Positions 1 to 64,000 of a stretch of DNA of 64,000 bases are shown here, in pieces. Where the stretch lies: contig JAKLFP010000007.1 of NCBI GenBank assembly GCA_022711115.1, positions 1 to 64,000 of the forward strand. Reading direction: 5' to 3'. A program made the translations under genes and the position numbers. The stretch's first letter is position 1; every line of letters begins with the position of its first letter. The stretch is from Candidatus Omnitrophota bacterium. Its GTDB lineage: Bacteria; Omnitrophota; Omnitrophia; Omnitrophales; Aquincolibacteriaceae. Under the pieces are notes generated by a model that had not been told where the DNA came from, searched no databases, and worked only from the letters and a program-made list of their open reading frames with translations.

Positions 1-1
1 G

Positions 2-1546
2 GTACCTTCTGCCAAGAAAAGTTTTCTCTTTCGGCTTTTTAACGACGGGACTTCCTACCGGCTAGAGCTTTATCATTCTGAAGATGGCACGAGGCTTTCA
101 CCTACGGCGGTGGCTGTTGTCAACCCGGCTGTGAATACCTGGTATCACATTGCGGTCGTACGGAGCGGCTCTTCAATGAAATTCTTTTTAAACGGAAGCC
201 AGATAGGTACAACGCAAAATATCGGGAATGTATCATTTTTCAACTCCTCCGAGCCGCTTATTTTAGGGGCAAGCCATGGGGGAGCGATTTATCATTTCAA
301 CGGCTGGCTGGATGAGGTGAGGATCACCCAAGGGACACCATGGGTTTCAAATTTTACGCCGGCGACAACGGAATACACACGGGATGCGGCCACAAAATTA
401 CTGCTCCACTTTACAGAACAGGAATTTAAGGATGGGAAAGACAGCTCAGGCCCGCGTTCGGAAACAAGGGCGGCAAAAATCGGATCTATGGAACGTATCC
501 CGGTGAATTTTGCGACGGGTGTCCGTTATCTGACGGATGTGGAGTTTGAGGCAAGGATCCAGTCGATGATCTCGATCGCGCAGATCGCCGGCGGTATTTT
601 GAGGTCTGAACTCAGGGAATATCTTGTAAATCTGGTGGCGTTGAGCCCGGAGCTTGCGGATTATGCCCGGTTCGCACGGGTGGTCCGAACATTTGTTCAT
701 CTGAAATACGAGGGGATCCTGCGGGGCGTGTTCCCGGAACGCATGCCGAAGATTGACCGGTTGCTGACTCCCAAACAGATCGTTGCCATTGAGAAAGAAA
801 CGTTCCTGTCAAAACAGGAGATTCTGGATCTGGCCCATGCCTTTTTCTCTCAGCCCGCCCAATCCGAAAAACCTATGCACGCGGTGATCTTTATTCCCCT
901 AAGTTCGGATCTGAGTGTGACGGATCAAATGAAACTTCTTGAAAGCGCGGCTCAGGATGTTCATGCCTTTCAAGGCAAAGCCGTGGTGTTTATCACGTCC
1001 GCAGATTTGCCGCAGGACGGGCTTCGCGCGATGGCAGAGCGGACGCATGGCCGTCTTGTGGTGCTGGACAAACTCAAGGATCCTTCGGGGCTGGTCATCG
1101 ATTTTTTTGACGCGGGCAAAAAAATAGCTCCGGCCGAGCGCCGAAAAGTTTTTGCCGCGGTGCTTAAGTCTTATGAGAATGCGTACGGCCGCACCGGCCC
1201 GGCGCTTCGGGAAATGACCAAGCGCGCGCTGGTGCTGGCTCTGCCTCAGATCTTCGAGACCGAGATGAGCCGGATCAGCCAGGTGTCGCAGCAGTTTTTG
1301 TTCCAGCAAGGGCGGGGAGACCTCCCGTTGCTTTACGATGCGTATGTGCGTTATGCGATACGCATCGGCGGGCATCTCAAGGCTGCGGACATCGATGAAA
1401 CCCTACGGCGGAACCTTCTTGTGCGGGACAATCTTCCGGGCCGTCCTGGAATCACGCAAATTTCATTCACGTCCGAGGGACTCGACCGAGTGCTTAGTTT
1501 TCTCCAGGCCTTTGCCAATGTGAAGGCGATCGAAAAGGCAGCATAA
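2..1546 (+). CDS. LamG-like (concanavalin A fold) domain protein, 5' truncated by the window edge
   Basis: The frame is open from base 2, so the true start lies upstream. The visible N-terminal 120-130 residues look like the second half of a LamG/jellyroll (concanavalin A-like) domain: a WYHIAVVR strand, then MKFFLNGSQIG, and a GWLDEVRITQG strand, which is the usual C-terminal signature of this fold in secreted bacterial proteins. Such domains usually bind carbohydrate or act as structural modules outside the cell. The remaining roughly 350 residues are alpha/beta-like and I do not recognise them. They contain no catalytic motif I can name. A C-terminal half of this type after LamG modules suggests a large surface or secreted protein. 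The signal peptide, if any, is outside the window. Confidence 0.75.
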   Translation, partial: VPSAKKSFLFRLFNDGTSYRLELYHSEDGTRLSPTAVAVVNPAVNTWYHIAVVRSGSSMKFFLNGSQIGTTQNIGNVSFFNSSEPLILGASHGGAIYHFNGWLDEVRITQGTPWVSNFTPATTEYTRDAATKLLLHFTEQEFKDGKDSSGPRSETRAAKIGSMERIPVNFATGVRYLTDVEFEARIQSMISIAQIAGGILRSELREYLVNLVALSPELADYARFARVVRTFVHLKYEGILRGVFPERMPKIDRLLTPKQIVAIEKETFLSKQEILDLAHAFFSQPAQSEKPMHAVIFIPLSSDLSVTDQMKLLESAAQDVHAFQGKAVVFITSADLPQDGLRAMAERTHGRLVVLDKLKDPSGLVIDFFDAGKKIAPAERRKVFAAVLKSYENAYGRTGPALREMTKRALVLALPQIFETEMSRISQVSQQFLFQQGRGDLPLLYDAYVRYAIRIGGHLKAADIDETLRRNLLVRDNLPGRPGITQISFTSEGLDRVLSFLQAFANVKAIEKAA

Positions 1547-1611
1547 CCCTTTAGTATCGAATGAGAAGGGGGAGAAGGGAATTCAGGTGGCCCCCACCCT
1601 CATCAGGTTAA

Positions 1612-1785
1612 GCGCTCTTGCTTCAAAACCTCAAACTATTTTGTTCCAGACAGATATCCTTCCTGACCCACGGTGGTGTCGAGGCCAATGTTCCGGGAAA
1701 AATCGCGAGATCCAATGCAGTAGAGACTTATAAAAATTCTGATGAGATTACCATTTTTTTAAATGGCAGAAAGTCAGAATTTTAG
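1612..1785 (+). pseudogene. Possible HPr-like phosphocarrier relic with in-frame stops
   Basis: This is a 57-codon open stretch between TAA (1609) and TAG (1783) with no convincing start. It reads GKIARSNAVETYKNSDEITI followed by FLNGRKSEF, then a stop, then ILSLL and another stop. The pattern resembles the middle of HPr proteins (a YKNSEITI-type strand, an NGKK turn, and the SILSLL helix after it), but the phosphorylatable His region is not recognisable. It fits a decayed gene in an otherwise gene-free gap. The call rests on pattern resemblance only and could be chance. Confidence 0.3.
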
Positions 1786-1986
1786 ATACTATCTCTGTTG
1801 TAAAAACACACCAGCCCGTCGAGAAGGATTCATCAAAATTTGATCATGTTTAAAAAGCCCCTTCGTTTTCTGCTTCGGCTGGGGATGGGATGCTATGGTT
1901 CGCTATTGGAAGCGGTTTGATGAGACAATAAAGAGTTTAGTAGGGTTTTACATAAATCCGGCACATTTTTTCTTTATTTGCCCGTC

Positions 1987-2015
1987 TTGACGCAGATTCT
2001 TTGAAATGCTACATT
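1987..2015 (+). promoter_or_regulatory. Sigma-70 type promoter candidate
   Basis: TTGACG (1987-1992), a 17-base spacer and TACATT (2010-2015) fit a housekeeping promoter. Transcription would begin near 2022. This rules out a translation start at 2006 for the next gene and supports the start at 2096. Confidence 0.55.
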
Positions 2016-2095
2016 TAAGAAGTCGTAGCCTCGTATTTTTTTTCTTGGATTTATTTTGCTTTCAACGAAACCATGAAACATCTAAAAAGAAACTT

Positions 2096-2635
2096 ATGGT
2101 ACCGAGTCTATTCTCCCGTTTTTTAACGGTTTTCATCATCATGATCATGGGGATGCCGTTCTTTGCCGCCTCGGGTTCGGAGACCGCTGAGAATCCGGAT
2201 GTTATAAAAACATCCATCACTCAACCGGCTCAGGAGCCATCTCCAACAATTCCTGTTTCAAGGGCAGTTATTGCCGGAAGTGGAAAAGAATTGTTGCGAA
2301 CTAAAACCTTTGCTTCTTTGGATCTCGCCATCGAGCAAACGGGTGCTGAGATATCCGAAACGGCAGCCGCAGAGAATATAAAAGGCGCAAATCTCAAAAC
2401 AAAAAAAACGCAACCTATGACATCGAGTCCTCTTCCGGGCACGGCTTCAGTGCAAGCGGTGCAAACAACGAATCAGAAGCCGCCTTTCTATGTAAATCCA
2501 TTGTCGCAGACAGTTCGTATGGTGCGTGAACGGATTAAGGAAGTGCAGACTTTGGTGAGCCATCAAGAAGCCAATGAAGTCAGCCAGCCTCAAATAGCCA
2601 CGGTGCGTCCTGCAATCGATGCAGGCGCGAGATAA
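2096..2635 (+). CDS. Hypothetical exported protein
   Basis: The product is 179 residues from ATG 2096. The ORF is open further upstream (ATG 2006), but the promoter candidate at 1987-2015 would place the RNA start after that codon. The chosen start gives a normal signal peptide: MVPSLFSRF, a hydrophobic TVFIIMIMGMPFFA core, and a cleavage-like ASGS. The mature part is low-complexity, rich in Thr, Ser, Pro, Gln and Ala, with no cysteine pattern and no recognisable domain. It probably acts outside the inner membrane. It faces a second Pro-rich exported protein gene (2703-3713, minus strand) across a 67-base gap, so the two converge. Function unknown. Confidence 0.55.
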   Translation: MVPSLFSRFLTVFIIMIMGMPFFAASGSETAENPDVIKTSITQPAQEPSPTIPVSRAVIAGSGKELLRTKTFASLDLAIEQTGAEISETAAAENIKGANLKTKKTQPMTSSPLPGTASVQAVQTTNQKPPFYVNPLSQTVRMVRERIKEVQTLVSHQEANEVSQPQIATVRPAIDAGAR

Positions 2636-2702
2636 CGAAGACGAAAAGTAGCATCAAAGATAGACGAAAGAATTAATTGATGGCAATGATTCGAAGGCTT
2701 TT

Positions 2703-3713
2703 TTAGGGTAAATACGCCTGCATACCGACATTCCGAATCCAGCTTTCCCACTCATTCCAGGTATTTTCATCCAGTGACGCATAGCCGCCTGAGATCCGGC
2801 TCCAATTGATAAAAGACGCGGTCTTTTGACCGGCATTCCACTTTTCCGCAATGCCGCGCTCCGGGCTTCCATCCTCTCCGTAGTTGAGTGTCGCGTAAAA
2901 GGAAAGACCGGCTTTAGGTTCGTTGCCGATCTGTTTGTATTGTGTCCAGGAAAGTGATCTGGCTTTTCCGGTATCAAGATAGAATTGATAGATCATGAGT
3001 TCCCGGGTCGTTTTTTTGCCGGCCGGCTGATAAATAATATCGAAAAACTCTTTTTCCTTCACTTTCTTTTCATTGAAATAATTGAAATCGATGCGCTGGC
3101 GTATAGTCTTCTTGAAAATAAGATGATCCTCTTGATCGTATTCTTCAATAACAGTTTGTCGCTTGAATTCGTCGCCCTCATCCGAACGCTGGGTCAAAAC
3201 TGTAGCGTAATGTCCGTTGGAGTAAATGCGACGGCAGGATGTTTCGGCAGCCAGAGGATCTTTATTTGGAGAACATTGTTCCGAGACCAGCATAGAGACA
3301 TCATCAAAAGCTTCTGGTGTCGGCGTCAATTCAGGCACAGGGGGCTTGTCGGGAATCGGGGCTGGGGAAGGAGCCTGAATGGCTGACTTTAGCACTGTGT
3401 TCCCGGAATCCGAAATAGCGGGAGACGGTAGTGTTGTCATGGACGCTTTTGAGATGGGGGAAGAATTCATCAGAAAGTCTGTCGTGCTAGATGCAATCTT
3501 CTCCCTCTGGACCTGAGGATCATGCTCGGGTGGATTTTTTTCAAATGTATCTGCTGGCTGAGTCTGAGTTTTTTCAGCATGATCTATTTCAACAGGTTTT
3601 GATTCAGCGACTGCTATTGGAACAAAAATAAGGAGTAGTAGGCAAAATGCAGGAAAAATTTGAATTGTTCTAGTGAAGATTTTTTTTATCTTACCCATTT
3701 TTTCGATGTTCAT
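2703..3713 (-). CDS. Exported Pro-rich protein with unknown C-terminal domain
   Basis: The product is 336 residues. A signal peptide spans about residues 1-36 (basic MGKIKKIFTRT, then a hydrophobic core, then VAVAES). Residues 40-145 are a disordered linker rich in Pro, Ser and Thr (APSPAPIPDKPPVPELTPTP). Residues 145-336 form a compact domain with alternating charged and aromatic strands (RRIYSNGHYATVLTQRS, IYQFYLDTGKARSLSW, SFYATLNYGEDGSPERG). The strand-turn pattern resembles antimorphic YD/MORN-type beta repeats, but not clearly enough to name. A GAGGAA Shine-Dalgarno lies just before the ATG. It converges with the exported-protein gene at 2096-2635. Likely periplasmic or surface located; function unknown. 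Confidence 0.7.
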   Translation of the reverse strand: MNIEKMGKIKKIFTRTIQIFPAFCLLLLIFVPIAVAESKPVEIDHAEKTQTQPADTFEKNPPEHDPQVQREKIASSTTDFLMNSSPISKASMTTLPSPAISDSGNTVLKSAIQAPSPAPIPDKPPVPELTPTPEAFDDVSMLVSEQCSPNKDPLAAETSCRRIYSNGHYATVLTQRSDEGDEFKRQTVIEEYDQEDHLIFKKTIRQRIDFNYFNEKKVKEKEFFDIIYQPAGKKTTRELMIYQFYLDTGKARSLSWTQYKQIGNEPKAGLSFYATLNYGEDGSPERGIAEKWNAGQKTASFINWSRISGGYASLDENTWNEWESWIRNVGMQAYLP

Positions 3714-4036
3714 AACAGTTTCCTCTAACTATCTTTTACCTAATAAAAACAATAACACATACTTTTTAAAAATAAAAGGGATCTATGCAATATATTCACA
3801 TTCTTTTTATAACAAAATATAGCAGTTAAAACTATAAATAGTTATATAAAAATGATTTAATTTAATAAAAAAATTCATTATTAATAAAAATATAATAATT
3901 AAACCTTTGTAAAGTTAAATAATTTGTATTTAAGTATTGAATGTTATATATACTATGTTACAATTTTATCGAGAGTATATATATATGTTATTTTAGTTTA
4001 TTGCTATAAAATGACATATTTAAAAGGATGCGATCG
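3714..4036. other. AT-rich divergent intergenic region
   Basis: This 323-base gap separates a minus-strand exported-protein gene from the plus-strand EAL regulator. It is far more AT-rich than its surroundings, with runs such as TATATATATAT near 3976. Promoters for both genes must lie here. A weak candidate for the plus strand is TTGTAT (3924-3929), 17 bases, TATATA (3947-3952). No gene or structured RNA was seen. Confidence 0.6.
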
Positions 4037-6199
4037 ATGGAAAAAAAAGCAATCAAAATTCTTGTCATTGAGGATGATCCAAATTACTTTGTGTTATTGA
4101 GTGAACGTCTTTCCAATAACCAAAATCCTTCCTTTCAATTGACGCGAAGCAAGCTATTAAGATCCGGCCTCGAGCGGTTGAGGGAAGGGGACATGGATCT
4201 CATTTTGCTGGATTTGATGTTGCCAGACAGCCAGGGGCTTGCGACGTTTGCGATTGTTCACCAGAATTTTCCGGCGGTTCCCATTATTATTTTGACCTCA
4301 GTCGACGATGACGAGTTGGCGGCTAAATCCATTGCGCTCGGAGCCCAGGATTATCTTCTCAAGGGGAGTTTTGACCGTCAGCTTTTAATCAAAAGCATTT
4401 GCTATGCAATCAGTCGTCATCATGGTCAGATCCAGCTTCAGCAATATTATCTCGAGAACGAAGCCTCTAAGCGAACGCTTCAAGATAAGGATGAAAGGCT
4501 TCGAAGTCTTGTGGCGAACATCCCGGGGGCGGTCTATCGCTATCAGCTTGGTCCTAATGGATGGCAGGTTGAATTTTTGAGCGACATGATCAGGGAAATT
4601 ACGGGCTATTCAGCTTCCAAATTGATGGGGCGGAGTATTTCCAAGCATTTTGAGATGGTTCTTCCCCTTGATTGTTCCATGGTGCAGGAGGCTTTCAACA
4701 ATGCGACTCAATTGGGAAACGCCTTCAGCATTGATTATCGCATCCGGCATGCCAACGGGGATTTTCGCTGGGTGCATGATCAGGGCCGTGCCGTGAAAGA
4801 TGAGACCGGCAAGGTGAAGCATATTGACGGTGTTCTTTATGACATTACGGAGCGGAGGAAAGAAAAAGAAAAATATAATCAATTGATCGAGCATGATGCC
4901 TTGACCAATCTTCCGAATAGGCAGCGTTTTGAGGTGGCGCTGGATGCAGCGATTACGAATGTCCGCATCAAAAAAGAAAATGGAGCCGTGCTTATTATCG
5001 ATCTCGATCATTTCAAGCGCATCAATGATACCTTAGGACATGATAAAGGCGACTTGCTGATTCAAGCGGTTTCAGTCCGGCTCAAGAAGACCATCTATGA
5101 TTCGGATATGCTTACGAGAATCGGGGGTGGTTCTTTTATGATTCTCCTTCAGCGCATTTCAAAAGTTGAGCTTGTGGAAAATGTAGCGAACAAAATACTC
5201 ACAGCTTTCAAATCGCCCTTTTTGATTAAGGACCAGGAACTCTTTACAACCTGCAGTATCGGCATAGCCTTGTTTCCCACGGACGGCGAAAAAAGCGATG
5301 AAGTTATCAAACACGCGGATGCGGCCATGCATCTTGCCAAGGAGCGCGGCAAGGATCGCTACCAGTTTTATTCTCCCTCCATGTCGAACAAGAGTTTAGA
5401 GCGTCTTGTGATTGAAAACAGTCTCCGCCGCGCTCTGGAGCGCAATGAGTTCTGTCTTTTCTACCAGCCTCAATTTGATCTTCGTGTCGGGAAAGTAACC
5501 GGGGTCGAAGCCTTGCTTCGTTGGAAGCATCCAGACCTGGGGTTCGTCCCGCCGATGCAATTTATTGAAATCGCGGAAGAAACCGGACTGATCCACCCGA
5601 TCGGGGAGTGGGTGTTGCGGAACGCTTGTGAACAAAAAAAAGAATGGAATAAAATGGGGTTCAGCTCGTTGAGAGTGGCGGTGAATCTTTCCGCGCGTCA
5701 ATTTCACTATGTGAATCTCCTCGAATTGGTGAGGAATGTCCTTGCGAGCGTTCATCTCAAGCCGGAGGATCTGGAACTCGAACTTACGGAAAGTACGATC
5801 ATGAGCTTTCTGGAGGAGACCACAACCACTTTGGATAAACTTAAAGAAATGGGAATTCGTATCTCGATTGACGATTTTGGGACGGGATACTCGTCATTGA
5901 TGTATTTAAAAACTTTTCCGATCAATACCATCAAGATCGATAAGTCATTTGTTCGTGATGTGACTTTGGATAGCGATGATCGAGCCATCACGAATGCGAT
6001 CATTTCGATGGCGCACAGCTTGAAATTGGACGTGGTCGCCGAAGGGGTTGAAACCATGGAACAACTGGAACTTTTAAAATCTCAAAATTGCGATATTATC
6101 CAAGGTTTTTTGTTTAGCAAACCTATTCCCGCTGACGAAGTCATTGCCCTGATCTCAAACGGAGCTGCAAAAAAGATATTCAATATCAATCCCGAATAA
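4037..6199 (+). CDS. Response regulator with PAS, degenerate GGDEF and EAL domains (c-di-GMP phosphodiesterase)
   Basis: The product is 720 residues. I chose ATG 4037 because AAAAGG at 4021-4026 is correctly spaced for it and not for ATG 4028. Domains in order: receiver (about 1-120; acidic pair in VIEDD, phospho-Asp in LLDLMLP), PAS (about 155-280), GGDEF (about 285-445) and EAL (about 455-700). The GGDEF signature reads GGGSF (about 362-366), so cyclase activity is unlikely. The EAL domain keeps the EALLRW metal site, the LELTES glutamate, the DDFGTGYSS loop and VAEGVET, so c-di-GMP hydrolysis is expected. A cytoplasmic two-component output protein whose degenerate GGDEF may serve as a GTP or partner sensor (inference). 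No cognate kinase is adjacent. Confidence 0.93.
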   Translation: MEKKAIKILVIEDDPNYFVLLSERLSNNQNPSFQLTRSKLLRSGLERLREGDMDLILLDLMLPDSQGLATFAIVHQNFPAVPIIILTSVDDDELAAKSIALGAQDYLLKGSFDRQLLIKSICYAISRHHGQIQLQQYYLENEASKRTLQDKDERLRSLVANIPGAVYRYQLGPNGWQVEFLSDMIREITGYSASKLMGRSISKHFEMVLPLDCSMVQEAFNNATQLGNAFSIDYRIRHANGDFRWVHDQGRAVKDETGKVKHIDGVLYDITERRKEKEKYNQLIEHDALTNLPNRQRFEVALDAAITNVRIKKENGAVLIIDLDHFKRINDTLGHDKGDLLIQAVSVRLKKTIYDSDMLTRIGGGSFMILLQRISKVELVENVANKILTAFKSPFLIKDQELFTTCSIGIALFPTDGEKSDEVIKHADAAMHLAKERGKDRYQFYSPSMSNKSLERLVIENSLRRALERNEFCLFYQPQFDLRVGKVTGVEALLRWKHPDLGFVPPMQFIEIAEETGLIHPIGEWVLRNACEQKKEWNKMGFSSLRVAVNLSARQFHYVNLLELVRNVLASVHLKPEDLELELTESTIMSFLEETTTTLDKLKEMGIRISIDDFGTGYSSLMYLKTFPINTIKIDKSFVRDVTLDSDDRAITNAIISMAHSLKLDVVAEGVETMEQLELLKSQNCDIIQGFLFSKPIPADEVIALISNGAAKKIFNINPE

Positions 6200-6354
6200 A
6201 AAACCGCATCCTTTTGGGTTTCCCGGTTCTTAAAAACGATCTTTCTTTCCTCAAGCTCCTGTAGCCTTAGAACGATATTAAGCGTAGAATAAAACCATAG
6301 AAGTTGGTATGAGCTGATCACCTTGAGGGCTTCTGTGAAAGCAGAAGAAAAGCC

Positions 6355-6621
6355 ATGTCAGCATTCTTGAAGTTGCTCGTTTCTAAGGGGATGTTTTTAG
6401 CAACGCTTTTATTTCTGAGTTTTCTTTTCATGGGGGCTGCGTTTCTGCCAAGGTATTTGCCCGTGTCGGCTCCCGAAGTGTTTTGTGGCAAAACCTCCGT
6501 ATTAGATGCCCGCGATCCTCTGCAATTCAAAGAACGAACTTCTTTGTCTCGACAAAGTTCCATTCTGAGCCGGTTGCAAGAAATCATTCTTACCGAACAC
6601 GCTGTTTCTATTGCCGCTTAA
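6355..6621 (+). CDS. Small hypothetical membrane or exported protein
   Basis: The product is 88 residues. Residues 5-35 form one hydrophobic segment (MFLATLLFLSFLFMGAAF) preceded by a single Lys, so it may be a signal anchor or signal peptide. The rest is short and charged without known motifs. The Shine-Dalgarno is weak (AGAAGAAAAG). An inverted repeat CTTCTG/CAGAAG lies just upstream (about 6330-6347). It stands alone between the EAL regulator and the zinc-ribbon protein gene. It could be a real small protein or chance; composition and start context give moderate support. Confidence 0.4.
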   Translation: MSAFLKLLVSKGMFLATLLFLSFLFMGAAFLPRYLPVSAPEVFCGKTSVLDARDPLQFKERTSLSRQSSILSRLQEIILTEHAVSIAA

Positions 6622-6743
6622 AAATATCAAATTGTTCTTGAAACGGCATTGGAAATGCTTGCGGTATCAAAAGCGCCATTTCCCGCCGCAGGGGCTGTTC
6701 CATTTTTTAGGAAGAAAAAGTGGCATGTCTTCGTTTCTGCTTT

Positions 6744-6749
6744 TATAAT
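6744..6749 (+). promoter_or_regulatory. -10 box 11 bases from the ATG; near-leaderless start candidate
   Basis: A perfect TATAAT (6744-6749) precedes ATG 6761 by 11 bases. There is no Shine-Dalgarno sequence in between. An RNA beginning about 7 bases after the box would have a 5' leader of only a few bases. No good -35 is visible. Confidence 0.45.
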
Positions 6750-6760
6750 AAGCTATCCTT

Positions 6761-8065
6761 ATGATCTATCGATTTGTTTGTGCTAACTGTGGAAGAAAAT
6801 TCGAGCTTGAATCTCCCGAAGCGAAAGAATGTCCTTTTTGTTATTGGTCATCCTCGGTTAAAAGAGAAGACATGTTGGCTTCGGAAAAGAAAAGTGAGGG
6901 TTTTCCTTCAAAGCCCAGCAAAATTTCATCGAGGGAAGTCTCGCCAGGTGCTTTCTCCAAAAATTTGAAATATCTTTTTCGCTCACTGATCTTTCTCGGG
7001 ATTGTTTTTGGAGTTGCAGTCTTAGGCTATCAAGCATATCCACTGATCTTTTCTTCTAAAAAAAACGTGAAGCCTATTTCCATTCAGGTCTCGGGGAGGG
7101 AAGGGAAATCTGGGAAAATCTCGGCAAAGGAAATACCGCTGTCCCTTTCAGTTCAAGAAAAAGAGATTCTCAATCAGGAGGCGGTTGTGGCTTTGGACCG
7201 TGTCCCCGAACCGGCGGAACAGGAGATCCTGAATCGGACAGTCCAATTCCAGACAGGGTGGGTCGAGAGCTTGCCTTCGGTAACATGGACACTTTCCCAA
7301 TACCAAAAAATGATCCAGGAGCAGGAGCATCTTTATAAAATGCCTTTTTCACGCAGCTATAAAGGAAAGCTCGAAGATTTGTTTACGAAAAAATACCTGG
7401 GGGCTGCGGATGTTTTTGCGAAAGGGGATGTTCTTGCGGCGCGCAACCTTTGGGTGGAGTCCTTGATTTTTCCGCCGTATTCAACGGATCTCCGAAAGCA
7501 TCGTGCCATAGCGCTCACGATGCTTCGTCCGTTCATTAACGATACGCTCGCGAAAATCCGGGCGATGAACCAAAGTCTTTCAGAAAAAGAACAAAGGGCC
7601 GAGGAACAGACCTTGACTGGCGCGTACCAGAATCTAGCCGGTCTGATTGGGCAAAAGAAATGGGACGATGCCATTGCGGCAATCGATCAACTTGTCCCGT
7701 TGGTGGCAGAGCTTCAGAAAAAATCCAAGTTGCCGCATCCTCCTCCGCCTTATCCGGCATCTTTTGGTATGATCGATCAGGATCTACAGCGTCCTCTCAT
7801 GGATCTTATGACGGCGAATCCTTCCTCGATGGCGAATCTGCAGCCTTTACAGCAGGATCTGGTCGAAAAGAAAGAAATTTTAGAGACTTTTACGGAAGGT
7901 TATGTGAAACATGTGATGGAGAATTACCGGAAAGCCATGGAACTGATCCGCCAAGAAAAATGGCAGGAAGCGATCAATGTTTTGGAATCGATTCAGGGAC
8001 CGCGGGTTTTGCAGGAGGATGCCGCGCGAAAAGCGGCGATCCTCAAAAAGATGGCTCTTCGGTGA
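6761..8065 (+). CDS. Zinc-ribbon, single-pass membrane protein with helical C-terminal region
   Basis: The product is 434 residues. It begins with a rubredoxin-like/FmdB-type zinc ribbon: Cys7, Cys10, Cys24 and Cys27 in CxxC pairs. A hydrophobic segment about residues 72-96 (LIFLGIVFGVAVLGYQAYPLIF) is a likely transmembrane helix, placing the ribbon in the cytoplasm and the rest outside. The long remainder (100-434) is helical and repeats a tetratricopeptide-like pattern (RKAMELIRQEKWQEAINVLE near the end; KKWDDAIAAIDQL earlier). TPR-like regions usually mediate protein contacts. It is followed by two small overlapping genes with a signalling flavour. The family is not recognised. Confidence 0.75.
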   Translation: MIYRFVCANCGRKFELESPEAKECPFCYWSSSVKREDMLASEKKSEGFPSKPSKISSREVSPGAFSKNLKYLFRSLIFLGIVFGVAVLGYQAYPLIFSSKKNVKPISIQVSGREGKSGKISAKEIPLSLSVQEKEILNQEAVVALDRVPEPAEQEILNRTVQFQTGWVESLPSVTWTLSQYQKMIQEQEHLYKMPFSRSYKGKLEDLFTKKYLGAADVFAKGDVLAARNLWVESLIFPPYSTDLRKHRAIALTMLRPFINDTLAKIRAMNQSLSEKEQRAEEQTLTGAYQNLAGLIGQKKWDDAIAAIDQLVPLVAELQKKSKLPHPPPPYPASFGMIDQDLQRPLMDLMTANPSSMANLQPLQQDLVEKKEILETFTEGYVKHVMENYRKAMELIRQEKWQEAINVLESIQGPRVLQEDAARKAAILKKMALR

Positions 8066-8161
8066 TCGTATATTTCAAAAAAGATAAAACTTTCGATTTC
8101 ACGGCAATGATCAAAATAAAAGCCCAAGTTGCTTGATTCCTCAAATAAAACCAGTTAAGCT

Positions 8162-8578
8162 TTGGCCAGGATAGTCATGAACCGCGACGCTCTGAATTAT
8201 GGCGCGATCCGACAGGAGAAGGTCATTCATTCTTTGGTGGGCGATATGGCAACAGCAACGCATATCGTTAAAACAAGCGGATCCCTTCATGTGGCCGCAC
8301 GGAATTTTGACCGAGCTGCAACCCTTTTGGAAAATGCCGGCAGAGAAAAGCCTTTTTTGGTGATTCTCGACTTTGAAAAATGTGAAGCGGAAGCCTTTCA
8401 GACGCTCAACATGTTGCGACAATGTGCCGATTTAAAGAGCATCCCGGTTGTGGGTTTTTTGAATCAAGCAAAAGGCATGATGAAACCGGAAGCGGAGAAA
8501 GCCGGGTGCTTTCGGGTTTATTTAAAAACGGAATTTTGTAGGGAACTGCCGGATTTGATTGCGAGGTATGCCGTATGA
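8162..8578 (+). CDS. Receiver-like (CheY-fold) small protein
   Basis: The product is up to 138 residues. TTG 8162 would give MARIVMN, which looks like the first beta strand of a receiver fold. ATG 8177 has AGGA at 8168-8171 in place, so the start is uncertain. The pattern FLVILDFEKCEAEAF with the Asp at the end of a strand, then IPVVGFLNQ and a late Lys in VYLKTEF, fits an atypical receiver domain. The usual acidic pair after strand 1 is missing, so phosphorylation is doubtful. The stop overlaps the start of the next gene by 4 bases (ATGA), so the two are translationally coupled. Role unknown. Confidence 0.6.
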   Translation: MARIVMNRDALNYGAIRQEKVIHSLVGDMATATHIVKTSGSLHVAARNFDRAATLLENAGREKPFLVILDFEKCEAEAFQTLNMLRQCADLKSIPVVGFLNQAKGMMKPEAEKAGCFRVYLKTEFCRELPDLIARYAV

Positions 8579-8865
8579 TTTTACATTTTGGTTATGATAT
8601 GCCGATGCCTGAGCTGACGGAGTTGGATGCCGAGTCTGCGGTCTTTACTCCGGAAGAAGTCCGCATCCTGAAAATTCAGATCCGGAAGAACATGCGGGCC
8701 ATCGATGATTACGTCAAACGGATCGACCTTTTTGTCAATCACGAGCGCCATCCGGACAGGATAGGTTTGATTGAAAAACTGCGTCAGCGGCTTTTTATTT
8801 TAATGGAAGAGAACGACACTTTTCGGAAGGCCCTTTGGAAGCATTTACAGCAATGCCTCTATTAG
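8575..8865 (+). CDS. Small helical hypothetical protein
   Basis: The product is 96 residues. Its ATG overlaps the stop of the receiver-like gene (ATGA). The sequence is strongly charged and helical (EEVRILKIQIRKNMRAIDDY, RIGLIEKLRQRLFILMEEN), with no cysteine, signal peptide or known motif. Coupled translation with the receiver-like protein suggests they act together, perhaps as partners. No family recognised. Confidence 0.6.
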   Translation: MILHFGYDMPMPELTELDAESAVFTPEEVRILKIQIRKNMRAIDDYVKRIDLFVNHERHPDRIGLIEKLRQRLFILMEENDTFRKALWKHLQQCLY

Positions 8866-8951
8866 AAAAAAAGTTTTGAGGCCTTTTAACACAGCTCCGG
8901 CGACCTTATTGAAAAAAATTAAAACATCGACAGCATAGGAGTGTTGCATTC

Positions 8952-10214
8952 ATGAGCAGACGCATTACGACATTGATCTTAGGCGGCGGACAAGGGAAGC
9001 GGCTTTTTCCTCTAACCAGTTATCGCTCAAAACCGGCAGTTCCGATCGGAGGGAAATACCGTTTGGTCGATATTCCGATTTCGAACGCGATCAATTCCGG
9101 ATTGCGTCGCATCTTTGTTTTGACGCAATTCAATTCCGCTTCGCTTCACCGCCACATCCACCGTACTTATCCGTACGAGGCTTTTACAAAAACAAGCATT
9201 GAACTTCTTGCCGCGGAACAAACCATCGATAATACGGATTGGTTTCAGGGAACAGCGGATGCTGTCCGGAAATGTCTTCCGCATTATCACACCAGTGAGA
9301 CGGATACCTTTCTGATTCTTTCAGGAGATCATCTTTATCGTATGAATTATCAAGAAATTCTTGGTTTTCATGAGCTGCAGCGCGCGGATGTTACCGTCGC
9401 GACACTGCCCGTCCCTGAGCGTGTCGTTAAGGGGTTTGGGGTGATGAAGCTCAAAAAGGACGGGCAGATCACGGAGTTCCTCGAAAAACCGACGAAAAAT
9501 GATCCGATAGAATCTTTTGTCATGCCAAAGACCCTGTGTGATTTTTATCGTGTGAAATCAAAAAATCCTATGTATTTGGCGTCGATGGGGATCTATGTTT
9601 TTAAAAGAGATGTGCTGCTGGACGTTTTACAGGGGAGTGAAAAGGATTTCGGCAAGGAGATCATCCCCAAGGCGATTGATAAATATAAGGTTTACGGGCA
9701 TGTGTTCACCGGTTATTGGCGTGACATTGGCACCATCGGCAGTTTTTATGAAGCCAGTCTTGAACTGACAAATCAGAATCCGCCGTTCAGTTTTCTTGCC
9801 CAGGAAGGCAGGATCTTTACGCGTCCTCGCTTTTTACCGCCCTCCAAAATCATCGGGACGGAATTGGACCATGTTTTAATGTCAGAAGGATGCAGCCTGA
9901 CCGGTGCCAAGATCCAACAATCTGTTGTGGGACTTCGTTCGATTGTTGGAGCCGGGACCACTATCCGCAAGAGCATTTTGATGGGCAATGATTTTTATGA
10001 ATGGCCGGAACCGGGGCGCGATCGAAAGATCGGGATTGGCAAGAATTGTTTGATCGAGAACTGTATTCTCGATAAGAATGTCGGTATTGGTGATAATGTG
10101 AGTATTACAAATCCTCAGAAGATCGAGGAAAAAGACGGTGAAAACTACTATATTCGTGACGGCATTGTGATTGTGCCCAAAGGTGCCCATATTCCTTCCG
10201 GCACCAAAATTTAA
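8952..10214 (+). CDS. glgC: Glucose-1-phosphate adenylyltransferase
   Basis: This enzyme makes ADP-glucose from glucose-1-phosphate and ATP, the committed step of bacterial glycogen synthesis. The product has 420 residues, normal for the family. The N-terminal nucleotidyltransferase signature is intact: LGGGQGKRLFPLTSYRSKPA, then FSG-type SGDHLYRMNY, and EFLEKPTK with the sugar-phosphate Lys. The C-terminal third has the left-handed beta-helix hexapeptide pattern (GCSLTGAKIQQSVVGLRSIV, IGIGKNCLIENCILDKNVGI). A TAGGAGTG Shine-Dalgarno lies about 9 bases before ATG. No other glycogen gene is in the window. Confidence 0.96.
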   Translation: MSRRITTLILGGGQGKRLFPLTSYRSKPAVPIGGKYRLVDIPISNAINSGLRRIFVLTQFNSASLHRHIHRTYPYEAFTKTSIELLAAEQTIDNTDWFQGTADAVRKCLPHYHTSETDTFLILSGDHLYRMNYQEILGFHELQRADVTVATLPVPERVVKGFGVMKLKKDGQITEFLEKPTKNDPIESFVMPKTLCDFYRVKSKNPMYLASMGIYVFKRDVLLDVLQGSEKDFGKEIIPKAIDKYKVYGHVFTGYWRDIGTIGSFYEASLELTNQNPPFSFLAQEGRIFTRPRFLPPSKIIGTELDHVLMSEGCSLTGAKIQQSVVGLRSIVGAGTTIRKSILMGNDFYEWPEPGRDRKIGIGKNCLIENCILDKNVGIGDNVSITNPQKIEEKDGENYYIRDGIVIVPKGAHIPSGTKI

Positions 10215-10225
10215 AGGTTTTTGAA

Positions 10226-10519
10226 ATGATGGACTCTCTTTGCCGGAGGATCACTCCTTTTTATCTCTGTTCTCTCTGGCTGCTTTTCTTCCTTGTCATT
10301 CCCCAAGGCCAGACATCCCCGGGAGAGGATGAAGATTTTTCCGGAGAAATCGTACGGGAAGCATCCACGCTGCAGGCCCAACAAACTTTGGCTTCTCTTT
10401 TTGGAAGAGGCAGTAAAATGCCGGAATTTCCCGAGGTGAAGGGGGCGATTGCGATCCCGAGTTTTGATTCTTCCAACATGGCGATCCATGAAGATATTTT
10501 AAAAATAAATGAAGATTGA
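10226..10519 (+). CDS. Small exported hypothetical protein
   Basis: The product is 97 residues. It starts 11 bases after glgC, probably in the same transcript. Residues 9-30 form a signal-peptide-like hydrophobic core (FYLCSLWLLFFLVIP) followed by QGQTSP. The mature part is acidic, about 65 residues, with no cysteine or known motif. ATG 10226 and ATG 10229 are both possible. Likely periplasmic; function unknown. Confidence 0.5.
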   Translation: MMDSLCRRITPFYLCSLWLLFFLVIPQGQTSPGEDEDFSGEIVREASTLQAQQTLASLFGRGSKMPEFPEVKGAIAIPSFDSSNMAIHEDILKINED

Positions 10520-10603
10520 ATTGCCAGTGGTTCTTCGGGTTTTGGCTGGGAAATACTTGGGAGCTTCACCCCGTTTGCCGTAATCAATTTTTGCTGAACT
10601 TGC

Positions 10604-11701
10604 TTAATAGTTTGCTTTTTCCAGCCGCAAGAAGGCAAGGACCGAAAAAATAATACTGCTGCCCCAGGCACTGAGGAACGGCAGGAGTTTCCCGGCTTTT
10701 CCCAGGGCGATGGTCACGGCGTCTGTGACGTGGTAAGCAAACACAAGCGCTGCGCAAATGAGGACATTCACGGCAATGGCCTTGCGGTGCTGGATGGAAC
10801 CCAGAAAAGGAATAGCTAAGAGCATCATGACCAGCCCTTTCCAGGGAGCTGCAAGCCGGCTGTAAAGATCGACCTCTTCAGCATAAACCGCGATGCCGTT
10901 TTCCTTGAGTTTTTGGATTGTATACTTTAGCTCATGATAAGACAGGAAAATGCTGTCGCTTGCCATATTAATGAGATCCCGAGGAGTGATCTTGATTTCG
11001 GGATAATATTTTTCCGGGATCACCTGAGGTTTCCCTAAAACATCTCCCTGGATATCTGTTTGATATTCGGTGACCCCTTGAAAGATCCAGTGGTCTTCCG
11101 CCCATTTCCCTTGTTGGGCAAATATTTTTTGAGTGGTGTGGTGAGTGACGGGATCCAGCCAGATGATGACGGCATCTTCGACCGTTTTCGGTCTTGGCGC
11201 AAATTTTCGGAAATAGTAAAGCGTATCTCCACCGGCGTAATAAGTTACATTGGTGAAAACCTTGCGGTCCTTGGCTTCCTTTTTCTTTTCGATGTAAATT
11301 TCCAAAAGTTCATTTGCGATGCGATAGGTTTTTGGGACGATCCGGTCTCCGACCAAAAAAGTAATAATTCCCATCAGGAGTCCCAAAAAGATCAAGGGAC
11401 GAACGATGGTCAAAATCTTGAGCCCGGCAGCCTTCATAGCCATAAGTTCATTGTGAAGGCCGAGATTGATCAGGAGAAAAAGCGCGCCGAGCCAGATGGC
11501 CCAGGCAATGGTCTGGAGAAAAGAGATCGGAATGATCGCAAGATAGTAACGAAGGATAATGATAAAAGATGCCTTGTTTGTCAGCAAATCGTCAAGATGG
11601 TCAAAAAGATCCGCGACTAGTATCAAGAAAACCAGTGTGGTGGAACAAAAAAGTATCGGGACCAAGAGTTCCCGCACAAGATACCGGTCTAAGACTTTCA
11701 A
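10604..11701 (-). CDS. LptF/LptG family permease of the lipopolysaccharide export machinery
   Basis: The product is 365 residues. In the LPS transport complex LptB2FG the two permeases LptF and LptG extract LPS from the inner membrane. The N-terminus MKVLDRYLVRELLVPILFC and the helix with NLGLHNELMAMKAAG (the conserved coupling region to LptB) are family signatures. Six transmembrane helices are expected: three at each end, flanking a periplasmic beta-jellyroll of about 180 residues. Only one such gene is seen here, so its partner is elsewhere. It lies 27 bases downstream of comF on the same strand. It is one of the best indicators that the cell has an LPS outer membrane. Confidence 0.92.
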   Translation of the reverse strand: MKVLDRYLVRELLVPILFCSTTLVFLILVADLFDHLDDLLTNKASFIIILRYYLAIIPISFLQTIAWAIWLGALFLLINLGLHNELMAMKAAGLKILTIVRPLIFLGLLMGIITFLVGDRIVPKTYRIANELLEIYIEKKKEAKDRKVFTNVTYYAGGDTLYYFRKFAPRPKTVEDAVIIWLDPVTHHTTQKIFAQQGKWAEDHWIFQGVTEYQTDIQGDVLGKPQVIPEKYYPEIKITPRDLINMASDSIFLSYHELKYTIQKLKENGIAVYAEEVDLYSRLAAPWKGLVMMLLAIPFLGSIQHRKAIAVNVLICAALVFAYHVTDAVTIALGKAGKLLPFLSAWGSSIIFSVLAFLRLEKANY

Positions 11702-11728
11702 AAGGATGCTCCTTTGGATGATGAATGA

Positions 11729-12469
11729 TCAGGAAACCACTATCTTATCTGTGTGCGTGTGGAATCTCAAATTATTTTTATTGGGTGCTGGCACGGTTCT
11801 GGAAAGAGCCAGGAGATCAACACGTTTTGCGCCGTGAAGTTTTAGAACGCGTGCGGCTTCGTTGGCCGTGGCGCCGGTGGTAAAAACGTCATCGATTAAA
11901 AGGAAAGCTCTGCCTGGGACCCTTTTCGGACGCCGTACTTTAAAAACCCCATATATATTGACGGCGCGTTCCTGCCGATTTAAAAATGTTTGGCTGGGAA
12001 TGGGATATCGTTTCCCCAGCAAGGATTTTTCAATTTTCGGAATCAACCAGGGCGCTAGCCGATCTGCCAGACATTCTGTTTGATTGAAATGCCTTTTTAC
12101 ACGTTTCAGACGGTCGATAGGGATGGGGATCAGCGCATCATACCAAAAGTCCGAAGTGATTGCCTGGGCCAGGGAAATAGCGGGCTTCTCACATGCTTTG
12201 AACAGATAATCTCTGCGCGAGTATTTCACCCCATGCAAAAGTTTTTTTAAAGGCGATCCGTAGGCGAAGACCGTCCAGACATGATCCAAATATTCAAAGC
12301 GTTCATCAACAAAGGCCTCCTCGAAGGACCAAGCAAGGGCGGACAATTCTTCCTGGCAATGGGTGCAAAGGAGCGATTCTTCCAAGGTGAGCATCTTGCG
12401 GCAAAGGGCGCACTCGGCGGGATAAAAAAGTCTGATAAAGGCTTCCTGGTAATGGCACAACATGGGCAC
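11729..12469 (-). CDS. comF: ComF family phosphoribosyltransferase-like protein
   Basis: The product is 246 residues. The N-terminus has a zinc-finger of four cysteines (CALC about residues 16-19; CTHC about 34-37) as in ComF proteins, followed by a type I phosphoribosyltransferase fold. The PRPP-binding loop is clear: FLLIDDVFTTGATANEAARV. ComF proteins are linked to DNA uptake and, in some bacteria, replication restart. Substrate unknown. It is divergent from the SDR gene (110 bases between starts) and is followed by lptF/G. A ComEA-like gene lies 20 kb away at 32877. Confidence 0.92.
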   Translation of the reverse strand: MPMLCHYQEAFIRLFYPAECALCRKMLTLEESLLCTHCQEELSALAWSFEEAFVDERFEYLDHVWTVFAYGSPLKKLLHGVKYSRRDYLFKACEKPAISLAQAITSDFWYDALIPIPIDRLKRVKRHFNQTECLADRLAPWLIPKIEKSLLGKRYPIPSQTFLNRQERAVNIYGVFKVRRPKRVPGRAFLLIDDVFTTGATANEAARVLKLHGAKRVDLLALSRTVPAPNKNNLRFHTHTDKIVVS

Positions 12470-12544
12470 ATTGTAATGGCAAGTAGAGGAGGTCGCAAAT
12501 TAAAAACACAACAGGGGATTCATGGGGAATATGAAAGTTCGATA

Positions 12545-12572
12545 ATGACTTTCATAACATTGCCGATAGAAT
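12545..12572 (+). promoter_or_regulatory. Promoter candidate placing the RNA start at the ATG (leaderless)
   Basis: ATGACT (12545-12550), 16 bases, TAGAAT (12567-12572), then ATG 12580 only 8 bases after the -10 box. No Shine-Dalgarno is present. Both hexamers match 4 or 5 of 6 consensus positions. Confidence 0.45.
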
Positions 12573-12579
12573 AGGTTAT

Positions 12580-14043
12580 ATGAATAAAGTGCTGGTCACG
12601 GGAGCTACAGGGTTTGTGGGTTCTGCTTTGGTCAGGGCATTACTGAAGCACGGGAACGAAGTTCATGTCCTTGTCCGTCAAAGAGGCCCCAGTTTTTCCA
12701 ATCTTGAAGGTCTTCACGTTGTACCTCACTTCGGCGATATCCAATCTATCGATAGCCTCAAAGAAGCAATGAAGGGGATCAAGGTTGTTTATCACACCGC
12801 CGCAGTCTATCAGTTCTTTCCCTGGTGGAAGAAAACCGAACTGCCAATCTATAAAGTGAACCTCGAGGGGACAAAAAATGTTGTGGAGTGCGCCAAAGAG
12901 GCTGGCGTCAAGAAAATGGTTTATACCAGTTCCATTATCACGATCGGAAAAAGCCCAGGAAAGGAACTTTCCGATGAAACAACACCGTTTTCAGCAAGCC
13001 AGTTAAACAGTCACTATGCCCGCTCCAAGTATGAGACGGAACAGTGGGTCTTGGAAGAGGCGAAAAAGGGTTTTCCCGTTGTGATCGTAAATCCAGGGAT
13101 TGTTTTTGGCGAACGAGACAGCAAACCGACGCCTTCCGGTGAAATCATCGTTAAATTTTTGAACAGAAAGTATCCGGGATATGTCGATTTTGTTTGGTGT
13201 ACGGCGGATGTTGATGATGTTGCGGAAGGACATATCCAAGCGGCTGAAAAAGGGCGCATCGGCGAGCGCTATATTCTTTGCAACAACGAGCATTATTCTC
13301 TGGAAGAGCTTTTTAGATTTTTGGAGGATATCTCTGGCCTGAAGCGTCCGAGAATCAAGTTTCCGGTCTTTATCATGAAGGTTTTTGTTTATGTTGATGA
13401 ATGGCTTGCCCGTTTTATCAAGCGTCAGCCATTGATGCCAAGCGAAGGGTTAAAATTTTGCAGCATGCTTCTGAAGTGTAGCAACGCAAAAGCGGTGAAG
13501 GAGCTTGGTTATCGGACCACCTCTATCGAAGAGACTCTCGCAAAAGCGGTCCGGTGGTATCGGGATCATGGCTATGTCAAGAAGACCTTTTTGTCATCCA
13601 CTTCGGTTCATCCTCGGGGCCTGTCGATACGAGAATGTAAAATCCTGAAAGCGCTCGTCGACCGGATTATTCCTGAGACGAACTGGGATTGCGGTGCGGC
13701 CATCGTTGCAAAGATCAATCAAGTGCTCGGGGAGGCGCGGCAACAACTTTGGTGGGAGTTCCGGCTTTTGCTTTATGTTTTGGAATATGCTTTGCCGCTG
13801 TTGTGTTTCAAATGGAAATCTTTTACGCGAATGTCCACGCAGGAAAAAGATGATTTTCTGGCCGGACTCGAAAGAAGCGGCTGGTCGTTAAAGCGAATGT
13901 GTTTTCAGGCGATCAAACGTTCCGCGCTTGCCGCATTTTATGGGTCGGAGGAGAGCTGGCCGTCGATTCGCTATTTGGGGCCATGGCTTGAAAGAGGCTA
14001 TCCGTATGAATATGAAGGAAAAGGCATTCAAGTTCCTAAGTGA
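12580..14043 (+). CDS. NAD-dependent epimerase/SDR fused to a GMC-dehydrogenase small-subunit-like domain
   Basis: The product is 487 residues. Residues 1-330 are an extended short-chain dehydrogenase of the dihydroflavonol reductase / 3-beta-hydroxysteroid dehydrogenase type: VTGATGFVGSALVRALL nucleotide loop and the YARSK active-site Tyr-x3-Lys. Residues about 348-487 look like the gluconate 2-dehydrogenase subunit 3-like domain that accompanies GMC oxidoreductases: SIRECKILKALVDRIIPE at its start, FTRMSTQEKDDFLAGLE in the middle, and WPSIRYLGPW at its end. The next gene encodes a GMC oxidoreductase and overlaps by 38 bases, so the fused domain is likely its partner. The pair may oxidise an alcohol or sterol-like substrate (inference). 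Confidence 0.88.
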   Translation: MNKVLVTGATGFVGSALVRALLKHGNEVHVLVRQRGPSFSNLEGLHVVPHFGDIQSIDSLKEAMKGIKVVYHTAAVYQFFPWWKKTELPIYKVNLEGTKNVVECAKEAGVKKMVYTSSIITIGKSPGKELSDETTPFSASQLNSHYARSKYETEQWVLEEAKKGFPVVIVNPGIVFGERDSKPTPSGEIIVKFLNRKYPGYVDFVWCTADVDDVAEGHIQAAEKGRIGERYILCNNEHYSLEELFRFLEDISGLKRPRIKFPVFIMKVFVYVDEWLARFIKRQPLMPSEGLKFCSMLLKCSNAKAVKELGYRTTSIEETLAKAVRWYRDHGYVKKTFLSSTSVHPRGLSIRECKILKALVDRIIPETNWDCGAAIVAKINQVLGEARQQLWWEFRLLLYVLEYALPLLCFKWKSFTRMSTQEKDDFLAGLERSGWSLKRMCFQAIKRSALAAFYGSEESWPSIRYLGPWLERGYPYEYEGKGIQVPK

Positions 14044-15511
14044 AATTGAAGCAGACGTCTGTGTGGTTGGTTCTGGCGCGGGCGGAGCTGTGATTGCGAA
14101 GGAGCTTGCAGAAGCAGGGCTTCGCGTGGTGGTGCTTGAAAAAGGGGAGCGGACGACGCGCTACGATTTTACACAAAAAGAAGCGGAAGTTTTCGTTCGA
14201 TTTTATGAAGATGCCGGGATGCGTTCGGTCCAAGATCAGTCCATCACGATTCTGCATGCGAAAAGCGTTGGCGGCACAACGGTCTTTAATGACAATATCT
14301 GCTTCCGGGCGGCGGAATTTGTTTTGAGCTCATGGGAGCGGACCGGTATTCCGGAGATTTCTCTTGAAACGATGATTCCTTATTACGAAAGAGTCGAGCA
14401 GGAGATCTCGGTTTCGAGGATCAAGGAAGCGGAGGTGAGCCGTAATGATCAAGTGCTCCACCGCGGCGCGAAAAACCTCGGGCTCGATCCCCAGCGTTTC
14501 TACCACAATCGAAAAGATTGCATTGGCTGCGGTGGTTGCTACCTCGGGTGTAGCTATCTTCGCAAAAATGACATGTCCATGACTTATATTCCGAAAGCGG
14601 AAAAAGCAAGTGCCCAGGTATTCGCAAATACCACCGCAGAGGAGATCGAAAGAAAAGGTAACCGTGTGAGCGCCATCGTGGCCTCGGAATACGATCCCAA
14701 AAGCAGAAAACTGAAGGGACGGATCCGTGTACGCGCCAAGCGTTTTGTATTGGCCGGCGGAGCGATCAGCACGCCGATCCTTCTTTTAAAAAATGGTTTT
14801 GGACGTTTAAATTCCAATATCGGACGGCATCTCAGTCTTCATCCGATGTTTGCCAATTTGGGGGTCATGGCGGATCCAATCCGTTTTTATGAGGGAATTC
14901 CTCAGTGCGAGTATGTGAGCCAATTGAATGAGGCGGACGGCACGGGATTTGTTCTGGAAGGGCTCGGGGCCCATCCGATTCTGACGGCGCTTGTGCTTTC
15001 CTCTTTTGGGAAAAAACATTGCGAGGGAATGAAAGAGTATGAAAAATTTTCAGTACATTATGTCATGATCAAAGATCGGCCGCAGGGCAGAATCCAGGTT
15101 TCACGGAATGGCGACATCCGTATTTATTATAAGTTTCACCCGCAGGATCAAAGAAGCCTTCGGGAGGGGATGAAATTGTCAGCGCGTGTCAGTTTTGCGG
15201 CCGGTGCAAAAAAAGTTTATATGGCGCATGTGGATGCTCCGGTGATGTATGATCCGAAACAGGTGGAGGAACTTGACCGCCTTCGTTTTGAGGCAAATCG
15301 CATTGTTTTGTACTCGGCACATCAATTTTCAACTTGCCGGATGGGGCCAGATCCCAAAACCGCAGTGACGGATGCTTATGGACAGATGCATGGTATGGAG
15401 AATCTCTATATTTCGGACACCAGTCTTTTCCCAACCTCACTGGGCTACAATCCTCAGCTGACCATGATGGCGCTTGCTACCCGAAATGCGGCGCATCTTT
15501 TAAAAATTTAA
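14006..15511 (+). CDS. GMC family FAD-dependent oxidoreductase
   Basis: The product is 501 residues from ATG 14006, preferred over the longer frame because AAAGAGG lies 9 bases upstream and the protein then starts just before the FAD loop CVVGSGAGGAVIAKELAEAG. The family oxidises alcohol groups with FAD. The C-terminus has the GMC signature: HQFSTCRMG, NLYISDTSLFP and GYNPQLTMMALATR. A cysteine cluster CIGCGGCYLGC (about residues 169-179) matches the motif seen in cholesterol-oxidase and long-chain alcohol-oxidase relatives. It overlaps the SDR-fusion gene by 38 bases, so both are made together. No signal peptide; cytoplasmic or membrane-associated. Confidence 0.93.
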   Translation: MNMKEKAFKFLSEIEADVCVVGSGAGGAVIAKELAEAGLRVVVLEKGERTTRYDFTQKEAEVFVRFYEDAGMRSVQDQSITILHAKSVGGTTVFNDNICFRAAEFVLSSWERTGIPEISLETMIPYYERVEQEISVSRIKEAEVSRNDQVLHRGAKNLGLDPQRFYHNRKDCIGCGGCYLGCSYLRKNDMSMTYIPKAEKASAQVFANTTAEEIERKGNRVSAIVASEYDPKSRKLKGRIRVRAKRFVLAGGAISTPILLLKNGFGRLNSNIGRHLSLHPMFANLGVMADPIRFYEGIPQCEYVSQLNEADGTGFVLEGLGAHPILTALVLSSFGKKHCEGMKEYEKFSVHYVMIKDRPQGRIQVSRNGDIRIYYKFHPQDQRSLREGMKLSARVSFAAGAKKVYMAHVDAPVMYDPKQVEELDRLRFEANRIVLYSAHQFSTCRMGPDPKTAVTDAYGQMHGMENLYISDTSLFPTSLGYNPQLTMMALATRNAAHLLKI

Positions 15512-15526
15512 ATGCCCACATTTTGC

Positions 15527-15555
15527 TTTGCATCTTATCAGTGTTTCCGTATAAT
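15527..15555 (+). promoter_or_regulatory. rpsU promoter candidate
   Basis: TTTGCA (15527-15532), a 17-base spacer and a perfect TATAAT (15550-15555). Transcription would start near 15562, giving a leader of about 110 bases that holds the hairpin at 15605-15640. Confidence 0.6.
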
Positions 15556-15604
15556 ACCGCCTCCACTACTGCGATATGATTGATTCTATAGGTTCGCAGT
15601 ATTG

Positions 15605-15640
15605 GCACTGCTATCCATCCAATGGATCATGAAGCAGTGC
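15605..15640 (+). promoter_or_regulatory. Stem-loop in the rpsU leader
   Basis: GCACTGCT (15605-15612) pairs with AGCAGTGC (15633-15640), and inside it ATCCAT pairs with ATGGAT around a CCA loop, with a 5-base bulge on the 3' side. There is no T-run after it, so it is not a plain terminator. It may be a regulatory leader element; no known family recognised. Confidence 0.45.
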
Positions 15641-15673
15641 CGGACAAATCCACACCAGAAAGGGTGAAAACGA

Positions 15674-15853
15674 GTGTTAAAAGTTGATGTTGGAGAACAC
15701 GAACCTCTTGAAAGGGCATTAAAGCGCCTCAAAAAGAAAATGGAGCGCGAAGGGATCCTGAAGCTCTTGAAGGCGCGTAAAAATTACGAAAAGCCCAGCG
15801 AAAAGAGGCGTCGTAAAGCCCGTACCTCTAAGACCCGTAAATTCAGTTTCTAA
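15674..15853 (+). CDS. rpsU: 30S ribosomal protein S21
   Basis: The product is 59 residues starting with GTG at 15674, with AAAGGG about 10 bases upstream. The sequence EPLERALKRLKKKMEREGIL followed by KLLKARKNYEKPSEKRRRKA and a basic tail is typical of S21, a small basic protein of the 30S platform near the anti-Shine-Dalgarno region. The usual length is 58-71 residues. It is preceded by its own promoter and a leader hairpin, and followed 145 bases later by hisS. Confidence 0.95.
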   Translation: MLKVDVGEHEPLERALKRLKKKMEREGILKLLKARKNYEKPSEKRRRKARTSKTRKFSF

Positions 15854-15944
15854 GACCGGTTTCAATCGCTGAATTGTTTTCCTGCCATTATTGCTTCAGG
15901 AGTATTTTGTCTGAATCCCTGTTGTGGAAATGAAGGAGTTCTTT

Positions 15945-15953
15945 TGGTATGAT
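15945..15953 (+). promoter_or_regulatory. Extended -10 promoter candidate for hisS
   Basis: TGG followed by TATGAT (15948-15953) gives an extended -10 element 45 bases before the hisS ATG. The -35 is poor (TTGTGG is spaced 20 bases away). Confidence 0.35.
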
Positions 15954-15998
15954 GGATGGCACTGAAAGCATCGAAAGGGCGGCGGCATTTACGAATCT

Positions 15999-17270
15999 AT
16001 GACATCAAAATTCCAAGGTTTTCCCGGGATGGATGATATTCTCCCGGAGGAGATCGAAAAGTGGCAGTGGGTCGAAGAAAAGGCGCATGTTTTTTTCGAA
16101 TCACATGGATTCAAAGAGATCCGTACTCCCATTCTTGAGCCTACCGAACTTTTTGTCCGTTCCATCGGTCAAACCAGCGACATTGTGCATAAAGAAATGT
16201 TTTCGTTCAAGGATCGCGGAGAACGCGACATGACCATGCGCCCGGAAATGACGGCATCCGTAGCTCGTGCGGTCATCGAAAAAGGACTTCTTAAAACGTC
16301 GAAATCCCTCCGGCTTTTTTATATAGGGCCTATGTTTCGTGCCGAGCGCCCGCAGGCGGGCCGCAAGCGCCAGTTCCATCAGATCGGCGCGGAAATCGTG
16401 AATGAAGACGCTCGTGCGGATTTCGAAATCATTTCACTTGTGTACCGTTGCTTGCAATATGCGGGACTCAAACAAATCCGGTTAAATCTGAACGATCTTG
16501 GAGAGGAAGAGGACCGTGCGAAAGTCCGCAAATCTCTCACGGACTATTTTTCCAAAGAAAAGGCAAGGCTTTGCAAGGATTGCCAGTGGCGGCTTGAGAA
16601 GAACGTGCTGCGCGTGTTCGATTGCAAAGCCCATGATTGTCAGCCCGTGATCGAAAAAGCTCCTTGGGAAGATTTTTTTCCGCTCAGCGAACGCTTCAAA
16701 GAATTGTCCGCAAAACTTGAAGCGAACGGAATTCCGTTTCAGGTGAATCGGCGTTTGGTGCGCGGACTGGATTATTATAACGGTGTTGTTTTTGAAATCA
16801 CCGCGGAAGGACTCGGTGCCCAAAACGCGGTGGCGGGGGGCGGCCGCTATGATCATCTTTATCAGGATTTGGTCGGTCCAGCGACACCCTGCACGGGATT
16901 TAGCATCGGTATGGAGCGATTGTTAACCGCACTGGAAAGCCAGGATCCGAATTTTTTTGAAATACTGAAAACACGAAAAATCTATATCGCACCGCTGGAA
17001 GATCAGCCGGCAATTCTCCGATTCTGTCAGGAGAAGGCGATTTGTTTGCGCGAAGCGGGCATCCGGCCCGAAACGGTACACGGGATTTTTTCACTGAGCC
17101 AGCATCTTAAAAAAGCGAATCAGTTCGGAGTGCGTTATATGATGATTCTTGGTCCGGATGAACTTCAAAAGAAAAAAGCAATCGTGAAAGATCTTGAAAA
17201 AAGGGAGCAAATCGAAATTGATTTTGAACAAGTGACAACTTATTTTGAAAAGGTGATGAAATTATGCTGA
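15999..17270 (+). CDS. hisS: Histidyl-tRNA synthetase
   Basis: The class II synthetase that charges tRNA-His. The product has 423 residues, standard length. It begins with the FQGFPGMDDILPEE motif used by HisRS for the substrate. Motif 2 is FYIGPMFRAERPQAGRKRQF, and the HisA signature is LVRGLDYYNG with GGGRYD in motif 3. The C-terminal 100 residues are the anticodon-binding domain. It overlaps aspS by 7 bases. A hisS-aspS order is common in bacteria. Confidence 0.97.
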   Translation: MTSKFQGFPGMDDILPEEIEKWQWVEEKAHVFFESHGFKEIRTPILEPTELFVRSIGQTSDIVHKEMFSFKDRGERDMTMRPEMTASVARAVIEKGLLKTSKSLRLFYIGPMFRAERPQAGRKRQFHQIGAEIVNEDARADFEIISLVYRCLQYAGLKQIRLNLNDLGEEEDRAKVRKSLTDYFSKEKARLCKDCQWRLEKNVLRVFDCKAHDCQPVIEKAPWEDFFPLSERFKELSAKLEANGIPFQVNRRLVRGLDYYNGVVFEITAEGLGAQNAVAGGGRYDHLYQDLVGPATPCTGFSIGMERLLTALESQDPNFFEILKTRKIYIAPLEDQPAILRFCQEKAICLREAGIRPETVHGIFSLSQHLKKANQFGVRYMMILGPDELQKKKAIVKDLEKREQIEIDFEQVTTYFEKVMKLC

Positions 17271-19060
17271 GGACCAGGACTTGCGGGGAATTGAATAAAA
17301 GTTTTGTCGGAAAAACAGAAACCTTGACCGGTTGGGTGGATACACGTCGCGATCACGGGAATCTGATCTTTGTGGATTTACGCGACCGTTACGGTGTGAC
17401 GCAAATCGTTTTCAATCCTCAAACGAATCCCGAAGTTCATAAGAAGGCCGAGACGCTTCGTTCCGAATATGTGATTCGCGTGAAAGGAAAAGTCAGCGAA
17501 CGGCCCGCCGGGACTTTGAATACCAAGATCCCGACGGGAGAAATTGAGCTCCAGGCCGAAGATCTGGAGATTCTGAATGCCTGTCTTCCTGTGCCTTTTG
17601 AACTTGAGGAAAAAACCGTGGGGGAAGAACTCCGGCTGGAATACCGTTTTCTGGACCTCCGCCGCCGTGAAATGGTCGAAAATCTGACATTTCGTCATCG
17701 GGTACTCAAATTGGTGCATGAATATCTGGATAAACAGCATTTCATTGAGGTGGAGACACCGTATCTGACCAAGAGTACTCCGGAAGGCGCTCGTGATTTC
17801 TTGGTGCCATCGAGATTGAACCCCGGGACTTTTTATGCATTGCCACAGTCCCCGCAGCTTTTTAAACAGATCCTGATGGTTTCGGGATACGACCGCTACT
17901 ATCAGATCGCTCGTTGTTTCCGGGATGAAGATCTCCGTAAAGATCGTCAGCCCGAGCATACTCAGATCGATCTCGAGATGTCTTTCATCGGCGAAGAAGA
18001 TATCATGGGTGTTGTCGAAGGCATGGTGGCACATATTTTTAAGCATGCCAAAAAGGTGGATATCCAACTGCCGCTGCGGCGAATGAGCTACCAAGAGGCT
18101 ATGTCCAAATATGGTTGTGATAAACCGGACCTTCGCTACGGCATGGAGATCAAAGGCCTGACACCTGTCTTTGAAAAAAGCGGGTTTAAAATTTTTGATG
18201 AAACGATCGCAAACGGTGGCGAGATCCATGGACTTCCGTTTACGCCTCCGGCCGGCGTAGATTTCTCTCGTAAGGATTTTGACGATCTGACCAAATGGCT
18301 CCAACAAGATTACGGTGTGAAAGGGCTTGCCTGGTTCAAGGTGACAGGGTCGGAGCAAGTTGAATCGCCGATCCAAAAATTCTTTGACGCGGCGCGTATT
18401 CAGAAAATGATTGCGGCCTCAGGCTCTAAGCCGGGGGACATTGTTTTCATTGTGGCGGACAAATTCAAGACTGCGGTGACGGCACTCGGGGCTTTGCGCT
18501 GTTTTCTTGCGGACAAATACAAGATGATCCCGGAAGGGAAGTTCGAACTTCTATGGGTGGTGGATTTTCCGCTGTTTGAATGGAATGAGGAGGAAAAACG
18601 CTGTGATGCCTGCCACCATCCGTTTACATCGCCGAAGCCCGAAGATGTGCCGTTTTTGGACAAGGAACCTTTGAAAGTTCGTGCGCGCGCGTACGACCTC
18701 ATTATTAACGGTACGGAGACGGGCGGTGGGAGTATCCGTATTCATGATCGCGCGGTGCAGTCCAAGATCTTTCAGCTTCTGAATTTTACCCCCCAGCAAG
18801 CGGAAGCCCAATTCGGATTTTTACTAAAAGCGCTGGCTTACGGCGCACCCCCGCATGGCGGTCTGGCTATTGGTGTGGACCGTTTAGTGACGTTACTTTT
18901 GAACCGTGAATCGATCCGCGAAGTGATCGCATTCCCCAAAACGCAGAAAGGGACATGTCTGATGACGGACGCGCCTTCCCCTGCGACGGAACGACAATTA
19001 AAAGAACTCAACCTTGACGCGAAACGGATGTGGCTTGATCGCGGCAAAACGGATAAATAG
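17264..19060 (+). CDS. aspS: Aspartyl-tRNA synthetase
   Basis: A class II synthetase of bacterial type: N-terminal OB-fold anticodon domain ([20 protein letters not shown]), catalytic core with [14 protein letters not shown] and the motif 2 loop [20 protein letters not shown], the bacterial GAD insertion domain (about residues 290-410), and motif 3 ([12 protein letters not shown]). The product has 598 residues, normal. The start overlaps the end of hisS by 7 bases. Whether it also charges tRNA-Asn is unknown; no AsnRS or GatCAB is visible here. Confidence 0.97.
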
Positions 19061-19082
19061 CTCAAAAAGAAAGGACACCATC

Positions 19083-20042
19083 TTGCAGAAGATCATCAAA
19101 CTGCATTCGAACGAAGAGGCGAGCGCGCTTTACGGGAATTTGGATCAGAATGTCCGGCAGGCTGAAAAAGATCATCATGTCAAGATTGTCGCCCGCAATG
19201 ACCGTCTCAAAATCATGGGCGACAAAAAAAATGTGGAAGAGGCCTCGCGTTTTTTTGTCCGGCTTCTTGAAATGATCCGCAAAGGTGTCCGGGATCCGGG
19301 AAGGGTGCTTGCGGAACTCAGCCACAAAAAAGATGTCAAAGTTGAAGCATCGTCGCGACCCAGCGGCATTCATTTTTTTCACCGTGGAAAAGTGATTCAG
19401 GCCCGCAGCGAGAACCAGCTTGCTTATCTTAAGGCGATGCAAACGCGGGATATCGTGATAGGGATCGGGCCGGCGGGGACTGGAAAGACTTATTTGGCAA
19501 TGGCCGCGGCGGTGGATGCCCTCAAGAAAAAACATGTCGGGCGCATCATCTTAACGCGTCCGGCGGTTGAGGCGGGTGAGAGTCTCGGGTTTTTACCGGG
19601 AGACCTTGCGGCAAAGGTGAATCCGTACCTGAGGCCGCTTTACGATGCGCTCTATGATATGCTCGAGTTTGAAGAGGTGGCGCGCTATACGGAACGAGGA
19701 GCCATTGAGATCGCCCCGCTCGCGTATATGCGCGGCCGTACGCTCAATGACTCCTATGTGATCCTGGATGAGGCGCAGAACTGCACGCCAAGCCAGATGA
19801 AGATGTTCCTGACGCGACTTGGTCAAACCTCCAAAGTGGTGATCACGGGAGACATCACACAGATCGATCTTCCGGCCGGAAAAAGGTCCGGGCTTGTGGA
19901 TATTCGCACGGTGCTCGCGGACGTGGAGGATATTCAATTTATCTATCTGAACGAAACGGATGTGGTGCGTCATTCTCTCGTGCAGCAGATCATCAAGGCT
20001 TATGAGAAATACGAACGAAGAAAAGCGCAAACAGAAACCTGA
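19083..20042 (+). CDS. ybeZ: PhoH family ATPase (YbeZ)
   Basis: The product is 319 residues from TTG 19083, chosen because AAAGGA at about 19070 fits it and because longer starts would run into aspS. The N-terminal 100 residues form a KH-like region, then the PhoH P-loop domain: [20 protein letters not shown] (Walker A, about residues 127-146) and VILDEAQN (Walker B). PhoH/YbeZ partners with the RNase YbeY in RNA processing, and ybeY lies two genes downstream here. It overlaps the next gene by 41 bases. Confidence 0.95.
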
Positions 20043-22254
20043 GTTTCCCGGAACAGAGGTTGTTTTTTCAAGAATCTTGACGCCGATCATTTTCTTGATG
20101 TCGGCTGTTCTTGTCTGCGGGATTATTTTTTTCGGACGAACACTGGTACCCAGCCAGCAGGAATTTGTCCTTGGCGAGCCGGCCCTGCGGTCCTACTTTT
20201 CGCCTTTTTCTTTTTCCTACATTGATGAAAAAAAGACAGAAGAGCTTCGCAATATAGCTGTCAAGAATACGCCGCTAGTCTATAAGATCAACGCAGATCT
20301 CAACAAGAGGGTTCTTGGGCAGGTGAATCAGTTTTTTCAGATCGTGGAAGATGTTCGGAAAGAAGATCTGGAGAACGGCGAGATCCGGTGGAAAAAACTT
20401 CCGTTTCAGATTTCCACAAATTCCCTGAATGCGCTTCTTAAAAAAGATTTATTGGAGGAAGTCAAAAAAAGCGTATCACTGCTTTTGACGGAATACCTTT
20501 CCCAAGGGATCCTGTCTTTTCAGGAACGTTTCCAATTGATGCAGTCCGGGGGATCCTCTGTCCTCATAGTTTCGGATGGGGGACAGCCTGAGGAACAAAA
20601 AAAACCGGAGGGTATTTTAACGAAAAGTAACGCGCTCGAAGAAGCCTCAGGGCGATTGTCCGTTGACACAGTCAAGATTAAGGGAGCGCACAGTATCATC
20701 CTGCAGATTTTTGCGGCAGCGCTTACCGAGAATCTTCTGCCGGACAATGAGCGGACGCAGGGGCTTCGCGAGAAGGCCGTTGCGTCGGTCAAACCTGTGG
20801 AAATCAAAGTCCTGAAGGGCGAGTTGCTTGTTCAACGCGGGATGCTGGTAACACAGGAGATCAAGGATCGTCTCGACCAGATTAACAAAAAGAAAATCTC
20901 GAAGAAACAACAAAAGCGTTTATTTGCCGGTACTTTTTTTATTTTCCTGCTTTATGGATTATCCTATTTTTATTTCCGTTTTTTTGAGCGAAAAATTTTT
21001 CTCTCCCACTCGAAAGTATTTCTCTGCCACATCCTCATCCTTCTGAATGTTGTGGCCTGTAAAGGCATTATGCTATGGCCGGAAGCGACTGTCTATTTGA
21101 TGCCGGTCATCCTGGCGCCGCTTCTATTGACACTTCTGCTCAATAATCGTATGGGGCTTTGGGCGGGTGGAATGATGACCGTACTCGGCGGTTTCCTGGC
21201 GGGTTTCCGTCCGGATGTCATGCTCGGCACGATACTGCTTACCGTTTCTTTGGCATTCTTGGCCTATCGCTTGCGCAAACGCTTGCACTTTATTCGGTTG
21301 GGACTCGGTATGGGCGTGGTTTATTCTCTGACGATCTGGGGACTCCGATTGATTCAGAATATGCCGGTCAGTGATACGCTTCCCTTGGTTGCGGCGGGTT
21401 TCGTGAATGTGCTTGTGACAGCAGTGCTTTCTTTTTTACTGCTTCCGGTTTTGGAGATATTTTTTGATGTCATCACGGATGTGACGCTTCTGGAGCTTTC
21501 GGATTTAAATCATCCGTTGATCAAAAAAATGATGGTGTTGGCGCCTGGTACCTATCATCACAGCATGGTCGTGAGCACGCTTGCCGAACATGCCTGTGAA
21601 GTGATCGGTGCCAACGCGCTTCTCGCCAAGGTGGGCAGCTATTTTCACGACATTGGGAAAATCCATTGGCCCGAATATTTTGCCGAGAATCAAGGCTATC
21701 TTTATCCCAACCTGCATGAACAGCTGTCGCCTCGCATGAGTTTTGAGATCATTGTCAATCACGTACATCAAGGAATCCGGCTGAGCCGGGAGTACAAGCT
21801 CAAGAAGGCAATTTTGGATTTTATTGTCGAGCATCAGGGTACTGGCGTGGTCTATTACTTTTACAAAAAAGCCATGGACCAGGTGCTTCCTGCGGAGCAT
21901 ATTCGTGCGGACGATTTTCGTTATCCTGGTCCCAAGCCACAAAGCAAGGAAACGGCAGTGGTGCTTTTGTCGGATTCGGTGGAGGCGGCATCACGCTCGC
22001 TTCAAGATGCGTCGCGAGAGACGATCCAACAGCTCGTAAGAAAAGTGATTAATGAGAAATTTATCGATGGTCAGCTGGATGAGTGTGAATTGACGCTTCG
22101 GGATCTTCATAAAATCCAAGAAAGTTTTATCCGGAATTTGATGGCGATTTTCCATACCCGCATGAAATATCCCGTGATTGAAAAAATGTCGGAAACCCCT
22201 GACCTTTTTGCGGAAAATCAATTCTCAAAGTTTCGTGTCGATGATGGCCATTGA
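20002..22254 (+). CDS. pgpH: 7TM receptor HD-hydrolase, PgpH-like cyclic-di-AMP phosphodiesterase
   Basis: The product is 750 residues from ATG 20002, inside the end of ybeZ. Layout: one N-terminal transmembrane helix ([20 protein letters not shown]), an extracytoplasmic region of about 270 residues (7TMR-HDED type), seven transmembrane helices and a cytoplasmic HD domain. The metal motif is complete: HHSMVV (about 518-519), FHDIGKI (about 547-548), and the later HVHQG and DSVEA. In Listeria PgpH hydrolyses c-di-AMP, and the same order phoH-pgpH-ybeY is widespread. No DacA cyclase is seen in the window. Confidence 0.92.
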
Positions 22255-22271
22255 AGCCTCCGGGATCCGCC

Positions 22272-22754
22272 ATGGCGTATGAAATTTATATCCGTCAAGA
22301 ATATCCCCAGATCAAAGTTTCAGAACTCGCACTAAAAAGGATTGCCCGCAAGATTCTCAAAGATCTCGGGTTCAAAAATGCCATCCTTAGTTTGCTTTTG
22401 GTGGGTGGGCCGCAGATGCGGGTGCTGAACAAGCGGTATCTCCGGCATGCCTGGTCCACGGACGTGCTGGCATTCAGCCAGCTAAAACCCTCACCGCACA
22501 TGAAGGAAACCTTATCCTCCAAGATCTTGCATCGCAAGGGGATTGATTTTCTCGGGGACATCGTGCTTTGTCTTTCGACGATTCGGATGCAGGCCAAGGA
22601 GTATGGTCATACGTTCGAGGAAGAGCTGCATTATTGTTTGTGCCACGGGATCCTTCATCTCATGGGCTACGAGGACAAGACCCAAAAGGCCTCAAAAAAA
22701 ATGCACCGGACACAGCACAAGATCCTGCAACGCGTTCAAAAGAAAAACACGTAG
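22272..22754 (+). CDS. ybeY: Endoribonuclease YbeY
   Basis: This metal-dependent RNase is involved in 16S rRNA 3' maturation and ribosome quality control. The product is 160 residues from ATG 22272; the frame is open to TTG 22251 but the later start matches family N-termini. The metal site reads HGILHLMGYEDKT: the third histidine of the usual HGxLHLxGYDH is replaced by Asp, a variant also seen in Bacteroidetes-type YbeY. The substrate loop TDVLAFS and GDIVLCL are intact. It sits between pgpH and recO. Confidence 0.94.
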   Translation: MAYEIYIRQEYPQIKVSELALKRIARKILKDLGFKNAILSLLLVGGPQMRVLNKRYLRHAWSTDVLAFSQLKPSPHMKETLSSKILHRKGIDFLGDIVLCLSTIRMQAKEYGHTFEEELHYCLCHGILHLMGYEDKTQKASKKMHRTQHKILQRVQKKNT

Positions 22755-22766
22755 CAGTCGCCCGCC

Positions 22767-23528
22767 ATGAGCATTCACAAGACCGAAGCTATTGTTCTCA
22801 AAGTGATTCCCTTTCGTTCCAGTTCGCTGATCGTGACTTTTTTTACGCCGACCCTGGGAAAGATCCGCGGTGTGGTGAAAGGGGTGCACCGGGAAGGGGA
22901 GATCCGACAGGCCGGTTTTGAACTTTTCACGCATGCTGAATATGTTTTTTATGAAAAAAAGAGATCGGACCTGCACCTGATCTCGGATGCTTCCATCCTG
23001 GACAGCCACAGTGCGATACGCAATCGACTGGAAGGGATCGCCTATGCCAGCTATTTCTGCGAGTTGACAGACGAATTGACGGAAATCCATGACCCGCATC
23101 CGGAGATCTTTGATCTTTTGAAAACAAGCTTTCGTTTCCTGCCCGTGATCCTTTCGAGCCGTTTGGCCGTTCTTTTTGAGATCAAATTAGTTCGGGAGAT
23201 GGGATGGCTGCCTTATCTTGACAGCTGTTTGGCCTGTAATGCAAAGCCCATTGAGCAGGGTTTTTTTTCGATCCGTCTCGGTGCTTTGCTCTGTGAAAAA
23301 TGCCGTTCCAAAGACCCGAATGCACAACCCCTCAAAGCCGCAACGCTTGCAGTTCTTCGTGCTTATACACACGATGATTTAGAGTTATGTCTTCGTGCTT
23401 CTCATGCGGCTGTCATTGAGCACCAGATTCAGATTTTGATGGCCGCTTTTTTGAATTATCGCCTCGGAAAAACACTTAAATCCAAGAAATTCCTAGGTTC
23501 CATTAAATCAGCCTTAAAAAACTTTTAA
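22767..23528 (+). CDS. recO: DNA repair protein RecO
   Basis: The product has 253 residues. RecO anneals ssDNA and loads RecA together with RecF and RecR. The N-terminal OB-fold is recognisable (KTEAIVLKVIPFRSSSLIVT, TPTLGKIRGVVKG), followed by the helical domain and a zinc finger (CLAC, then CEKC about 50 residues on). It starts 12 bases after ybeY and ends the hisS-to-recO run. An AT-rich gap follows. Confidence 0.93.
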   Translation: MSIHKTEAIVLKVIPFRSSSLIVTFFTPTLGKIRGVVKGVHREGEIRQAGFELFTHAEYVFYEKKRSDLHLISDASILDSHSAIRNRLEGIAYASYFCELTDELTEIHDPHPEIFDLLKTSFRFLPVILSSRLAVLFEIKLVREMGWLPYLDSCLACNAKPIEQGFFSIRLGALLCEKCRSKDPNAQPLKAATLAVLRAYTHDDLELCLRASHAAVIEHQIQILMAAFLNYRLGKTLKSKKFLGSIKSALKNF

Positions 23529-23625
23529 AATCCCACCCTAAAAATTGTTGTCGTAAATATCATAAGTTGTTTATTTATAGATATTTATAGAAAAATAATT
23601 TTACATAAAAAAGCAGTCAAAAAAT

Positions 23626-23654
23626 TTGACTTTTTAATATTGCTCTGCTATGTT
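23626..23654 (+). promoter_or_regulatory. Promoter candidate
   Basis: TTGACT (23626-23631), 17 bases, TATGTT (23649-23654). Each hexamer matches at least 4 of 6 consensus positions. It sits in an AT-rich gap and would give a leader of about 67 bases for the gene at 23728. Confidence 0.6.
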
Positions 23655-23727
23655 TTTAATAGTAATAGAAAGTAACTAAAAATATTTAAATGTTATAAAT
23701 AGTTATAATATTTATAAAGGAAAACCG

Positions 23728-24528
23728 ATGGAAAATAATAAAACTCAGAATTTGGAAACAAAGTTTTTGTACTTTCAACTCTCAAATGAAGAGCGTGAAT
23801 CCGCAATTTATTTTCTCCTGGAATCCATTCTAAAAGTTCGTGAACAGGTGAATAGCTTTGTACCGATGCGGAATTTTGATGAAGATGTGAACATTTACCT
23901 GGCACACTTGCTTTTTGCCATGTCGCTTCCGGATTATCATGAAATGGCGGATCCGTTTATTTCCTCCAACCCACAGGAAGTTTTTGAATGGGTTCGGCAG
24001 ACAGAGGACCCGATGCTCCGTTATTTTATTTTTAAAGTAAACGCGGACAATCTTCTAATCCAGTCGACGATCTTCAACCCGAATCCCGAGAAGACCAAAA
24101 GGTCCTGGATCAAAAGAGACAAAAAAGAGGAGAAGAACGAAGACCGATTGGCCGCGATTCTTTACTACAACCATGCCGCCCGTGCCCACAAGGGGATCTA
24201 TGACAAAAGGACGGGTGTCGGGGAAGTCTTGGAAAAAATCGCCGGCAACCTTGATTTATACCGGCATGTGCTGATCCACATGAAAGACGATTATTTTAAA
24301 TTTATCGAGTGCTTCCGGGAACAGGCGTTCCAGCGTTTCTTGGGCAAGCTGAACGGCTATGAAAAAGAGCACCAGCGAGAGACCAAGATGGAACAGTTCC
24401 TGGATGCGTATCAGGGATGGCTTCAGACGAAGTATCCCGGGACCAAAAAGCAAGTTCTGCAATTAGTCCAGGAACTCAAACAATTAGACCCCCACTTCAA
24501 CTTTGATGTGAATAAGCTCAACGAATAA
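23728..24528 (+). CDS. Unrecognised cytoplasmic protein
   Basis: The product is 266 residues. AAAGGAAAA just upstream supports ATG 23728. The sequence is charged and mostly helical, with no signal peptide, membrane segment or cysteine cluster. Residues 1-90 form an N-terminal unit (SNEERESAIYFLLESILKVR), a Lys/Glu-rich linker (KRSWIKRDKKEEKNED) lies near residue 130, and a helical C-terminus follows. It has its own promoter in an AT-rich region, different in composition from the genes around. A small gene follows 18 bases downstream. No family recognised. Confidence 0.7.
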   Translation: MENNKTQNLETKFLYFQLSNEERESAIYFLLESILKVREQVNSFVPMRNFDEDVNIYLAHLLFAMSLPDYHEMADPFISSNPQEVFEWVRQTEDPMLRYFIFKVNADNLLIQSTIFNPNPEKTKRSWIKRDKKEEKNEDRLAAILYYNHAARAHKGIYDKRTGVGEVLEKIAGNLDLYRHVLIHMKDDYFKFIECFREQAFQRFLGKLNGYEKEHQRETKMEQFLDAYQGWLQTKYPGTKKQVLQLVQELKQLDPHFNFDVNKLNE

Positions 24529-24546
24529 GGGATATTCCGAGAAGCC

Positions 24547-24708
24547 ATGAACGAATTCGAACTTAAGGCGAATGAATTTTTGGATGCCTATTCGCTTTAT
24601 CTGAAAACGGGCATTTCTCTTATTCGCGATGAGGCCAGACTGAAGGCCTATGAGCTCCATCTCCTGGATCCAAAAATCCCTGTTTTTGTATTCAATCCAT
24701 CGTTTTAG
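24547..24708 (+). CDS. Possible small protein of 53 residues
   Basis: ATG 24547 with GAGAAG 5-10 bases upstream. The product is helical and charged at first (NEFELKANEFLDAYSLYLKT) and ends in a hydrophobic IPVFVFNPSF. It follows the preceding gene by 18 bases and may be coexpressed. Its opening codons keep the codon use of the neighbours, but the length makes the call tentative. Confidence 0.4.
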   Translation: MNEFELKANEFLDAYSLYLKTGISLIRDEARLKAYELHLLDPKIPVFVFNPSF

Positions 24709-24752
24709 TATTGATTTAGTTTTCGGATATGATGCTTGTCTGCTCAACCCTG

Positions 24753-24781
24753 TTCCCAAGACTTTAGAAGTCTGTTATAAT
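24753..24781 (+). promoter_or_regulatory. dapL promoter with an inverted repeat filling the spacer
   Basis: TTCCCA (24753-24758), a 17-base spacer, and an extended -10 TGtTATAAT (TATAAT at 24776-24781). The spacer holds a perfect 6-3-6 inverted repeat, AGACTT/AAGTCT (24759-24773), in the position where MerR-type activators or steric repressors bind. A second small palindrome, AGGACTGTCCT (24817-24827), lies in the leader. The RNA would start near 24788, about 127 bases before the dapL ATG. Confidence 0.6.
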
Positions 24782-24914
24782 TTCATACTTAATTATCTTT
24801 TTATTTTATGGCAATCAGGACTGTCCTCGGCACTTAGAATTTTAATCAGCTACAAAGCGGGGCTGCCTTCATTTGTCTTATTGAAAACTAACAACCTCTA
24901 ATCCAAGGAAGATT

Positions 24915-26111
24915 ATGATCAAACAGCCTATTACATTTGAACCTACCGAACGTTTACGTAAATTGCCGCCCTATCTTTTCGCGGAGATCGACCGCAAGAA
25001 GCGAGAATTGATCGCTAAGGGCAAGGATGTGATCGATCTCGGAGTCGGTGATCCGGACATTCCAACGCCGGATTTTATTGTTAAAGCATTGCAAGAGGCG
25101 GCGACGCATCCGCGTAATCACCGGTATGCGCTGGATCAGGGCATGCCGGAATTTCGTCAGGCGATTCGTGCCTGGTTTCAGCATCGGTTCAATGTCAAGC
25201 TGGATCCGGATAAAGAAGTGCTTCCGCTGATCGGTTCCAAAGAGGGGATTGGGCATTTGCCGTTGGCGGTTCTTGATCCCGGGAGAGTTTGCCTTGTGCC
25301 TGATCCCGGTTATCCGGTTTACCGTTCCGGAACTCTTTTTGCGGGCGGGATTCCTTACACGATGCCGCTTTTGGAAAAGAACGGGTATTTGCCGGATCTG
25401 AAAATGATCCCTGCGGATGTGCTCAAGAATACAAAATTAATGTTTCTGAATTACCCGAACAATCCGACTTCGACAGTCGCCACCAAAGCCTTTTTTCAAG
25501 AAGCGGTTGAATTTGCGCACAAATATCAGATTCTCATCGCGCATGATGCCGCTTATTCCGAAATGACCTATGAGGGTCTTAAATCACCGAGCATCCTTGA
25601 GATTCCTGGCGCGAAAGAGATTGCGGTCGAACTCTTCTCACTTTCCAAAACCTACAACATGACCGGTTGGCGTATTGGCTTTGCGGTCGGAAATGCGCAG
25701 GTGCTCGCGCTGCTTGGGAAAGTGAAGTCCAATCTGGATTCCGGTATTTTTCAGGCTATCCAGATCGCAGGGACCAAAGCCCTGCAGGAAGGCCAGAAAG
25801 CACTTGAGCAGAACCTCAAGATCTACCAAGAACGCCGCGATCTTTTGGTTCAGGGTTTTCGTGATCTTGGCTGGAAAATCGAAGCGCCGAAGGCGACTTT
25901 TTATGTCTGGATTCCTGTGCCGGCGGGTTATACTTCCTCCGAACTCGCCCTGAAATTCCTGGAAGAGTTGAATATTGTCGTGACGCCAGGGAACGGTTTT
26001 GGCCCGAACGGAGAAGGCTATTTTCGTATTTCCCTGACCATGGCCGAATCTCGCATTATGGAAGCTCTGGATCGGATCAAGAAAAGCCACTCGCATTATT
26101 CCAAAATCTAA
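24915..26111 (+). CDS. dapL: LL-diaminopimelate aminotransferase
   Basis: This PLP enzyme converts tetrahydrodipicolinate directly to LL-diaminopimelate, bypassing the DapC/D/E steps of lysine and peptidoglycan synthesis. The product has 398 residues. The N-terminus (PTERLRKLPPYLFAEIDRKK, then DLGVGDPDIPTPDFIV) matches the DapL subgroup of class I/II aminotransferases. The Schiff-base Lys lies in LSKTYNMTGWRIGF. AAGGAAG provides the Shine-Dalgarno. DapL rather than the succinylase route is typical of Chlamydiae and related groups. A general aminotransferase of the same fold cannot be fully excluded. Confidence 0.87.
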   Translation: MIKQPITFEPTERLRKLPPYLFAEIDRKKRELIAKGKDVIDLGVGDPDIPTPDFIVKALQEAATHPRNHRYALDQGMPEFRQAIRAWFQHRFNVKLDPDKEVLPLIGSKEGIGHLPLAVLDPGRVCLVPDPGYPVYRSGTLFAGGIPYTMPLLEKNGYLPDLKMIPADVLKNTKLMFLNYPNNPTSTVATKAFFQEAVEFAHKYQILIAHDAAYSEMTYEGLKSPSILEIPGAKEIAVELFSLSKTYNMTGWRIGFAVGNAQVLALLGKVKSNLDSGIFQAIQIAGTKALQEGQKALEQNLKIYQERRDLLVQGFRDLGWKIEAPKATFYVWIPVPAGYTSSELALKFLEELNIVVTPGNGFGPNGEGYFRISLTMAESRIMEALDRIKKSHSHYSKI

Positions 26112-26132
26112 AAACGGAGCTTCTGGCCTCTC

Positions 26133-26603
26133 ATGCCTACCGTTTTCATCGGAGTCGGTTCCAATCTTGGAGAGCGTGAAAAAAACATCCGGCGAGCTAA
26201 AGACTGCCTGGGGAGTGTCCGCGGGATTCGTTTTTTGGCATGTTCCCAAATCCGTGAAACCGAACCTGTGGGAGGTCCGTCAGCGCAGAAAAAATACTTA
26301 AACGCCGTGTGGCAAATCGAGACGGAACTAAAACCTCGCAAGCTGTTAGAACATTTTATGAAAATCGAACGAGAACTGGGGCGTGTTCGGAAATTAAAAA
26401 ATGAACCACGGGTCATCGATTTGGATATTCTCTTTTACGATCAAGACGTCATCGATGTGCCGCATTTAACCATACCGCATCCGCGATTACATGAGCGTGG
26501 TTTTGTATTGGAACCCATGGCCGAACTCGCGCCGGATTTTATCCATCCTCAATTTAAAAAAAACATAAAGACCTTGCTGGATGAACTTCATGAAGATCAT
26601 TAA
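26133..26603 (+). CDS. folK: 2-amino-4-hydroxy-6-hydroxymethyldihydropteridine pyrophosphokinase
   Basis: HPPK transfers pyrophosphate from ATP to 6-hydroxymethyl-dihydropterin in folate synthesis. The product has 156 residues. Motifs: IGVGSNLGEREKNI at the N-terminus, and RVIDLDILFYD, which carries the two magnesium-binding aspartates, followed by IPHPRLHERGFVLEP. It overlaps panC by 23 bases and lies 21 bases after dapL, so the genes share one transcript. Confidence 0.96.
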   Translation: MPTVFIGVGSNLGEREKNIRRAKDCLGSVRGIRFLACSQIRETEPVGGPSAQKKYLNAVWQIETELKPRKLLEHFMKIERELGRVRKLKNEPRVIDLDILFYDQDVIDVPHLTIPHPRLHERGFVLEPMAELAPDFIHPQFKKNIKTLLDELHEDH

Positions 26604-27477
26604 ATCTCCGAAAATTCTTCATCAAGAACTTGTAAAACTTCGATTGCGTGACAGCAAAGTCGGGTTTGTGCCGACCATGGGAGCTTTACATGATGGCCAT
26701 CTTTCGCTTGTGAGGGCTTCTAACCGTGAAAATGACGTCACGGTGGTGAGCATTTTCGTCAATCCGACGCAATTTGGACCCAGGGAAGATTTTTCGAAAT
26801 ATCCGCGGGTGTTTGGCAAAGACAAGAAATTGCTTCAACGTCTCAAAGTTGATTTCCTTTTTTGTCCGTCAGTGCGCGGTATTTATCCGGAAGGATTGGG
26901 GAAAAGGGGACAGACAATCACTCCATGCTTGCCCCCTTTCGTTAGCAATGCGAAATGGCCGAGGTTAGCCAAAGGGCTTTGCGGGAAATTTAGGCCCGGA
27001 CATTTTCAAGGAGTGGTGACGGTGGTGAGCAAGCTTTTGAACATCGTCGGTTCCTGCCGGCTTTACCTGGGGGCAAAAGATTACCAGCAGGCTGTTGTGA
27101 TCCGACAAATGGTCAAGGACTATGGCTTGAATGCTCGAGTCAGAATCCAGCCGATAGTGCGGGAAAAAGACGGGCTTGCGATGAGCTCGAGGAACAGGTA
27201 TCTCAGCCAAGAAGAAAGGCTTCGTGCCCGTAAGATCTCACAGGTGCTTTTTGCTTTAAAACGGGATGTTTTAAAGAGGGAAAAAACACTGAACGTGTTA
27301 AAAAATCAAACTCTCACCGAATTGAAAAAGCATGTGGGACAGGTGCAGTACCTGGAGATCGTGGACCCAGTCACACTGATCCGCTTGAAGAAGTTTCAGC
27401 GGGGAATGGCCGCCTTGACGGCTTGTTTTGTTGGCAAGACAAGGCTGATCGATAATGTTATAATCCGTTTTCCATAA
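26581..27477 (+). CDS. panC: Pantothenate synthetase
   Basis: This enzyme joins pantoate and beta-alanine using ATP. The product has 298 residues from ATG 26581; ATG 26590 is also possible. The HIGH-like region is PTMGALHDGHLSLV, then VVSIFVNPTQFGPREDF, and the KMSKS-like loop is GLAMSSRNRYL. It follows folK with an overlap and precedes panD, which makes the beta-alanine it needs. The insertion of about 15 residues near residue 110 (LGKRGQTITPCLPP) is longer than in E. coli PanC. Confidence 0.95.
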   Translation: MNFMKIIKSPKILHQELVKLRLRDSKVGFVPTMGALHDGHLSLVRASNRENDVTVVSIFVNPTQFGPREDFSKYPRVFGKDKKLLQRLKVDFLFCPSVRGIYPEGLGKRGQTITPCLPPFVSNAKWPRLAKGLCGKFRPGHFQGVVTVVSKLLNIVGSCRLYLGAKDYQQAVVIRQMVKDYGLNARVRIQPIVREKDGLAMSSRNRYLSQEERLRARKISQVLFALKRDVLKREKTLNVLKNQTLTELKKHVGQVQYLEIVDPVTLIRLKKFQRGMAALTACFVGKTRLIDNVIIRFP

Positions 27478-27502
27478 ACGGAAAAGAGGAGCCAAAACAC
27501 TT

Positions 27503-27859
27503 ATGCAACGACAATTATTAAGCGGGAAAATCCATCGCGTTACCGTGACCGAAGCTCGCATCGATTATGAAGGTAGTGTGACGATCGACAGTGCTTTGAT
27601 GAAGAATGCCGGCATTCTTCCTTTTGAAAAAGTTCTTATCGCGAACCTCAACAACGGGTCTCGTATTGAAAGTTATGCCATTGCGGCCCCGGCAGGTTCG
27701 GGAGTGATTTGTTTGAACGGTGGCGCAGCCAAGCACGGGAGGCCGGGGGATACCCTGATCATCATGACTTTTGGGATCTATACGGCTAAAGAGGTCAAGG
27801 GGCATAAGCCCAAGGTTGTTTACGTCGATAAAAAAAATCATATTGTCAAAAAGAAATAA
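27503..27859 (+). CDS. panD: Aspartate 1-decarboxylase
   Basis: A pyruvoyl enzyme that makes beta-alanine from aspartate. The product has 118 residues. The proenzyme cleaves itself between Gly24 and Ser25 in YEGSVTID; Ser25 becomes the pyruvoyl group. Lys9 (GKIHRV) and the RIESYAI region match the active site. GAGGAG gives the Shine-Dalgarno. A -10-like TATAAT sits at the end of panC (about 27458-27463), so panD may also have its own promoter. Confidence 0.96.
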   Translation: MQRQLLSGKIHRVTVTEARIDYEGSVTIDSALMKNAGILPFEKVLIANLNNGSRIESYAIAAPAGSGVICLNGGAAKHGRPGDTLIIMTFGIYTAKEVKGHKPKVVYVDKKNHIVKKK

Positions 27860-27896
27860 TGATTTTTAGGGTCGGCAATCATTTCAGGAGATTTTC

Positions 27897-28724
27897 ATGA
27901 GAAAATTCAAGGTTGGGATCGTTGGTTGCGGTGCGATTGGGACTGCGCTGGCCCGTGTTCTTATAAAAGACAAAAAACTGAATTTCAGAGCCGTGCTTGT
28001 CGCGGTGGCTGACAAGGATCCGAAACAGGCGGAAAAACTCCTGCGCCGCATCGGCCGTCAACTTCCGGTGATATCGATTCCGGAAGTCGTCAAGCGCTGT
28101 GATTTTGTCATTGAGGCCGCACATCCGAGCATCTCTTCCACCGTTGCTGAATTAGCGCTTAAAAATGACAAATACGTTCTTATCATGAGCGTAGGAGGGC
28201 TTTTGAAATTTCCGTTTCAAAAACTCAGAGATCTTATTGCCAAGACATCTGGCCGTCTTTATTGTCCGTCAGGCGCTATCGCCGGCGTGGATGCCCTTTT
28301 AGCGGCTCAAGTGGAAGGGCTTCGCCGAGTGAGACTGGTGACGACCAAACCGCCCCAAGCTTTAAAAGGAGCTCCTTTTTTTAAGACACACAAATTTCCT
28401 GAATTTAAATATGGTGAGACTAAAAAGATAGTCTTTCGCGGCTCTGCGCTTCAGGCGAGTCGGGCCTTTCCCCAAAACATCAATGTTGCGGCCATTCTCA
28501 GCCTTGCCGGTCTCGGCCCTAAAAGAACCGAAGTGGAGATCTGGGCCACGCGATCTGCTGAAGTCAATACGCATGAGGTCATCATCGAAGGTGATTTCGG
28601 GGAGATCAAGACAAGGACCCAGAATTTTCCGGCGCCTCAAAATCCAAAGACCAGTTATCTTGCTATTCTTTCCGCCGTGGCGACCTTGCGCAAAGCCTTT
28701 ACGACCTTGCGGCTAGGGACCTGA
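27897..28724 (+). CDS. nadX: L-aspartate dehydrogenase
   Basis: NadX oxidises aspartate to iminoaspartate, the first step of NAD synthesis, in place of NadB oxidase. The product has 275 residues. The N-terminal Rossmann loop [17 protein letters not shown] and the C-terminal segment [13 protein letters not shown] with the family's conserved His are visible, as are the [15 protein letters not shown] and ALKGAPF motifs. The oxygen-independent NadX fits an anaerobic or low-oxygen lifestyle (inference). It follows panD, another aspartate-using enzyme, by 37 bases. Confidence 0.92.
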
Positions 28725-28736
28725 TGGCTTTGGCTT

Positions 28737-31517
28737 ATGCAGGATTTTATAGAAGTCCGCGGCGCACGGGAACATAACCTTAAAAATCTTTCGCTAAAAA
28801 TTCCGCGCAATAAATTCGTAGTGATTACCGGCCTTTCGGGTTCCGGAAAATCCTCATTGGCTTTTGACACGATTTATGCCGAAGGCCAGCGGCGTTATCT
28901 CGAAAGCCTTTCTTCGTATGCGAAGCAATTCCTTGAAAAGCTGAAGAAACCGGAAGTGGATCATCTCTCCGGGCTTTCTCCTGCCATCGCGATTGAACAG
29001 CGCTCCATCACGCATAATCCCCGGTCTACAGTCGCGACAGTGACAGAAATTTATGATTATCTCCGGCTTCTTTTTTCGAAAGTGGGGACCGCGCACTGTC
29101 CTTCTTGCGGACTGAGCCTTAAAGGACAGACCCGGGAAGATCTTTATAAGGATCTCCTGGCACGGTTCGCGGGCAAAGAAGTTCAGGTGCTTGCGCCTTT
29201 GATACGCGGTCGCAAAGGGGAATTCCAGAAGCTTTTCCAAGATGTGCTCAAAAAAGGTTTTGATCGGGCCCGTATCGATGGTGTCGCGAAGATTTTGAAA
29301 CCGGAGATGAAACTTCGGAAAACCGTGCGGCATGATATCGAAATCATTATCGATGAATTGGCGTTGCAACAAGGGGAGGACCTCCGGTTCCGGAATTCTT
29401 TTGTCTGTGCGCTGGATTTCACCAAAGGTCATATTGCCATTCTCGAAAAAAAAACGGCTGACAAAGGAAAACTTCATTTTTTTTCCACCACCAAGAGTTG
29501 TCCGCAGTGTCAAGTCAGCCTCCCCGACCTCACGCCGAATATGTTTTCGTTCAACAGCCCTTACGGCGCTTGCCCGAAATGCAAGGGGCTTGGGAAACTT
29601 TCGCAGATTTTTACCAAAGGAGTGATTTCCCAGCCGCAGAAACCGCTTATGAGCGCTTTGAATAAGGATGTATTTTTCTCTTTTAATAAATACTTTATCG
29701 AAGATATTCTGCATGATCTGACGGAAAAATATAATTTTGAATGGGACACGCCGTATCAGGATTGGCCGGAAGAAGCCCGGGAGGCATTCTTCCTTGGAGA
29801 TGGGGATATTTCCGGGCTCGTGGAAGAGTGGGAACGTCTCTTTCACGAGACAAATTCCGAAGAGGTCCGGAGCAAGGTCCGTAAATTCTTGCGCGAAGAA
29901 GAGTGTCCCGAATGCAAGGGGAAACGTCTTCGAAAAGAAAGTCTCGGTATTGTGATCCAAGGCAAGAATGTTGCGGAAGTGACGGCTTTATCGGTGGAAG
30001 AAGCTGTACCTTTTTTCAACGGTCTACAGTTTGAGGATATGCAAAAGCTTATTGCCGAACCCATTCTAAGAGAAGTTCGTGAACGATTGTCTTTTCTTCA
30101 TAATATCGGTCTTGGGTATCTCACGCTCGATCGCACAGTGGCAACGCTGGCCGGTGGAGAGCTGCAGCGCATTCGACTTGCGGCACAAATCGGGCTCGGC
30201 CTCACGGGAGTGCTTTATGTATTGGATGAGCCGAGCATCGGGCTTCATCCGCGGGACAACGGAAAACTTCTGGATGCACTGGAAAAACTACGGGATTTGA
30301 AAAATACGGTACTTGTAGTGGAGCATGACGAAGAAACGATCCGACGTGCCGATCATGTGATCGATCTGGGGCCAGGAGCCGGCCGCGAAGGCGGCGAGGT
30401 GGTAGCGCAGGGTGCTATTTCGGAAATGAAGAGCTGTCCGAAATCTTTAACGGTCAAATATCTTTTTAGAGAACTTTCTATTAAAGTTCCGTCCGAACGG
30501 AAAAATTATCGTAACGCACCTAAACTTATGGTGAGGGATTGTCACGAGCACAATCTTAAGAATATCGATGTGTCAATCCCGCTCGGACTTTTTGTTTGTG
30601 TCACAGGTGTTTCGGGTTCAGGAAAAAGCACGCTCATTCACGATATCCTGTACAAAGAACTGCACAATCGCATTTGGAAAACGCAATACAAGGTCGGGGC
30701 TTTCGGAAAATTGGAAGGAGTAGAGCAAATCGATAAAATCATTGAAATTGATCAGACTCCGATCGGGCGCACGCCGCGTTCCAATCCCGCAACTTACACG
30801 GACATTTTCGGATTTATCCGTAAACTTTACAGTGATCTGGAACTTTCCAAATTGCGCCGCTATTCCCAGTCCCGTTTTAGTTTTAATCTGAAAGGCGGAC
30901 GCTGTGAAAATTGCCGCGGTGCGGGATTCGCGAAACTGGAGATGAGTTTTATGCCGGATCTTTATGTCGTTTGTGAGGATTGCCGTGGGAAACGCTATAA
31001 TGAGCCGACGCTTGAGGTGCGATATCAAGGAAAAAACATTGCGGAAGTTCTGGATCTTTCGATTCGTGAGGCGAAAGATTTCTTTTCAAAGTTTGCCATG
31101 ATTCGAGAACGTTTAGAAGTCCTTGAGGCAGTCGGACTGGGTTATGTGAAGTTAGGGCAATCCTCCACCACGCTTTCGGGCGGGGAAGCGCAGCGCATTA
31201 AGGTCGCAGCAGAACTTATTAAAAGAGCCACGGGTAAAACGATTTATCTCCTTGATGAGCCGACCACGGGGCTTCATTTTGGGGACATCCAGCATTTGCT
31301 AAAAGCACTTTTTGAGCTTCGAAGCCAGGGGAATACGGTGGTGGTGATCGAGCATAATCTGGATGTTGTCAAAATGGCGGATTACATCATTGATCTGGGG
31401 CCGGAGGGAGGAAGGGACGGAGGACAGGTGATAGCTACGGGTTCGCCTGAGGAAGTAGCCGAAATCCAGGGTTCTTATACAGGATTTTTTTTAAAAAAGC
31501 TTCTCAAAGTGGCATAA
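28737..31517 (+). CDS. uvrA: Excinuclease ABC subunit A
   Basis: The DNA-damage sensor of nucleotide excision repair. The product has 926 residues, normal. It has two ABC ATPase halves: Walker [15 protein letters not shown] (about residue 33) and [14 protein letters not shown] (about 625), ABC signatures [12 protein letters not shown] and [15 protein letters not shown], and zinc fingers ([36 protein letters not shown]). It starts 12 bases after nadX. A terminator follows at 31561. Confidence 0.97.
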
Positions 31518-31560
31518 AAAAATGAACAGGTTAGAGATGCTCTTAAAAAGGGCAGAAAAT

Positions 31561-31588
31561 AAAGTTCTTTTAAAAGAAATTTTTTTTT
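31561..31588 (+). terminator. Intrinsic terminator after uvrA
   Basis: A mostly A/T stem (TTCTT, loop TTAA, AAGAA, extended outward by AAA/TTT across one mismatch) runs straight into a run of nine T. It ends the dapL-to-uvrA transcript. Confidence 0.6.
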
Positions 31589-31642
31589 GTTATATTGTGT
31601 ATACTGTTTTGATAAAAATTCAGCGTCAAAAGGAGATCCCCC

Positions 31643-31846
31643 ATGATTATGGAAATCGGAATTGTGGCCGGTGAAATTTGGCACTACCTCGATGAAAAAA
31701 GCAATGCAACGGTGGATGAATTGACCAAGGGCTTGAAACGCCCGCGCGAGCTCGTACTTATGAGTCTTGGATGGCTTGCACGTGAAGGCCATGTTGTTTT
31801 AGGAACTCCTGAAAGCGGGTATGTCGCAACGCTGAATCGTAAATAG
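31643..31846 (+). CDS. Small winged-helix DNA-binding domain protein (DUF2582 type)
   Basis: The product is 67 residues with AAAGGAG seven bases before the ATG. The sequence IGIVAGEIWHYLDEKSNATV, then ELTKGLKRPRELVLMSLGWL and a glycine-rich wing (GTPESGYVATL) fit the small winged helix-turn-helix domain found in many PVC and other bacteria. It may regulate genes or bind DNA structurally; the target is unknown. The stop is two bases from the cutA start. Confidence 0.82.
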   Translation: MIMEIGIVAGEIWHYLDEKSNATVDELTKGLKRPRELVLMSLGWLAREGHVVLGTPESGYVATLNRK

Positions 31847-31848
31847 AT

Positions 31849-32169
31849 GTGAAATACACGCTTTTGTTTTCAACAGTATCTTCGTTTAAAAAGGCCCGCG
31901 AATTAGCGGGCCTTTTAGTTTCCAGGAAACTTGCAGCTTGCGTTTCCATCGTTTCAGGAGTGGAATCTCATTATTGTTGGAAGGGTAAGAGGGAAAGATC
32001 CAAAGAAGTGCTGCTCTTGATTAAGACCAAAGTTTCTGCTTACAAATCCCTTGAAAGAGCCTTTCTGAAGTATCATCCCTATGATGTTCCCGAATTAATC
32101 GCCGTGCCGATTAACCGGGGCAGTAAAACTTATCTGGCTTGGATGAACAGTGAAGTGAAAGTCTCCTAG
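31849..32169 (+). CDS. cutA: CutA1 divalent-cation tolerance protein
   Basis: The product is 106 residues from GTG 31849, two bases after the upstream gene. The CutA1 signature is intact: STVSSFKKARELAGLLVSRK at the N-terminus, the CVSIVSGVESHYCWKGK core, and YHPYDVPELIAVPINRGS. The protein forms a trimer and was linked to metal tolerance in E. coli, but its precise role is uncertain. A hairpin with the form of an intrinsic terminator lies inside the coding sequence (31889-31916). Confidence 0.95.
   Translation: MKYTLLFSTVSSFKKARELAGLLVSRKLAACVSIVSGVESHYCWKGKRERSKEVLLLIKTKVSAYKSLERAFLKYHPYDVPELIAVPINRGSKTYLAWMNSEVKVS
31889..31916 (+). terminator. Terminator-like hairpin inside cutA
   Basis: AAAAGGCCCGC (31889-31899), a six-base loop, then GCGGGCCTTTT (31906-31916): a perfect 11-bp stem with a GC core followed by T-rich sequence. 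It lies about 40 bases after the cutA start codon and is in frame with it, encoding KKARELAGLL. It could work as an attenuator or be a codon-choice accident. Confidence 0.5.
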
Positions 32170-32170
32170 G

Positions 32171-32728
32171 TCAGATCTTTGAAGGAGAAACCGCGAGGAA
32201 CATCTTTGCAGGTTTTTGACCTTCATTGATGAATTGATGCGGTAAAGAGGCGTCGAAGTAAAGGGTTTCTTGCGGTTTAAGGGGTATCTCTTCGTTGTCG
32301 AGTTTGATTTTAACGTTTCCATCCAGCAGCCATACAAATTTCTCCACTCCGCGTTCCTGATTTTCTTTCTCGGTTTTACCGCCACCCTGAAGGGTTAACA
32401 TTAATGGCGTGATCTTCTTTTTGGAGCTTTCCTGTGTCAATAACTCGACATGGACGTCTTTTGTATGATGGGTGGTTTTTCTGGCATCGGTTTGGGATAG
32501 GTGCGTGACCTGTTCATAGCGGGGATCAATGCCGGTATAAAGCTCCGAAAGGCCGATGCCAAGCGCCTCGGCAACTTTCTCATGGCATTCAACAGTCCCG
32601 ATCATGGTGCCTGTCTCAATGCGGGAGAGAGTAGCTTGGGCCACCCCGGTCTTTTCAGAAATCTCCACCAGAGTAAGCCCTTTTTCCTTTCGTAGTGTTC
32701 GAATGCGTTGGCCTAAGTTTTTCAGCAT
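32171..32728 (-). CDS. XRE-type regulator with C-terminal cupin domain
   Basis: The product is 185 residues from ATG 32728 (GTG 32734 also possible). The N-terminal helix-turn-helix is LGQRIRTLRKEKGLTLVEIS followed by GVAQATLSRIETG. The C-terminal cupin_2 barrel is GVEKFVWLLDGNVKIKL with LYFDASLPHQFINEGQKPA. Such proteins usually bind a small molecule in the cupin pocket and control nearby genes. It is divergent from the ComEA-like gene, whose promoter is in the same gap. Its own promoter places the RNA start at or next to the ATG and there is no Shine-Dalgarno. Confidence 0.9.
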   Translation of the reverse strand: MLKNLGQRIRTLRKEKGLTLVEISEKTGVAQATLSRIETGTMIGTVECHEKVAEALGIGLSELYTGIDPRYEQVTHLSQTDARKTTHHTKDVHVELLTQESSKKKITPLMLTLQGGGKTEKENQERGVEKFVWLLDGNVKIKLDNEEIPLKPQETLYFDASLPHQFINEGQKPAKMFLAVSPSKI

Positions 32729-32735
32729 GGACACT

Positions 32736-32763
32736 ATCCTACCTCGGGAGTGGTATTCGTCAA
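32736..32763 (-). promoter_or_regulatory. Promoter of the XRE-cupin gene; leaderless start candidate
   Basis: Read on the minus strand: TTGACG (32763-32758), 16 bases, TAGGAT (32741-32736), then 7 bases and the ATG at 32728. The expected RNA start is at or one base before the ATG. Confidence 0.5.
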
Positions 32764-32817
32764 GTTAAATATGATGGAAAAGCATACATTTATATATAAT
32801 TTTAATTAAATTAAATG

Positions 32818-32846
32818 TTGACAAATAATCATATTTATGTTAGGTT
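32818..32846 (+). promoter_or_regulatory. Promoter of the ComEA-like gene
   Basis: A perfect TTGACA (32818-32823), a 17-base spacer and a weak TAGGTT (32841-32846). It lies in the AT-rich divergent gap shared with the XRE-cupin promoter, so that regulator may control both (inference). Confidence 0.5.
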
Positions 32847-32876
32847 TCTTTTAACATTAAAAACGGAGGTGTTCCT

Positions 32877-33215
32877 ATGAAGTACAGTAAGAAAATGAAC
32901 AAAGCCCTAGGAGTGTTGGTGCTTACCACATTCTTATTTGGGGGTCTTTCCTCAATAGCCATTGGAAGGGTATCCGCTGAGCAACCCAGAGCAACTTTGC
33001 ATATGCAAGGGCAGAATCCATTGCCTGTGGTCAACATCAATAAAGCCTCGGCAACGGAGTTGGATACGATTCGTGGCATAGGTCCGGCGCTTGCGGAACG
33101 GATCATTAAATATCGCGAGCAAAACGGTGCTTTCAAGACCGTAGAGGATCTTACCAAAGTGAGCGGGATCAATGGATCGAAATTCAAAAAGATCAAAGAA
33201 CAGGTCACAGTCTAA
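32877..33215 (+). CDS. Exported helix-hairpin-helix protein, ComEA-like
   Basis: The product is 112 residues with GGAGGTG as Shine-Dalgarno. A signal peptide spans about 1-35 (KALGVLVLTTFLFGG, then SAEQ). The mature part is one ComEA-type helix-hairpin-helix unit: VNINKASATELDTIRGIGPA, then AERIIKYREQNGAF and VEDLTKVSGING. ComEA proteins bind incoming DNA in the periplasm during transformation. The short length resembles the Gram-negative periplasmic type. A ComF-family gene is also in the window. Confidence 0.9.
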   Translation: MKYSKKMNKALGVLVLTTFLFGGLSSIAIGRVSAEQPRATLHMQGQNPLPVVNINKASATELDTIRGIGPALAERIIKYREQNGAFKTVEDLTKVSGINGSKFKKIKEQVTV

Positions 33216-33306
33216 GTCTGTGGTCTGAAACCCGTAGGTGGGGAGGCGCTGTCTTGTCCGGCCGGCAAGCGGAGCTGCTCTCTTGCGGGGAAGAATGGAG
33301 AGATGT

Positions 33307-33627
33307 ATGGAATTAAACGAGCATCCAAATCAAATGCCGATAGTGACAAGCGGTTATCTGCGATCTCTGGTGAAAGCGATTGAGAGGGCGCATCAATTGT
33401 TCCACCAGCAATCTGCGGTTCTTGATCAGGACAGAATACATGCTGTGAAATCCTCAATTTACGTGGCGATGGAACGCTCAAGCATTGAGGTTGAACATTT
33501 ACTAGCCGTTCGACGGACACTTCGCGAATTACTTTGTTTGGTGTCCATCCAAAGCGATGCTTCCTGGAAGGAACGCCAGGAAGCGATCAAGGTCCTCGAA
33601 GAGTTAAGAACGAATGTGCCAGCATAA
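33307..33627 (+). CDS. Small hypothetical protein
   Basis: The product is 106 residues from ATG 33307, preferred over an earlier in-frame start because GGAGAG lies 5-10 bases upstream and the earlier part reads like non-coding sequence. It is helical and charged (SGYLRSLVKAIERAHQLFHQ; EVEHLLAVRRTLRELLCLV) without cysteine pattern or membrane segment. It could be cotranscribed with the ComEA-like gene. Family not recognised. Confidence 0.55.
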   Translation: MELNEHPNQMPIVTSGYLRSLVKAIERAHQLFHQQSAVLDQDRIHAVKSSIYVAMERSSIEVEHLLAVRRTLRELLCLVSIQSDASWKERQEAIKVLEELRTNVPA

Positions 33628-33782
33628 GTTTTTAGATCATAACCTCTGGGATTAATCACTGTCTCGACTTGATTCAGCATCACCTTTTTGCTACAATGCC
33701 GCAACATTTTTCCCGCCTGCGGCGAGGCTTTTTATCCTCTCAGTAAGGCCAAAAAAGACTCAGGGAAGTAAAAGGCTTCCAT

Positions 33783-34682
33783 ATGGTAAACATACCTAAG
33801 TTTTTGACATTCCAAGAGTTAATACAAAAACTGAATGATTTCTGGAGCAAACAGGGTTGCCTTGTCATGCAGCCCTACGATCTCGAAGTCGGTGCCGGTA
33901 CCTTTTCGCCGCATACCTTTTTGCGAGCGCTCGGCCCGGAGCCTTGGAATGCGGCTTATGTGGAACCTTCCCGCAGACCGACGGACGGTCGCTATGGAGA
34001 AAATCCGCATCGCACCCAGCATTATTATCAATATCAAGTAATTCTTAAACCCGCTCCCCAAAATCCTCAAGAACTTTATCTAAACAGTCTTCGCGCGGTA
34101 GGGATTGATCCTCTTTCTCATGATATCCGTTTTGTGGAAGATGATTGGGAATCACCGACGCTCGGGGCGTGGGGTCTTGGCTGGGAAGTGTGGCTCGATA
34201 GCCTTGAGATCACGCAATTCACTTATTTCCAGCAATGCGGCAGCATGGATCTAGAAATGATTTCCTGTGAAATTACTTACGGGCTCGAACGCATTGCCAT
34301 GTTTCTCCAAAAAAAAGATTCTCTTTTCGATATTCAGTGGAACGATCGTGTGACCTACGGGGATGTTCATCTTCAAGGAGAAAAGGAATTTTCTAAATTC
34401 AATTTTGAAGGTTCCGATCCGGAACTCTATCGCCGTCATTTTGATGATTATGAAAAACAAGCCGCTCGCCTGTTGGATGAAGGGATGGTTTTGCCGGCTT
34501 ATGATTGTTGTCTCAAGACCTCGCATATTTTTAATCTTTTGGATGCTCGCGGTGCCGTCAGCGTGAACGAAAGGCCGCGCTATGTGGCACGTGTGCGTGC
34601 TTTAGCCCGGCGCTGTGCGGAAGGTTATCTTGAAAGCCGCAAGGCTCAGAATTTTCCCTTGATTAAGATGAAGAAAAAATAA
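33783..34682 (+). CDS. glyQ: Glycyl-tRNA synthetase alpha subunit
   Basis: The catalytic subunit of the alpha2-beta2 bacterial GlyRS. The product has 299 residues. The start [20 protein letters not shown] and [20 protein letters not shown], plus [20 protein letters not shown] and the [19 protein letters not shown] motif 3, are family signatures. It lies three bases before glyS. The upstream gap contains no T-box consensus. Confidence 0.97.
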
Positions 34683-34685
34683 ACC

Positions 34686-36794
34686 ATGCCAAATTTACTT
34701 CTCGAAATCGGAACTGAAGAATTGCCCGTCGGAAGTTTGGACGTAATCTACGCGGAGCTTGCTTTAAAGGCGCGGCAATTGCTGGAAATAGAACGGATTG
34801 CCTTTGCAGATGTGAAAGTTGAGGCGATGCCGCGTCGCATTACTATCTTTGTTCAAGGGATGGCGTTATTCCAGCAGGATCGTGAGCTTGAAATCGCGGG
34901 GCCCTCTTTTGAAAAGGTTTATGACGCTCAGGGGAAGCCGACGCCGGTGCTGGAAGGGTTTTTGCGTAGTAAGCAAGCAACAGAAAAAGAAATCGAAGTT
35001 CGTGACAGCGCCAAAGGGAAATATATTTTCCTTAAAAAACAGGAAAAAGGAAAAAACGTTAGGGTGATCCTGCCGGATCTGATCAAAAACCTTATCCTGT
35101 CGCTTTCTTTTCCGAAATGGATGCGATGGGAAGCCACGAATTTTAAATTTCCACGGCCGATCCGGTGGCTTGTGGTTTTACTGGATTCAAAAAAGATTCC
35201 GTTAATACTGGCAGATGTCAAGTCAGGCAACCAAAGTTTCGGGAACAGGTTTCTCTCTCCAAAAAGTTTTGTCATTCCCAAAGCGGATTGGAACATTTAT
35301 CTCACTCTTCTTAAAAAACATCATATCTGCTTGGAACTTCAAACGCGCGAGGCCATGATTCGGAACGCACTCCGCAAACGTTTTTCTCAAAAACAGATTG
35401 ACGAAGAACTTGTTCATATCAACGCGCAATTGGTCGAGGAACCATTTTTCATCCAGGGATCTTTTTCCAAGGAATATCTGGAGTTGCCGGCTGAAGTGCT
35501 TGCCAGTTGCATGAAAAAGAATCAGAAGGTTTTTGCCTGTTATGATGGCAAAGGCCAGCTCAAGAACCAATTTGTCGGTGTGATGAACGGGAAACGCAGC
35601 GGACTTATCAAGATCAAATCGGATTATGAAAATGTGCTGGATTCCCGTCTGAAAGACGCCCGCTATTTTTATGAAATGGACACCAAGGAACCGATTGAAA
35701 AAAAGAAACCCATTTTGGCGCAATTGGTTTACCTCGGCAAGTTGGGTTCGGTACTCGATAAAACTCAACGTCTGGAGCAAATGGCACCTGTTTTTTCAGA
35801 AACCGCCGGCTATCCTGAATTGGCTTCGAGCCTTGCGCGTGTGGCATGTCTTTCCAAGATCGATCTTGTGACGCATTTGGTGTACGAAATGCCGGATTTG
35901 CAGGGAATCGTGGGCCGCGAATATGCGCAGGAATCCGGAGAAAAAGAAGATGTGGCGTTGGCCATCGGCATGCAGTATTTGCCGAAGAACCTTGCGGAAA
36001 ATTACCAACAAGTCAAAAAGCATATGTCACTTCTTGGTGCGCTCTTTGGGATCATGGACAGGCTGGATCTTCTGATCGGCGCCTTTGGGACCGGGATCGA
36101 GCCATCCGGAAGTCAGGACCCTTTCGCGCTTCGGCGCGCAGGCGGTGCCATCGTTAAATTGATCCGTGCGTTTCATATTCCGTTTTCTTTGGGAAAAGTG
36201 ATCGATGCCAATATTCATATCTACGGCGATCGATTCACTAAAAAAGAAGACCTCAAAATAAAGCTCACAAGGTTTTTGCAGGAACGTCTTTCATTCGAGC
36301 TCGGTGTCAAGGCCGGGTCGAGGTCCTATGAGATTCTGCAAGCCGTTTGCCGTTCCAGGTTTGACGATCTGGCGGATGTCTATGATCGTTTTGAGGTGCT
36401 TTGCAAGATGGCGGAAAAAGACAGTAAGAATTTTCTAAAAGCGGCCAAGGTGATCCAAAGAACGGCCAATATGCTGAAAGGTTACGGCAAGGCGGCGGGG
36501 GAGCCGAAGCCGGAGTTTTTAAAGGAGGATCAGGAGAAAAAACTTTTTGAACTTATCCAGACCCGGCTGCAGGAAGTCATGGAACCGCTAGGAAAGAGGG
36601 ACTATGAGAAAGCCACGCGTCTTTTTGCGGATGTCTTCTCGGCTCCCTTGCATGATTTTTTTGATCATGTGTTGGTGAATGCAGAACAGCCCGAACTTCG
36701 GGAGAACCGGATGGCGCTTGTCGCGAAGATCAACCGTTTTTATACGGAGACACTAGCGGATCTTTCCGTACTATCCAGAATTGACGAAGAGTGA
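34686..36794 (+). CDS. glyS: Glycyl-tRNA synthetase beta subunit
   Basis: The partner of GlyQ, needed for tRNA recognition. The product has 702 residues. It starts LLLEIGTEELPVGSLD, has FPKWMRWEATNFKFPRPIRW and the HD-like domain (EKEDVALAIGMQYLPKNLAEN, then GSQDPFALRRAGGAIVKLIR), and a C-terminal anticodon-binding DALR-like region. Its stop codon overlaps a promoter candidate for the next gene. Confidence 0.96.
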   Translation: MPNLLLEIGTEELPVGSLDVIYAELALKARQLLEIERIAFADVKVEAMPRRITIFVQGMALFQQDRELEIAGPSFEKVYDAQGKPTPVLEGFLRSKQATEKEIEVRDSAKGKYIFLKKQEKGKNVRVILPDLIKNLILSLSFPKWMRWEATNFKFPRPIRWLVVLLDSKKIPLILADVKSGNQSFGNRFLSPKSFVIPKADWNIYLTLLKKHHICLELQTREAMIRNALRKRFSQKQIDEELVHINAQLVEEPFFIQGSFSKEYLELPAEVLASCMKKNQKVFACYDGKGQLKNQFVGVMNGKRSGLIKIKSDYENVLDSRLKDARYFYEMDTKEPIEKKKPILAQLVYLGKLGSVLDKTQRLEQMAPVFSETAGYPELASSLARVACLSKIDLVTHLVYEMPDLQGIVGREYAQESGEKEDVALAIGMQYLPKNLAENYQQVKKHMSLLGALFGIMDRLDLLIGAFGTGIEPSGSQDPFALRRAGGAIVKLIRAFHIPFSLGKVIDANIHIYGDRFTKKEDLKIKLTRFLQERLSFELGVKAGSRSYEILQAVCRSRFDDLADVYDRFEVLCKMAEKDSKNFLKAAKVIQRTANMLKGYGKAAGEPKPEFLKEDQEKKLFELIQTRLQEVMEPLGKRDYEKATRLFADVFSAPLHDFFDHVLVNAEQPELRENRMALVAKINRFYTETLADLSVLSRIDEE

Positions 36795-36800
36795 TATAAT
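36792..36800 (+). promoter_or_regulatory. Extended -10 promoter at the glyS stop, for ppdK
   Basis: TGaTATAAT (36792-36800), with TG overlapping the glyS stop codon. GAAGAGTG/CACTCTTC (36786-36810 approximately) forms an 8-bp stem around the -10 box. The ppdK leader would be about 90 bases and ends with AAAGGAGTAAAGGAAA before the ATG. Confidence 0.45.
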
Positions 36801-36895
36801 GCCACTCTTCAAGTTCCCTCCAGAAAGACAATAGGGTCTGCTTCGAAGGCGGAATTTTTATAACATCAAATAAACAAAGGAGTAAAGGAAAAGTC

Positions 36896-39574
36896 ATGAG
36901 TACAGGAACAGTAACAAAAAGATCATCGAAATCCTCAAAATCAAAATCCTCAAAATACGTCTATTTCTTCGGAAGCGGCAGAGCCGAGGGTGATGCCAAG
37001 ATGAAAAATCTCCTTGGCGGGAAAGGCGCCAATCTCGCGGAAATGACCAATTTGGGAATTCCCGTGCCTGCCGGCTTTACGATCACCACGGAAACCTGCG
37101 ATCTTTTTTATAAAAATGGAAAAAAATGGCCTGCGGGGCTTGAGGAACAAGTTCGTTCCAATATCGCAAAGCTTGAAAAATCCATGGGGCTCAGACTTGG
37201 CGATCGGAACAATCCGCTTCTTGTTTCCGTGCGTAGCGGTGCCGCAGTCTCCATGCCGGGGATGATGGACACGGTTCTCAACCTTGGCCTTAACTCCGAG
37301 GTGGTCCAGGGGCTAATCGTCAAGACCGAAAATGAGCGGTTCGCTTGGGATTCTTACCGCCGTTTCATCCAGATGTTCGGAGATGTGGTGATGGGAGTGC
37401 CCCATGATGAATTCGAACATGTGCTTGAGAAAAAGAAACAACAGGTTGGCGTCAAAACGGATACGGAATTGAATGCCAACGATCTTAAAGACATTGTCCG
37501 TCAGTATAAAAAAATCTATCAGGATCATACAAACGAAGAATTTCCACAAGATCCTTTTGAACAGCTCATCAAGGCAGTGAATGCGGTATTTAATTCTTGG
37601 AATTGTCCGCGTGCCCTCAAATATCGGCAAATCAACGAAATCCGCGGTCTGCTTGGCACGGCGGTGAATGTCCAAGCTATGGTGTTTGGCAATATGGGTG
37701 AAACCTCCGGAACGGGTGTGTGCTTTACGCGCAATCCTTCAACCGGTGAAAACAAATTCTACGGGGAATACCTCATCAATGCGCAAGGGGAAGATGTGGT
37801 GGCTGGTATCCGTACGCCGGAACCTTTGGATGTGTTGGCCAAAAAGTGGTCTGCCGTCTATAAACAACTCGATGCGCTTCGTTTACGTCTTGAAAAACAT
37901 TATCGGGATATGCAGGATATTGAATTCACGATCCAGGAAGGGAAACTTTATATCCTTCAGACCCGTACCGGGAAAAGGACCGCCGCCGCCGCTGTTCGTA
38001 TCGCGGTGGAGCTTGTGAAGGAAAAGAAAATTTCTCAAGGTGAGGCGCTGCTGCGTTTGGATCCGAAGCAGTTGGATCACTTGCTTCATCCGACCTTTGA
38101 TCCCAAACAGAAAAAAGAATTGATCGCCAAAGGCTTACCAGCTTCGCCGGGAGCTGCAACGGGAAAAGTCGTGTTTACGGCGGAAGATGCGGAAGCTTGG
38201 GCGAAAAAAGGCGAAGCTGTCATCTTAGTTCGCATTGAAACATCGCCAGAGGATATTGGCGGCATGAACGTCGCGAAAGGGATTTTGACTTCGCGAGGCG
38301 GGATGACATCGCATGCGGCGGTCGTGGCACGCGGTATGGGAAAATGCTGTGTGGCTGGTGTTAGCGATATCCAGATCGATTATAAAGCCCGCCAGTTCAC
38401 AGCCGGAAAAGTGACCGTGAAGGAGGGCGATTTTATTTCCATGGACGGAAGTCTCGGAAATATTTACCTTGGGAAACTTAATACCATTGAGTCGACGTTG
38501 TCCGGCGATTTTGCGACCTTGATGAAATGGGCCGATGCGACCCGTATCTTGAAGGTGCGAACGAACGGCGATACGCCCCATGATGCAGAAGTTGCGCGCA
38601 GATTTGGCGCGGAAGGTATCGGACTTTGCCGCACGGAACATATGTTCTTCGAAGGGGACCGCATCATTGCGGTTCGTGAAATGATCCTTGCAAATGACAA
38701 GGCGGGACGTGAGAACGCTCTTGCGAAACTGCTTCCGATGCAACGCGGGGACTTTGAGGGGATTTTCGAAGCGATGAAAGGTTTTCCTGTGACGATCCGT
38801 CTCCTGGATCCGCCGCTTCATGAATTTCTGCCTCAGGAGGATGCCAATCAGAAAGAAATGGCGGAAGTTATGAAGGTGCCGGTTGAGATCATCAAGCAAA
38901 AGGTGGAAGCTCTCCATGAGTTCAATCCGATGCTTGGCCATCGTGGCTGCCGGCTTGGGATCACGTATCCCGAAATCTACGCCATGCAGGTTCGTGCCAT
39001 TGTCGAAGCGGCTTGTAACCTGAAAAAGAAAGGCATCAAGGTCGTTCCTGAAATCATGATCCCGCTTGTCGGAACCAAGAAGGAATTGCAGATCCTGAAG
39101 GACCTTTCCGTTGAGACTATCAACAAGGTTTTTGCGGAAAAGGGGACCAAACTGGAATATATGATCGGAACCATGATCGAAGTACCGCGCGCGGCCTTAA
39201 CGGCGGATCGTGTGGCTGAGATCGCGGAATTCTTCTCGTTCGGGACGAACGATCTGACGCAGATGACGCTCGGGTTTTCGCGGGATGATTCCGGATCTTT
39301 TATGGGAGCGTATCTCGATCAGGGGATCTTTGAAAAAGACGTTTTTCAGACGATTGATGAAGAAGGCGTCGGTTCCTTGATTCAACTTGCGGTGGAAAAA
39401 GGCCGTAAAACAAGGAAAGACCTTAAAATTGGTATCTGCGGCGAACATGGTGGGGATCCAAGCTCGATCTATTTTTGTCATCGGGTCGGAATGAATTATG
39501 TCAGCTGTTCGCCCTATCGCGTTCCGATTGCGAGACTTGCAGCTGCTCAGGCGGTATTGCGCCAGAAAAAATAA
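36896..39574 (+). CDS. ppdK: Pyruvate, phosphate dikinase
   Basis: PPDK interconverts pyruvate + ATP + phosphate and PEP + AMP + pyrophosphate, and lets pyrophosphate-based glycolysis or gluconeogenesis run. The product has 892 residues. A Ser/Lys-rich tail (about residues 1-20) precedes the ATP-grasp domain (GGKGANLAEMTNLGIPVPAG; SMPGMMDTVLNLGLN). The phospho-His domain is GGMTSHAAVVARGMGKCCV with His473, and the C-terminal TIM barrel has FGTNDLTQMTLG and the catalytic GICGEHGGDPSS. All key residues are present. Confidence 0.97.
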   Translation: MSTGTVTKRSSKSSKSKSSKYVYFFGSGRAEGDAKMKNLLGGKGANLAEMTNLGIPVPAGFTITTETCDLFYKNGKKWPAGLEEQVRSNIAKLEKSMGLRLGDRNNPLLVSVRSGAAVSMPGMMDTVLNLGLNSEVVQGLIVKTENERFAWDSYRRFIQMFGDVVMGVPHDEFEHVLEKKKQQVGVKTDTELNANDLKDIVRQYKKIYQDHTNEEFPQDPFEQLIKAVNAVFNSWNCPRALKYRQINEIRGLLGTAVNVQAMVFGNMGETSGTGVCFTRNPSTGENKFYGEYLINAQGEDVVAGIRTPEPLDVLAKKWSAVYKQLDALRLRLEKHYRDMQDIEFTIQEGKLYILQTRTGKRTAAAAVRIAVELVKEKKISQGEALLRLDPKQLDHLLHPTFDPKQKKELIAKGLPASPGAATGKVVFTAEDAEAWAKKGEAVILVRIETSPEDIGGMNVAKGILTSRGGMTSHAAVVARGMGKCCVAGVSDIQIDYKARQFTAGKVTVKEGDFISMDGSLGNIYLGKLNTIESTLSGDFATLMKWADATRILKVRTNGDTPHDAEVARRFGAEGIGLCRTEHMFFEGDRIIAVREMILANDKAGRENALAKLLPMQRGDFEGIFEAMKGFPVTIRLLDPPLHEFLPQEDANQKEMAEVMKVPVEIIKQKVEALHEFNPMLGHRGCRLGITYPEIYAMQVRAIVEAACNLKKKGIKVVPEIMIPLVGTKKELQILKDLSVETINKVFAEKGTKLEYMIGTMIEVPRAALTADRVAEIAEFFSFGTNDLTQMTLGFSRDDSGSFMGAYLDQGIFEKDVFQTIDEEGVGSLIQLAVEKGRKTRKDLKIGICGEHGGDPSSIYFCHRVGMNYVSCSPYRVPIARLAAAQAVLRQKK

Positions 39575-39583
39575 ACTGCTGTT

Positions 39584-40780
39584 ATGGCAGGTAAAAAAAA
39601 GAAAAACAAGAAAATCGGCTCTGCGAAAAAAGCAAAGTCCAAGCTTTTCAAAAAGAGATCCGTGCGGGGACGCGGCAAACGTCCTCGTACGGTATCTGCT
39701 GAACGGAATTCTGTCGCAGCTGGTAAGACTTTCCGCAAAAAAAACTCGTCTGAAAAAAAAATATCCAAAAAAAATGAAACAGAGATCCTTTTGCAACGCG
39801 AGAAACTTTTTCAGAAAGAAGCAGAAGAGATCATTAAACATGAAACTGCTTTAGAGACGGTAGCCGAAAGACGCAAGAGAGAGCGTGAATCCGATGAGGA
39901 TGACGAGCACGCCGATAGCCCGACGGATCAAACCCTGGACCGCACCCCGATGAAGATTTATCTCGATCAAATCGAGCATATTCCACTTTTGAAGCCAGAA
40001 GACGAGATTTCTCTGGCGGAAAAGGTTCAGATGGGGGGTGTCCATGCCGAAGAGGCCAGGCACCGGATGATCCGTTCCAACTTAAGGCTTGTGATCGCGA
40101 TTGCGAAGCGTTATGCGCATATGGGACTCGCGTTCTCGGATCTCGTGGAAGAAGGCAATATCGGGCTCATGCGTGCTGTCGAGAAATTCGATCCGAAACG
40201 GGGATACCGCTTCTCAACCTATGCCTCCTGGTGGATCAAACAGGCCATGATGCGTGCGCTTTCCAATCAGGGAAAGACCATCCGTATTCCGGTCTACATG
40301 TATGACATCATTTCCAAATGGCGGCGTGTTCGGGACGCATTAATGCAACGTTTCAACCGTTTGCCTACTCGCCGAGAGATCGCGAAGGTTCTTGAGATTC
40401 CGGTGGCAAAGATCAAGGAGGTCGAAAATATCGTGAATCGTCCAAGTTCTTTGAATACACCGCTGAGTATTGATGGAACGGCTGAACTGATTGATCTGAT
40501 TGAAGACGATGCGAACCGGAAACCCGATTCTCTGGTTGCGGAAGTTTTGAAAACGGAACGAGTCCGCAAATTGCTCGACACACTTGATGAACGCGAAAGG
40601 GAAATCCTGGCGCGTCGATTCGGGCTTGATGAACATAGCGCCCACACGCTTGAAGAAGTTGCGCAATTTTTTAACGTGACTCGCGAGCGCATTCGTCAGA
40701 TTGAGGGAGTAGCTCTTAAAAAGATCCGAGCTACGCTTTTGCTGGAAGGCGATCAATTCAATAACTATTTTTCATCATAA
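39584..40780 (+). CDS. rpoD: Primary sigma-70 factor (RpoD/SigA type)
   Basis: The product is 398 residues. Region 1.2 (about 118-150: PMKIYLDQIEHIPLLKPEDE), region 2 (RSNLRLVIAIAKRYAHMGL, GNIGLMRAVEKFDP, RFSTYASWWIKQAMMRALSN), region 3 and region 4 (REREILARRFGL, TLEEVAQFFNVTRERIRQIE) are all intact, as expected of a housekeeping sigma factor. Instead of the acidic region 1.1, the first about 75 residues are strongly basic and low in complexity (KKKKNKKIGSAKKAKSK). It starts 9 bases after ppdK without a clear Shine-Dalgarno. It may have an alternative, less essential role. Confidence 0.93.
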   Translation: MAGKKKKNKKIGSAKKAKSKLFKKRSVRGRGKRPRTVSAERNSVAAGKTFRKKNSSEKKISKKNETEILLQREKLFQKEAEEIIKHETALETVAERRKRERESDEDDEHADSPTDQTLDRTPMKIYLDQIEHIPLLKPEDEISLAEKVQMGGVHAEEARHRMIRSNLRLVIAIAKRYAHMGLAFSDLVEEGNIGLMRAVEKFDPKRGYRFSTYASWWIKQAMMRALSNQGKTIRIPVYMYDIISKWRRVRDALMQRFNRLPTRREIAKVLEIPVAKIKEVENIVNRPSSLNTPLSIDGTAELIDLIEDDANRKPDSLVAEVLKTERVRKLLDTLDEREREILARRFGLDEHSAHTLEEVAQFFNVTRERIRQIEGVALKKIRATLLLEGDQFNNYFSS

Positions 40781-40948
40781 CACCCGGCCTTCATCCTGTT
40801 AGAGATCCACGGATCCATCGTGAAGTGTTTGAAATCGGATCGGTGAAATATACCTTATCAGCAATGTTGTGATTTATTCGGACGGAAACGTTTTTCCTGT
40901 CGCTAACCGGATTCGAAAACTTATTCTATAAGTGAGGAGGATCGCTTT

Positions 40949-41470
40949 ATGAGTTTAAAGTCTTTGAGGGCGAAAGTTCGCAACATTCCTGATTTTCCAA
41001 AGAAAGGCGTTCTGTTTAGGGATATTACGCCGCTTTTGAAAGATTCCTGTTCTCTTCGCGAAATTATCAGCCTTATCGCAAAAGCCGTCAAAAAGCATCC
41101 GGCGGATCTTGTGGTTGGGATTGAATCCCGAGGTTTTATTTTCGGTGCGGCACTGGCGACAAAACTAGGGCTCGGATTTGTCCCCATTCGTAAAAAGGGG
41201 AAACTCCCCTGGAAAACCAAACAAATTGCGTGCACACTTGAATATGGTCAGGAAATCCTTGAAATTCATGCAGATGCCGTGAAGCGCGGACAAAGAGTGG
41301 TGATTGTCGATGATCTTTTGGCAACGGGTGGTACGGCCGTGGCGGCGACAAAACTCGTGAAGGCATTAGGTGGAAGAGTCGCCTGTCTCGCTTTCGTGAT
41401 TGAGCTGGGCGTGTTTCAAGGCCGGGATAAGCTGGAAGGTTCTAACGTTTTTTCTTTGATAAAATACTGA
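40949..41470 (+). CDS. apt: Adenine phosphoribosyltransferase
   Basis: Converts adenine and PRPP to AMP in purine salvage. The product has 173 residues. The start RNIPDFPKKGVLFRDITPLL is diagnostic for Apt. The PRPP loop is VVIVDDLLATGGTAVAATKL. GGAGGA lies about 8 bases before the ATG and a TATAAG box at 40927-40932. It lies alone before the tRNA-Arg gene. Confidence 0.96.
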   Translation: MSLKSLRAKVRNIPDFPKKGVLFRDITPLLKDSCSLREIISLIAKAVKKHPADLVVGIESRGFIFGAALATKLGLGFVPIRKKGKLPWKTKQIACTLEYGQEILEIHADAVKRGQRVVIVDDLLATGGTAVAATKLVKALGGRVACLAFVIELGVFQGRDKLEGSNVFSLIKY

Positions 41471-41538
41471 TTAAGTGAAAAATTGTAGATCCCAGGCCTA
41501 CGCTAAAAGGTTGGATGTCCTGTTTCATCAAAAGACGT

Positions 41539-41612
41539 GCCCCCATAGCTCAATTGGATAGAGCATCTCCTTCCTAAGGAGAGGGTTGCATGTTCGATTC
41601 ATGCTGGGGGCA
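41539..41612 (+). tRNA. tRNA-Arg (anticodon CCU)
   Basis: A full cloverleaf: acceptor GCCCCCA/TGGGGGC, D stem GCTC/GAGC, anticodon stem TCTCC/GGAGA with loop TTCCTAA (anticodon CCT at the DNA level), T stem GCATG/CATGC with loop TTCGATT, discriminator A at 41612. CCA is not encoded. It reads AGG codons. Confidence 0.95.
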
Positions 41613-41624
41613 AATTCTTTTTTT

Positions 41625-42197
41625 ATGAAAATAAAATTCAAAACAAAAAAATCTAAAATTGTTTTTTGGATCCTTGGTTTTCTTTACTTTTTCTCCGCGG
41701 CCCTTTCTGCGTTTGGACAGGAACCGCCGAAGGGATCGGAACAGGAGAAAGAAAAAACCGAATTTCAGGCCATGAAAGCCGAATGGGAGCAGGTTCGCGA
41801 ACAGCAAATCCAGATGATTCAAGAAAAAGAAGAACAACTGGAGAAGTTGAAGGAGGAGCTTTTTGCCAAGAAAAAAGTCATAAGCGGATCTTCAGTTGAG
41901 CAAAAAACGGATGGCCAACCTAGGGAGCTCCAAGGGGTAGGAGTGCCACTGATGGGAAAACAGAATTCCGAAGAAAAGGCATCCGCACTACTTCGGAAGG
42001 AAGCTGATCTCAACAAACGCGAACGGGATCTCAGAGAACTTGAAACGAAGCTCGAACAAAAAAAGAAAGATTTGGATGCGCGCGAGGCGGCTCTGACGGA
42101 AAAATCAGAGAAGGCGAAGGGGGATAGTCACGTCCAGGATGGACACAATCGTTTTGAAAAAGAAGAGAATAAAACTGGTTTTTCTCCTATGACATGA
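41625..42197 (+). CDS. Exported coiled-coil protein
   Basis: The product is 190 residues from ATG 41625; longer in-frame starts would overlap the tRNA. A signal peptide covers about 1-31 (IVFWILGFLYFFSAALSAFG). The rest is almost entirely charged heptads (EWEQVREQQIQMIQEKEEQL; READLNKRERDLRELETKLE), so a long coiled coil is expected. There is no Shine-Dalgarno; the start lies 12 bases after the mature tRNA-Arg 3' end. The periplasmic role is unknown. The stop is one base before the fau start. Confidence 0.7.
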   Translation: MKIKFKTKKSKIVFWILGFLYFFSAALSAFGQEPPKGSEQEKEKTEFQAMKAEWEQVREQQIQMIQEKEEQLEKLKEELFAKKKVISGSSVEQKTDGQPRELQGVGVPLMGKQNSEEKASALLRKEADLNKRERDLRELETKLEQKKKDLDAREAALTEKSEKAKGDSHVQDGHNRFEKEENKTGFSPMT

Positions 42198-42198
42198 T

Positions 42199-42756
42199 AT
42201 GAAGAATCGGTCTTCCGAAAAGCAATCGCTGCGTCATAAAATCTCTGAAATGCGAAAAAAAATTCCCGCAGTGCTGCGCCATCAAAAGAGCAGAAAAATT
42301 TTTAAGCAATTACTTCGGACTGCTGCTTTTTGTAAAGCGCATCATATCGTCTTTTATTACGGAATTCCGCCGGAAGTTGAAACGCGGCCTTTTCTGAAAA
42401 AGGTTCTTCGTCTAAAAAATGTTTATTTCCCGAAGGTTTCGTTGCGAAAGAAAGTCTTAACCTTCCATAAAGTGGATTCGTTGACGAAAGATCTCAAAAA
42501 AGGTGCTTATGCTATTATGGAACCGAAAGCGAGATGCCGAATACGGGATGCCAAACGCATGGACTTGATTGTCGCGCCGGGGGTGGCTTTTGATAAGGCC
42601 GGCAGGCGTTTGGGGCGTGGCGGGGGTTACTATGACCGTGTTTTTCAGCGGGCAAAAAAAGTTTATAAAATCGGCCTTTGTTTCCACGAGCAAATCGTCA
42701 AAAAAATTCCAGTGCAAAGACATGATCGGACCGTGGATCAGGTGATCACGGATTAA
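42199..42756 (+). CDS. fau: 5-formyltetrahydrofolate cyclo-ligase
   Basis: MTHFS converts 5-formyl-THF to 5,10-methenyl-THF with ATP. The product has 185 residues. The N-terminal helix with LRHKISEMRKKIPAVLR, the YYGIPPEVETRPFL strand, and the C-terminal phosphate loop DLIVAPGVAFDKAGRRLGRG followed by GGYYDRV are family signatures. It precedes xseA by two bases. Confidence 0.93.
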   Translation: MKNRSSEKQSLRHKISEMRKKIPAVLRHQKSRKIFKQLLRTAAFCKAHHIVFYYGIPPEVETRPFLKKVLRLKNVYFPKVSLRKKVLTFHKVDSLTKDLKKGAYAIMEPKARCRIRDAKRMDLIVAPGVAFDKAGRRLGRGGGYYDRVFQRAKKVYKIGLCFHEQIVKKIPVQRHDRTVDQVITD

Positions 42757-42758
42757 GA

Positions 42759-44012
42759 ATGAGAACCGGGCAAAACGAAATGGATTTTGAAGAAACTAAA
42801 ACCAACGGAAAAATTTATACCGTTAGCCAGTTGAATCGTCAGGTGCGATTTTTACTGGAATCGCGGTTTCCGTCGGTTTGGGTCGAAGGGGAAATATCGA
42901 ATTTTAAACATCATAGCTCCGGACACATTTACCTGACACTCAAAGATGAAACAGCGCAGATTCAGGCGGCTTTTTTCAGCCAATATCAGCGCGGATTGAA
43001 ATTCGAACTCAAAGATGGTTTGAAAGTTTTGGTGTATGCCCGTGTGTCGATCTATGAGACGCGTGGTGCCTATCAGCTTTATATCGAGCGCATTGAACCT
43101 CAGGGAATCGGGGCGCTTCAGCTTGCGTTCCAGCAACTTAAAGAAAAACTGGAAAAGGAAGGGTTTTTCAAATCGGAGAGAAAGCGGTCGATCCCTCAGT
43201 TTCCGAAAACAGTCGGTGTGATCACATCCCCGACAGGAGCTGCGATCCATGATATTTTAAACGTTGTGAATCGTAGATTTTGCGGGACGCATATTCTCAT
43301 CTGTCCGGTAAAAGTTCAAGGAGAAGGTGCGGCAGAAGAAGTGTCTCAGGCTATTGAGGCCATGAATCAGCAGGGCGAGTCGGATGTGCTGATCGTAGGT
43401 CGTGGCGGCGGAAGCCTCGAAGATCTTTGGGCCTTTAATGAAGAAGTGGTGGCGCGCGCCATTTTTAATTCGCAAATCCCCGTGATTTCCGCAGTGGGGC
43501 ACGAAACCGATTGGACCATCTCTGATTTTGTGGCGGACCTTAGAGCGCCGACACCTTCGGCCGCGGCGGAACTTGTGGTTTCGAGTCGTTTTGAGTTGGA
43601 AAAGCAGATTGCTAGCGCCGGCGAGCGCATCCAGTATGCCATGCTGAACCGGGTCAGTGCTCTCCGAGAACAGCTTGAAACTCTGCAGACCAGCTACGCG
43701 TTTCGTCAGCCTCGGTATTTGCTGGAACAATTCGCAGGCCAGCTTGATGAATGCAGCAGGCAGATGCAAAATCGCTTGTCGGATTTATTTTCCCTAAAGA
43801 TGCAGACATTTCAAAATGCAACGGGTCGGCTCCGCGCTTTGAGCCCGCTTGCGATTCTGGAACGGGGTTATTCCGTGACTTTTAATGAGCAAAAGGAAGT
43901 GATTCGAAGTGTCCACCAAATCAAAGCCGGGGAAGAAATCCGTACCCGGTTGAGTCAAGGGGCAATGCTTTCGAAAGTCCTGAAGATCCAAAAAAGCGAG
44001 GAAACTATATGA
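42759..44012 (+). CDS. xseA: Exodeoxyribonuclease VII large subunit
   Basis: ExoVII degrades ssDNA into oligonucleotides. The product has 417 residues. It begins with an OB fold (YTVSQLNRQVRFLLESRFPS, then VWVEGEISNFKHHSSGHIYL) and has the catalytic region GVITSPTGAAIHDILNVVNR, VGRGGGSLEDLWAFNEE and ISAVGHETDWTISDFVADLR. The C-terminus is a long coiled coil and a short domain (LERGYSVTF). It overlaps xseB by four bases (ATGA). Confidence 0.96.
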   Translation: MRTGQNEMDFEETKTNGKIYTVSQLNRQVRFLLESRFPSVWVEGEISNFKHHSSGHIYLTLKDETAQIQAAFFSQYQRGLKFELKDGLKVLVYARVSIYETRGAYQLYIERIEPQGIGALQLAFQQLKEKLEKEGFFKSERKRSIPQFPKTVGVITSPTGAAIHDILNVVNRRFCGTHILICPVKVQGEGAAEEVSQAIEAMNQQGESDVLIVGRGGGSLEDLWAFNEEVVARAIFNSQIPVISAVGHETDWTISDFVADLRAPTPSAAAELVVSSRFELEKQIASAGERIQYAMLNRVSALREQLETLQTSYAFRQPRYLLEQFAGQLDECSRQMQNRLSDLFSLKMQTFQNATGRLRALSPLAILERGYSVTFNEQKEVIRSVHQIKAGEEIRTRLSQGAMLSKVLKIQKSEETI

Positions 44013-44305
44013 CGGCTAAATTTCAATTCGAAAAAGCGTTAGCAGATCTTGAAAAAATTGTAACAGCCATGGAAAGCGGAGCATTGACTCTGGATCAGGC
44101 TTTGAAGCAATACGAAGAAGGTGTCCAACTCGTGCGGGCATGCCAGGCGAGGCTAACGGAAGCTGAAAAAAAGATCGAAGTTTTGACCAAAACACTGGAC
44201 GGTTCGTTTAAAAAATCCTCTTTTGATCAGGACGAAGCCATACGGCCTGCCAAGATCAGAAAAAATAAAAATGCTTCCTCTCATGACGATCGCGCTGAGG
44301 TTTGA
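44009..44305 (+). CDS. xseB: Exodeoxyribonuclease VII small subunit
   Basis: The product is 98 residues; XseB is normally 70-85, so there is an extra Lys-rich tail. The helical hairpin FEKALADLEKIVTAMESGAL followed by TLDQALKQYEEGVQLVRACQ is the family pattern. It is translationally coupled to xseA and starts the run into ispA and dxs, a gene order common in many bacteria. Confidence 0.95.
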   Translation: MTAKFQFEKALADLEKIVTAMESGALTLDQALKQYEEGVQLVRACQARLTEAEKKIEVLTKTLDGSFKKSSFDQDEAIRPAKIRKNKNASSHDDRAEV

Positions 44306-44308
44306 GGC

Positions 44309-45133
44309 ATGACGTACGAGATATTTTTCAAACGGCATTTGGCATTGATTGAAAAAAAACTGAAAACAATTTTAAAAGCTCATGAAGCCGCTCCCCGCAG
44401 TATTCACAAAGCCATGCAGTATGCCGTGTTTACGGGCGGAAAAAGATTTCGTCCGGTGCTGGTGCTAAGCGCTTGTGAGGCTTGTGGCGGTCAATTCCAA
44501 AAGGCGATCCTGCCGGCGCTCTCAGTCGAATTAATTCATACCTATTCGCTTGTGCATGATGATCTGCCGGCGCTGGACAATGATGATATGCGCCGAGGAA
44601 AACCGACGTGTCACAAGCAATTCGGAGAAGCGAACGCGATCTTGACCGGAGACGCGCTTTTAACTTTTGCCTTTGAACTGCTGGCTAGGGTGACGCCTGC
44701 AGACAAGGCGATCAAACTGCTCGCGGAGATATCGACGGCTTCCGGCACCCATGGTATGATCGGAGGACAAGTCGCCGATTTGTCGGATGCGGCTGGCAAA
44801 AAGACTCTCACGGGGCATGATTTTATAAGCCGTCAAAAGACGGGCCAACTCATACGGGTAAGTGCTTTGGCCGGTGCTATTTCGTCCGGGGCGTCATCCC
44901 ACCAGTTGAAGAAAATCGAACAATATGGCGAATGTCTGGGCCTTGCTTTTCAGGTGGTGGATGATATCCTGGATAAGGACGGCTATTGCAAAGTGATGAG
45001 CTTGGGTGGAGCCACTCGAAAAGCTATGGAGTTGATAGATCAGGCGAAAGATGCTGTAGGCATATTAGGCGCCAAAGCAAAAGGGCTCAACTTTTTGGCG
45101 GATTTTTTAATGAAAAGGATTCCAAAAAAATAA
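44309..45133 (+). CDS. ispA: Polyprenyl synthetase (farnesyl or geranylgeranyl diphosphate synthase)
   Basis: Condenses isopentenyl diphosphate with allylic diphosphates. The product has 274 residues. The first Asp-rich motif is SLVHDDLPALDNDDMRRGKP and the second is FQVVDDILD. GGKRFRPVL near residue 47 is the substrate loop. Chain length (C15 or C20) cannot be told from the sequence. It lies between xseB and dxs, typical of the isoprenoid cluster. Confidence 0.94.
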   Translation: MTYEIFFKRHLALIEKKLKTILKAHEAAPRSIHKAMQYAVFTGGKRFRPVLVLSACEACGGQFQKAILPALSVELIHTYSLVHDDLPALDNDDMRRGKPTCHKQFGEANAILTGDALLTFAFELLARVTPADKAIKLLAEISTASGTHGMIGGQVADLSDAAGKKTLTGHDFISRQKTGQLIRVSALAGAISSGASSHQLKKIEQYGECLGLAFQVVDDILDKDGYCKVMSLGGATRKAMELIDQAKDAVGILGAKAKGLNFLADFLMKRIPKK

Positions 45134-45134
45134 G

Positions 45135-47039
45135 ATGGAACAGTGGATCAATCACATCAAAGACCCAAAGGATCTGAAAAAAATACCTCTTGAGAAACTT
45201 TCCGAGGTGGCCGAGGAATATCGGCACTTTCTGATCGAATCTGTGGCGGAAACGGGCGGGCATTTGGGCGCGAGCCTCGGCGTATTGGAGTTGAGCATCG
45301 CACTTCATTATGTTTTAAATTCTCCTAAGGACAAGATTTGCTGGGATGTCGGGCATCAGGCTTATGTTCATAAGATGATCACTGGCCGTCGGGACAGGAT
45401 GAATACTTTAAGGAAGCCGCATGGGTTGAGTGGTTTTCCCTCGCCATGGGAAAGTCAACACGATCCGTTTATTGTCGGACATGCCGGGACCGCGATCTCG
45501 GAGGCGCTCGGGCTTGCTTGTGCCCGCGATCTTAAAAAATCAAAAGAGAAAATCATTGCGGTGGTCGGGGATGGTGCCATGACGGCCGGTCTTTCTTTTG
45601 AAGCCTTGAACAATGCGGGGCATCTCAAGAAAAATATGCTGATCATCCTGAACGATAACGAAATGTCCATTGCCAGAAATGTGGGGGCGATGAGCCGTTA
45701 TCTCAATAAAGTGCTCACGAATCCGCTTTATAATCGCATCCGAGGGGAAGTTGAAAAACAACTGAAACGTTTCCGGAGACTCTCAAAACTCGCTACTTCC
45801 TCTCTTGAGGGAATGAAACATCTTTTTGTGCCGGGCATTCTTTTCGAGGAACTTGGGTTTCGCTATTTCGGCCCTGTGGACGGCCATAATGTGACCGGTC
45901 TTGTGCAAACCTTACGCGATGTACTGACCTTGAATACCTGCAGTATTCTTCATGTGGTGACCCAAAAAGGAAAAGGATGCGCTTACGCAGAAGAGGACGA
46001 AGAAAAAGGACACGGGGTCGTTCCGTTTAATGTCAAAACGGGCGAGAAAATCGAGGTTAAGCCCTCCCAAGGTTCAACGGCCTCAAGTGTTTCATACACA
46101 CAGGCTTTTGCGGATGTGCTTTCCAAACACGCGCGAAGAGATCTGGATGTGGTGGCGATCACAGCGGCGATGCCGTCCGGGACAGGCTTGTTGCAATTCC
46201 AAAAAGAGTTTCCGGACCGATTTTTTGACGTCGGGATCGCGGAACAGCATGCGATTTCATTTGCCGGCGCTCTGGCAAGGGGCGGTCTCAAGCCGGTTTG
46301 CGCGATTTATTCTTCTTTTCTCCAGCGGGCTCATGATTCAGTGATGCATGATGTAGCGCTTCAAAAACAGCGCGTTGTGATCGGGATCGATCGTGCGGGG
46401 CTGGTCGGTGCCGATGGGGCGACGCACCAGGGGATTTTTGATATTGCTTTTCTCGGTTCAGTCCCTGGGATCGTGTTGGCTTCCCCGATCGATGAATATG
46501 AAATGGATAAGATGCTAGAACTCGGTCTGCATCATGCTGCGGCATTTGCAATGCGTTATCCACGCGCGAACATCCCAAAGATGTTTGATGCATTTGCAAA
46601 AAAAAGTTTCGACATTGGGGAAGGGGAAATCCTGATGGAAGGCGAGGACGTGACATTGCTTGCATTGGGCAGTATGGTCGAAGTTGCTTGCAAGGCACAC
46701 GCGCTTTTAAAAAAAGACGGCGTATCGGCGCGTGTGGTGAATATGCGGTTTGCAAAACCTCTCGATGAATCGTTGATTCTTGATTCGCTTCACAACACAA
46801 AGCACCTTTTTACCCTGGAGGAGCATGTTTTTACAGGTGGCTTTGGGGCCAAGGTCCTTGAGCTTTTGGAACGGCAAAATATCCGTGAAATCCCGCTCAA
46901 ACGCTTTGCCTTACCCGAGGAATTTATTGAACACGGTTCCCGTGAAGCCCAACTCGACGAATTCGGCCTTTCTCCTGAAAAGATTACGGCCGGAATCCTT
47001 AAAGAGTTATCTCTTAAAAAACATTTTCTTTCAGAATAA
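45135..47039 (+). CDS. dxs: 1-deoxy-D-xylulose-5-phosphate synthase
   Basis: A thiamine-diphosphate enzyme that joins pyruvate and glyceraldehyde-3-phosphate at the start of the MEP isoprenoid route. The product has 634 residues. It shows GGHLGASLGVLELSIALHYV, the ThDP motif GDGAMTAGLSFEALNNAGHL with NDNEMSIARNVG, and the transketolase halves FDVGIAEQHAISFAGALARG and DRAGLVGADGATHQG. It starts one base after ispA. Confidence 0.97.
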   Translation: MEQWINHIKDPKDLKKIPLEKLSEVAEEYRHFLIESVAETGGHLGASLGVLELSIALHYVLNSPKDKICWDVGHQAYVHKMITGRRDRMNTLRKPHGLSGFPSPWESQHDPFIVGHAGTAISEALGLACARDLKKSKEKIIAVVGDGAMTAGLSFEALNNAGHLKKNMLIILNDNEMSIARNVGAMSRYLNKVLTNPLYNRIRGEVEKQLKRFRRLSKLATSSLEGMKHLFVPGILFEELGFRYFGPVDGHNVTGLVQTLRDVLTLNTCSILHVVTQKGKGCAYAEEDEEKGHGVVPFNVKTGEKIEVKPSQGSTASSVSYTQAFADVLSKHARRDLDVVAITAAMPSGTGLLQFQKEFPDRFFDVGIAEQHAISFAGALARGGLKPVCAIYSSFLQRAHDSVMHDVALQKQRVVIGIDRAGLVGADGATHQGIFDIAFLGSVPGIVLASPIDEYEMDKMLELGLHHAAAFAMRYPRANIPKMFDAFAKKSFDIGEGEILMEGEDVTLLALGSMVEVACKAHALLKKDGVSARVVNMRFAKPLDESLILDSLHNTKHLFTLEEHVFTGGFGAKVLELLERQNIREIPLKRFALPEEFIEHGSREAQLDEFGLSPEKITAGILKELSLKKHFLSE

Positions 47040-47101
47040 TTTTTTGTTACTCTTGCGACAGACATCCTTAGTTTTTGAAATTTGAAATAAGCGAGGCGTT
47101 T

Positions 47102-47938
47102 ATGAAAACAGTCGGCATTGTGATCAATTCAAAAAAACAGGGAGCTCTGGAACTTGGAGCAAAACTGCGTACATGGCTTGAAAAACGGGATATGACAGTC
47201 TTGGATTCGGCGACGATGCCGCTTGATGAAATCGTGAGACAAGTGGATTTTGTGATTTCTCTTGGCGGAGACGGGACCATGCTTTCAATCGTTGGGCAGA
47301 TGAGAACTCGCTCGATTCCTGTGCTAGGGGTCAATCTCGGCAGTCTTGGGTTTCTCACGGAGGTGAAGCAGGCCGAAGTTTTTGAAGAACTCAATGCTTA
47401 TCTTCAGGAGCCCAAAACCGAAAGCCGGGTCATGCTTTCCTGCACGGTTTGGAGCAAAAAAGAAAAAAAAGAGCGAAGATTTTTGGCGCTCAATGACATT
47501 GTGGTCAGCCGCGAAGGGTTGGCGCGTATCCTTCGCCTGGATGTTCTGATTTCCGGCGAAAAGTTTATAAGTTTCCGCGGAGACGGTGTCATCATTTCCA
47601 CGCCCGTGGGTTCCACAGCTTATTCGCTGTCTGCGGGAGGAGCGGTAGTCCATCCTAAATTGGAAGCGCTCATCATCACACCGATTTGTCCTCATGCGCT
47701 GAGCCTTCGCCCGATGGTGATCTCGGCCGATGAGAAAATTACGGTGCGGGTGCGCACCGATACTCCGCAGGAAAAAGCGCTTGTGACTTCCGACGGTCAA
47801 GAAAAGCTGGAAATCGACGATAGTTATACTGTCGAGGTAGGCCGATCGAGCGCTCCTTTCCAATTAATCAAGAGTTCCAAGCGGAGTTATCTCGAAACGC
47901 TTCGAGAGAATTTTAAACTTCCGGATGCTGAGAAATGA
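47102..47938 (+). CDS. nadK: NAD kinase
   Basis: Phosphorylates NAD to NADP. The product is 278 residues from ATG 47102, which has GCGAGG upstream and fits family N-termini (KTVGIVINSKK). The nucleotide signature is LGGDGTMLSIV, followed by NLGSLGFLTE and STPVGSTAYSLSAGG. It completes the isoprenoid/cofactor run and can supply the NADPH that the MEP pathway uses. Confidence 0.96.
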   Translation: MKTVGIVINSKKQGALELGAKLRTWLEKRDMTVLDSATMPLDEIVRQVDFVISLGGDGTMLSIVGQMRTRSIPVLGVNLGSLGFLTEVKQAEVFEELNAYLQEPKTESRVMLSCTVWSKKEKKERRFLALNDIVVSREGLARILRLDVLISGEKFISFRGDGVIISTPVGSTAYSLSAGGAVVHPKLEALIITPICPHALSLRPMVISADEKITVRVRTDTPQEKALVTSDGQEKLEIDDSYTVEVGRSSAPFQLIKSSKRSYLETLRENFKLPDAEK

Positions 47939-48047
47939 CGGCAGTAGAAGCACCGTCAATCCTTGCCTGATTTTAGCGGGGATCCAGCCATGAGGTCTCC
48001 GTGGAAGTATTTGGGAATGACAAGAAGATCCAGAGGAGGGTAATCCC

Positions 48048-48416
48048 ATGGCTCGTCTGTTGATTGTTGATGACGAAAAAATGATCTGTGAAGAGTTCCG
48101 CGAGACTCTGGAGCAGGAAGGTTATGAAGTGGATTGTGCTTTGGATGGCAAAGAGGGATTGAACAAGATCCGGTCCACGGAATACAACCTTGTTTTTTTG
48201 GATGCATCGATGCCGAAAATGGACGGGAAAAAAGTCCTCAAGCATATCCGAGATATTAGCCGCGTTCCTGTGGCTTTTATCACGGGATTTCTTCCGGTCA
48301 ATAAAGAAAAAGAGATCTTAAAAATGGGTGCGCTTACTTGCATGCAAAAACCCCTCGATCTGGATCGTGTCAAATCTCTCATCCATGGTGTCACGAACCA
48401 AAAGAATACGGCTTGA
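48048..48416 (+). CDS. Single-domain response regulator (CheY-like)
   Basis: The product is 122 residues, a stand-alone receiver. The acidic pair is VDDEKM, the phospho-Asp is in LVFLDASMPKMDG (Asp about 54), the Thr is in AFITGF and the Lys is in MQKPLDL. GAGGAGGG lies before the ATG. It has no output domain, so it must signal through a partner. The gltX start follows four bases after its stop. No kinase gene is near. Confidence 0.93.
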   Translation: MARLLIVDDEKMICEEFRETLEQEGYEVDCALDGKEGLNKIRSTEYNLVFLDASMPKMDGKKVLKHIRDISRVPVAFITGFLPVNKEKEILKMGALTCMQKPLDLDRVKSLIHGVTNQKNTA

Positions 48417-48420
48417 TCTT

Positions 48421-49698
48421 ATGATCCGTGTACGATTTGCCCCTTCTCCCACGGGATTCCTTCATATTGGTGGTGTCCGGACTGCGCTTTTTAATTTTTT
48501 GTATGCGCGTCAGCAGGGTGGGCAATTCTTGCTTCGCATCGAAGACACGGACCGCCAACGTTCGACGCCTGAATTTGAACAAGAAATTCTCGATTCACTC
48601 CGGTGGCTTGGCCTCGATTGGGACGGGGAACTGGTTCATCAGAGCCGGCGCCTTGACCGTTACCGCGAGATTGCGCAGGAATTGGTCTCCAAAGGTCTCG
48701 CTTACCAATCCGAAGGCGCCATCAAATTCAAAATACCCAAGACCGAGATCAAGGTCTACGATATCGTTCGCGGGGAAGTGACCTATGACTCGGAGGAGTT
48801 CGAGGACCTTGTCATCATGAAATCCGACGGATTTCCGGTTTTTCATCTCGCAGTCATCGTGGATGATCATGACATGGAGATTACCCATGTGATCCGCGGA
48901 GAGGACCATCTGACGAATACTCCGAGGCATATCCTGCTCCAGCAGGCGCTTGGGTGGAAACCGCCGAAATACGCACATCTGCCGCTAATTTTCGGATCAG
49001 ACGGTACGCCTCTTTCCAAACGCCATGGCGCGGTGGCGGTATCCGAGTATCGTCGGCAGGGCTTTCTACCTCAGGCACTTCTTAATTATCTTGCTCTTCT
49101 GGGTTGGAACCCAGGGACACAACAGGAAATATTCTCGCTCCAGGAGCTTGTGAAACAATTTTCACTGAAACGCGTCATTAAATCCAACGCGCAGTTCAAT
49201 CCCGAAAAACTTTTTTGGCTCAACGGCCAGCATCTCCGGATGCTCCCGGGCGAGGTGTTTGAAAAACAAATTACGGAATTCTGGCACGATAAAATGGAAA
49301 TCCAGCCCGAAGAACAATGGCGGAAATTGATCGCTCTTTACCGGCCGCGCATTCAAACGTTTGAAGAGCTTCAAGAACAGTCCGTTTATTGTTTTTCGGA
49401 TCCGGCCTATACAGACGAAAAAATGCTGCAGGAAATTCGAAGCAATTCCGGTTTGATAACTCTCTTGAAACAGTGGGGAAAAGCCGTTCAGGAGCTTCCG
49501 GATTTTGAGGACACGACAGCCTTGGATCAGAAAACGCGTCAGATTGCGGAAACAGCAGGGCTTAAGCCCAAGGATATTATCCATCCGCTCCGGTTCGTGC
49601 TGACCGGTAGGATCGCGAGTCCCGGACTTTTTGAGCTTATGAGTCTTATCGGAAAAGAGATCTGCTTGAAGCGCCTCCATCTCTTTCTTGGCCAATAA
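48421..49698 (+). CDS. gltX: Glutamyl-tRNA synthetase
   Basis: The product is 425 residues from ATG 48421 (the longer frame would overlap the response regulator). The class I motifs are RFAPSPTGFLHIGGVRTALF (HIGH-like) and GTPLSKRHGAVAV (KMSKS-like). The C-terminal half is the helical anticodon-binding domain of the bacterial type. It is followed by glnS, so both Glx enzymes lie in tandem. Confidence 0.93.
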   Translation: MIRVRFAPSPTGFLHIGGVRTALFNFLYARQQGGQFLLRIEDTDRQRSTPEFEQEILDSLRWLGLDWDGELVHQSRRLDRYREIAQELVSKGLAYQSEGAIKFKIPKTEIKVYDIVRGEVTYDSEEFEDLVIMKSDGFPVFHLAVIVDDHDMEITHVIRGEDHLTNTPRHILLQQALGWKPPKYAHLPLIFGSDGTPLSKRHGAVAVSEYRRQGFLPQALLNYLALLGWNPGTQQEIFSLQELVKQFSLKRVIKSNAQFNPEKLFWLNGQHLRMLPGEVFEKQITEFWHDKMEIQPEEQWRKLIALYRPRIQTFEELQEQSVYCFSDPAYTDEKMLQEIRSNSGLITLLKQWGKAVQELPDFEDTTALDQKTRQIAETAGLKPKDIIHPLRFVLTGRIASPGLFELMSLIGKEICLKRLHLFLGQ

Positions 49699-49749
49699 CC
49701 CATCCATAATGTTGACTGAATTTTGATCGTACTCTGAAGGCCATGATTT

Positions 49750-49758
49750 TGATATAAT
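49750..49758 (+). promoter_or_regulatory. Extended -10 promoter immediately before glnS; leaderless start candidate
   Basis: TGaTATAAT (49750-49758; TATAAT at 49753-49758), then 8 bases and the glnS ATG at 49767. There is no Shine-Dalgarno. The expected RNA start falls on or within two bases of the ATG. Confidence 0.55.
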
Positions 49759-49766
49759 CCTCACCT

Positions 49767-51464
49767 ATGGAAAAACCGAAAATGCCATCCAACTTTATTC
49801 GCGACATTGTAGATCAGGATATCGCGTGCGGCAAAAATGGGGGACGTGTTCATACGCGTTTTCCACCGGAGCCGAATGGCTATCTGCATATCGGCCACGC
49901 CAAGGCGATTTGCATCAGTTTCGGGATCGCCCGCGACTACCAAGGCCTTTGTAATCTCCGTTTTGACGATACCAATCCCGAAAAAGAAGAAGTGGAATAT
50001 GTGGATTCCATTCGCGAAGACGTCCACTGGCTGGGATTCGATTGGGGCGACAGGGAGTATTACGCCTCCGATTATTTCGATCAGCTTCACCAGCACGCGA
50101 TTACCTTGATTCAAAAAGGAAAAGCCTATGTCTGTGATCTGAGCCCCGATGAGCAAAGGCGCCATCGGGGGACGCTCACGGAACCTGGGAAGAATAGTCC
50201 GAACCGCGACCGTTCGGTAGAAGAGAATCTCGATCTTTTTGGACGGATGAGGCAAGGCGAGTTCGAGGAAGGAACCCGCGTCTTGCGCGCGAAGATCGAT
50301 ATGGCCTCCCCAAACATCAACATGCGCGATCCGACCATGTATCGCATCAAAAAGGCCTCGCATCACCGGACCGGTGACAAATGGTGTATTTATCCCATGT
50401 ACGATTTTACGCACTGCATCTCCGATTCCATCGAAGGGATCACACATTCCATCTGCACGTTGGAATTCGAGAACAATCGTCCGCTTTATGACTGGTTTCT
50501 TGATCAGCTCGGCATCCATCATCCCCAGCAGATTGAATTTGCGAGATTGAATCTCACGCATACGGTTCTGAGCAAAAGAATTCTCCTGCAACTTGTGCAG
50601 AGAAAGATTGTTTCAGGCTGGAACGATCCCCGCATGCCGACCATCTCAGGATTTCGGCGTCGCGGTTACACGCCCTCTTCGATTCGTTCGTTCTGCGACA
50701 AGATCGGTGTCGCGAAATTCAACAGTACGATCGACATGGTGGTACTCGAAAACAGTATCCGCGAGGAACTGAACAGAACTGCGCCTCGTGTCATGGCTGT
50801 CCTGGATCCTCTGAAAGTGGTGATTACAGATTATCCCGAAGGCAAAATCGAGGAAATGGAAGCAGTCAATAATCCCGAGGATCCGTCCCAAGGATCCAGG
50901 ATCGTTCCTTTTTCCCGTGAGCTTTATATTGAACGGGATGATTTCCGTGAAACGCCGCCGCCGAAGTTCTTTCGCCTTGCTCCGGGCAAGGAGGTCCGGC
51001 TTCGTTACGGCTATTTCATCAAATGTGAAAAAGTCATCAAGGATCCAAAAACAGGGGAGATCACAGAGATCCATTGCACGCATGACCCGGCAACGCGCGG
51101 AGGGAACAATCCTCCGGACGGACGCAAAGTCAAAGGTACGATTCACTGGGTTTCCGCCACACAAGCGCTCCAGGCTGAAGTCCGGCTTTATGATCATCTA
51201 TTCGCAGCCAAGGATCCAAGCGATTTCCCGGAAGGGAAGGATATTTTTGAGAATCTTAATCCGAAATCCCTGGTGACAATTTCTCAGGCATTTCTGGAAC
51301 CGAGCTTGAAGAACGCAAAAGCAGGCGAGCATTTTCAATTTGAGCGTTTAGGTTATTTCTTTGCGGATCCTGTCGATTCAAAATTGGGCCAGCCAGTCTT
51401 CAATCGTACAGTCACGCTTCGCGACACCTGGGAAAAGATCGAAAAAACCGGAAAAACGTCATGA
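49767..51464 (+). CDS. glnS: Glutaminyl-tRNA synthetase
   Basis: Charges tRNA-Gln directly, so this cell need not rely on GatCAB transamidation for Gln. The product has 565 residues, normal. The HIGH motif is [20 protein letters not shown], followed by [19 protein letters not shown]; the KMSKS motif is [11 protein letters not shown]. The C-terminal two beta-barrels read [18 protein letters not shown]. It overlaps lepB by four bases and lies close to the tRNA-Gln gene. GlnRS is scattered in bacteria by horizontal transfer. Confidence 0.97.
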
Positions 51465-52039
51465 ATAAAAAAAAGATGCTATTTTTTATTTTATTAAGTT
51501 TGATCATTCTTGCCGCTATAAGCGAAGCATTGATTTTTCAGGGGCATTATAAAGCATTTCGGATTCCTAACGTTTCGATGGAGCCAACCTTCCATGTGAA
51601 TGACCGGGTCATTGTTGATCAAAGGGCTTATAAAGATAAGGCGCCGCAAAGAGGAGATATCATTGTGTTTAAATTAACCATAATGGGAAAAACGAAATTG
51701 TGGTGTAAGCGAATCGTTGGGCTGCCAGGAGAAAAATTAGAAATTAAAGAACAGAAGATTTTTATTAATGATAAGCCAGTGTCTCTGCCTTGGTTTCCCA
51801 ACATTCCTTTAGAAGCCCAAAAAGGGTGGGGGAAACAATTGGAGAGTGTTCCGATGAAAGCGTTAATCCCAGAAGATAATTATTATGTGCTTGGCGATAA
51901 TCTGCGGCACAGTTTTGACAGCCGCCATTTTGACTTTGTTGCTCGCCGTAATATTCGTGGTAAAGTAGTGATGTTCTATAGCGGAAAGATGCCTATTCAA
52001 AAGATAGTAAAACTTATCCTGACTGGGAAAACAAATTAA
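51461..52039 (+). CDS. lepB: Signal peptidase I
   Basis: Cleaves Sec/Tat signal peptides at the outer face of the inner membrane. The product has 192 residues. One N-terminal transmembrane segment ([20 protein letters not shown]), catalytic Ser39 in NVSMEPTF and Lys83 in [10 protein letters not shown], then [13 protein letters not shown]. The last motif departs from the canonical GDNRxxSxDSR by Leu for the first Arg. The base composition is more AT-rich than glnS, so it may have been acquired separately. The ATG overlaps the glnS stop. Many exported proteins in the window are potential substrates. Confidence 0.93.
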
Positions 52040-52121
52040 TAAAAATTTTTTGTAACAATGAATGTTCCTCTATAGGTCCATTGTCAGACAAATTGCATCT
52101 CTTGGTTTTTCAGGTTGTTCG

Positions 52122-52150
52122 TTGCGTTCAAGAGGAAGACCCGCTATAAT
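52122..52150 (+). promoter_or_regulatory. Strong promoter candidate between lepB and tRNA-Gln
   Basis: TTGCGT (52122-52127), 17 bases, perfect TATAAT (52145-52150). The RNA would begin near 52157. Confidence 0.5.
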
Positions 52151-52156
52151 TCGTCC

Positions 52157-52301
52157 GTTTTTCTTTTCTGAATCCCGCAATCTTTAGGTGGCTGTTTCTC
52201 ATGGGGGAATGGTGTCCCGCTTGGAAAAGTACACGGGACTATGGATAATGAATATCTGTGTAGCAAAGACAAGTTGCTGCAATAAAGGTTTGTCTTTTTT
52301 G
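52157..52301 (+). ncRNA. Possible small RNA unit upstream of tRNA-Gln
   Basis: Between the promoter at 52122-52150 and the tRNA lies about 145 bases with no ORF. It holds a 6-bp GC hairpin (GTCCCG at 52214-52219 with CGGGAC at 52234-52239) and ends with the perfect 8-bp repeat AAAGACAA (52265-52272) / TTGTCTTT (52290-52297) followed by TTT, an intrinsic-terminator shape. It lacks the SRP, tmRNA and 6S RNA signatures I know. A second reading is that it is only the tRNA leader. Confidence 0.3.
52221..52249 (+). promoter_or_regulatory. Second promoter candidate, likely for tRNA-Gln
   Basis: TTGGAA (52221-52226), 17 bases, GATAAT (52244-52249; 5 of 6 match TATAAT). It would start RNA near 52256, some 50 bases before the tRNA. 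Confidence 0.4.
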
Positions 52302-52307
52302 TTTCGT

Positions 52308-52381
52308 TGGGGAATGGTGTAACGGTAGCACAGGTGACTCTGGATCACCTAGTCTAGGTTCAAATCCTAGTTCCCCAGCCA
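52308..52381 (+). tRNA. tRNA-Gln (anticodon CUG)
   Basis: Acceptor TGGGGAA/TTCCCCA, anticodon stem GGTGA/TCACC with loop CTCTGGA (anticodon CTG), T arm CTAGG/CCTAG with loop TTCAAAT, discriminator G at 52378 and an encoded CCA (52379-52381). The tRNA-Arg in this window lacks an encoded CCA. It is near glnS, its own synthetase. Confidence 0.95.
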
Positions 52382-52418
52382 ACTGATTCTATCTCTACCT
52401 GCCAGAGATAGGAATTAT

Positions 52419-52453
52419 ACCCCAGATCGGGTAATTCCGGTTTGGGGTTTTTT
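52419..52453 (+). terminator. Intrinsic terminator after tRNA-Gln
   Basis: ACCCCAGATCGG (52419-52430) pairs with CCGGTTTGGGGT (52437-52448) over 12 positions (two G-T pairs), with a six-base loop and a run of T. It ends the tRNA-Gln transcript. Confidence 0.85.
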
Positions 52454-52496
52454 ATGTCCGCGTGTTTCAAAGAGATACGCCAACTCCCACCCCGTC

Positions 52497-52521
52497 ATTC
52501 CCGAATGGTTTTATCGGGAAT
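52497..52521. repeat. REP-like palindrome
   Basis: ATTCCCGA (52497-52504) and TCGGGAAT (52514-52521) around a nine-base loop, preceded by CCGTC. Palindromes of this type, GTCATTCCCG..CGGGAAT, are dispersed in many bacterial genomes. Only one copy is in this window. Confidence 0.6.
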
Positions 52522-52549
52522 CCAAGCTCTGCATTTTTGCCAGCCTTAA

Positions 52550-52563
52550 ATGGGCTAAAGCCC
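52550..52563. repeat. Short palindrome TGGGCT-AA-AGCCCA
   Basis: A perfect 6-bp stem with a two-base loop. The TGGGCTAAAGCCCA word is known as a small dispersed palindrome in other genomes. One copy here. Confidence 0.4.
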
Positions 52564-52720
52564 ACAATTCATCTCCAAAACGCCGATTGGTAAATGCTCA
52601 CAGGTAAATGGTATTTTGCCCGAATTGAAAAAATGATCTGGGCCACAATAGACCATTAACCTGAATCAAAAACAATAACGTCGACTTGGAACTTTCAATC
52701 TCTGGTAAATGCGGTTGGAC

Positions 52721-52753
52721 ACTCCCGAGGTGTGCGCAGTACTCCTCGGGAGT
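52721..52753. repeat. 10-bp inverted repeat 16 bases beyond the recombinase stop
   Basis: ACTCCCGAGG (52721-52730) and CCTCGGGAGT (52744-52753), perfect, with a 13-base gap. It lies at the 3' end of the minus-strand recombinase gene. No T-run follows on either strand. It could be a Rho-assisted terminator or a recombination site. Confidence 0.5.
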
Positions 52754-52768
52754 GGGGATGGTCAGGGG

Positions 52769-54358
52769 CTATGCTACCGACTGCTGCCACAGCGAGGCTT
52801 GCTTCCGCCAATCGAGCTCGTTTGAAATGTGGCGGGTATTTCTTTCGGTGATCTTGGCGAGGCTTGCATTTTCCGCGGTAAGGATATTCTCTTGGACGCT
52901 TGGACAGAGATATAGCAGATTAACGATCTGGTACAACCGGTAAAGATTCATGCCAGTCCACCCGGCGATCTGTTTTAAATCCTTGGCCCGTCCATCAGCA
53001 AGCATGCCGTGGATCTGATGAGCGAGAAAGAGCTGTTGTCTTATGATGGGCTCGCTTTTAAAATCCGGCAGGCCCGATGCGGGCACTTTGTTTTTCAACT
53101 CGGTAAGCGGCAAATCATACTCGTACTTCCGCACATCTCCTTTAAGATAAATCCTGAGCTTGCCCTTGGCGCCGTCATAATCAATTTCGCGGACCAGCTC
53201 ATTGATGACTGCCATTTGTTTCTCAAACGGCAGAGTTTTCCAATTCGAATCTTCAAATCGCTTATCCTTCGTAATCCGCGTCAGTAGTTCCAAACACTTC
53301 TCTTCAATCGCAGTCGCGCTGATAGTTTTAGTCGGACAGGCCTTCCGGTTGAGTTTGATTGCGTTGAGACAAATATAGTAACGGTATTTATAGTTCCCTT
53401 TTCTTGCATAACTGTGGGTCATGCTGGTGCCGCAAGGAGTGCACCTGAATAAACCGCTCAAGAGCCCCGGGAACTTCCGGTTCTTTGAGGTGCCGCGCAC
53501 TCTTCCGTTCTGCTTCAGGATCGCTTTCGCCTGATTAAAAGTTTCCTCACTGACGATGGCCTCGTGCAATCCCGGATAAATCTTCCCGTCGTATTTGACC
53601 TTGCCTGCATAGACGACATTATTGAGGACCCATTGGATATTGGTGTTCTTGAATTCAACACCGCCAAAGACCTTGTGCTTGTCCTTATGAGCTTTGGTTC
53701 GATGTCCTCGTTCGTTCATGATCCTTGCGACTTCAAGCAATGATTTCTTTTCGATGTAGAGCTTGAAGATCATCTGGACAAGCTCCGCGCCTTTAGGGTT
53801 TATTACGAGTTTTTTGCATTCAGAATCGATGTCATAACCCAATCCGGCCCTACCGCCGATCCAGCGGCCTTTCATTCGGGCCGCGGCCATCTTGTCTTTG
53901 GTGCGTTCGCTGATCATTTCGCGTTCAAATTGGGCAAACGAAAGCAGAATGTTGAGCGTTAGCCTTCCCATGGACGTGTTGGTGTTAAAGTGCTGCGTAA
54001 CAGAAACGAAAGCAATCTGCTGCTCTTCGAAGAATTGAAGCAGCTTTACAAAATCGAGTAATGACCGTGACAGCCTGTCGACTTTGTAGACGACAACGCA
54101 GTCCACCTTTTTGGCTTTAATGTCCTCGAGTAGCTTTTGAAGAGCTGGGCGATCTATCGTGGCTCCCGTAAAACCGCCGTCATCATATTTATCGGGAAGC
54201 GTAACCCATCCCTGACTTTGCTGACTACGGATGTAATTTTCGCCTGATTCTCTTTGAGCATCCAGAGAAGAGAATTCCTGATCCAGTCCTTCGTTCGTGG
54301 ACTTTCGCGTATAAATTGCGCACCGGATTGATTGTTTTATTTCTTTATCGTTTCCCAT
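52769..54358 (-). CDS. Large serine recombinase
   Basis: The product is 529 residues. The N-terminal resolvase domain has catalytic Ser20 in YTRKST, then DGGFTGATIDRPALQKLLED and VVYKVDRLSRSLLDFVKL, and ends with ERTKDKMAAARMKG. The recombinase domain follows, with a zinc ribbon (CTPCGTSM and later CLN, CPTK) and a C-terminal coiled-coil. This is the large serine integrase fold, which performs site-specific recombination between att sites. The gene overlaps the upstream DUF2924 gene by 14 bases. No other mobile-element genes remain, so the element may be decayed or the locus domesticated. Confidence 0.93.
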   Translation of the reverse strand: MGNDKEIKQSIRCAIYTRKSTNEGLDQEFSSLDAQRESGENYIRSQQSQGWVTLPDKYDDGGFTGATIDRPALQKLLEDIKAKKVDCVVVYKVDRLSRSLLDFVKLLQFFEEQQIAFVSVTQHFNTNTSMGRLTLNILLSFAQFEREMISERTKDKMAAARMKGRWIGGRAGLGYDIDSECKKLVINPKGAELVQMIFKLYIEKKSLLEVARIMNERGHRTKAHKDKHKVFGGVEFKNTNIQWVLNNVVYAGKVKYDGKIYPGLHEAIVSEETFNQAKAILKQNGRVRGTSKNRKFPGLLSGLFRCTPCGTSMTHSYARKGNYKYRYYICLNAIKLNRKACPTKTISATAIEEKCLELLTRITKDKRFEDSNWKTLPFEKQMAVINELVREIDYDGAKGKLRIYLKGDVRKYEYDLPLTELKNKVPASGLPDFKSEPIIRQQLFLAHQIHGMLADGRAKDLKQIAGWTGMNLYRLYQIVNLLYLCPSVQENILTAENASLAKITERNTRHISNELDWRKQASLWQQSVA

Positions 54359-54815
54359 TGGTTAGTCCGAAGAAAATGAACCCATTCCAGTGATCACCCG
54401 TAATTGCTTTAGCGACAGCGCTTAGGTTCTTATAGATGGCGCCTTGGTACTCAAAGCCGTTCTCCAGCACCTTTACCTCGATCCGGTTCCCTTTGTACGT
54501 TTTGATAATCAAAGATCCGGGCATGGGCAGACGGACATCGCGGCCGACCGTAGTTTTCCCCGTCTTGGTTTTAATAGCGATTTTGTTGACTGGATCATAA
54601 GTTCGAATCAGTTCCTGAATCCTGTTCCTTGCCCCAGTCGAGATGCCGCCTATCGCCTGTTCTTGTAACCGGTATGCCAATTTTCGGATCAAAAAGATTC
54701 GGTTTCCTGGCACAGCCTTGTCGCCAAAAAGCTCCCTGTATTGCTCCAGTAACTGCGCGGTCTCGCTTGTTTTTAAGGTCTCCATTTGCTCTTCGATAGT
54801 GTCCAGTTTCGACAT
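54345..54815 (-). CDS. DUF2924-type protein, partner of the recombinase
   Basis: The product is 156 residues. The sequence (LFGDKAVPGNRIFLIRKLAY, then RLQEQAIGGIS; later GSLIIKTYKGNRIEVKVL, GFEYQGAIYKNLSAVAKAIT, GDHWNGFIFFGL) matches the DUF2924 family, which in many genomes sits beside large serine recombinases. The GFxYxGxxYxSLSxxAxxxTG segment resembles a DNA-binding restriction-associated element. AGGAGG precedes its ATG, and the recombinase start lies inside its 3' end. Role in the recombination is unknown. Confidence 0.82.
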   Translation of the reverse strand: MSKLDTIEEQMETLKTSETAQLLEQYRELFGDKAVPGNRIFLIRKLAYRLQEQAIGGISTGARNRIQELIRTYDPVNKIAIKTKTGKTTVGRDVRLPMPGSLIIKTYKGNRIEVKVLENGFEYQGAIYKNLSAVAKAITGDHWNGFIFFGLTNGKR

Positions 54816-55032
54816 GTCTGGCCTCCTGACACATACATGCTATACATCCCGAGATATAGCAAGTCATTCATTTCGGAGATTCCGCCAAGCTATCTTTAAA
54901 TCAATTTATAGCAAAAACAATCAATAAATACTTTCTAAACTTATTTTCATTGTGTTTTTACATCGAATAGAGCACATTTTGAATGAGGGATAGTTTTTAA
55001 AACTTAAAGAAAGCTGAGGGGATAACGCAGCG
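54816..55032. other. Divergent gap between recombinase operon and giant-protein gene
   Basis: It holds the inverted repeat at 54838-54861, AT-rich sequence (54900-54970) and the Shine-Dalgarno GAGGGG (about 55015-55020) of the giant-protein gene. Both genes must have promoters here; I could not settle on hexamers. Confidence 0.5.
54838..54861. repeat. Inverted repeat upstream of the recombinase operon
   Basis: TGCTATA (54838-54844) and TATAGCA (54855-54861) with a ten-base centre, some 23 bases upstream of the DUF2924 start. It could be an operator or the core of a serine-recombinase site. Confidence 0.45.
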
Positions 55033-58000
55033 ATGATGCAAAAAATAATCGCTTTCCTTTTAAGTATTCAGATGTGCTTTTTCTGTGTCCCGGTGCTTCC
55101 ACTTTCTTATGCCGATGAGTTCTCGGCAGGTCAAACTCAAAGCACACCGACAAAAACTCTTGAGGATGCTGCGAAAGAAACACCTCCTCCGCCGCAGCCG
55201 CCTGTCCCACCGGACAGTTTAACGCCACCTCCGGCAATTTCTCCGCCGACACCTAAAGGATTGACTCAGGTAACGAACGCTTCCGAGAATCAAGTAAAAG
55301 ATGATGCTCCGATAACGCCAAATCTTTATCAGGTGAGAAGTGCTCCTGAGAATATCTCAGCAGTATTTTTAGCGGTGCAGGCCGGTCAACCGATTAATAG
55401 CTTTGATTATGTATCGAGTAGCTCGGGACAGCATAACCATTTAGGCACCATGCTGCAGGGACTCGAGATAGTTTTTCGGTATAACGGAGCAAACTACACT
55501 GTCTTTGCTGACAATTCAGGGGAATGGATCTATGACTATTCCAGCAACCAGTGGACATCCAAAGCGGAGGTGATGTCTGCATTTGCTACACGTTTGCTGG
55601 ATCGAACAAGCATTACGAGCCAATCGTATCAAACTATGGTTCAATGGGATTATAATGTATCGGGAGGCATTACTCGACTGGCCTTGCCTTATACAGAAAA
55701 CTTCATCAATGGATATACTCCCGAACAGCGGGAAGTGCAGCAAACGGCCTTACAAGCGGCCCTGACTCAGGCTTTCAATCTTGATCCGACAGATTTTTTT
55801 GACAAAGTGAGCTTGGTTCAGCACATCATCATCAGCCCGTATTCAAGCCCCGGGCAGGGGCATTTTTATCCTTCCAGCGGATCGATCATCGTTAATGCCA
55901 ATAATCCGCTAACAAACGAATTCCTGATCCCGCTTATTTTCCACGAAGCCGCGCATTTACGTGATTACGGCAATATCTATCCGAGACCCTTACCTTTTAA
56001 TTTTGCATATTCAGAAGCTAACGCATATTTAGAATCCGCTCTCTGGAATCTGCGCTTGGGACGAATTAACGAATATAGTTTTATGAAATTTGTTGCAGAC
56101 CGTATTCCGGATAACAATTATAACAATGATATAGCAATGGCTTTTACCAGTACGCCTTCACTTATTGCGAATGCCACGGCGCCCTATCAAGTGGCTTTAT
56201 GGGGTCTTGCGCAGAACGATATCGGCGAGCCTCTCTATATTTCCAGCGCTCCTGGATCAATGGAGGGACATCAAGGCTACAATTTTATTTTTGAATATAG
56301 CGGTACGAATCGCAGCATCTTTGTGAGTTCGACCGGTGATTGGGCCAAGTTCGGTGCTCAGACATACGAAGGAATTGGCGCGATCATGATCTCGATCCAG
56401 GCTCTTCAGCAGCAGTTGATGACCAAGGGCGATACGATCATGGGGCTCATGAATCAAACATTTACCGCTCTATTTGGCCAGATCAATATTTCGGGCTCTG
56501 TCTTCACGAATGCCATATTGACGATCAATGGGGTTACGGTTGCGCCGCCGTCGGATCCGGACACGTTGCTATCGTTCACAACAATTTTGAAAATACTATG
56601 GGATGGGAAGCAACTTCTTGCCGGGGCTTATGACAATATTGTTTTATTGACTGCGGCCGAGATACAAAGAGCCATTGAAATGGGTCTTGAGGGTTATCTT
56701 AATGAGACGATGTCTTTTAATTCATCGGACCTTTATTCTCTTAGCCGAGCCGAGCTCTTAGCATTACAAACACAATTAACATCACAAAATCAGCAAATGG
56801 ATGCAGGGATTGTGTGGCACACGAACGCTCAGACGGCTCACACGCTTCAAATCGGTGTCTACAGTTTGAAGACGGTTATTGCATTGCAGTCTGCGTTCGG
56901 CGGTGGCTATGGCATCAGCATTCAGCATGATGCAACCACTGGTCTGCCGTATATCCGAATTGTAAGTAACAGTACGCCATCTTCTGGTGGATTTGTGTCG
57001 GCGGAATTTTCGCTCAATCCTGATGGAAGTTTAAATACGATTCGGAGTATTAATTATGAGGGTATCTCTTCGGTCGACGGACAGTTTTTATTTGCTGGAA
57101 TGAAACTTTTGCCTCCTGCTACTTCCTCGGATCAGAGCGGTCTGGTTCGCCTTACTCAAGTTCAAATTTATAGCGTCGAACCTTCAGGAGTTTTGCATAT
57201 CGGATGGCAAGGTAAGTTTTATAAGATCTACCGTGTAAACAGCACGGTGACCTATCAAGACGAAACGCCATTACTGCTTGCGATGCAGAAATATTATGGT
57301 GCGAATAATATTCCGCAGAATTTCCGCGTCGAGATTTCAAACTCTTATGAGGTCAATGTCTATATTTCTGAAATACAAAATAGTGTTATGACGGATGTGG
57401 CAAATATAACATTCATGACTTATGGCGGACAATACAACGTCGAGTGGGTTCGGGATATGAAGACCCACACTGCAGCCCAATTCATGTACCAGGCCGGTTA
57501 TGTGCTTTCCGACATTTGGCGTACGACTTGCAATGATTTCGGTTGCAGAGGCGGGTATTGGAGAGGGCAAATCCATAATATCGCTTTTGATGTCGGTGCC
57601 AATAGTGGTACGGCCAATGTCACATCGGTCTTATCGCCGAACTGGCTTACATGGACAGATCCTACATTAGTTCATTTCACCAACATTGCTGATCTTTTGA
57701 AACAGGCAACGGACATGGATGTCCCTGTCGCGGCGTTGAACACACTTTCATCAATTCAACGCTCGATAGGAAGTTTGACCTTCAATTATTCGTATGTAGC
57801 AGGCGGGTTCAAGGCGATTGTTACCAATCCGAATGCAATTGTTGGCGGCTTAAGCCGGATGGAGTTTGTGGTCAAACAGGAGGGAACGATTGATACTGCG
57901 ACTTTGCAAGTGATTTATAAAGGTGCGATGGCGAATTTAACCCCGAATGGGCAATTATTATTTTCCGGCATAAAGCTCATACAGCCAACTACGACGGATG

Positions 58001-61000
58001 CAAACGCGCTCATTCAAATGACCCAAGTAACGGTAAAAAATATCGAAGTTTCTGGTACGATTCATTTCAGCTTGAGTGGTTTGTCCTATAAGGTTTATCG
58101 GGACGGCGGCCAAGTTATTCTTGAACATGAGATCACCATGCCCGACGGCACCGTGCTCGATATTAAAGAAATCAGCAAGACTGAAATGCTGGCTCTTATA
58201 CCGACAATTGTGAATGTTGCGGATCAAGCCGCCGCAATTGCTGCGATCAATGCTTTGCCCGCCGGCGCTGCATTTTACCGCACAAATATCATCCAAAATG
58301 GCGTTCTGCAGTTTACTCAATATGAATGTGCTCCAGCAAAACGGGATTTTAGCAAAATGCCTCAAGCCATGTATATGCCAGGAAATGCCATGCCGAATCC
58401 GGGGATTGTTCAGACCTTTGTTGCAGGAAGCGCGTCTCCGTTTTTTGAGTCCAAGATGTTCTTTGGACAAAACAATGCTCTTCTGAGCGTTAATTCCATC
58501 GAGAATACTCAAACGAATCCGCCGCCGGTGGCTGCATTGGTGAAAACTTTCAAACTGGATGGTACAGCTTATGCTGACATTTATTACGATACCCAAGGCA
58601 ATGTGACGAGTGTTGTTTATTATCAGTACGATGCCAATAATCGCTTGAGCCAGATGATCTCGAAGACGGCTGCGGGTATAACGTTATGGACGCAGCAATA
58701 TTATTACACGGGCACTAACACCACACCCGATTATTCTAAACGAACTTATGCAGATAGCTCCGTAGAATATTACAACTCCCTAGGAGATCTCTTTCTAGCC
58801 AGGACGAGTTCAGGGATTTCCAGAGCTGCTTTTAATGATATGAGATGGAGATACATGTTTGGCGATTGGGACAATAACGGTGTTTTTGACAATGAGGAAG
58901 TTCAAGATTTGGATCACGACGGTATTTTTGGCGAGCCGGAGGATTGGCCGAGAAATGATTACAATGACTTTTTAGCGACAGGATACACGCCTCAACAACT
59001 TGCCAATCAAGCCAAATTTTTGGATGCGATTATTTCAAGAGCTATGCAGGCCGGATCAGCAAATGGCGCCCTGGATGAAGTATTGAGGATATTATCCAAT
59101 GTAAAACATATTGTCTTTATCGACATGCCTCCCGAACTAGGCGGCGGTGGTAATCCTGAGGAAGGCGTTTTGCTTATCAATAATTGGGATGTGGAAGCAT
59201 GGACGAATGCCATTAGAGACGGGAAGACCGTTAAAGCGCACTTGCTTGTTGACGGAGATGTTATGACCATGATGCACGAGGTTGAGCACGCGATTTATTT
59301 AACGGCGACGTGCCCTGATATTTGGAGGACAGGGTCAGAGGAAGGCCGGATTTGCGGATTGAATTCGGAAGTGGATTCGCATCTTTTAAGTGCCCGATGG
59401 GATGGTTACCTTGGATTACCACAGTTCTGGATAAACTGGAGCAGTTTTATGGCGGATCATATTCCTGACAACGGATATGACAACCCCATTGCGAATAATT
59501 TGACAGATACTTCCACAATGGCGCCTTTCCTGAATGGCAGCGAATTTGTCAGCGCGCATATTGACGCCACAGTTGACTGGATTTATGTTCCAAGCCTTCC
59601 TTATCCTGCTTTCGAAAATAAGTTTGGGACTTCATTGACTGGATATAAGGTTATCTTTAAAAAACCTGATCAGACGCAAGTAACCTTGTTTGTAGATGAA
59701 AGCGGCCAATGGATTAAATATAACGGCTTTTGGTTTGAGCGGGCTGCCAGCAGCGACGAAATCAACTTAAGGCAATTAGATTCTTCAGGACGTCTATTTA
59801 TTTCAACTCAGTATCACATTCCTGAAATAACTGAGTTAGGCACTCCCTCCGGACCTCCCGAGCTTTTATGGACCCAGCAGTATTTCTACACCGGTGCTAA
59901 CACCACGCCGGATTATTCGATACGAACCTACGCGAACGACAATGTCGGGTTTTATGATGCAGCTGGAAATTTTATATGTGATATTGCAGCTTTACTTAAT
60001 CGGTCGAGCATCACGCCAGCGGATTTTGACCGGTTAAAGGTTTCTAATCCGCCTCTTCAGCAAATCGATTACTTTCCCGCAGCCATGACATACTCGCAAT
60101 TCAAGGACGAGACGATCTCCTCACAAGATAAAAAGGCTCTAAAACAGCTTTTAACGCTGGCTATTGCAACCAATCCTGCGCGGTTTAAGCAAATCATGCA
60201 GTCCGCAGGCAGGATCGTCATTAAACCTTATACCCCCATCACCCTAATTCCTAGCTGGGAATTCAATTCTGCGGCGGTTGTTTTAGATAACGCGCTTTAC
60301 CTTTACTATAATTCCGGAGACTTGTCGGAAAGTGGGCTGAAAGCAGCGCTTCCTCTTGTCATGCGAGAACTTGCTCATTTTTATGATGCCGCCCAGCACA
60401 TTTCCAATCCGGTTTATTGGCCGGCTTCCGCGGAAGAATACGAAAATCAAGAGCAAGTCAATTGGATGAAACTTTTGAATTTTCCGAATACTTCCGTCGA
60501 CCGTGACCAGTGGATCACAAATCGGATTTCGGATAACAATTACACCGGCTTAGCCGCGCAATATATCACCGGAACTCTGCATGATACCAACCCAGCCACG
60601 GGCGCCGTTTATACCTACAGCGAAGCCTTTTCAGCGATTATGGCGCCTTACCTGAGCGCCGAGAGCTATATAGGCCAATATTACACTATCAATATTAACG
60701 ATCTCATTTACACGAGCAGCATCCGAACGTCGCTTCCCAGAGGTGCTGACACCGTTCAGGGTTACAACATTACACTTAACCGAAGAGGAACCGCAACAAA
60801 ATATACTGTTTTTGTTGATCTTTCCGGAGAATGGATTTACTACAACAGCCAGTGGACGCCAAATACACAACGGATCGCCGAGCGCCTTTTGAATCGGGCC
60901 AGTATCTCAAGTACACAATATTCAGATATGGCGAGTTGGGATGCTAGAGTGACAGGTGGTTTTGTTCGCTTGCCTGCAACCTACGCTGCTTATCTCGGCT

Positions 61001-62112
61001 CTTCGGCTACTTCCCAGCAGATTGCTGACTTAAAAGCGGCCTTGACCCAAGCTTTCAATCTTGATCCTGTTGAGTTTGTCAACAAAATGAGTTGGGTTCA
61101 GCATATTATTATCAGTCCTTACACAGGACATGGCAGCGGCCATTTTTATCCTTCCAGCGGAGCCATTATCCTCAATGCCAATGATTATTCTGTGGTGCCG
61201 ACGCAATACATGTCTGAATATCTTATCGAACTTATTTTCCATGAAGCCACGCATTTGAGAGATTTTAATGGGAACGTTTATCCTGCTTCGCGGGATTTTC
61301 GAGTTTCCGAAGCAAATGCTTACGCGGAAATTGCTTATTGGCAAAATTTAACTACACCGATTTATCATGATTTCACATGGGAACAAGGATATAACGGAAA
61401 TAAATTTACTGCCGACCATATTCCCGATAACGATTACAACAACATTGTTGCACAGGCAGCCACGAGCAATCCTGAATTATGGAATCAAGCGACAGCTCCT
61501 TTGGTAAGTGCGATGAATTTTCTCAATTCAAATGTCGCTTCTGTTGACTGGAAATATTTTTCTAGCCCGGCTGCAACCTTGAACAAGTCCGGCACGAATA
61601 TCAGCGGCTACACATTTACTTTCCAAAAACCGGATCTCAGTACGATCAACGTTTTTGCCGATCTGACAGGGCAGTGGATCAACTATCAGGGCACGTGGTA
61701 TCAACTCCAGGGCACTATCTTTGTTCCCGCCGTAGCGATGAAATCTGCCAGCCAAAGTGCCGCCACAGCAGTGACCTCAAAAACCTATACCGCGACGTCA
61801 CAAGTTGCGGATCTTCAACCGAAAGCGCTTTCTCCTCTCCCTCTGGAAAGCGCGGCGAAGAGTTCTTTGAATGTGGCGACTCCCACGGTGCTTTCTTCAG
61901 CGCTGCTTCAAAGTTCTCCGATTCGTTCATCGTATTTAAGAAAGATCAAATCAAAGCCCGCGTTGCGTTCGTCCGTAAGTCCAAAATTCCAAACAAACGC
62001 AGCGAGCGCCTTGCGAGCTTATCAACAGGAGAGCTCTCTTAAAGCTTCACCGCTCTTTGGATTTGAAGAAAGCATGGTTTTCGAAAATATTTTGAAAGAA
62101 CTAACACAATAA
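55033..62112 (+). CDS. Giant secreted protein with repeated zincin-like metalloprotease domains
   Basis: The product is 2359 residues with a signal peptide at about 1-28 (IIAFLLSIQMCFFCVPVLPLS) and a Pro-rich linker (45-70). HExxH occurs at 304-308 (HEAAH), 1415-1419 (HEVEH) and 2070-2074 (HEATH). Each is followed 23-31 residues later by a Ser-Glu (E328, E1446, E2093), as in gluzincins. A fourth copy at 1778-1782 reads RELAH and is likely inactive. The first and last zincin units share long identical words (ALTQAFNLDP, QHIIISPY, GHFYPSSG). Between them are five GxWIxY beta repeats, two copies of a second beta module (about 622-736 and 914-1023), a Tyr-rich YD-like stretch (about 1190-1250) and a DxDNNGxxD calcium-type loop (1278-1305). 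Probably an extracellular protease or peptide-binding protein; no known family matched. Confidence 0.85.
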   Translation: MMQKIIAFLLSIQMCFFCVPVLPLSYADEFSAGQTQSTPTKTLEDAAKETPPPPQPPVPPDSLTPPPAISPPTPKGLTQVTNASENQVKDDAPITPNLYQVRSAPENISAVFLAVQAGQPINSFDYVSSSSGQHNHLGTMLQGLEIVFRYNGANYTVFADNSGEWIYDYSSNQWTSKAEVMSAFATRLLDRTSITSQSYQTMVQWDYNVSGGITRLALPYTENFINGYTPEQREVQQTALQAALTQAFNLDPTDFFDKVSLVQHIIISPYSSPGQGHFYPSSGSIIVNANNPLTNEFLIPLIFHEAAHLRDYGNIYPRPLPFNFAYSEANAYLESALWNLRLGRINEYSFMKFVADRIPDNNYNNDIAMAFTSTPSLIANATAPYQVALWGLAQNDIGEPLYISSAPGSMEGHQGYNFIFEYSGTNRSIFVSSTGDWAKFGAQTYEGIGAIMISIQALQQQLMTKGDTIMGLMNQTFTALFGQINISGSVFTNAILTINGVTVAPPSDPDTLLSFTTILKILWDGKQLLAGAYDNIVLLTAAEIQRAIEMGLEGYLNETMSFNSSDLYSLSRAELLALQTQLTSQNQQMDAGIVWHTNAQTAHTLQIGVYSLKTVIALQSAFGGGYGISIQHDATTGLPYIRIVSNSTPSSGGFVSAEFSLNPDGSLNTIRSINYEGISSVDGQFLFAGMKLLPPATSSDQSGLVRLTQVQIYSVEPSGVLHIGWQGKFYKIYRVNSTVTYQDETPLLLAMQKYYGANNIPQNFRVEISNSYEVNVYISEIQNSVMTDVANITFMTYGGQYNVEWVRDMKTHTAAQFMYQAGYVLSDIWRTTCNDFGCRGGYWRGQIHNIAFDVGANSGTANVTSVLSPNWLTWTDPTLVHFTNIADLLKQATDMDVPVAALNTLSSIQRSIGSLTFNYSYVAGGFKAIVTNPNAIVGGLSRMEFVVKQEGTIDTATLQVIYKGAMANLTPNGQLLFSGIKLIQPTTTDANALIQMTQVTVKNIEVSGTIHFSLSGLSYKVYRDGGQVILEHEITMPDGTVLDIKEISKTEMLALIPTIVNVADQAAAIAAINALPAGAAFYRTNIIQNGVLQFTQYECAPAKRDFSKMPQAMYMPGNAMPNPGIVQTFVAGSASPFFESKMFFGQNNALLSVNSIENTQTNPPPVAALVKTFKLDGTAYADIYYDTQGNVTSVVYYQYDANNRLSQMISKTAAGITLWTQQYYYTGTNTTPDYSKRTYADSSVEYYNSLGDLFLARTSSGISRAAFNDMRWRYMFGDWDNNGVFDNEEVQDLDHDGIFGEPEDWPRNDYNDFLATGYTPQQLANQAKFLDAIISRAMQAGSANGALDEVLRILSNVKHIVFIDMPPELGGGGNPEEGVLLINNWDVEAWTNAIRDGKTVKAHLLVDGDVMTMMHEVEHAIYLTATCPDIWRTGSEEGRICGLNSEVDSHLLSARWDGYLGLPQFWINWSSFMADHIPDNGYDNPIANNLTDTSTMAPFLNGSEFVSAHIDATVDWIYVPSLPYPAFENKFGTSLTGYKVIFKKPDQTQVTLFVDESGQWIKYNGFWFERAASSDEINLRQLDSSGRLFISTQYHIPEITELGTPSGPPELLWTQQYFYTGANTTPDYSIRTYANDNVGFYDAAGNFICDIAALLNRSSITPADFDRLKVSNPPLQQIDYFPAAMTYSQFKDETISSQDKKALKQLLTLAIATNPARFKQIMQSAGRIVIKPYTPITLIPSWEFNSAAVVLDNALYLYYNSGDLSESGLKAALPLVMRELAHFYDAAQHISNPVYWPASAEEYENQEQVNWMKLLNFPNTSVDRDQWITNRISDNNYTGLAAQYITGTLHDTNPATGAVYTYSEAFSAIMAPYLSAESYIGQYYTININDLIYTSSIRTSLPRGADTVQGYNITLNRRGTATKYTVFVDLSGEWIYYNSQWTPNTQRIAERLLNRASISSTQYSDMASWDARVTGGFVRLPATYAAYLGSSATSQQIADLKAALTQAFNLDPVEFVNKMSWVQHIIISPYTGHGSGHFYPSSGAIILNANDYSVVPTQYMSEYLIELIFHEATHLRDFNGNVYPASRDFRVSEANAYAEIAYWQNLTTPIYHDFTWEQGYNGNKFTADHIPDNDYNNIVAQAATSNPELWNQATAPLVSAMNFLNSNVASVDWKYFSSPAATLNKSGTNISGYTFTFQKPDLSTINVFADLTGQWINYQGTWYQLQGTIFVPAVAMKSASQSAATAVTSKTYTATSQVADLQPKALSPLPLESAAKSSLNVATPTVLSSALLQSSPIRSSYLRKIKSKPALRSSVSPKFQTNAASALRAYQQESSLKASPLFGFEESMVFENILKELTQ

Positions 62113-62183
62113 GCACTTCTTCTAGATACCTAGCTTAATCGGAAGCTTTTCATTTTTAACCATGGTGAGGTCCGATAATCCTT

Positions 62184-62309
62184 AAATGTCCACCTCTTGG
62201 GCCCGGACATTTTGTATCGTATTCAGCAAGAATAAGTTGCAGAAAAATGTCCTTCAAAAAACCGGACAAAACGGACATTTTTGACATCATTTTGTCCTGA
62301 TATGTCCGG
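62184..62309. repeat. Cluster of GGACA/TGTCC words with nested inverted repeats
   Basis: Seven copies of GGACA or its complement in 124 bases: 62187, 62205, 62247, 62264, 62273, 62293 and 62303 approximately. Two nested perfect repeats are CCGGACA (62262-62268)/TGTCCGG (62303-62309) and GGACAAAA (62264-62271)/TTTTGTCC (62290-62297). About 0.2 copies are expected by chance. This could be a regulator binding array, an RNA switch or an old mobile-element end. Confidence 0.45.
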
Positions 62310-62471
62310 TTAGATTGGCCTTTATGAAGGTATCTCTGAATTGGGCTGGTAATCGGTAATGCGAGTAAATATAATGGCATCTCAATCGGCCGAAAGGAGA
62401 GATGGCTCGTTCATCTCAACCTGATCCGGCAGCCATGATTTTCATTAATTGAAATAATCTATAAGGAAATT

Positions 62472-62543
62472 ATGACAGTCCCACCCAGCCCATTAAAATT
62501 AATTATGGTTGGGGCGGCCATCATTTTTCATCCTAAAGAATAA
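62472..62543 (+). CDS. Possible 23-residue ORF with Shine-Dalgarno
   Basis: ATG 62472 is preceded by AAGGAAA at 4-8 bases. The peptide MTVPPSPLKLIMVGAAIIFH, then PKE, is short and hydrophobic in the middle. It could be a small membrane peptide or a translated leader for the metallophosphoesterase gene 50 bases on, but may be chance. Confidence 0.2.
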   Translation: MTVPPSPLKLIMVGAAIIFHPKE

Positions 62544-62593
62544 TAAAAATTCATAAAATCTCAACAGCAGCATCTAGACTTCGGGCGGATATT

Positions 62594-63325
62594 ATGAAAA
62601 TAAAAAGAACAGGTTTTCAATATATTGATTCGCAGGAAATTATATTGCCCGGCATTCGAAAGGTCGTGATATTCGGGGATCCGGGTTGTACCGGATTTTA
62701 CGGCGAAAGCAAAAGAGTCCTTGATCAAATTTTGAAGCAAAACGCAGAAGCCTTTTTTGCCTTGGGAGATCTTGCTTTTACCGGCTCGGGGGAAGAACTT
62801 CGGGAAGTGATCGATTTTAGCAACGCACGGGCGCAGGTCCCGATTTTTTCGTTATGCGGGAATCATGATCTCCCGCATTATCCGGAATTTTTGGGACGGA
62901 GTTCTTACGCGCTTATTTTGGATTATCATGTCTGTTTCTTTTTTGATAATTCCCAAGGTTATTTTTCAGAAAAAGATTTGGATCTTCTCAGGGAAATGCT
63001 TGAAAAATATCCTGACAAGTCTTTTATAGTTTTGATGCATATCCCTCCTCCGCTCGAAATCACCCGGGGAAGTTTGCCGGAACAGGAATGGAAAAAAATA
63101 AAAATCGTACTGGGACCACATGCCGGCCGTATTCTTCGGATTTTTTGCAGTCACCTTCACGGATTTTATGAATATCTTCTCGAGTGCTATCAAATTACCC
63201 TTACCGCAGGCGGGGGTGCTGCCATGATTCATTCCTTGCCGGCGCCGGCTCAAAAAACATATCATGCTGTTTGGATGAACTTTCATGATCATGGTTCCAT
63301 CACTACCCGGTTTATTCCTGTTTAG
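62594..63325 (+). CDS. Metallophosphoesterase (calcineurin-like)
   Basis: The product is 243 residues. Metal-site motifs in order: GDPGCTG (in place of the usual DxH), ALGDLAFTG, LCGNHD, VLMHIPP and CSHLHG. The missing His after the first Asp is unusual but is seen in some members. The fold hydrolyses phosphomonoesters or diesters; the substrate is unknown. No signal peptide, so it is cytoplasmic. The stop codon is inside a 26-bp palindrome that may end transcription. Confidence 0.88.
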   Translation: MKIKRTGFQYIDSQEIILPGIRKVVIFGDPGCTGFYGESKRVLDQILKQNAEAFFALGDLAFTGSGEELREVIDFSNARAQVPIFSLCGNHDLPHYPEFLGRSSYALILDYHVCFFFDNSQGYFSEKDLDLLREMLEKYPDKSFIVLMHIPPPLEITRGSLPEQEWKKIKIVLGPHAGRILRIFCSHLHGFYEYLLECYQITLTAGGGAAMIHSLPAPAQKTYHAVWMNFHDHGSITTRFIPV

Positions 63326-63349
63326 AAAGTTAGGCCGGCCTAACTTTCT
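63324..63349. terminator. Perfect 26-bp palindrome at the end of the metallophosphoesterase gene
   Basis: AGAAAGTTAGGCC followed by its exact reverse complement, with no loop. It overlaps the stop codon by two bases, and a T/A-rich stretch follows (TTAAGATTTTA). It fits a terminator in either direction or a binding site for a dimeric regulator. Confidence 0.5.
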
Positions 63350-63515
63350 TAAGATTTTACATCATTGTTCCGAAGGTTAAATAAACACAGCATGGGGTTC
63401 GACGCCGAAACTATTTTCAATTCCATATGCTTTTGCAGTGAAGTAGTTTTTGATGTTGAAACTGCCTAATCCGAACTAAATAACATTTTTAATGGAACAT
63501 TCTTGGAGGCTTTCG

Positions 63516-64000
63516 ATGGGGACTAAGATTCTGATCGTGGATGATGAACCGGATATTATTTTACTTCTAAAAAATCGTTTGGAAGCAATGCAATATCAGG
63601 TTGTGATGGCGCAGAACGGTGCCGAGGCGCTGGAGATATTTCAGAGGGACAAACCTGATCTTATTATCACCGATGTCATGATGCCCGGTCTGACCGGGTA
63701 TGAGTTTTTTGAAGCACTCAGGAAAATGGGAGGGGAAGGGGCCTCCGTCCCTGTCATCGTGACTTCGGCGCGCCGCAGTATGGCCCAATTTTTTGACAAG
63801 TGGGCTATTGATTGCTTTATCCCGAAGCCTTTTGACTTGTCCGCGTTTATGCAGGCCATCGAAAGGGCACTGGCCGCGAAAGACCGTGCGCATGTCTTGA
63901 CGGAAAAGCATTTGGCTGCTCAGCAAAAAAGCGATCTCCAGGATGTTCTCTTGGTGGGAGTCAGCGAATATGAACTTCGGAAAGTAAAAGAATTTCTGGA
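63516..64000 (+). CDS. Response regulator, 3' truncated by the window edge
   Basis: At least 161 residues are visible. GGAGG lies 6-10 bases before ATG 63516. The first receiver has the acidic pair in IVDDEPD, phospho-Asp in LIITDVMMPG, Ser/Thr in VIVTSARRS and Lys in FIPKPFD. After a linker (KHLAAQQKSDLQ) the sequence DVLLVGVSEYELRKVKEFLE looks like the first strand and helix of a second receiver, so a dual-receiver or receiver-plus-output protein is likely. The C-terminus is outside the window. Confidence 0.88.
   Translation, partial: MGTKILIVDDEPDIILLLKNRLEAMQYQVVMAQNGAEALEIFQRDKPDLIITDVMMPGLTGYEFFEALRKMGGEGASVPVIVTSARRSMAQFFDKWAIDCFIPKPFDLSAFMQAIERALAAKDRAHVLTEKHLAAQQKSDLQDVLLVGVSEYELRKVKEFL

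What the first reader, a model, noticed from the sequence alone, without database searches (positions are those of the whole stretch)
55033..62112. Giant secreted protein with three HExxH zincin-like domains plus a degenerate fourth
HExxH occurs at residues 304, 1415 and 2070. Each lies in a hydrophobic helix (IFHEAAHL, MMHEVEHA, IFHEATHL) and is followed by a Ser-Glu motif after 24, 31 and 23 residues: SEANAY, NSEVDS, SEANAY. This is the zinc-site layout of gluzincins. Several metalloprotease domains in one 2359-residue exported protein is an architecture I do not recognise, and a random match of the full pattern three times in hydrophobic helices is improbable. A processive or multi-substrate extracellular protease is one possibility; protease-like binding modules is another.
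Basis: partly seen in the sequence, partly recalled or inferred. Interest (0 to 1): 0.8.

Follow-up and report, generated by a model that had tools for sequence, protein, structure and literature searches.

The report
Exported protein with four metalloprotease-type domains
An uncultured Omnitrophota bacterium encodes a very large exported protein that carries four copies of one unfamiliar zinc-protease domain, three with an intact active-site signature and one broken, in a patchwork of modules shared with other giant proteins of that group; it is probably a multi-headed digestive or predatory surface enzyme.

Summary
One 2359-codon ORF (55033-62112, +) encodes an exported protein with HExxH at 304, 1415 and 2070, each followed by a conserved Glu (328, 1446, 2093). 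A fourth copy (about 1660-1870) reads RELAH: the first zinc-ligand His is lost, by at least two base changes (codon CGA). No shuffle in 20,000 reaches three HExxH. The four domains are homologous, and a 2462-aa paralogue has three more HMM-supported copies. Across ten divergent copies the only invariant or nearly invariant columns are His, Glu, His and the distal Glu, which argues for selection on a catalytic gluzincin site. AlphaFold2 of domain 4 (moderate confidence, pLDDT 67.5) gives a two-helix zincin layout; Foldseek's best PDB matches are minigluzincins (selecase, jannalysin) and other HExxH proteins, none at E<=0.001. No Pfam or NCBIfam family matches significantly, so this is an unassigned zincin family, mostly found inside giant Omnitrophota ORFs. 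A sister protein on the same scaffold carries a calpain-type protease instead, which favours 'scaffold plus protease heads' over mere binding modules. Activity, substrate and final location are not shown. New variant of a known kind.

The parts
55033..62112 (+). 2359-aa exported multi-domain protein
   Evidence: single ORF, putative weak Shine-Dalgarno GAGGGG upstream
55033..55113 (+). Sec signal peptide-like N-terminus, residues 1-27 (...PLSYA|DE), followed by a Pro-rich linker to about residue 95
   Evidence: sequence; residues 1-79 align with the N-terminus of the paralogue (40% id, E 1e-7)
55393..55542 (+). small beta module copy 1 (residues 121-170, YTVFADNSGEWIYDYSSNQW)
   Evidence: repeated in the window protein and the paralogue
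55591..56232 (+). zincin domain D1 (residues 187-400)
55942..55956 (+). HEAAH, residues 304-308; distal Glu E328 at 56014-56016
56236..56352 (+). small beta module copy 2 (residues 402-440)
56383..56802 (+). mainly helical module, residues 451-590, shared with the paralogue (55%) and a 1169-codon frame of G019
56836..57273 (+). scaffold repeat R1 (residues 602-747)
   Evidence: 29% id to R2, E 2.5e-15
57283..58101 (+). scaffold region 751-1023, 58% identical to the paralogue; also in the calpain-bearing sister protein
57706..58140 (+). scaffold repeat R2 (residues 892-1036)
   Evidence: found in large ORFs of related genomes
58597..58842 (+). YD/RHS-like hairpins (residues 1189-1270)
   Evidence: Pfam RHS_repeat E 0.0093, below cut-off; 57% to the paralogue
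58864..58944 (+). Asp-rich, possibly Ca-binding stretch before D2 (WDNNGVFDNEEVQDLDHDGIFGEPEDW)
   Evidence: sequence only
58960..59622 (+). zincin domain D2 (residues 1310-1530)
59275..59289 (+). HEVEH, residues 1415-1419; distal Glu E1446 at 59368-59370
59632..59739 (+). small beta module copy 3 (residues 1534-1569)
59866..60009 (+). YD/RHS-like hairpin, second copy (residues 1612-1659), about 50% identical to 1218-1266
60010..60642 (+). degenerate zincin domain D3 (residues 1660-1870)
60364..60378 (+). RELAH in place of HExxH, residues 1778-1782; E1801 kept
   Evidence: codon CGA
60727..60852 (+). small beta module copy 4 (residues 1899-1940)
60883..61572 (+). zincin domain D4 (residues 1951-2180), 44% identical to D1 over the longer shared stretch
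   Evidence: AlphaFold2 model
61240..61254 (+). HEATH, residues 2070-2074; distal Glu E2093 at 61309-61311
61606..61704 (+). small beta module copy 5 (residues 2192-2224)
61705..62109 (+). low-complexity C-terminal tail ending FGFEESMVFENILKELTQ, weakly like tails of two calpain-bearing sister proteins

Best explanation
The gene encodes a Sec-exported, modular surface or extracellular enzyme of an Omnitrophota bacterium. Beta-rich and YD-hairpin modules form a long scaffold that holds four homologous small gluzincin-type zinc-peptidase domains. Three (D1, D2, D4) keep HExxH plus the distal Glu and most likely cleave proteins; D3 has lost a zinc-ligand His and most likely only binds substrate or keeps spacing, as inactive repeats do in other multi-domain peptidases. 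The likely role is degradation of proteins on or near other cells (nutrition, predation or epibiosis), with the sister protein on the same scaffold using a calpain-type cysteine protease. Shown: ORF, homology of the domains, motif conservation, loss in D3, zincin-like model of D4, shared scaffold with a Peptidase_C2 protein. Inferred: zinc binding, catalysis, crossing of the outer membrane, ecological role.
For: Four homologous domains. Ten divergent copies retain only H, E, H and distal E as (nearly) invariant columns, including the catalytic Glu that a purely structural zinc site would not need. Model of D4: beta-sheet, helix 118-140 carrying HExxH, helix 150-168 carrying Glu; Foldseek PDB best hits are selecase/jannalysin, ChlB HExxH, SprT-type DPC protease, PprI, ArdC, and viral SprT/IrrE/M48 proteins. 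Best PDB sequence hit 3e11 'predicted zincin-like metalloprotease', E 0.0051. Paralogue with three more HMM-supported copies. Sister protein with shared scaffold and Peptidase_C2, E 2.1e-20. Five secretin-domain proteins in the genome, so outer-membrane export is possible.
Against: No significant match to any curated peptidase family. The D4 model is only moderately confident, several Foldseek superpositions are poor (rmsd 4-9 A) and none in the PDB reaches E<=0.001; the D2 model failed. No substrate, expression or zinc data. Some related giant ORFs are not obviously secreted.
Confidence: 0.62

Rival explanations
1. Polymorphic-toxin-like effector: the YD/RHS-like hairpins deliver or cage metallopeptidase toxins (like Tox-MPTase or HopH1 domains) that act inside a target cell.
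For: YD-like hairpins precede D2 and D3 and zincins of the paralogue; zincin toxins with RHS repeats are known (PMC3482391); Peptidase_M91 (effector) is a weak hit of the paralogue, E 0.04.
Against: Only one or two hairpins per site, not a long RHS array; several zincins spread through the chain rather than one C-terminal toxin; no recognisable immunity gene or secretion-marker domain next to it; RHS hit below Pfam's cut-off.
Confidence: 0.13
2. In-cis maturation protease: the zincins cleave the giant protein that carries them, or its giant neighbours, into working pieces.
For: The same zincin family sits mostly inside giant ORFs of Omnitrophota (7 of 9 hits with E<=1e-4 lie in open frames of at least 1797 codons; also frames of 9879 and 14634 codons in this genome), some with repeated linkers that could be cleavage sites.
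Against: The window protein lacks those RSE[MVA]R linkers; four zincins in one chain are more than self-cleavage needs; no cleavage data.
Confidence: 0.1
3. Protease-fold binding modules: the domains are adhesins that kept the fold but lost or never used catalysis.
For: D3 is degenerate; giant Omnitrophota ORFs have been proposed as adhesins (PMC10066038).
Against: Nine of ten divergent copies keep all four active-site residues while the rest drifts; a sister protein on the same scaffold carries an unrelated protease.
Confidence: 0.12

Closest known systems
Minigluzincins / selecase-jannalysin and SprT-Wss1-type small gluzincins
   Same: HExxH helix plus Glu on a following helix, small three-strand core; best Foldseek PDB hits
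   Different: Those are small, mostly cytosolic enzymes with one such domain (own knowledge); here four copies lie in one exported 2359-aa chain, and sequence similarity is not significant
Tox-MPTase / HopH1 (Peptidase_M91) metallopeptidase toxins of polymorphic toxin systems (PMC3482391)
   Same: Small zincin domains in RHS/YD-bearing exported proteins
   Different: Those are toxin domains typically preceded by RHS repeats; here several internal copies, short hairpins, no immunity gene seen
Tandem-domain peptidases of animals such as carboxypeptidase D and somatic ACE (own knowledge)
   Same: Several homologous metallopeptidase domains in one exported chain, with an inactive copy in carboxypeptidase D
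   Different: Different families (M14, M2) and kingdom; no sequence relation claimed or tested
Giant ORFs of Omnitrophota (PMC10066038, PMC12057145)
   Same: Same phylum, giant modular proteins with few annotated domains, proposed in predation or adhesion
   Different: This gene (7 kb) is below their 20-kb threshold; a recurring metallopeptidase family is not mentioned in the passages read
Pfam DUF6782 (PF20573, putative metallopeptidase)
   Same: Weak sub-threshold hit around the HExxH of D1 (E 0.015)
   Different: Profile comparison with Omnitrophota DUF6782-like proteins aligns only 14 columns round HExxH, probability 7%

Membership tests
Zincin/gluzincin superfamily | HExxH on a helix | tested here: met
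   D1, D2, D4; predicted helix in the D4 model; D3 not met (RELAH)
Zincin/gluzincin superfamily | Glu third ligand on a downstream helix | tested here: met
   Column conserved in 10 of 10 copies; lies on helix 150-168 of the D4 model
Zincin/gluzincin superfamily | His, His and Glu side chains converge on one zinc | not testable with these tools
   No coordinates returned; indirect support from Foldseek
Zincin/gluzincin superfamily | Zinc-dependent proteolysis | not testable with these tools
   Needs protein
Minigluzincin (selecase/jannalysin) family | Significant structural or sequence match | tested here: inconclusive
   Foldseek E 6.4e-3, probability 0.99, TM (target) 0.48, rmsd 8.7 A; no significant sequence match
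DUF6782 (PF20573) | Match above the gathering score of 27 bits | tested here: not met
   15 bits; profile comparison probability 7%
Peptidase_M91 / HopH1-type effectors | Match above the gathering score of 25 bits | tested here: not met
   14.7 bits in the paralogue, not listed for P0001
Polymorphic toxins with RHS repeats | RHS array followed by one C-terminal toxin domain | tested here: not met
   One or two hairpins per site, RHS_repeat E 0.0093 below cut-off; zincins are internal and multiple
Polymorphic toxins with RHS repeats | Adjacent immunity gene | tested here: inconclusive
   Neighbours are a recombinase, DUF2924 and a metallophosphoesterase; no known immunity family seen, unknown ones not excluded
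Omnitrophota giant ORFs | ORF longer than 20 kb | tested here: not met
   7.1 kb, but the zincin domain recurs in much larger ORFs of the phylum and of this genome

The most novel reading that the evidence does not exclude
The domain defines a new gluzincin family dedicated to the giant proteins of Omnitrophota: embedded in chains of 2,000 to over 14,000 residues, it cuts them (or their neighbours) into working units, so that these bacteria run a polyprotein economy otherwise best known from viruses.
Probability: 0.1. Interest if true: 0.85.

Novelty: new variant of a known kind. Interest (0 to 1): 0.52.

Why it matters
Giant proteins of Omnitrophota are proposed weapons, coats or adhesins, but few annotated domains have been recognised in them. 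A recurring, probably catalytic zinc-protease domain and a sister protein with a calpain-type protease give a concrete, testable biochemical activity for that class. It also adds an unassigned family to the zincins and a bacterial case of several peptidase domains in one chain with one copy decaying.

Tried and rejected
DUF6782 membership: rejected, resemblance limited to the HExxH helix. NCBIfam and PHROGs: nothing significant. AlphaFold2 of D2: pLDDT 47.6, not used. The first HExxH site of the paralogue (residue 369) was kept out of the conservation argument because the HMM does not recover it. One-base sequencing error as the cause of RELAH: rejected, codon CGA. Shared C-terminal sorting tail: suggestive but only two invariant columns in three sequences.

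Full report
What is there. The ORF at 55033-62112 (+) encodes 2359 residues. It stands alone: upstream, on the other strand, lie a DUF2924 gene and a large serine recombinase; beyond them GluRS, GlnRS and signal peptidase I; downstream a metallophosphoesterase, with a terminator-like hairpin at 62505 (such matches are no commoner than in shuffles). The N-terminus looks like a Sec signal peptide followed by a Pro-rich linker and is homologous to that of a paralogue.

The motif. No shuffle in 20,000 had three HExxH. Self-comparison shows four homologous domains: D1 (187-400), D2 (1310-1530), D3 (1660-1870) and D4 (1951-2180). D3 is the degenerate one: Arg1778 replaces the first His, with codon CGA, at least two changes from either His codon.

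The paralogue. The same genome (G000, 2.5 Mb, 95.8% complete) has a 2462-aa protein on another contig (L015). It has HExxH at 369, 1465, 1975 and 2288; the last three are recovered by the domain HMM, the first is not, and I do not count it. Next to it, a 1087-aa protein shares the scaffold region (residues 746-1027 of the window protein, 51%) but ends in a calpain-type Peptidase_C2 domain (E 2.1e-20). Two unrelated protease folds on one scaffold argue that proteolysis is the business of this family (inference).

Conservation. In an alignment of ten domain copies (four from the window protein, three from the paralogue, three from other genomes) the only invariant columns are Glu119, His122 and Glu142 of D1 numbering (E305, H308, E328), and the only nearly invariant one is His118 (H304; Arg in D3). 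An 11-copy version, which includes the uncounted paralogue site, gave a mean pairwise identity of 20%. The alignment was made without a structure, but aligners favour such motifs, so this is strong rather than absolute evidence.

Structure. AlphaFold2 of D4 with a four-row alignment: mean pLDDT 67.5, pTM 0.62, three strands, then helix 118-140 with HExxH and helix 150-168 with Glu. Foldseek against the PDB: the leading hits are selecase, ChlB HExxH, PprI, jannalysin, SprT-type DPC protease and ArdC, nearly all HExxH proteins, best E 6.4e-3. Against viral models: one match at E 1.6e-4 (unnamed), then IrrE, SprT and M48 proteins among the best. The D2 model failed.

Families. Pfam gives only sub-threshold DUF6782, M91 and SprT-like hits; NCBIfam and PHROGs nothing significant; PDB by sequence one weak hit, 3e11, a predicted zincin-like metalloprotease (E 0.0051). 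DUF6782-like proteins of the phylum share only the HExxH helix with it. I therefore call it an unassigned family within the zincins, closest in fold to minigluzincins.

Organism and spread. A genome of the same family as the window's (G018, contig of 420,119 bases) corresponds to a named record, Candidatus Omnitrophota bacterium RA.bin90, so the window is from Omnitrophota. With the wider profile, 11 of 383 sampled genomes of the phylum have a match at E<=0.01; of nine with E<=1e-4, seven lie in open frames of 1797 to 4527 codons. Two more copies lie in frames of 9879 and at least 14,634 codons in the window's own genome. The domain is thus mostly a component of giant proteins, patchily distributed. 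Spread outside the phylum could not be tested.

Mechanism. My best reading is a scaffold of beta and YD-hairpin modules presenting three active small gluzincins and one pseudo-copy outside the cytoplasm, for digestion of proteins on or near other cells. Giant ORFs of this phylum have been proposed in predation, adhesion or cell-wall attack (PMC10066038; PMC12057145). Secretins are present, so passage through the outer membrane is possible but not shown. Rivals are a toxin-like effector, self-processing and non-catalytic binding; none is excluded by experiment.

Verdict. Real, well supported as a multi-zincin protein, with function inferred. Not a new kind of chemistry; new as a family and as an architecture. 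Interest 0.52.

Noticed in passing
G000 contig C12 263181-292817 (-), L055/L056: A 9,879-codon open frame in the window's own genome carries 19 copies of the short motif RSE[MVIAT]R, apparently at unit junctions (0.05 expected from shuffles); it reads like a chain of fused proteins. Four HExxH sites.
   Followed up: partly
G012 contig C9, L038: A 4,527-codon frame in a related genome has the same RSE[MV]R-type linkers, an internal Tat-like signal (MTRREFISRMAGFMGLAAGMALAP) and a zincin homologous to the paralogue's third copy.
   Followed up: partly
G000 contig C12 1-43904 (+), L089-L091: An open frame of at least 14,634 codons runs off the contig start; zincin-like sites (HEVQH, HESIH) lie near its C-terminal end.
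   Followed up: partly
L015 3290-6553 (-): 1,087-aa exported protein on the same scaffold with a calpain-type domain; relatives of the calpain part occur in cyanobacteria, Gemmataceae, Verrucomicrobia and Gracilibacteria records.
   Followed up: partly
L016 4418-6784, L017 1-1404, L018 2-2986: Three more members of the modular family end at contig edges, so the assembly broke within these repetitive genes and the true number of copies may be higher.
   Followed up: no
window 62040-62109; ends of L015 3290-6553 and the 1489-codon frame of L042: C-terminal tails with a weakly shared motif (F..E.L.Y..VL), possibly a sorting signal.
   Followed up: partly
window 52769-54815 (-): Large serine recombinase next to a DUF2924 gene directly upstream of and divergent from the giant gene.
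   Followed up: no
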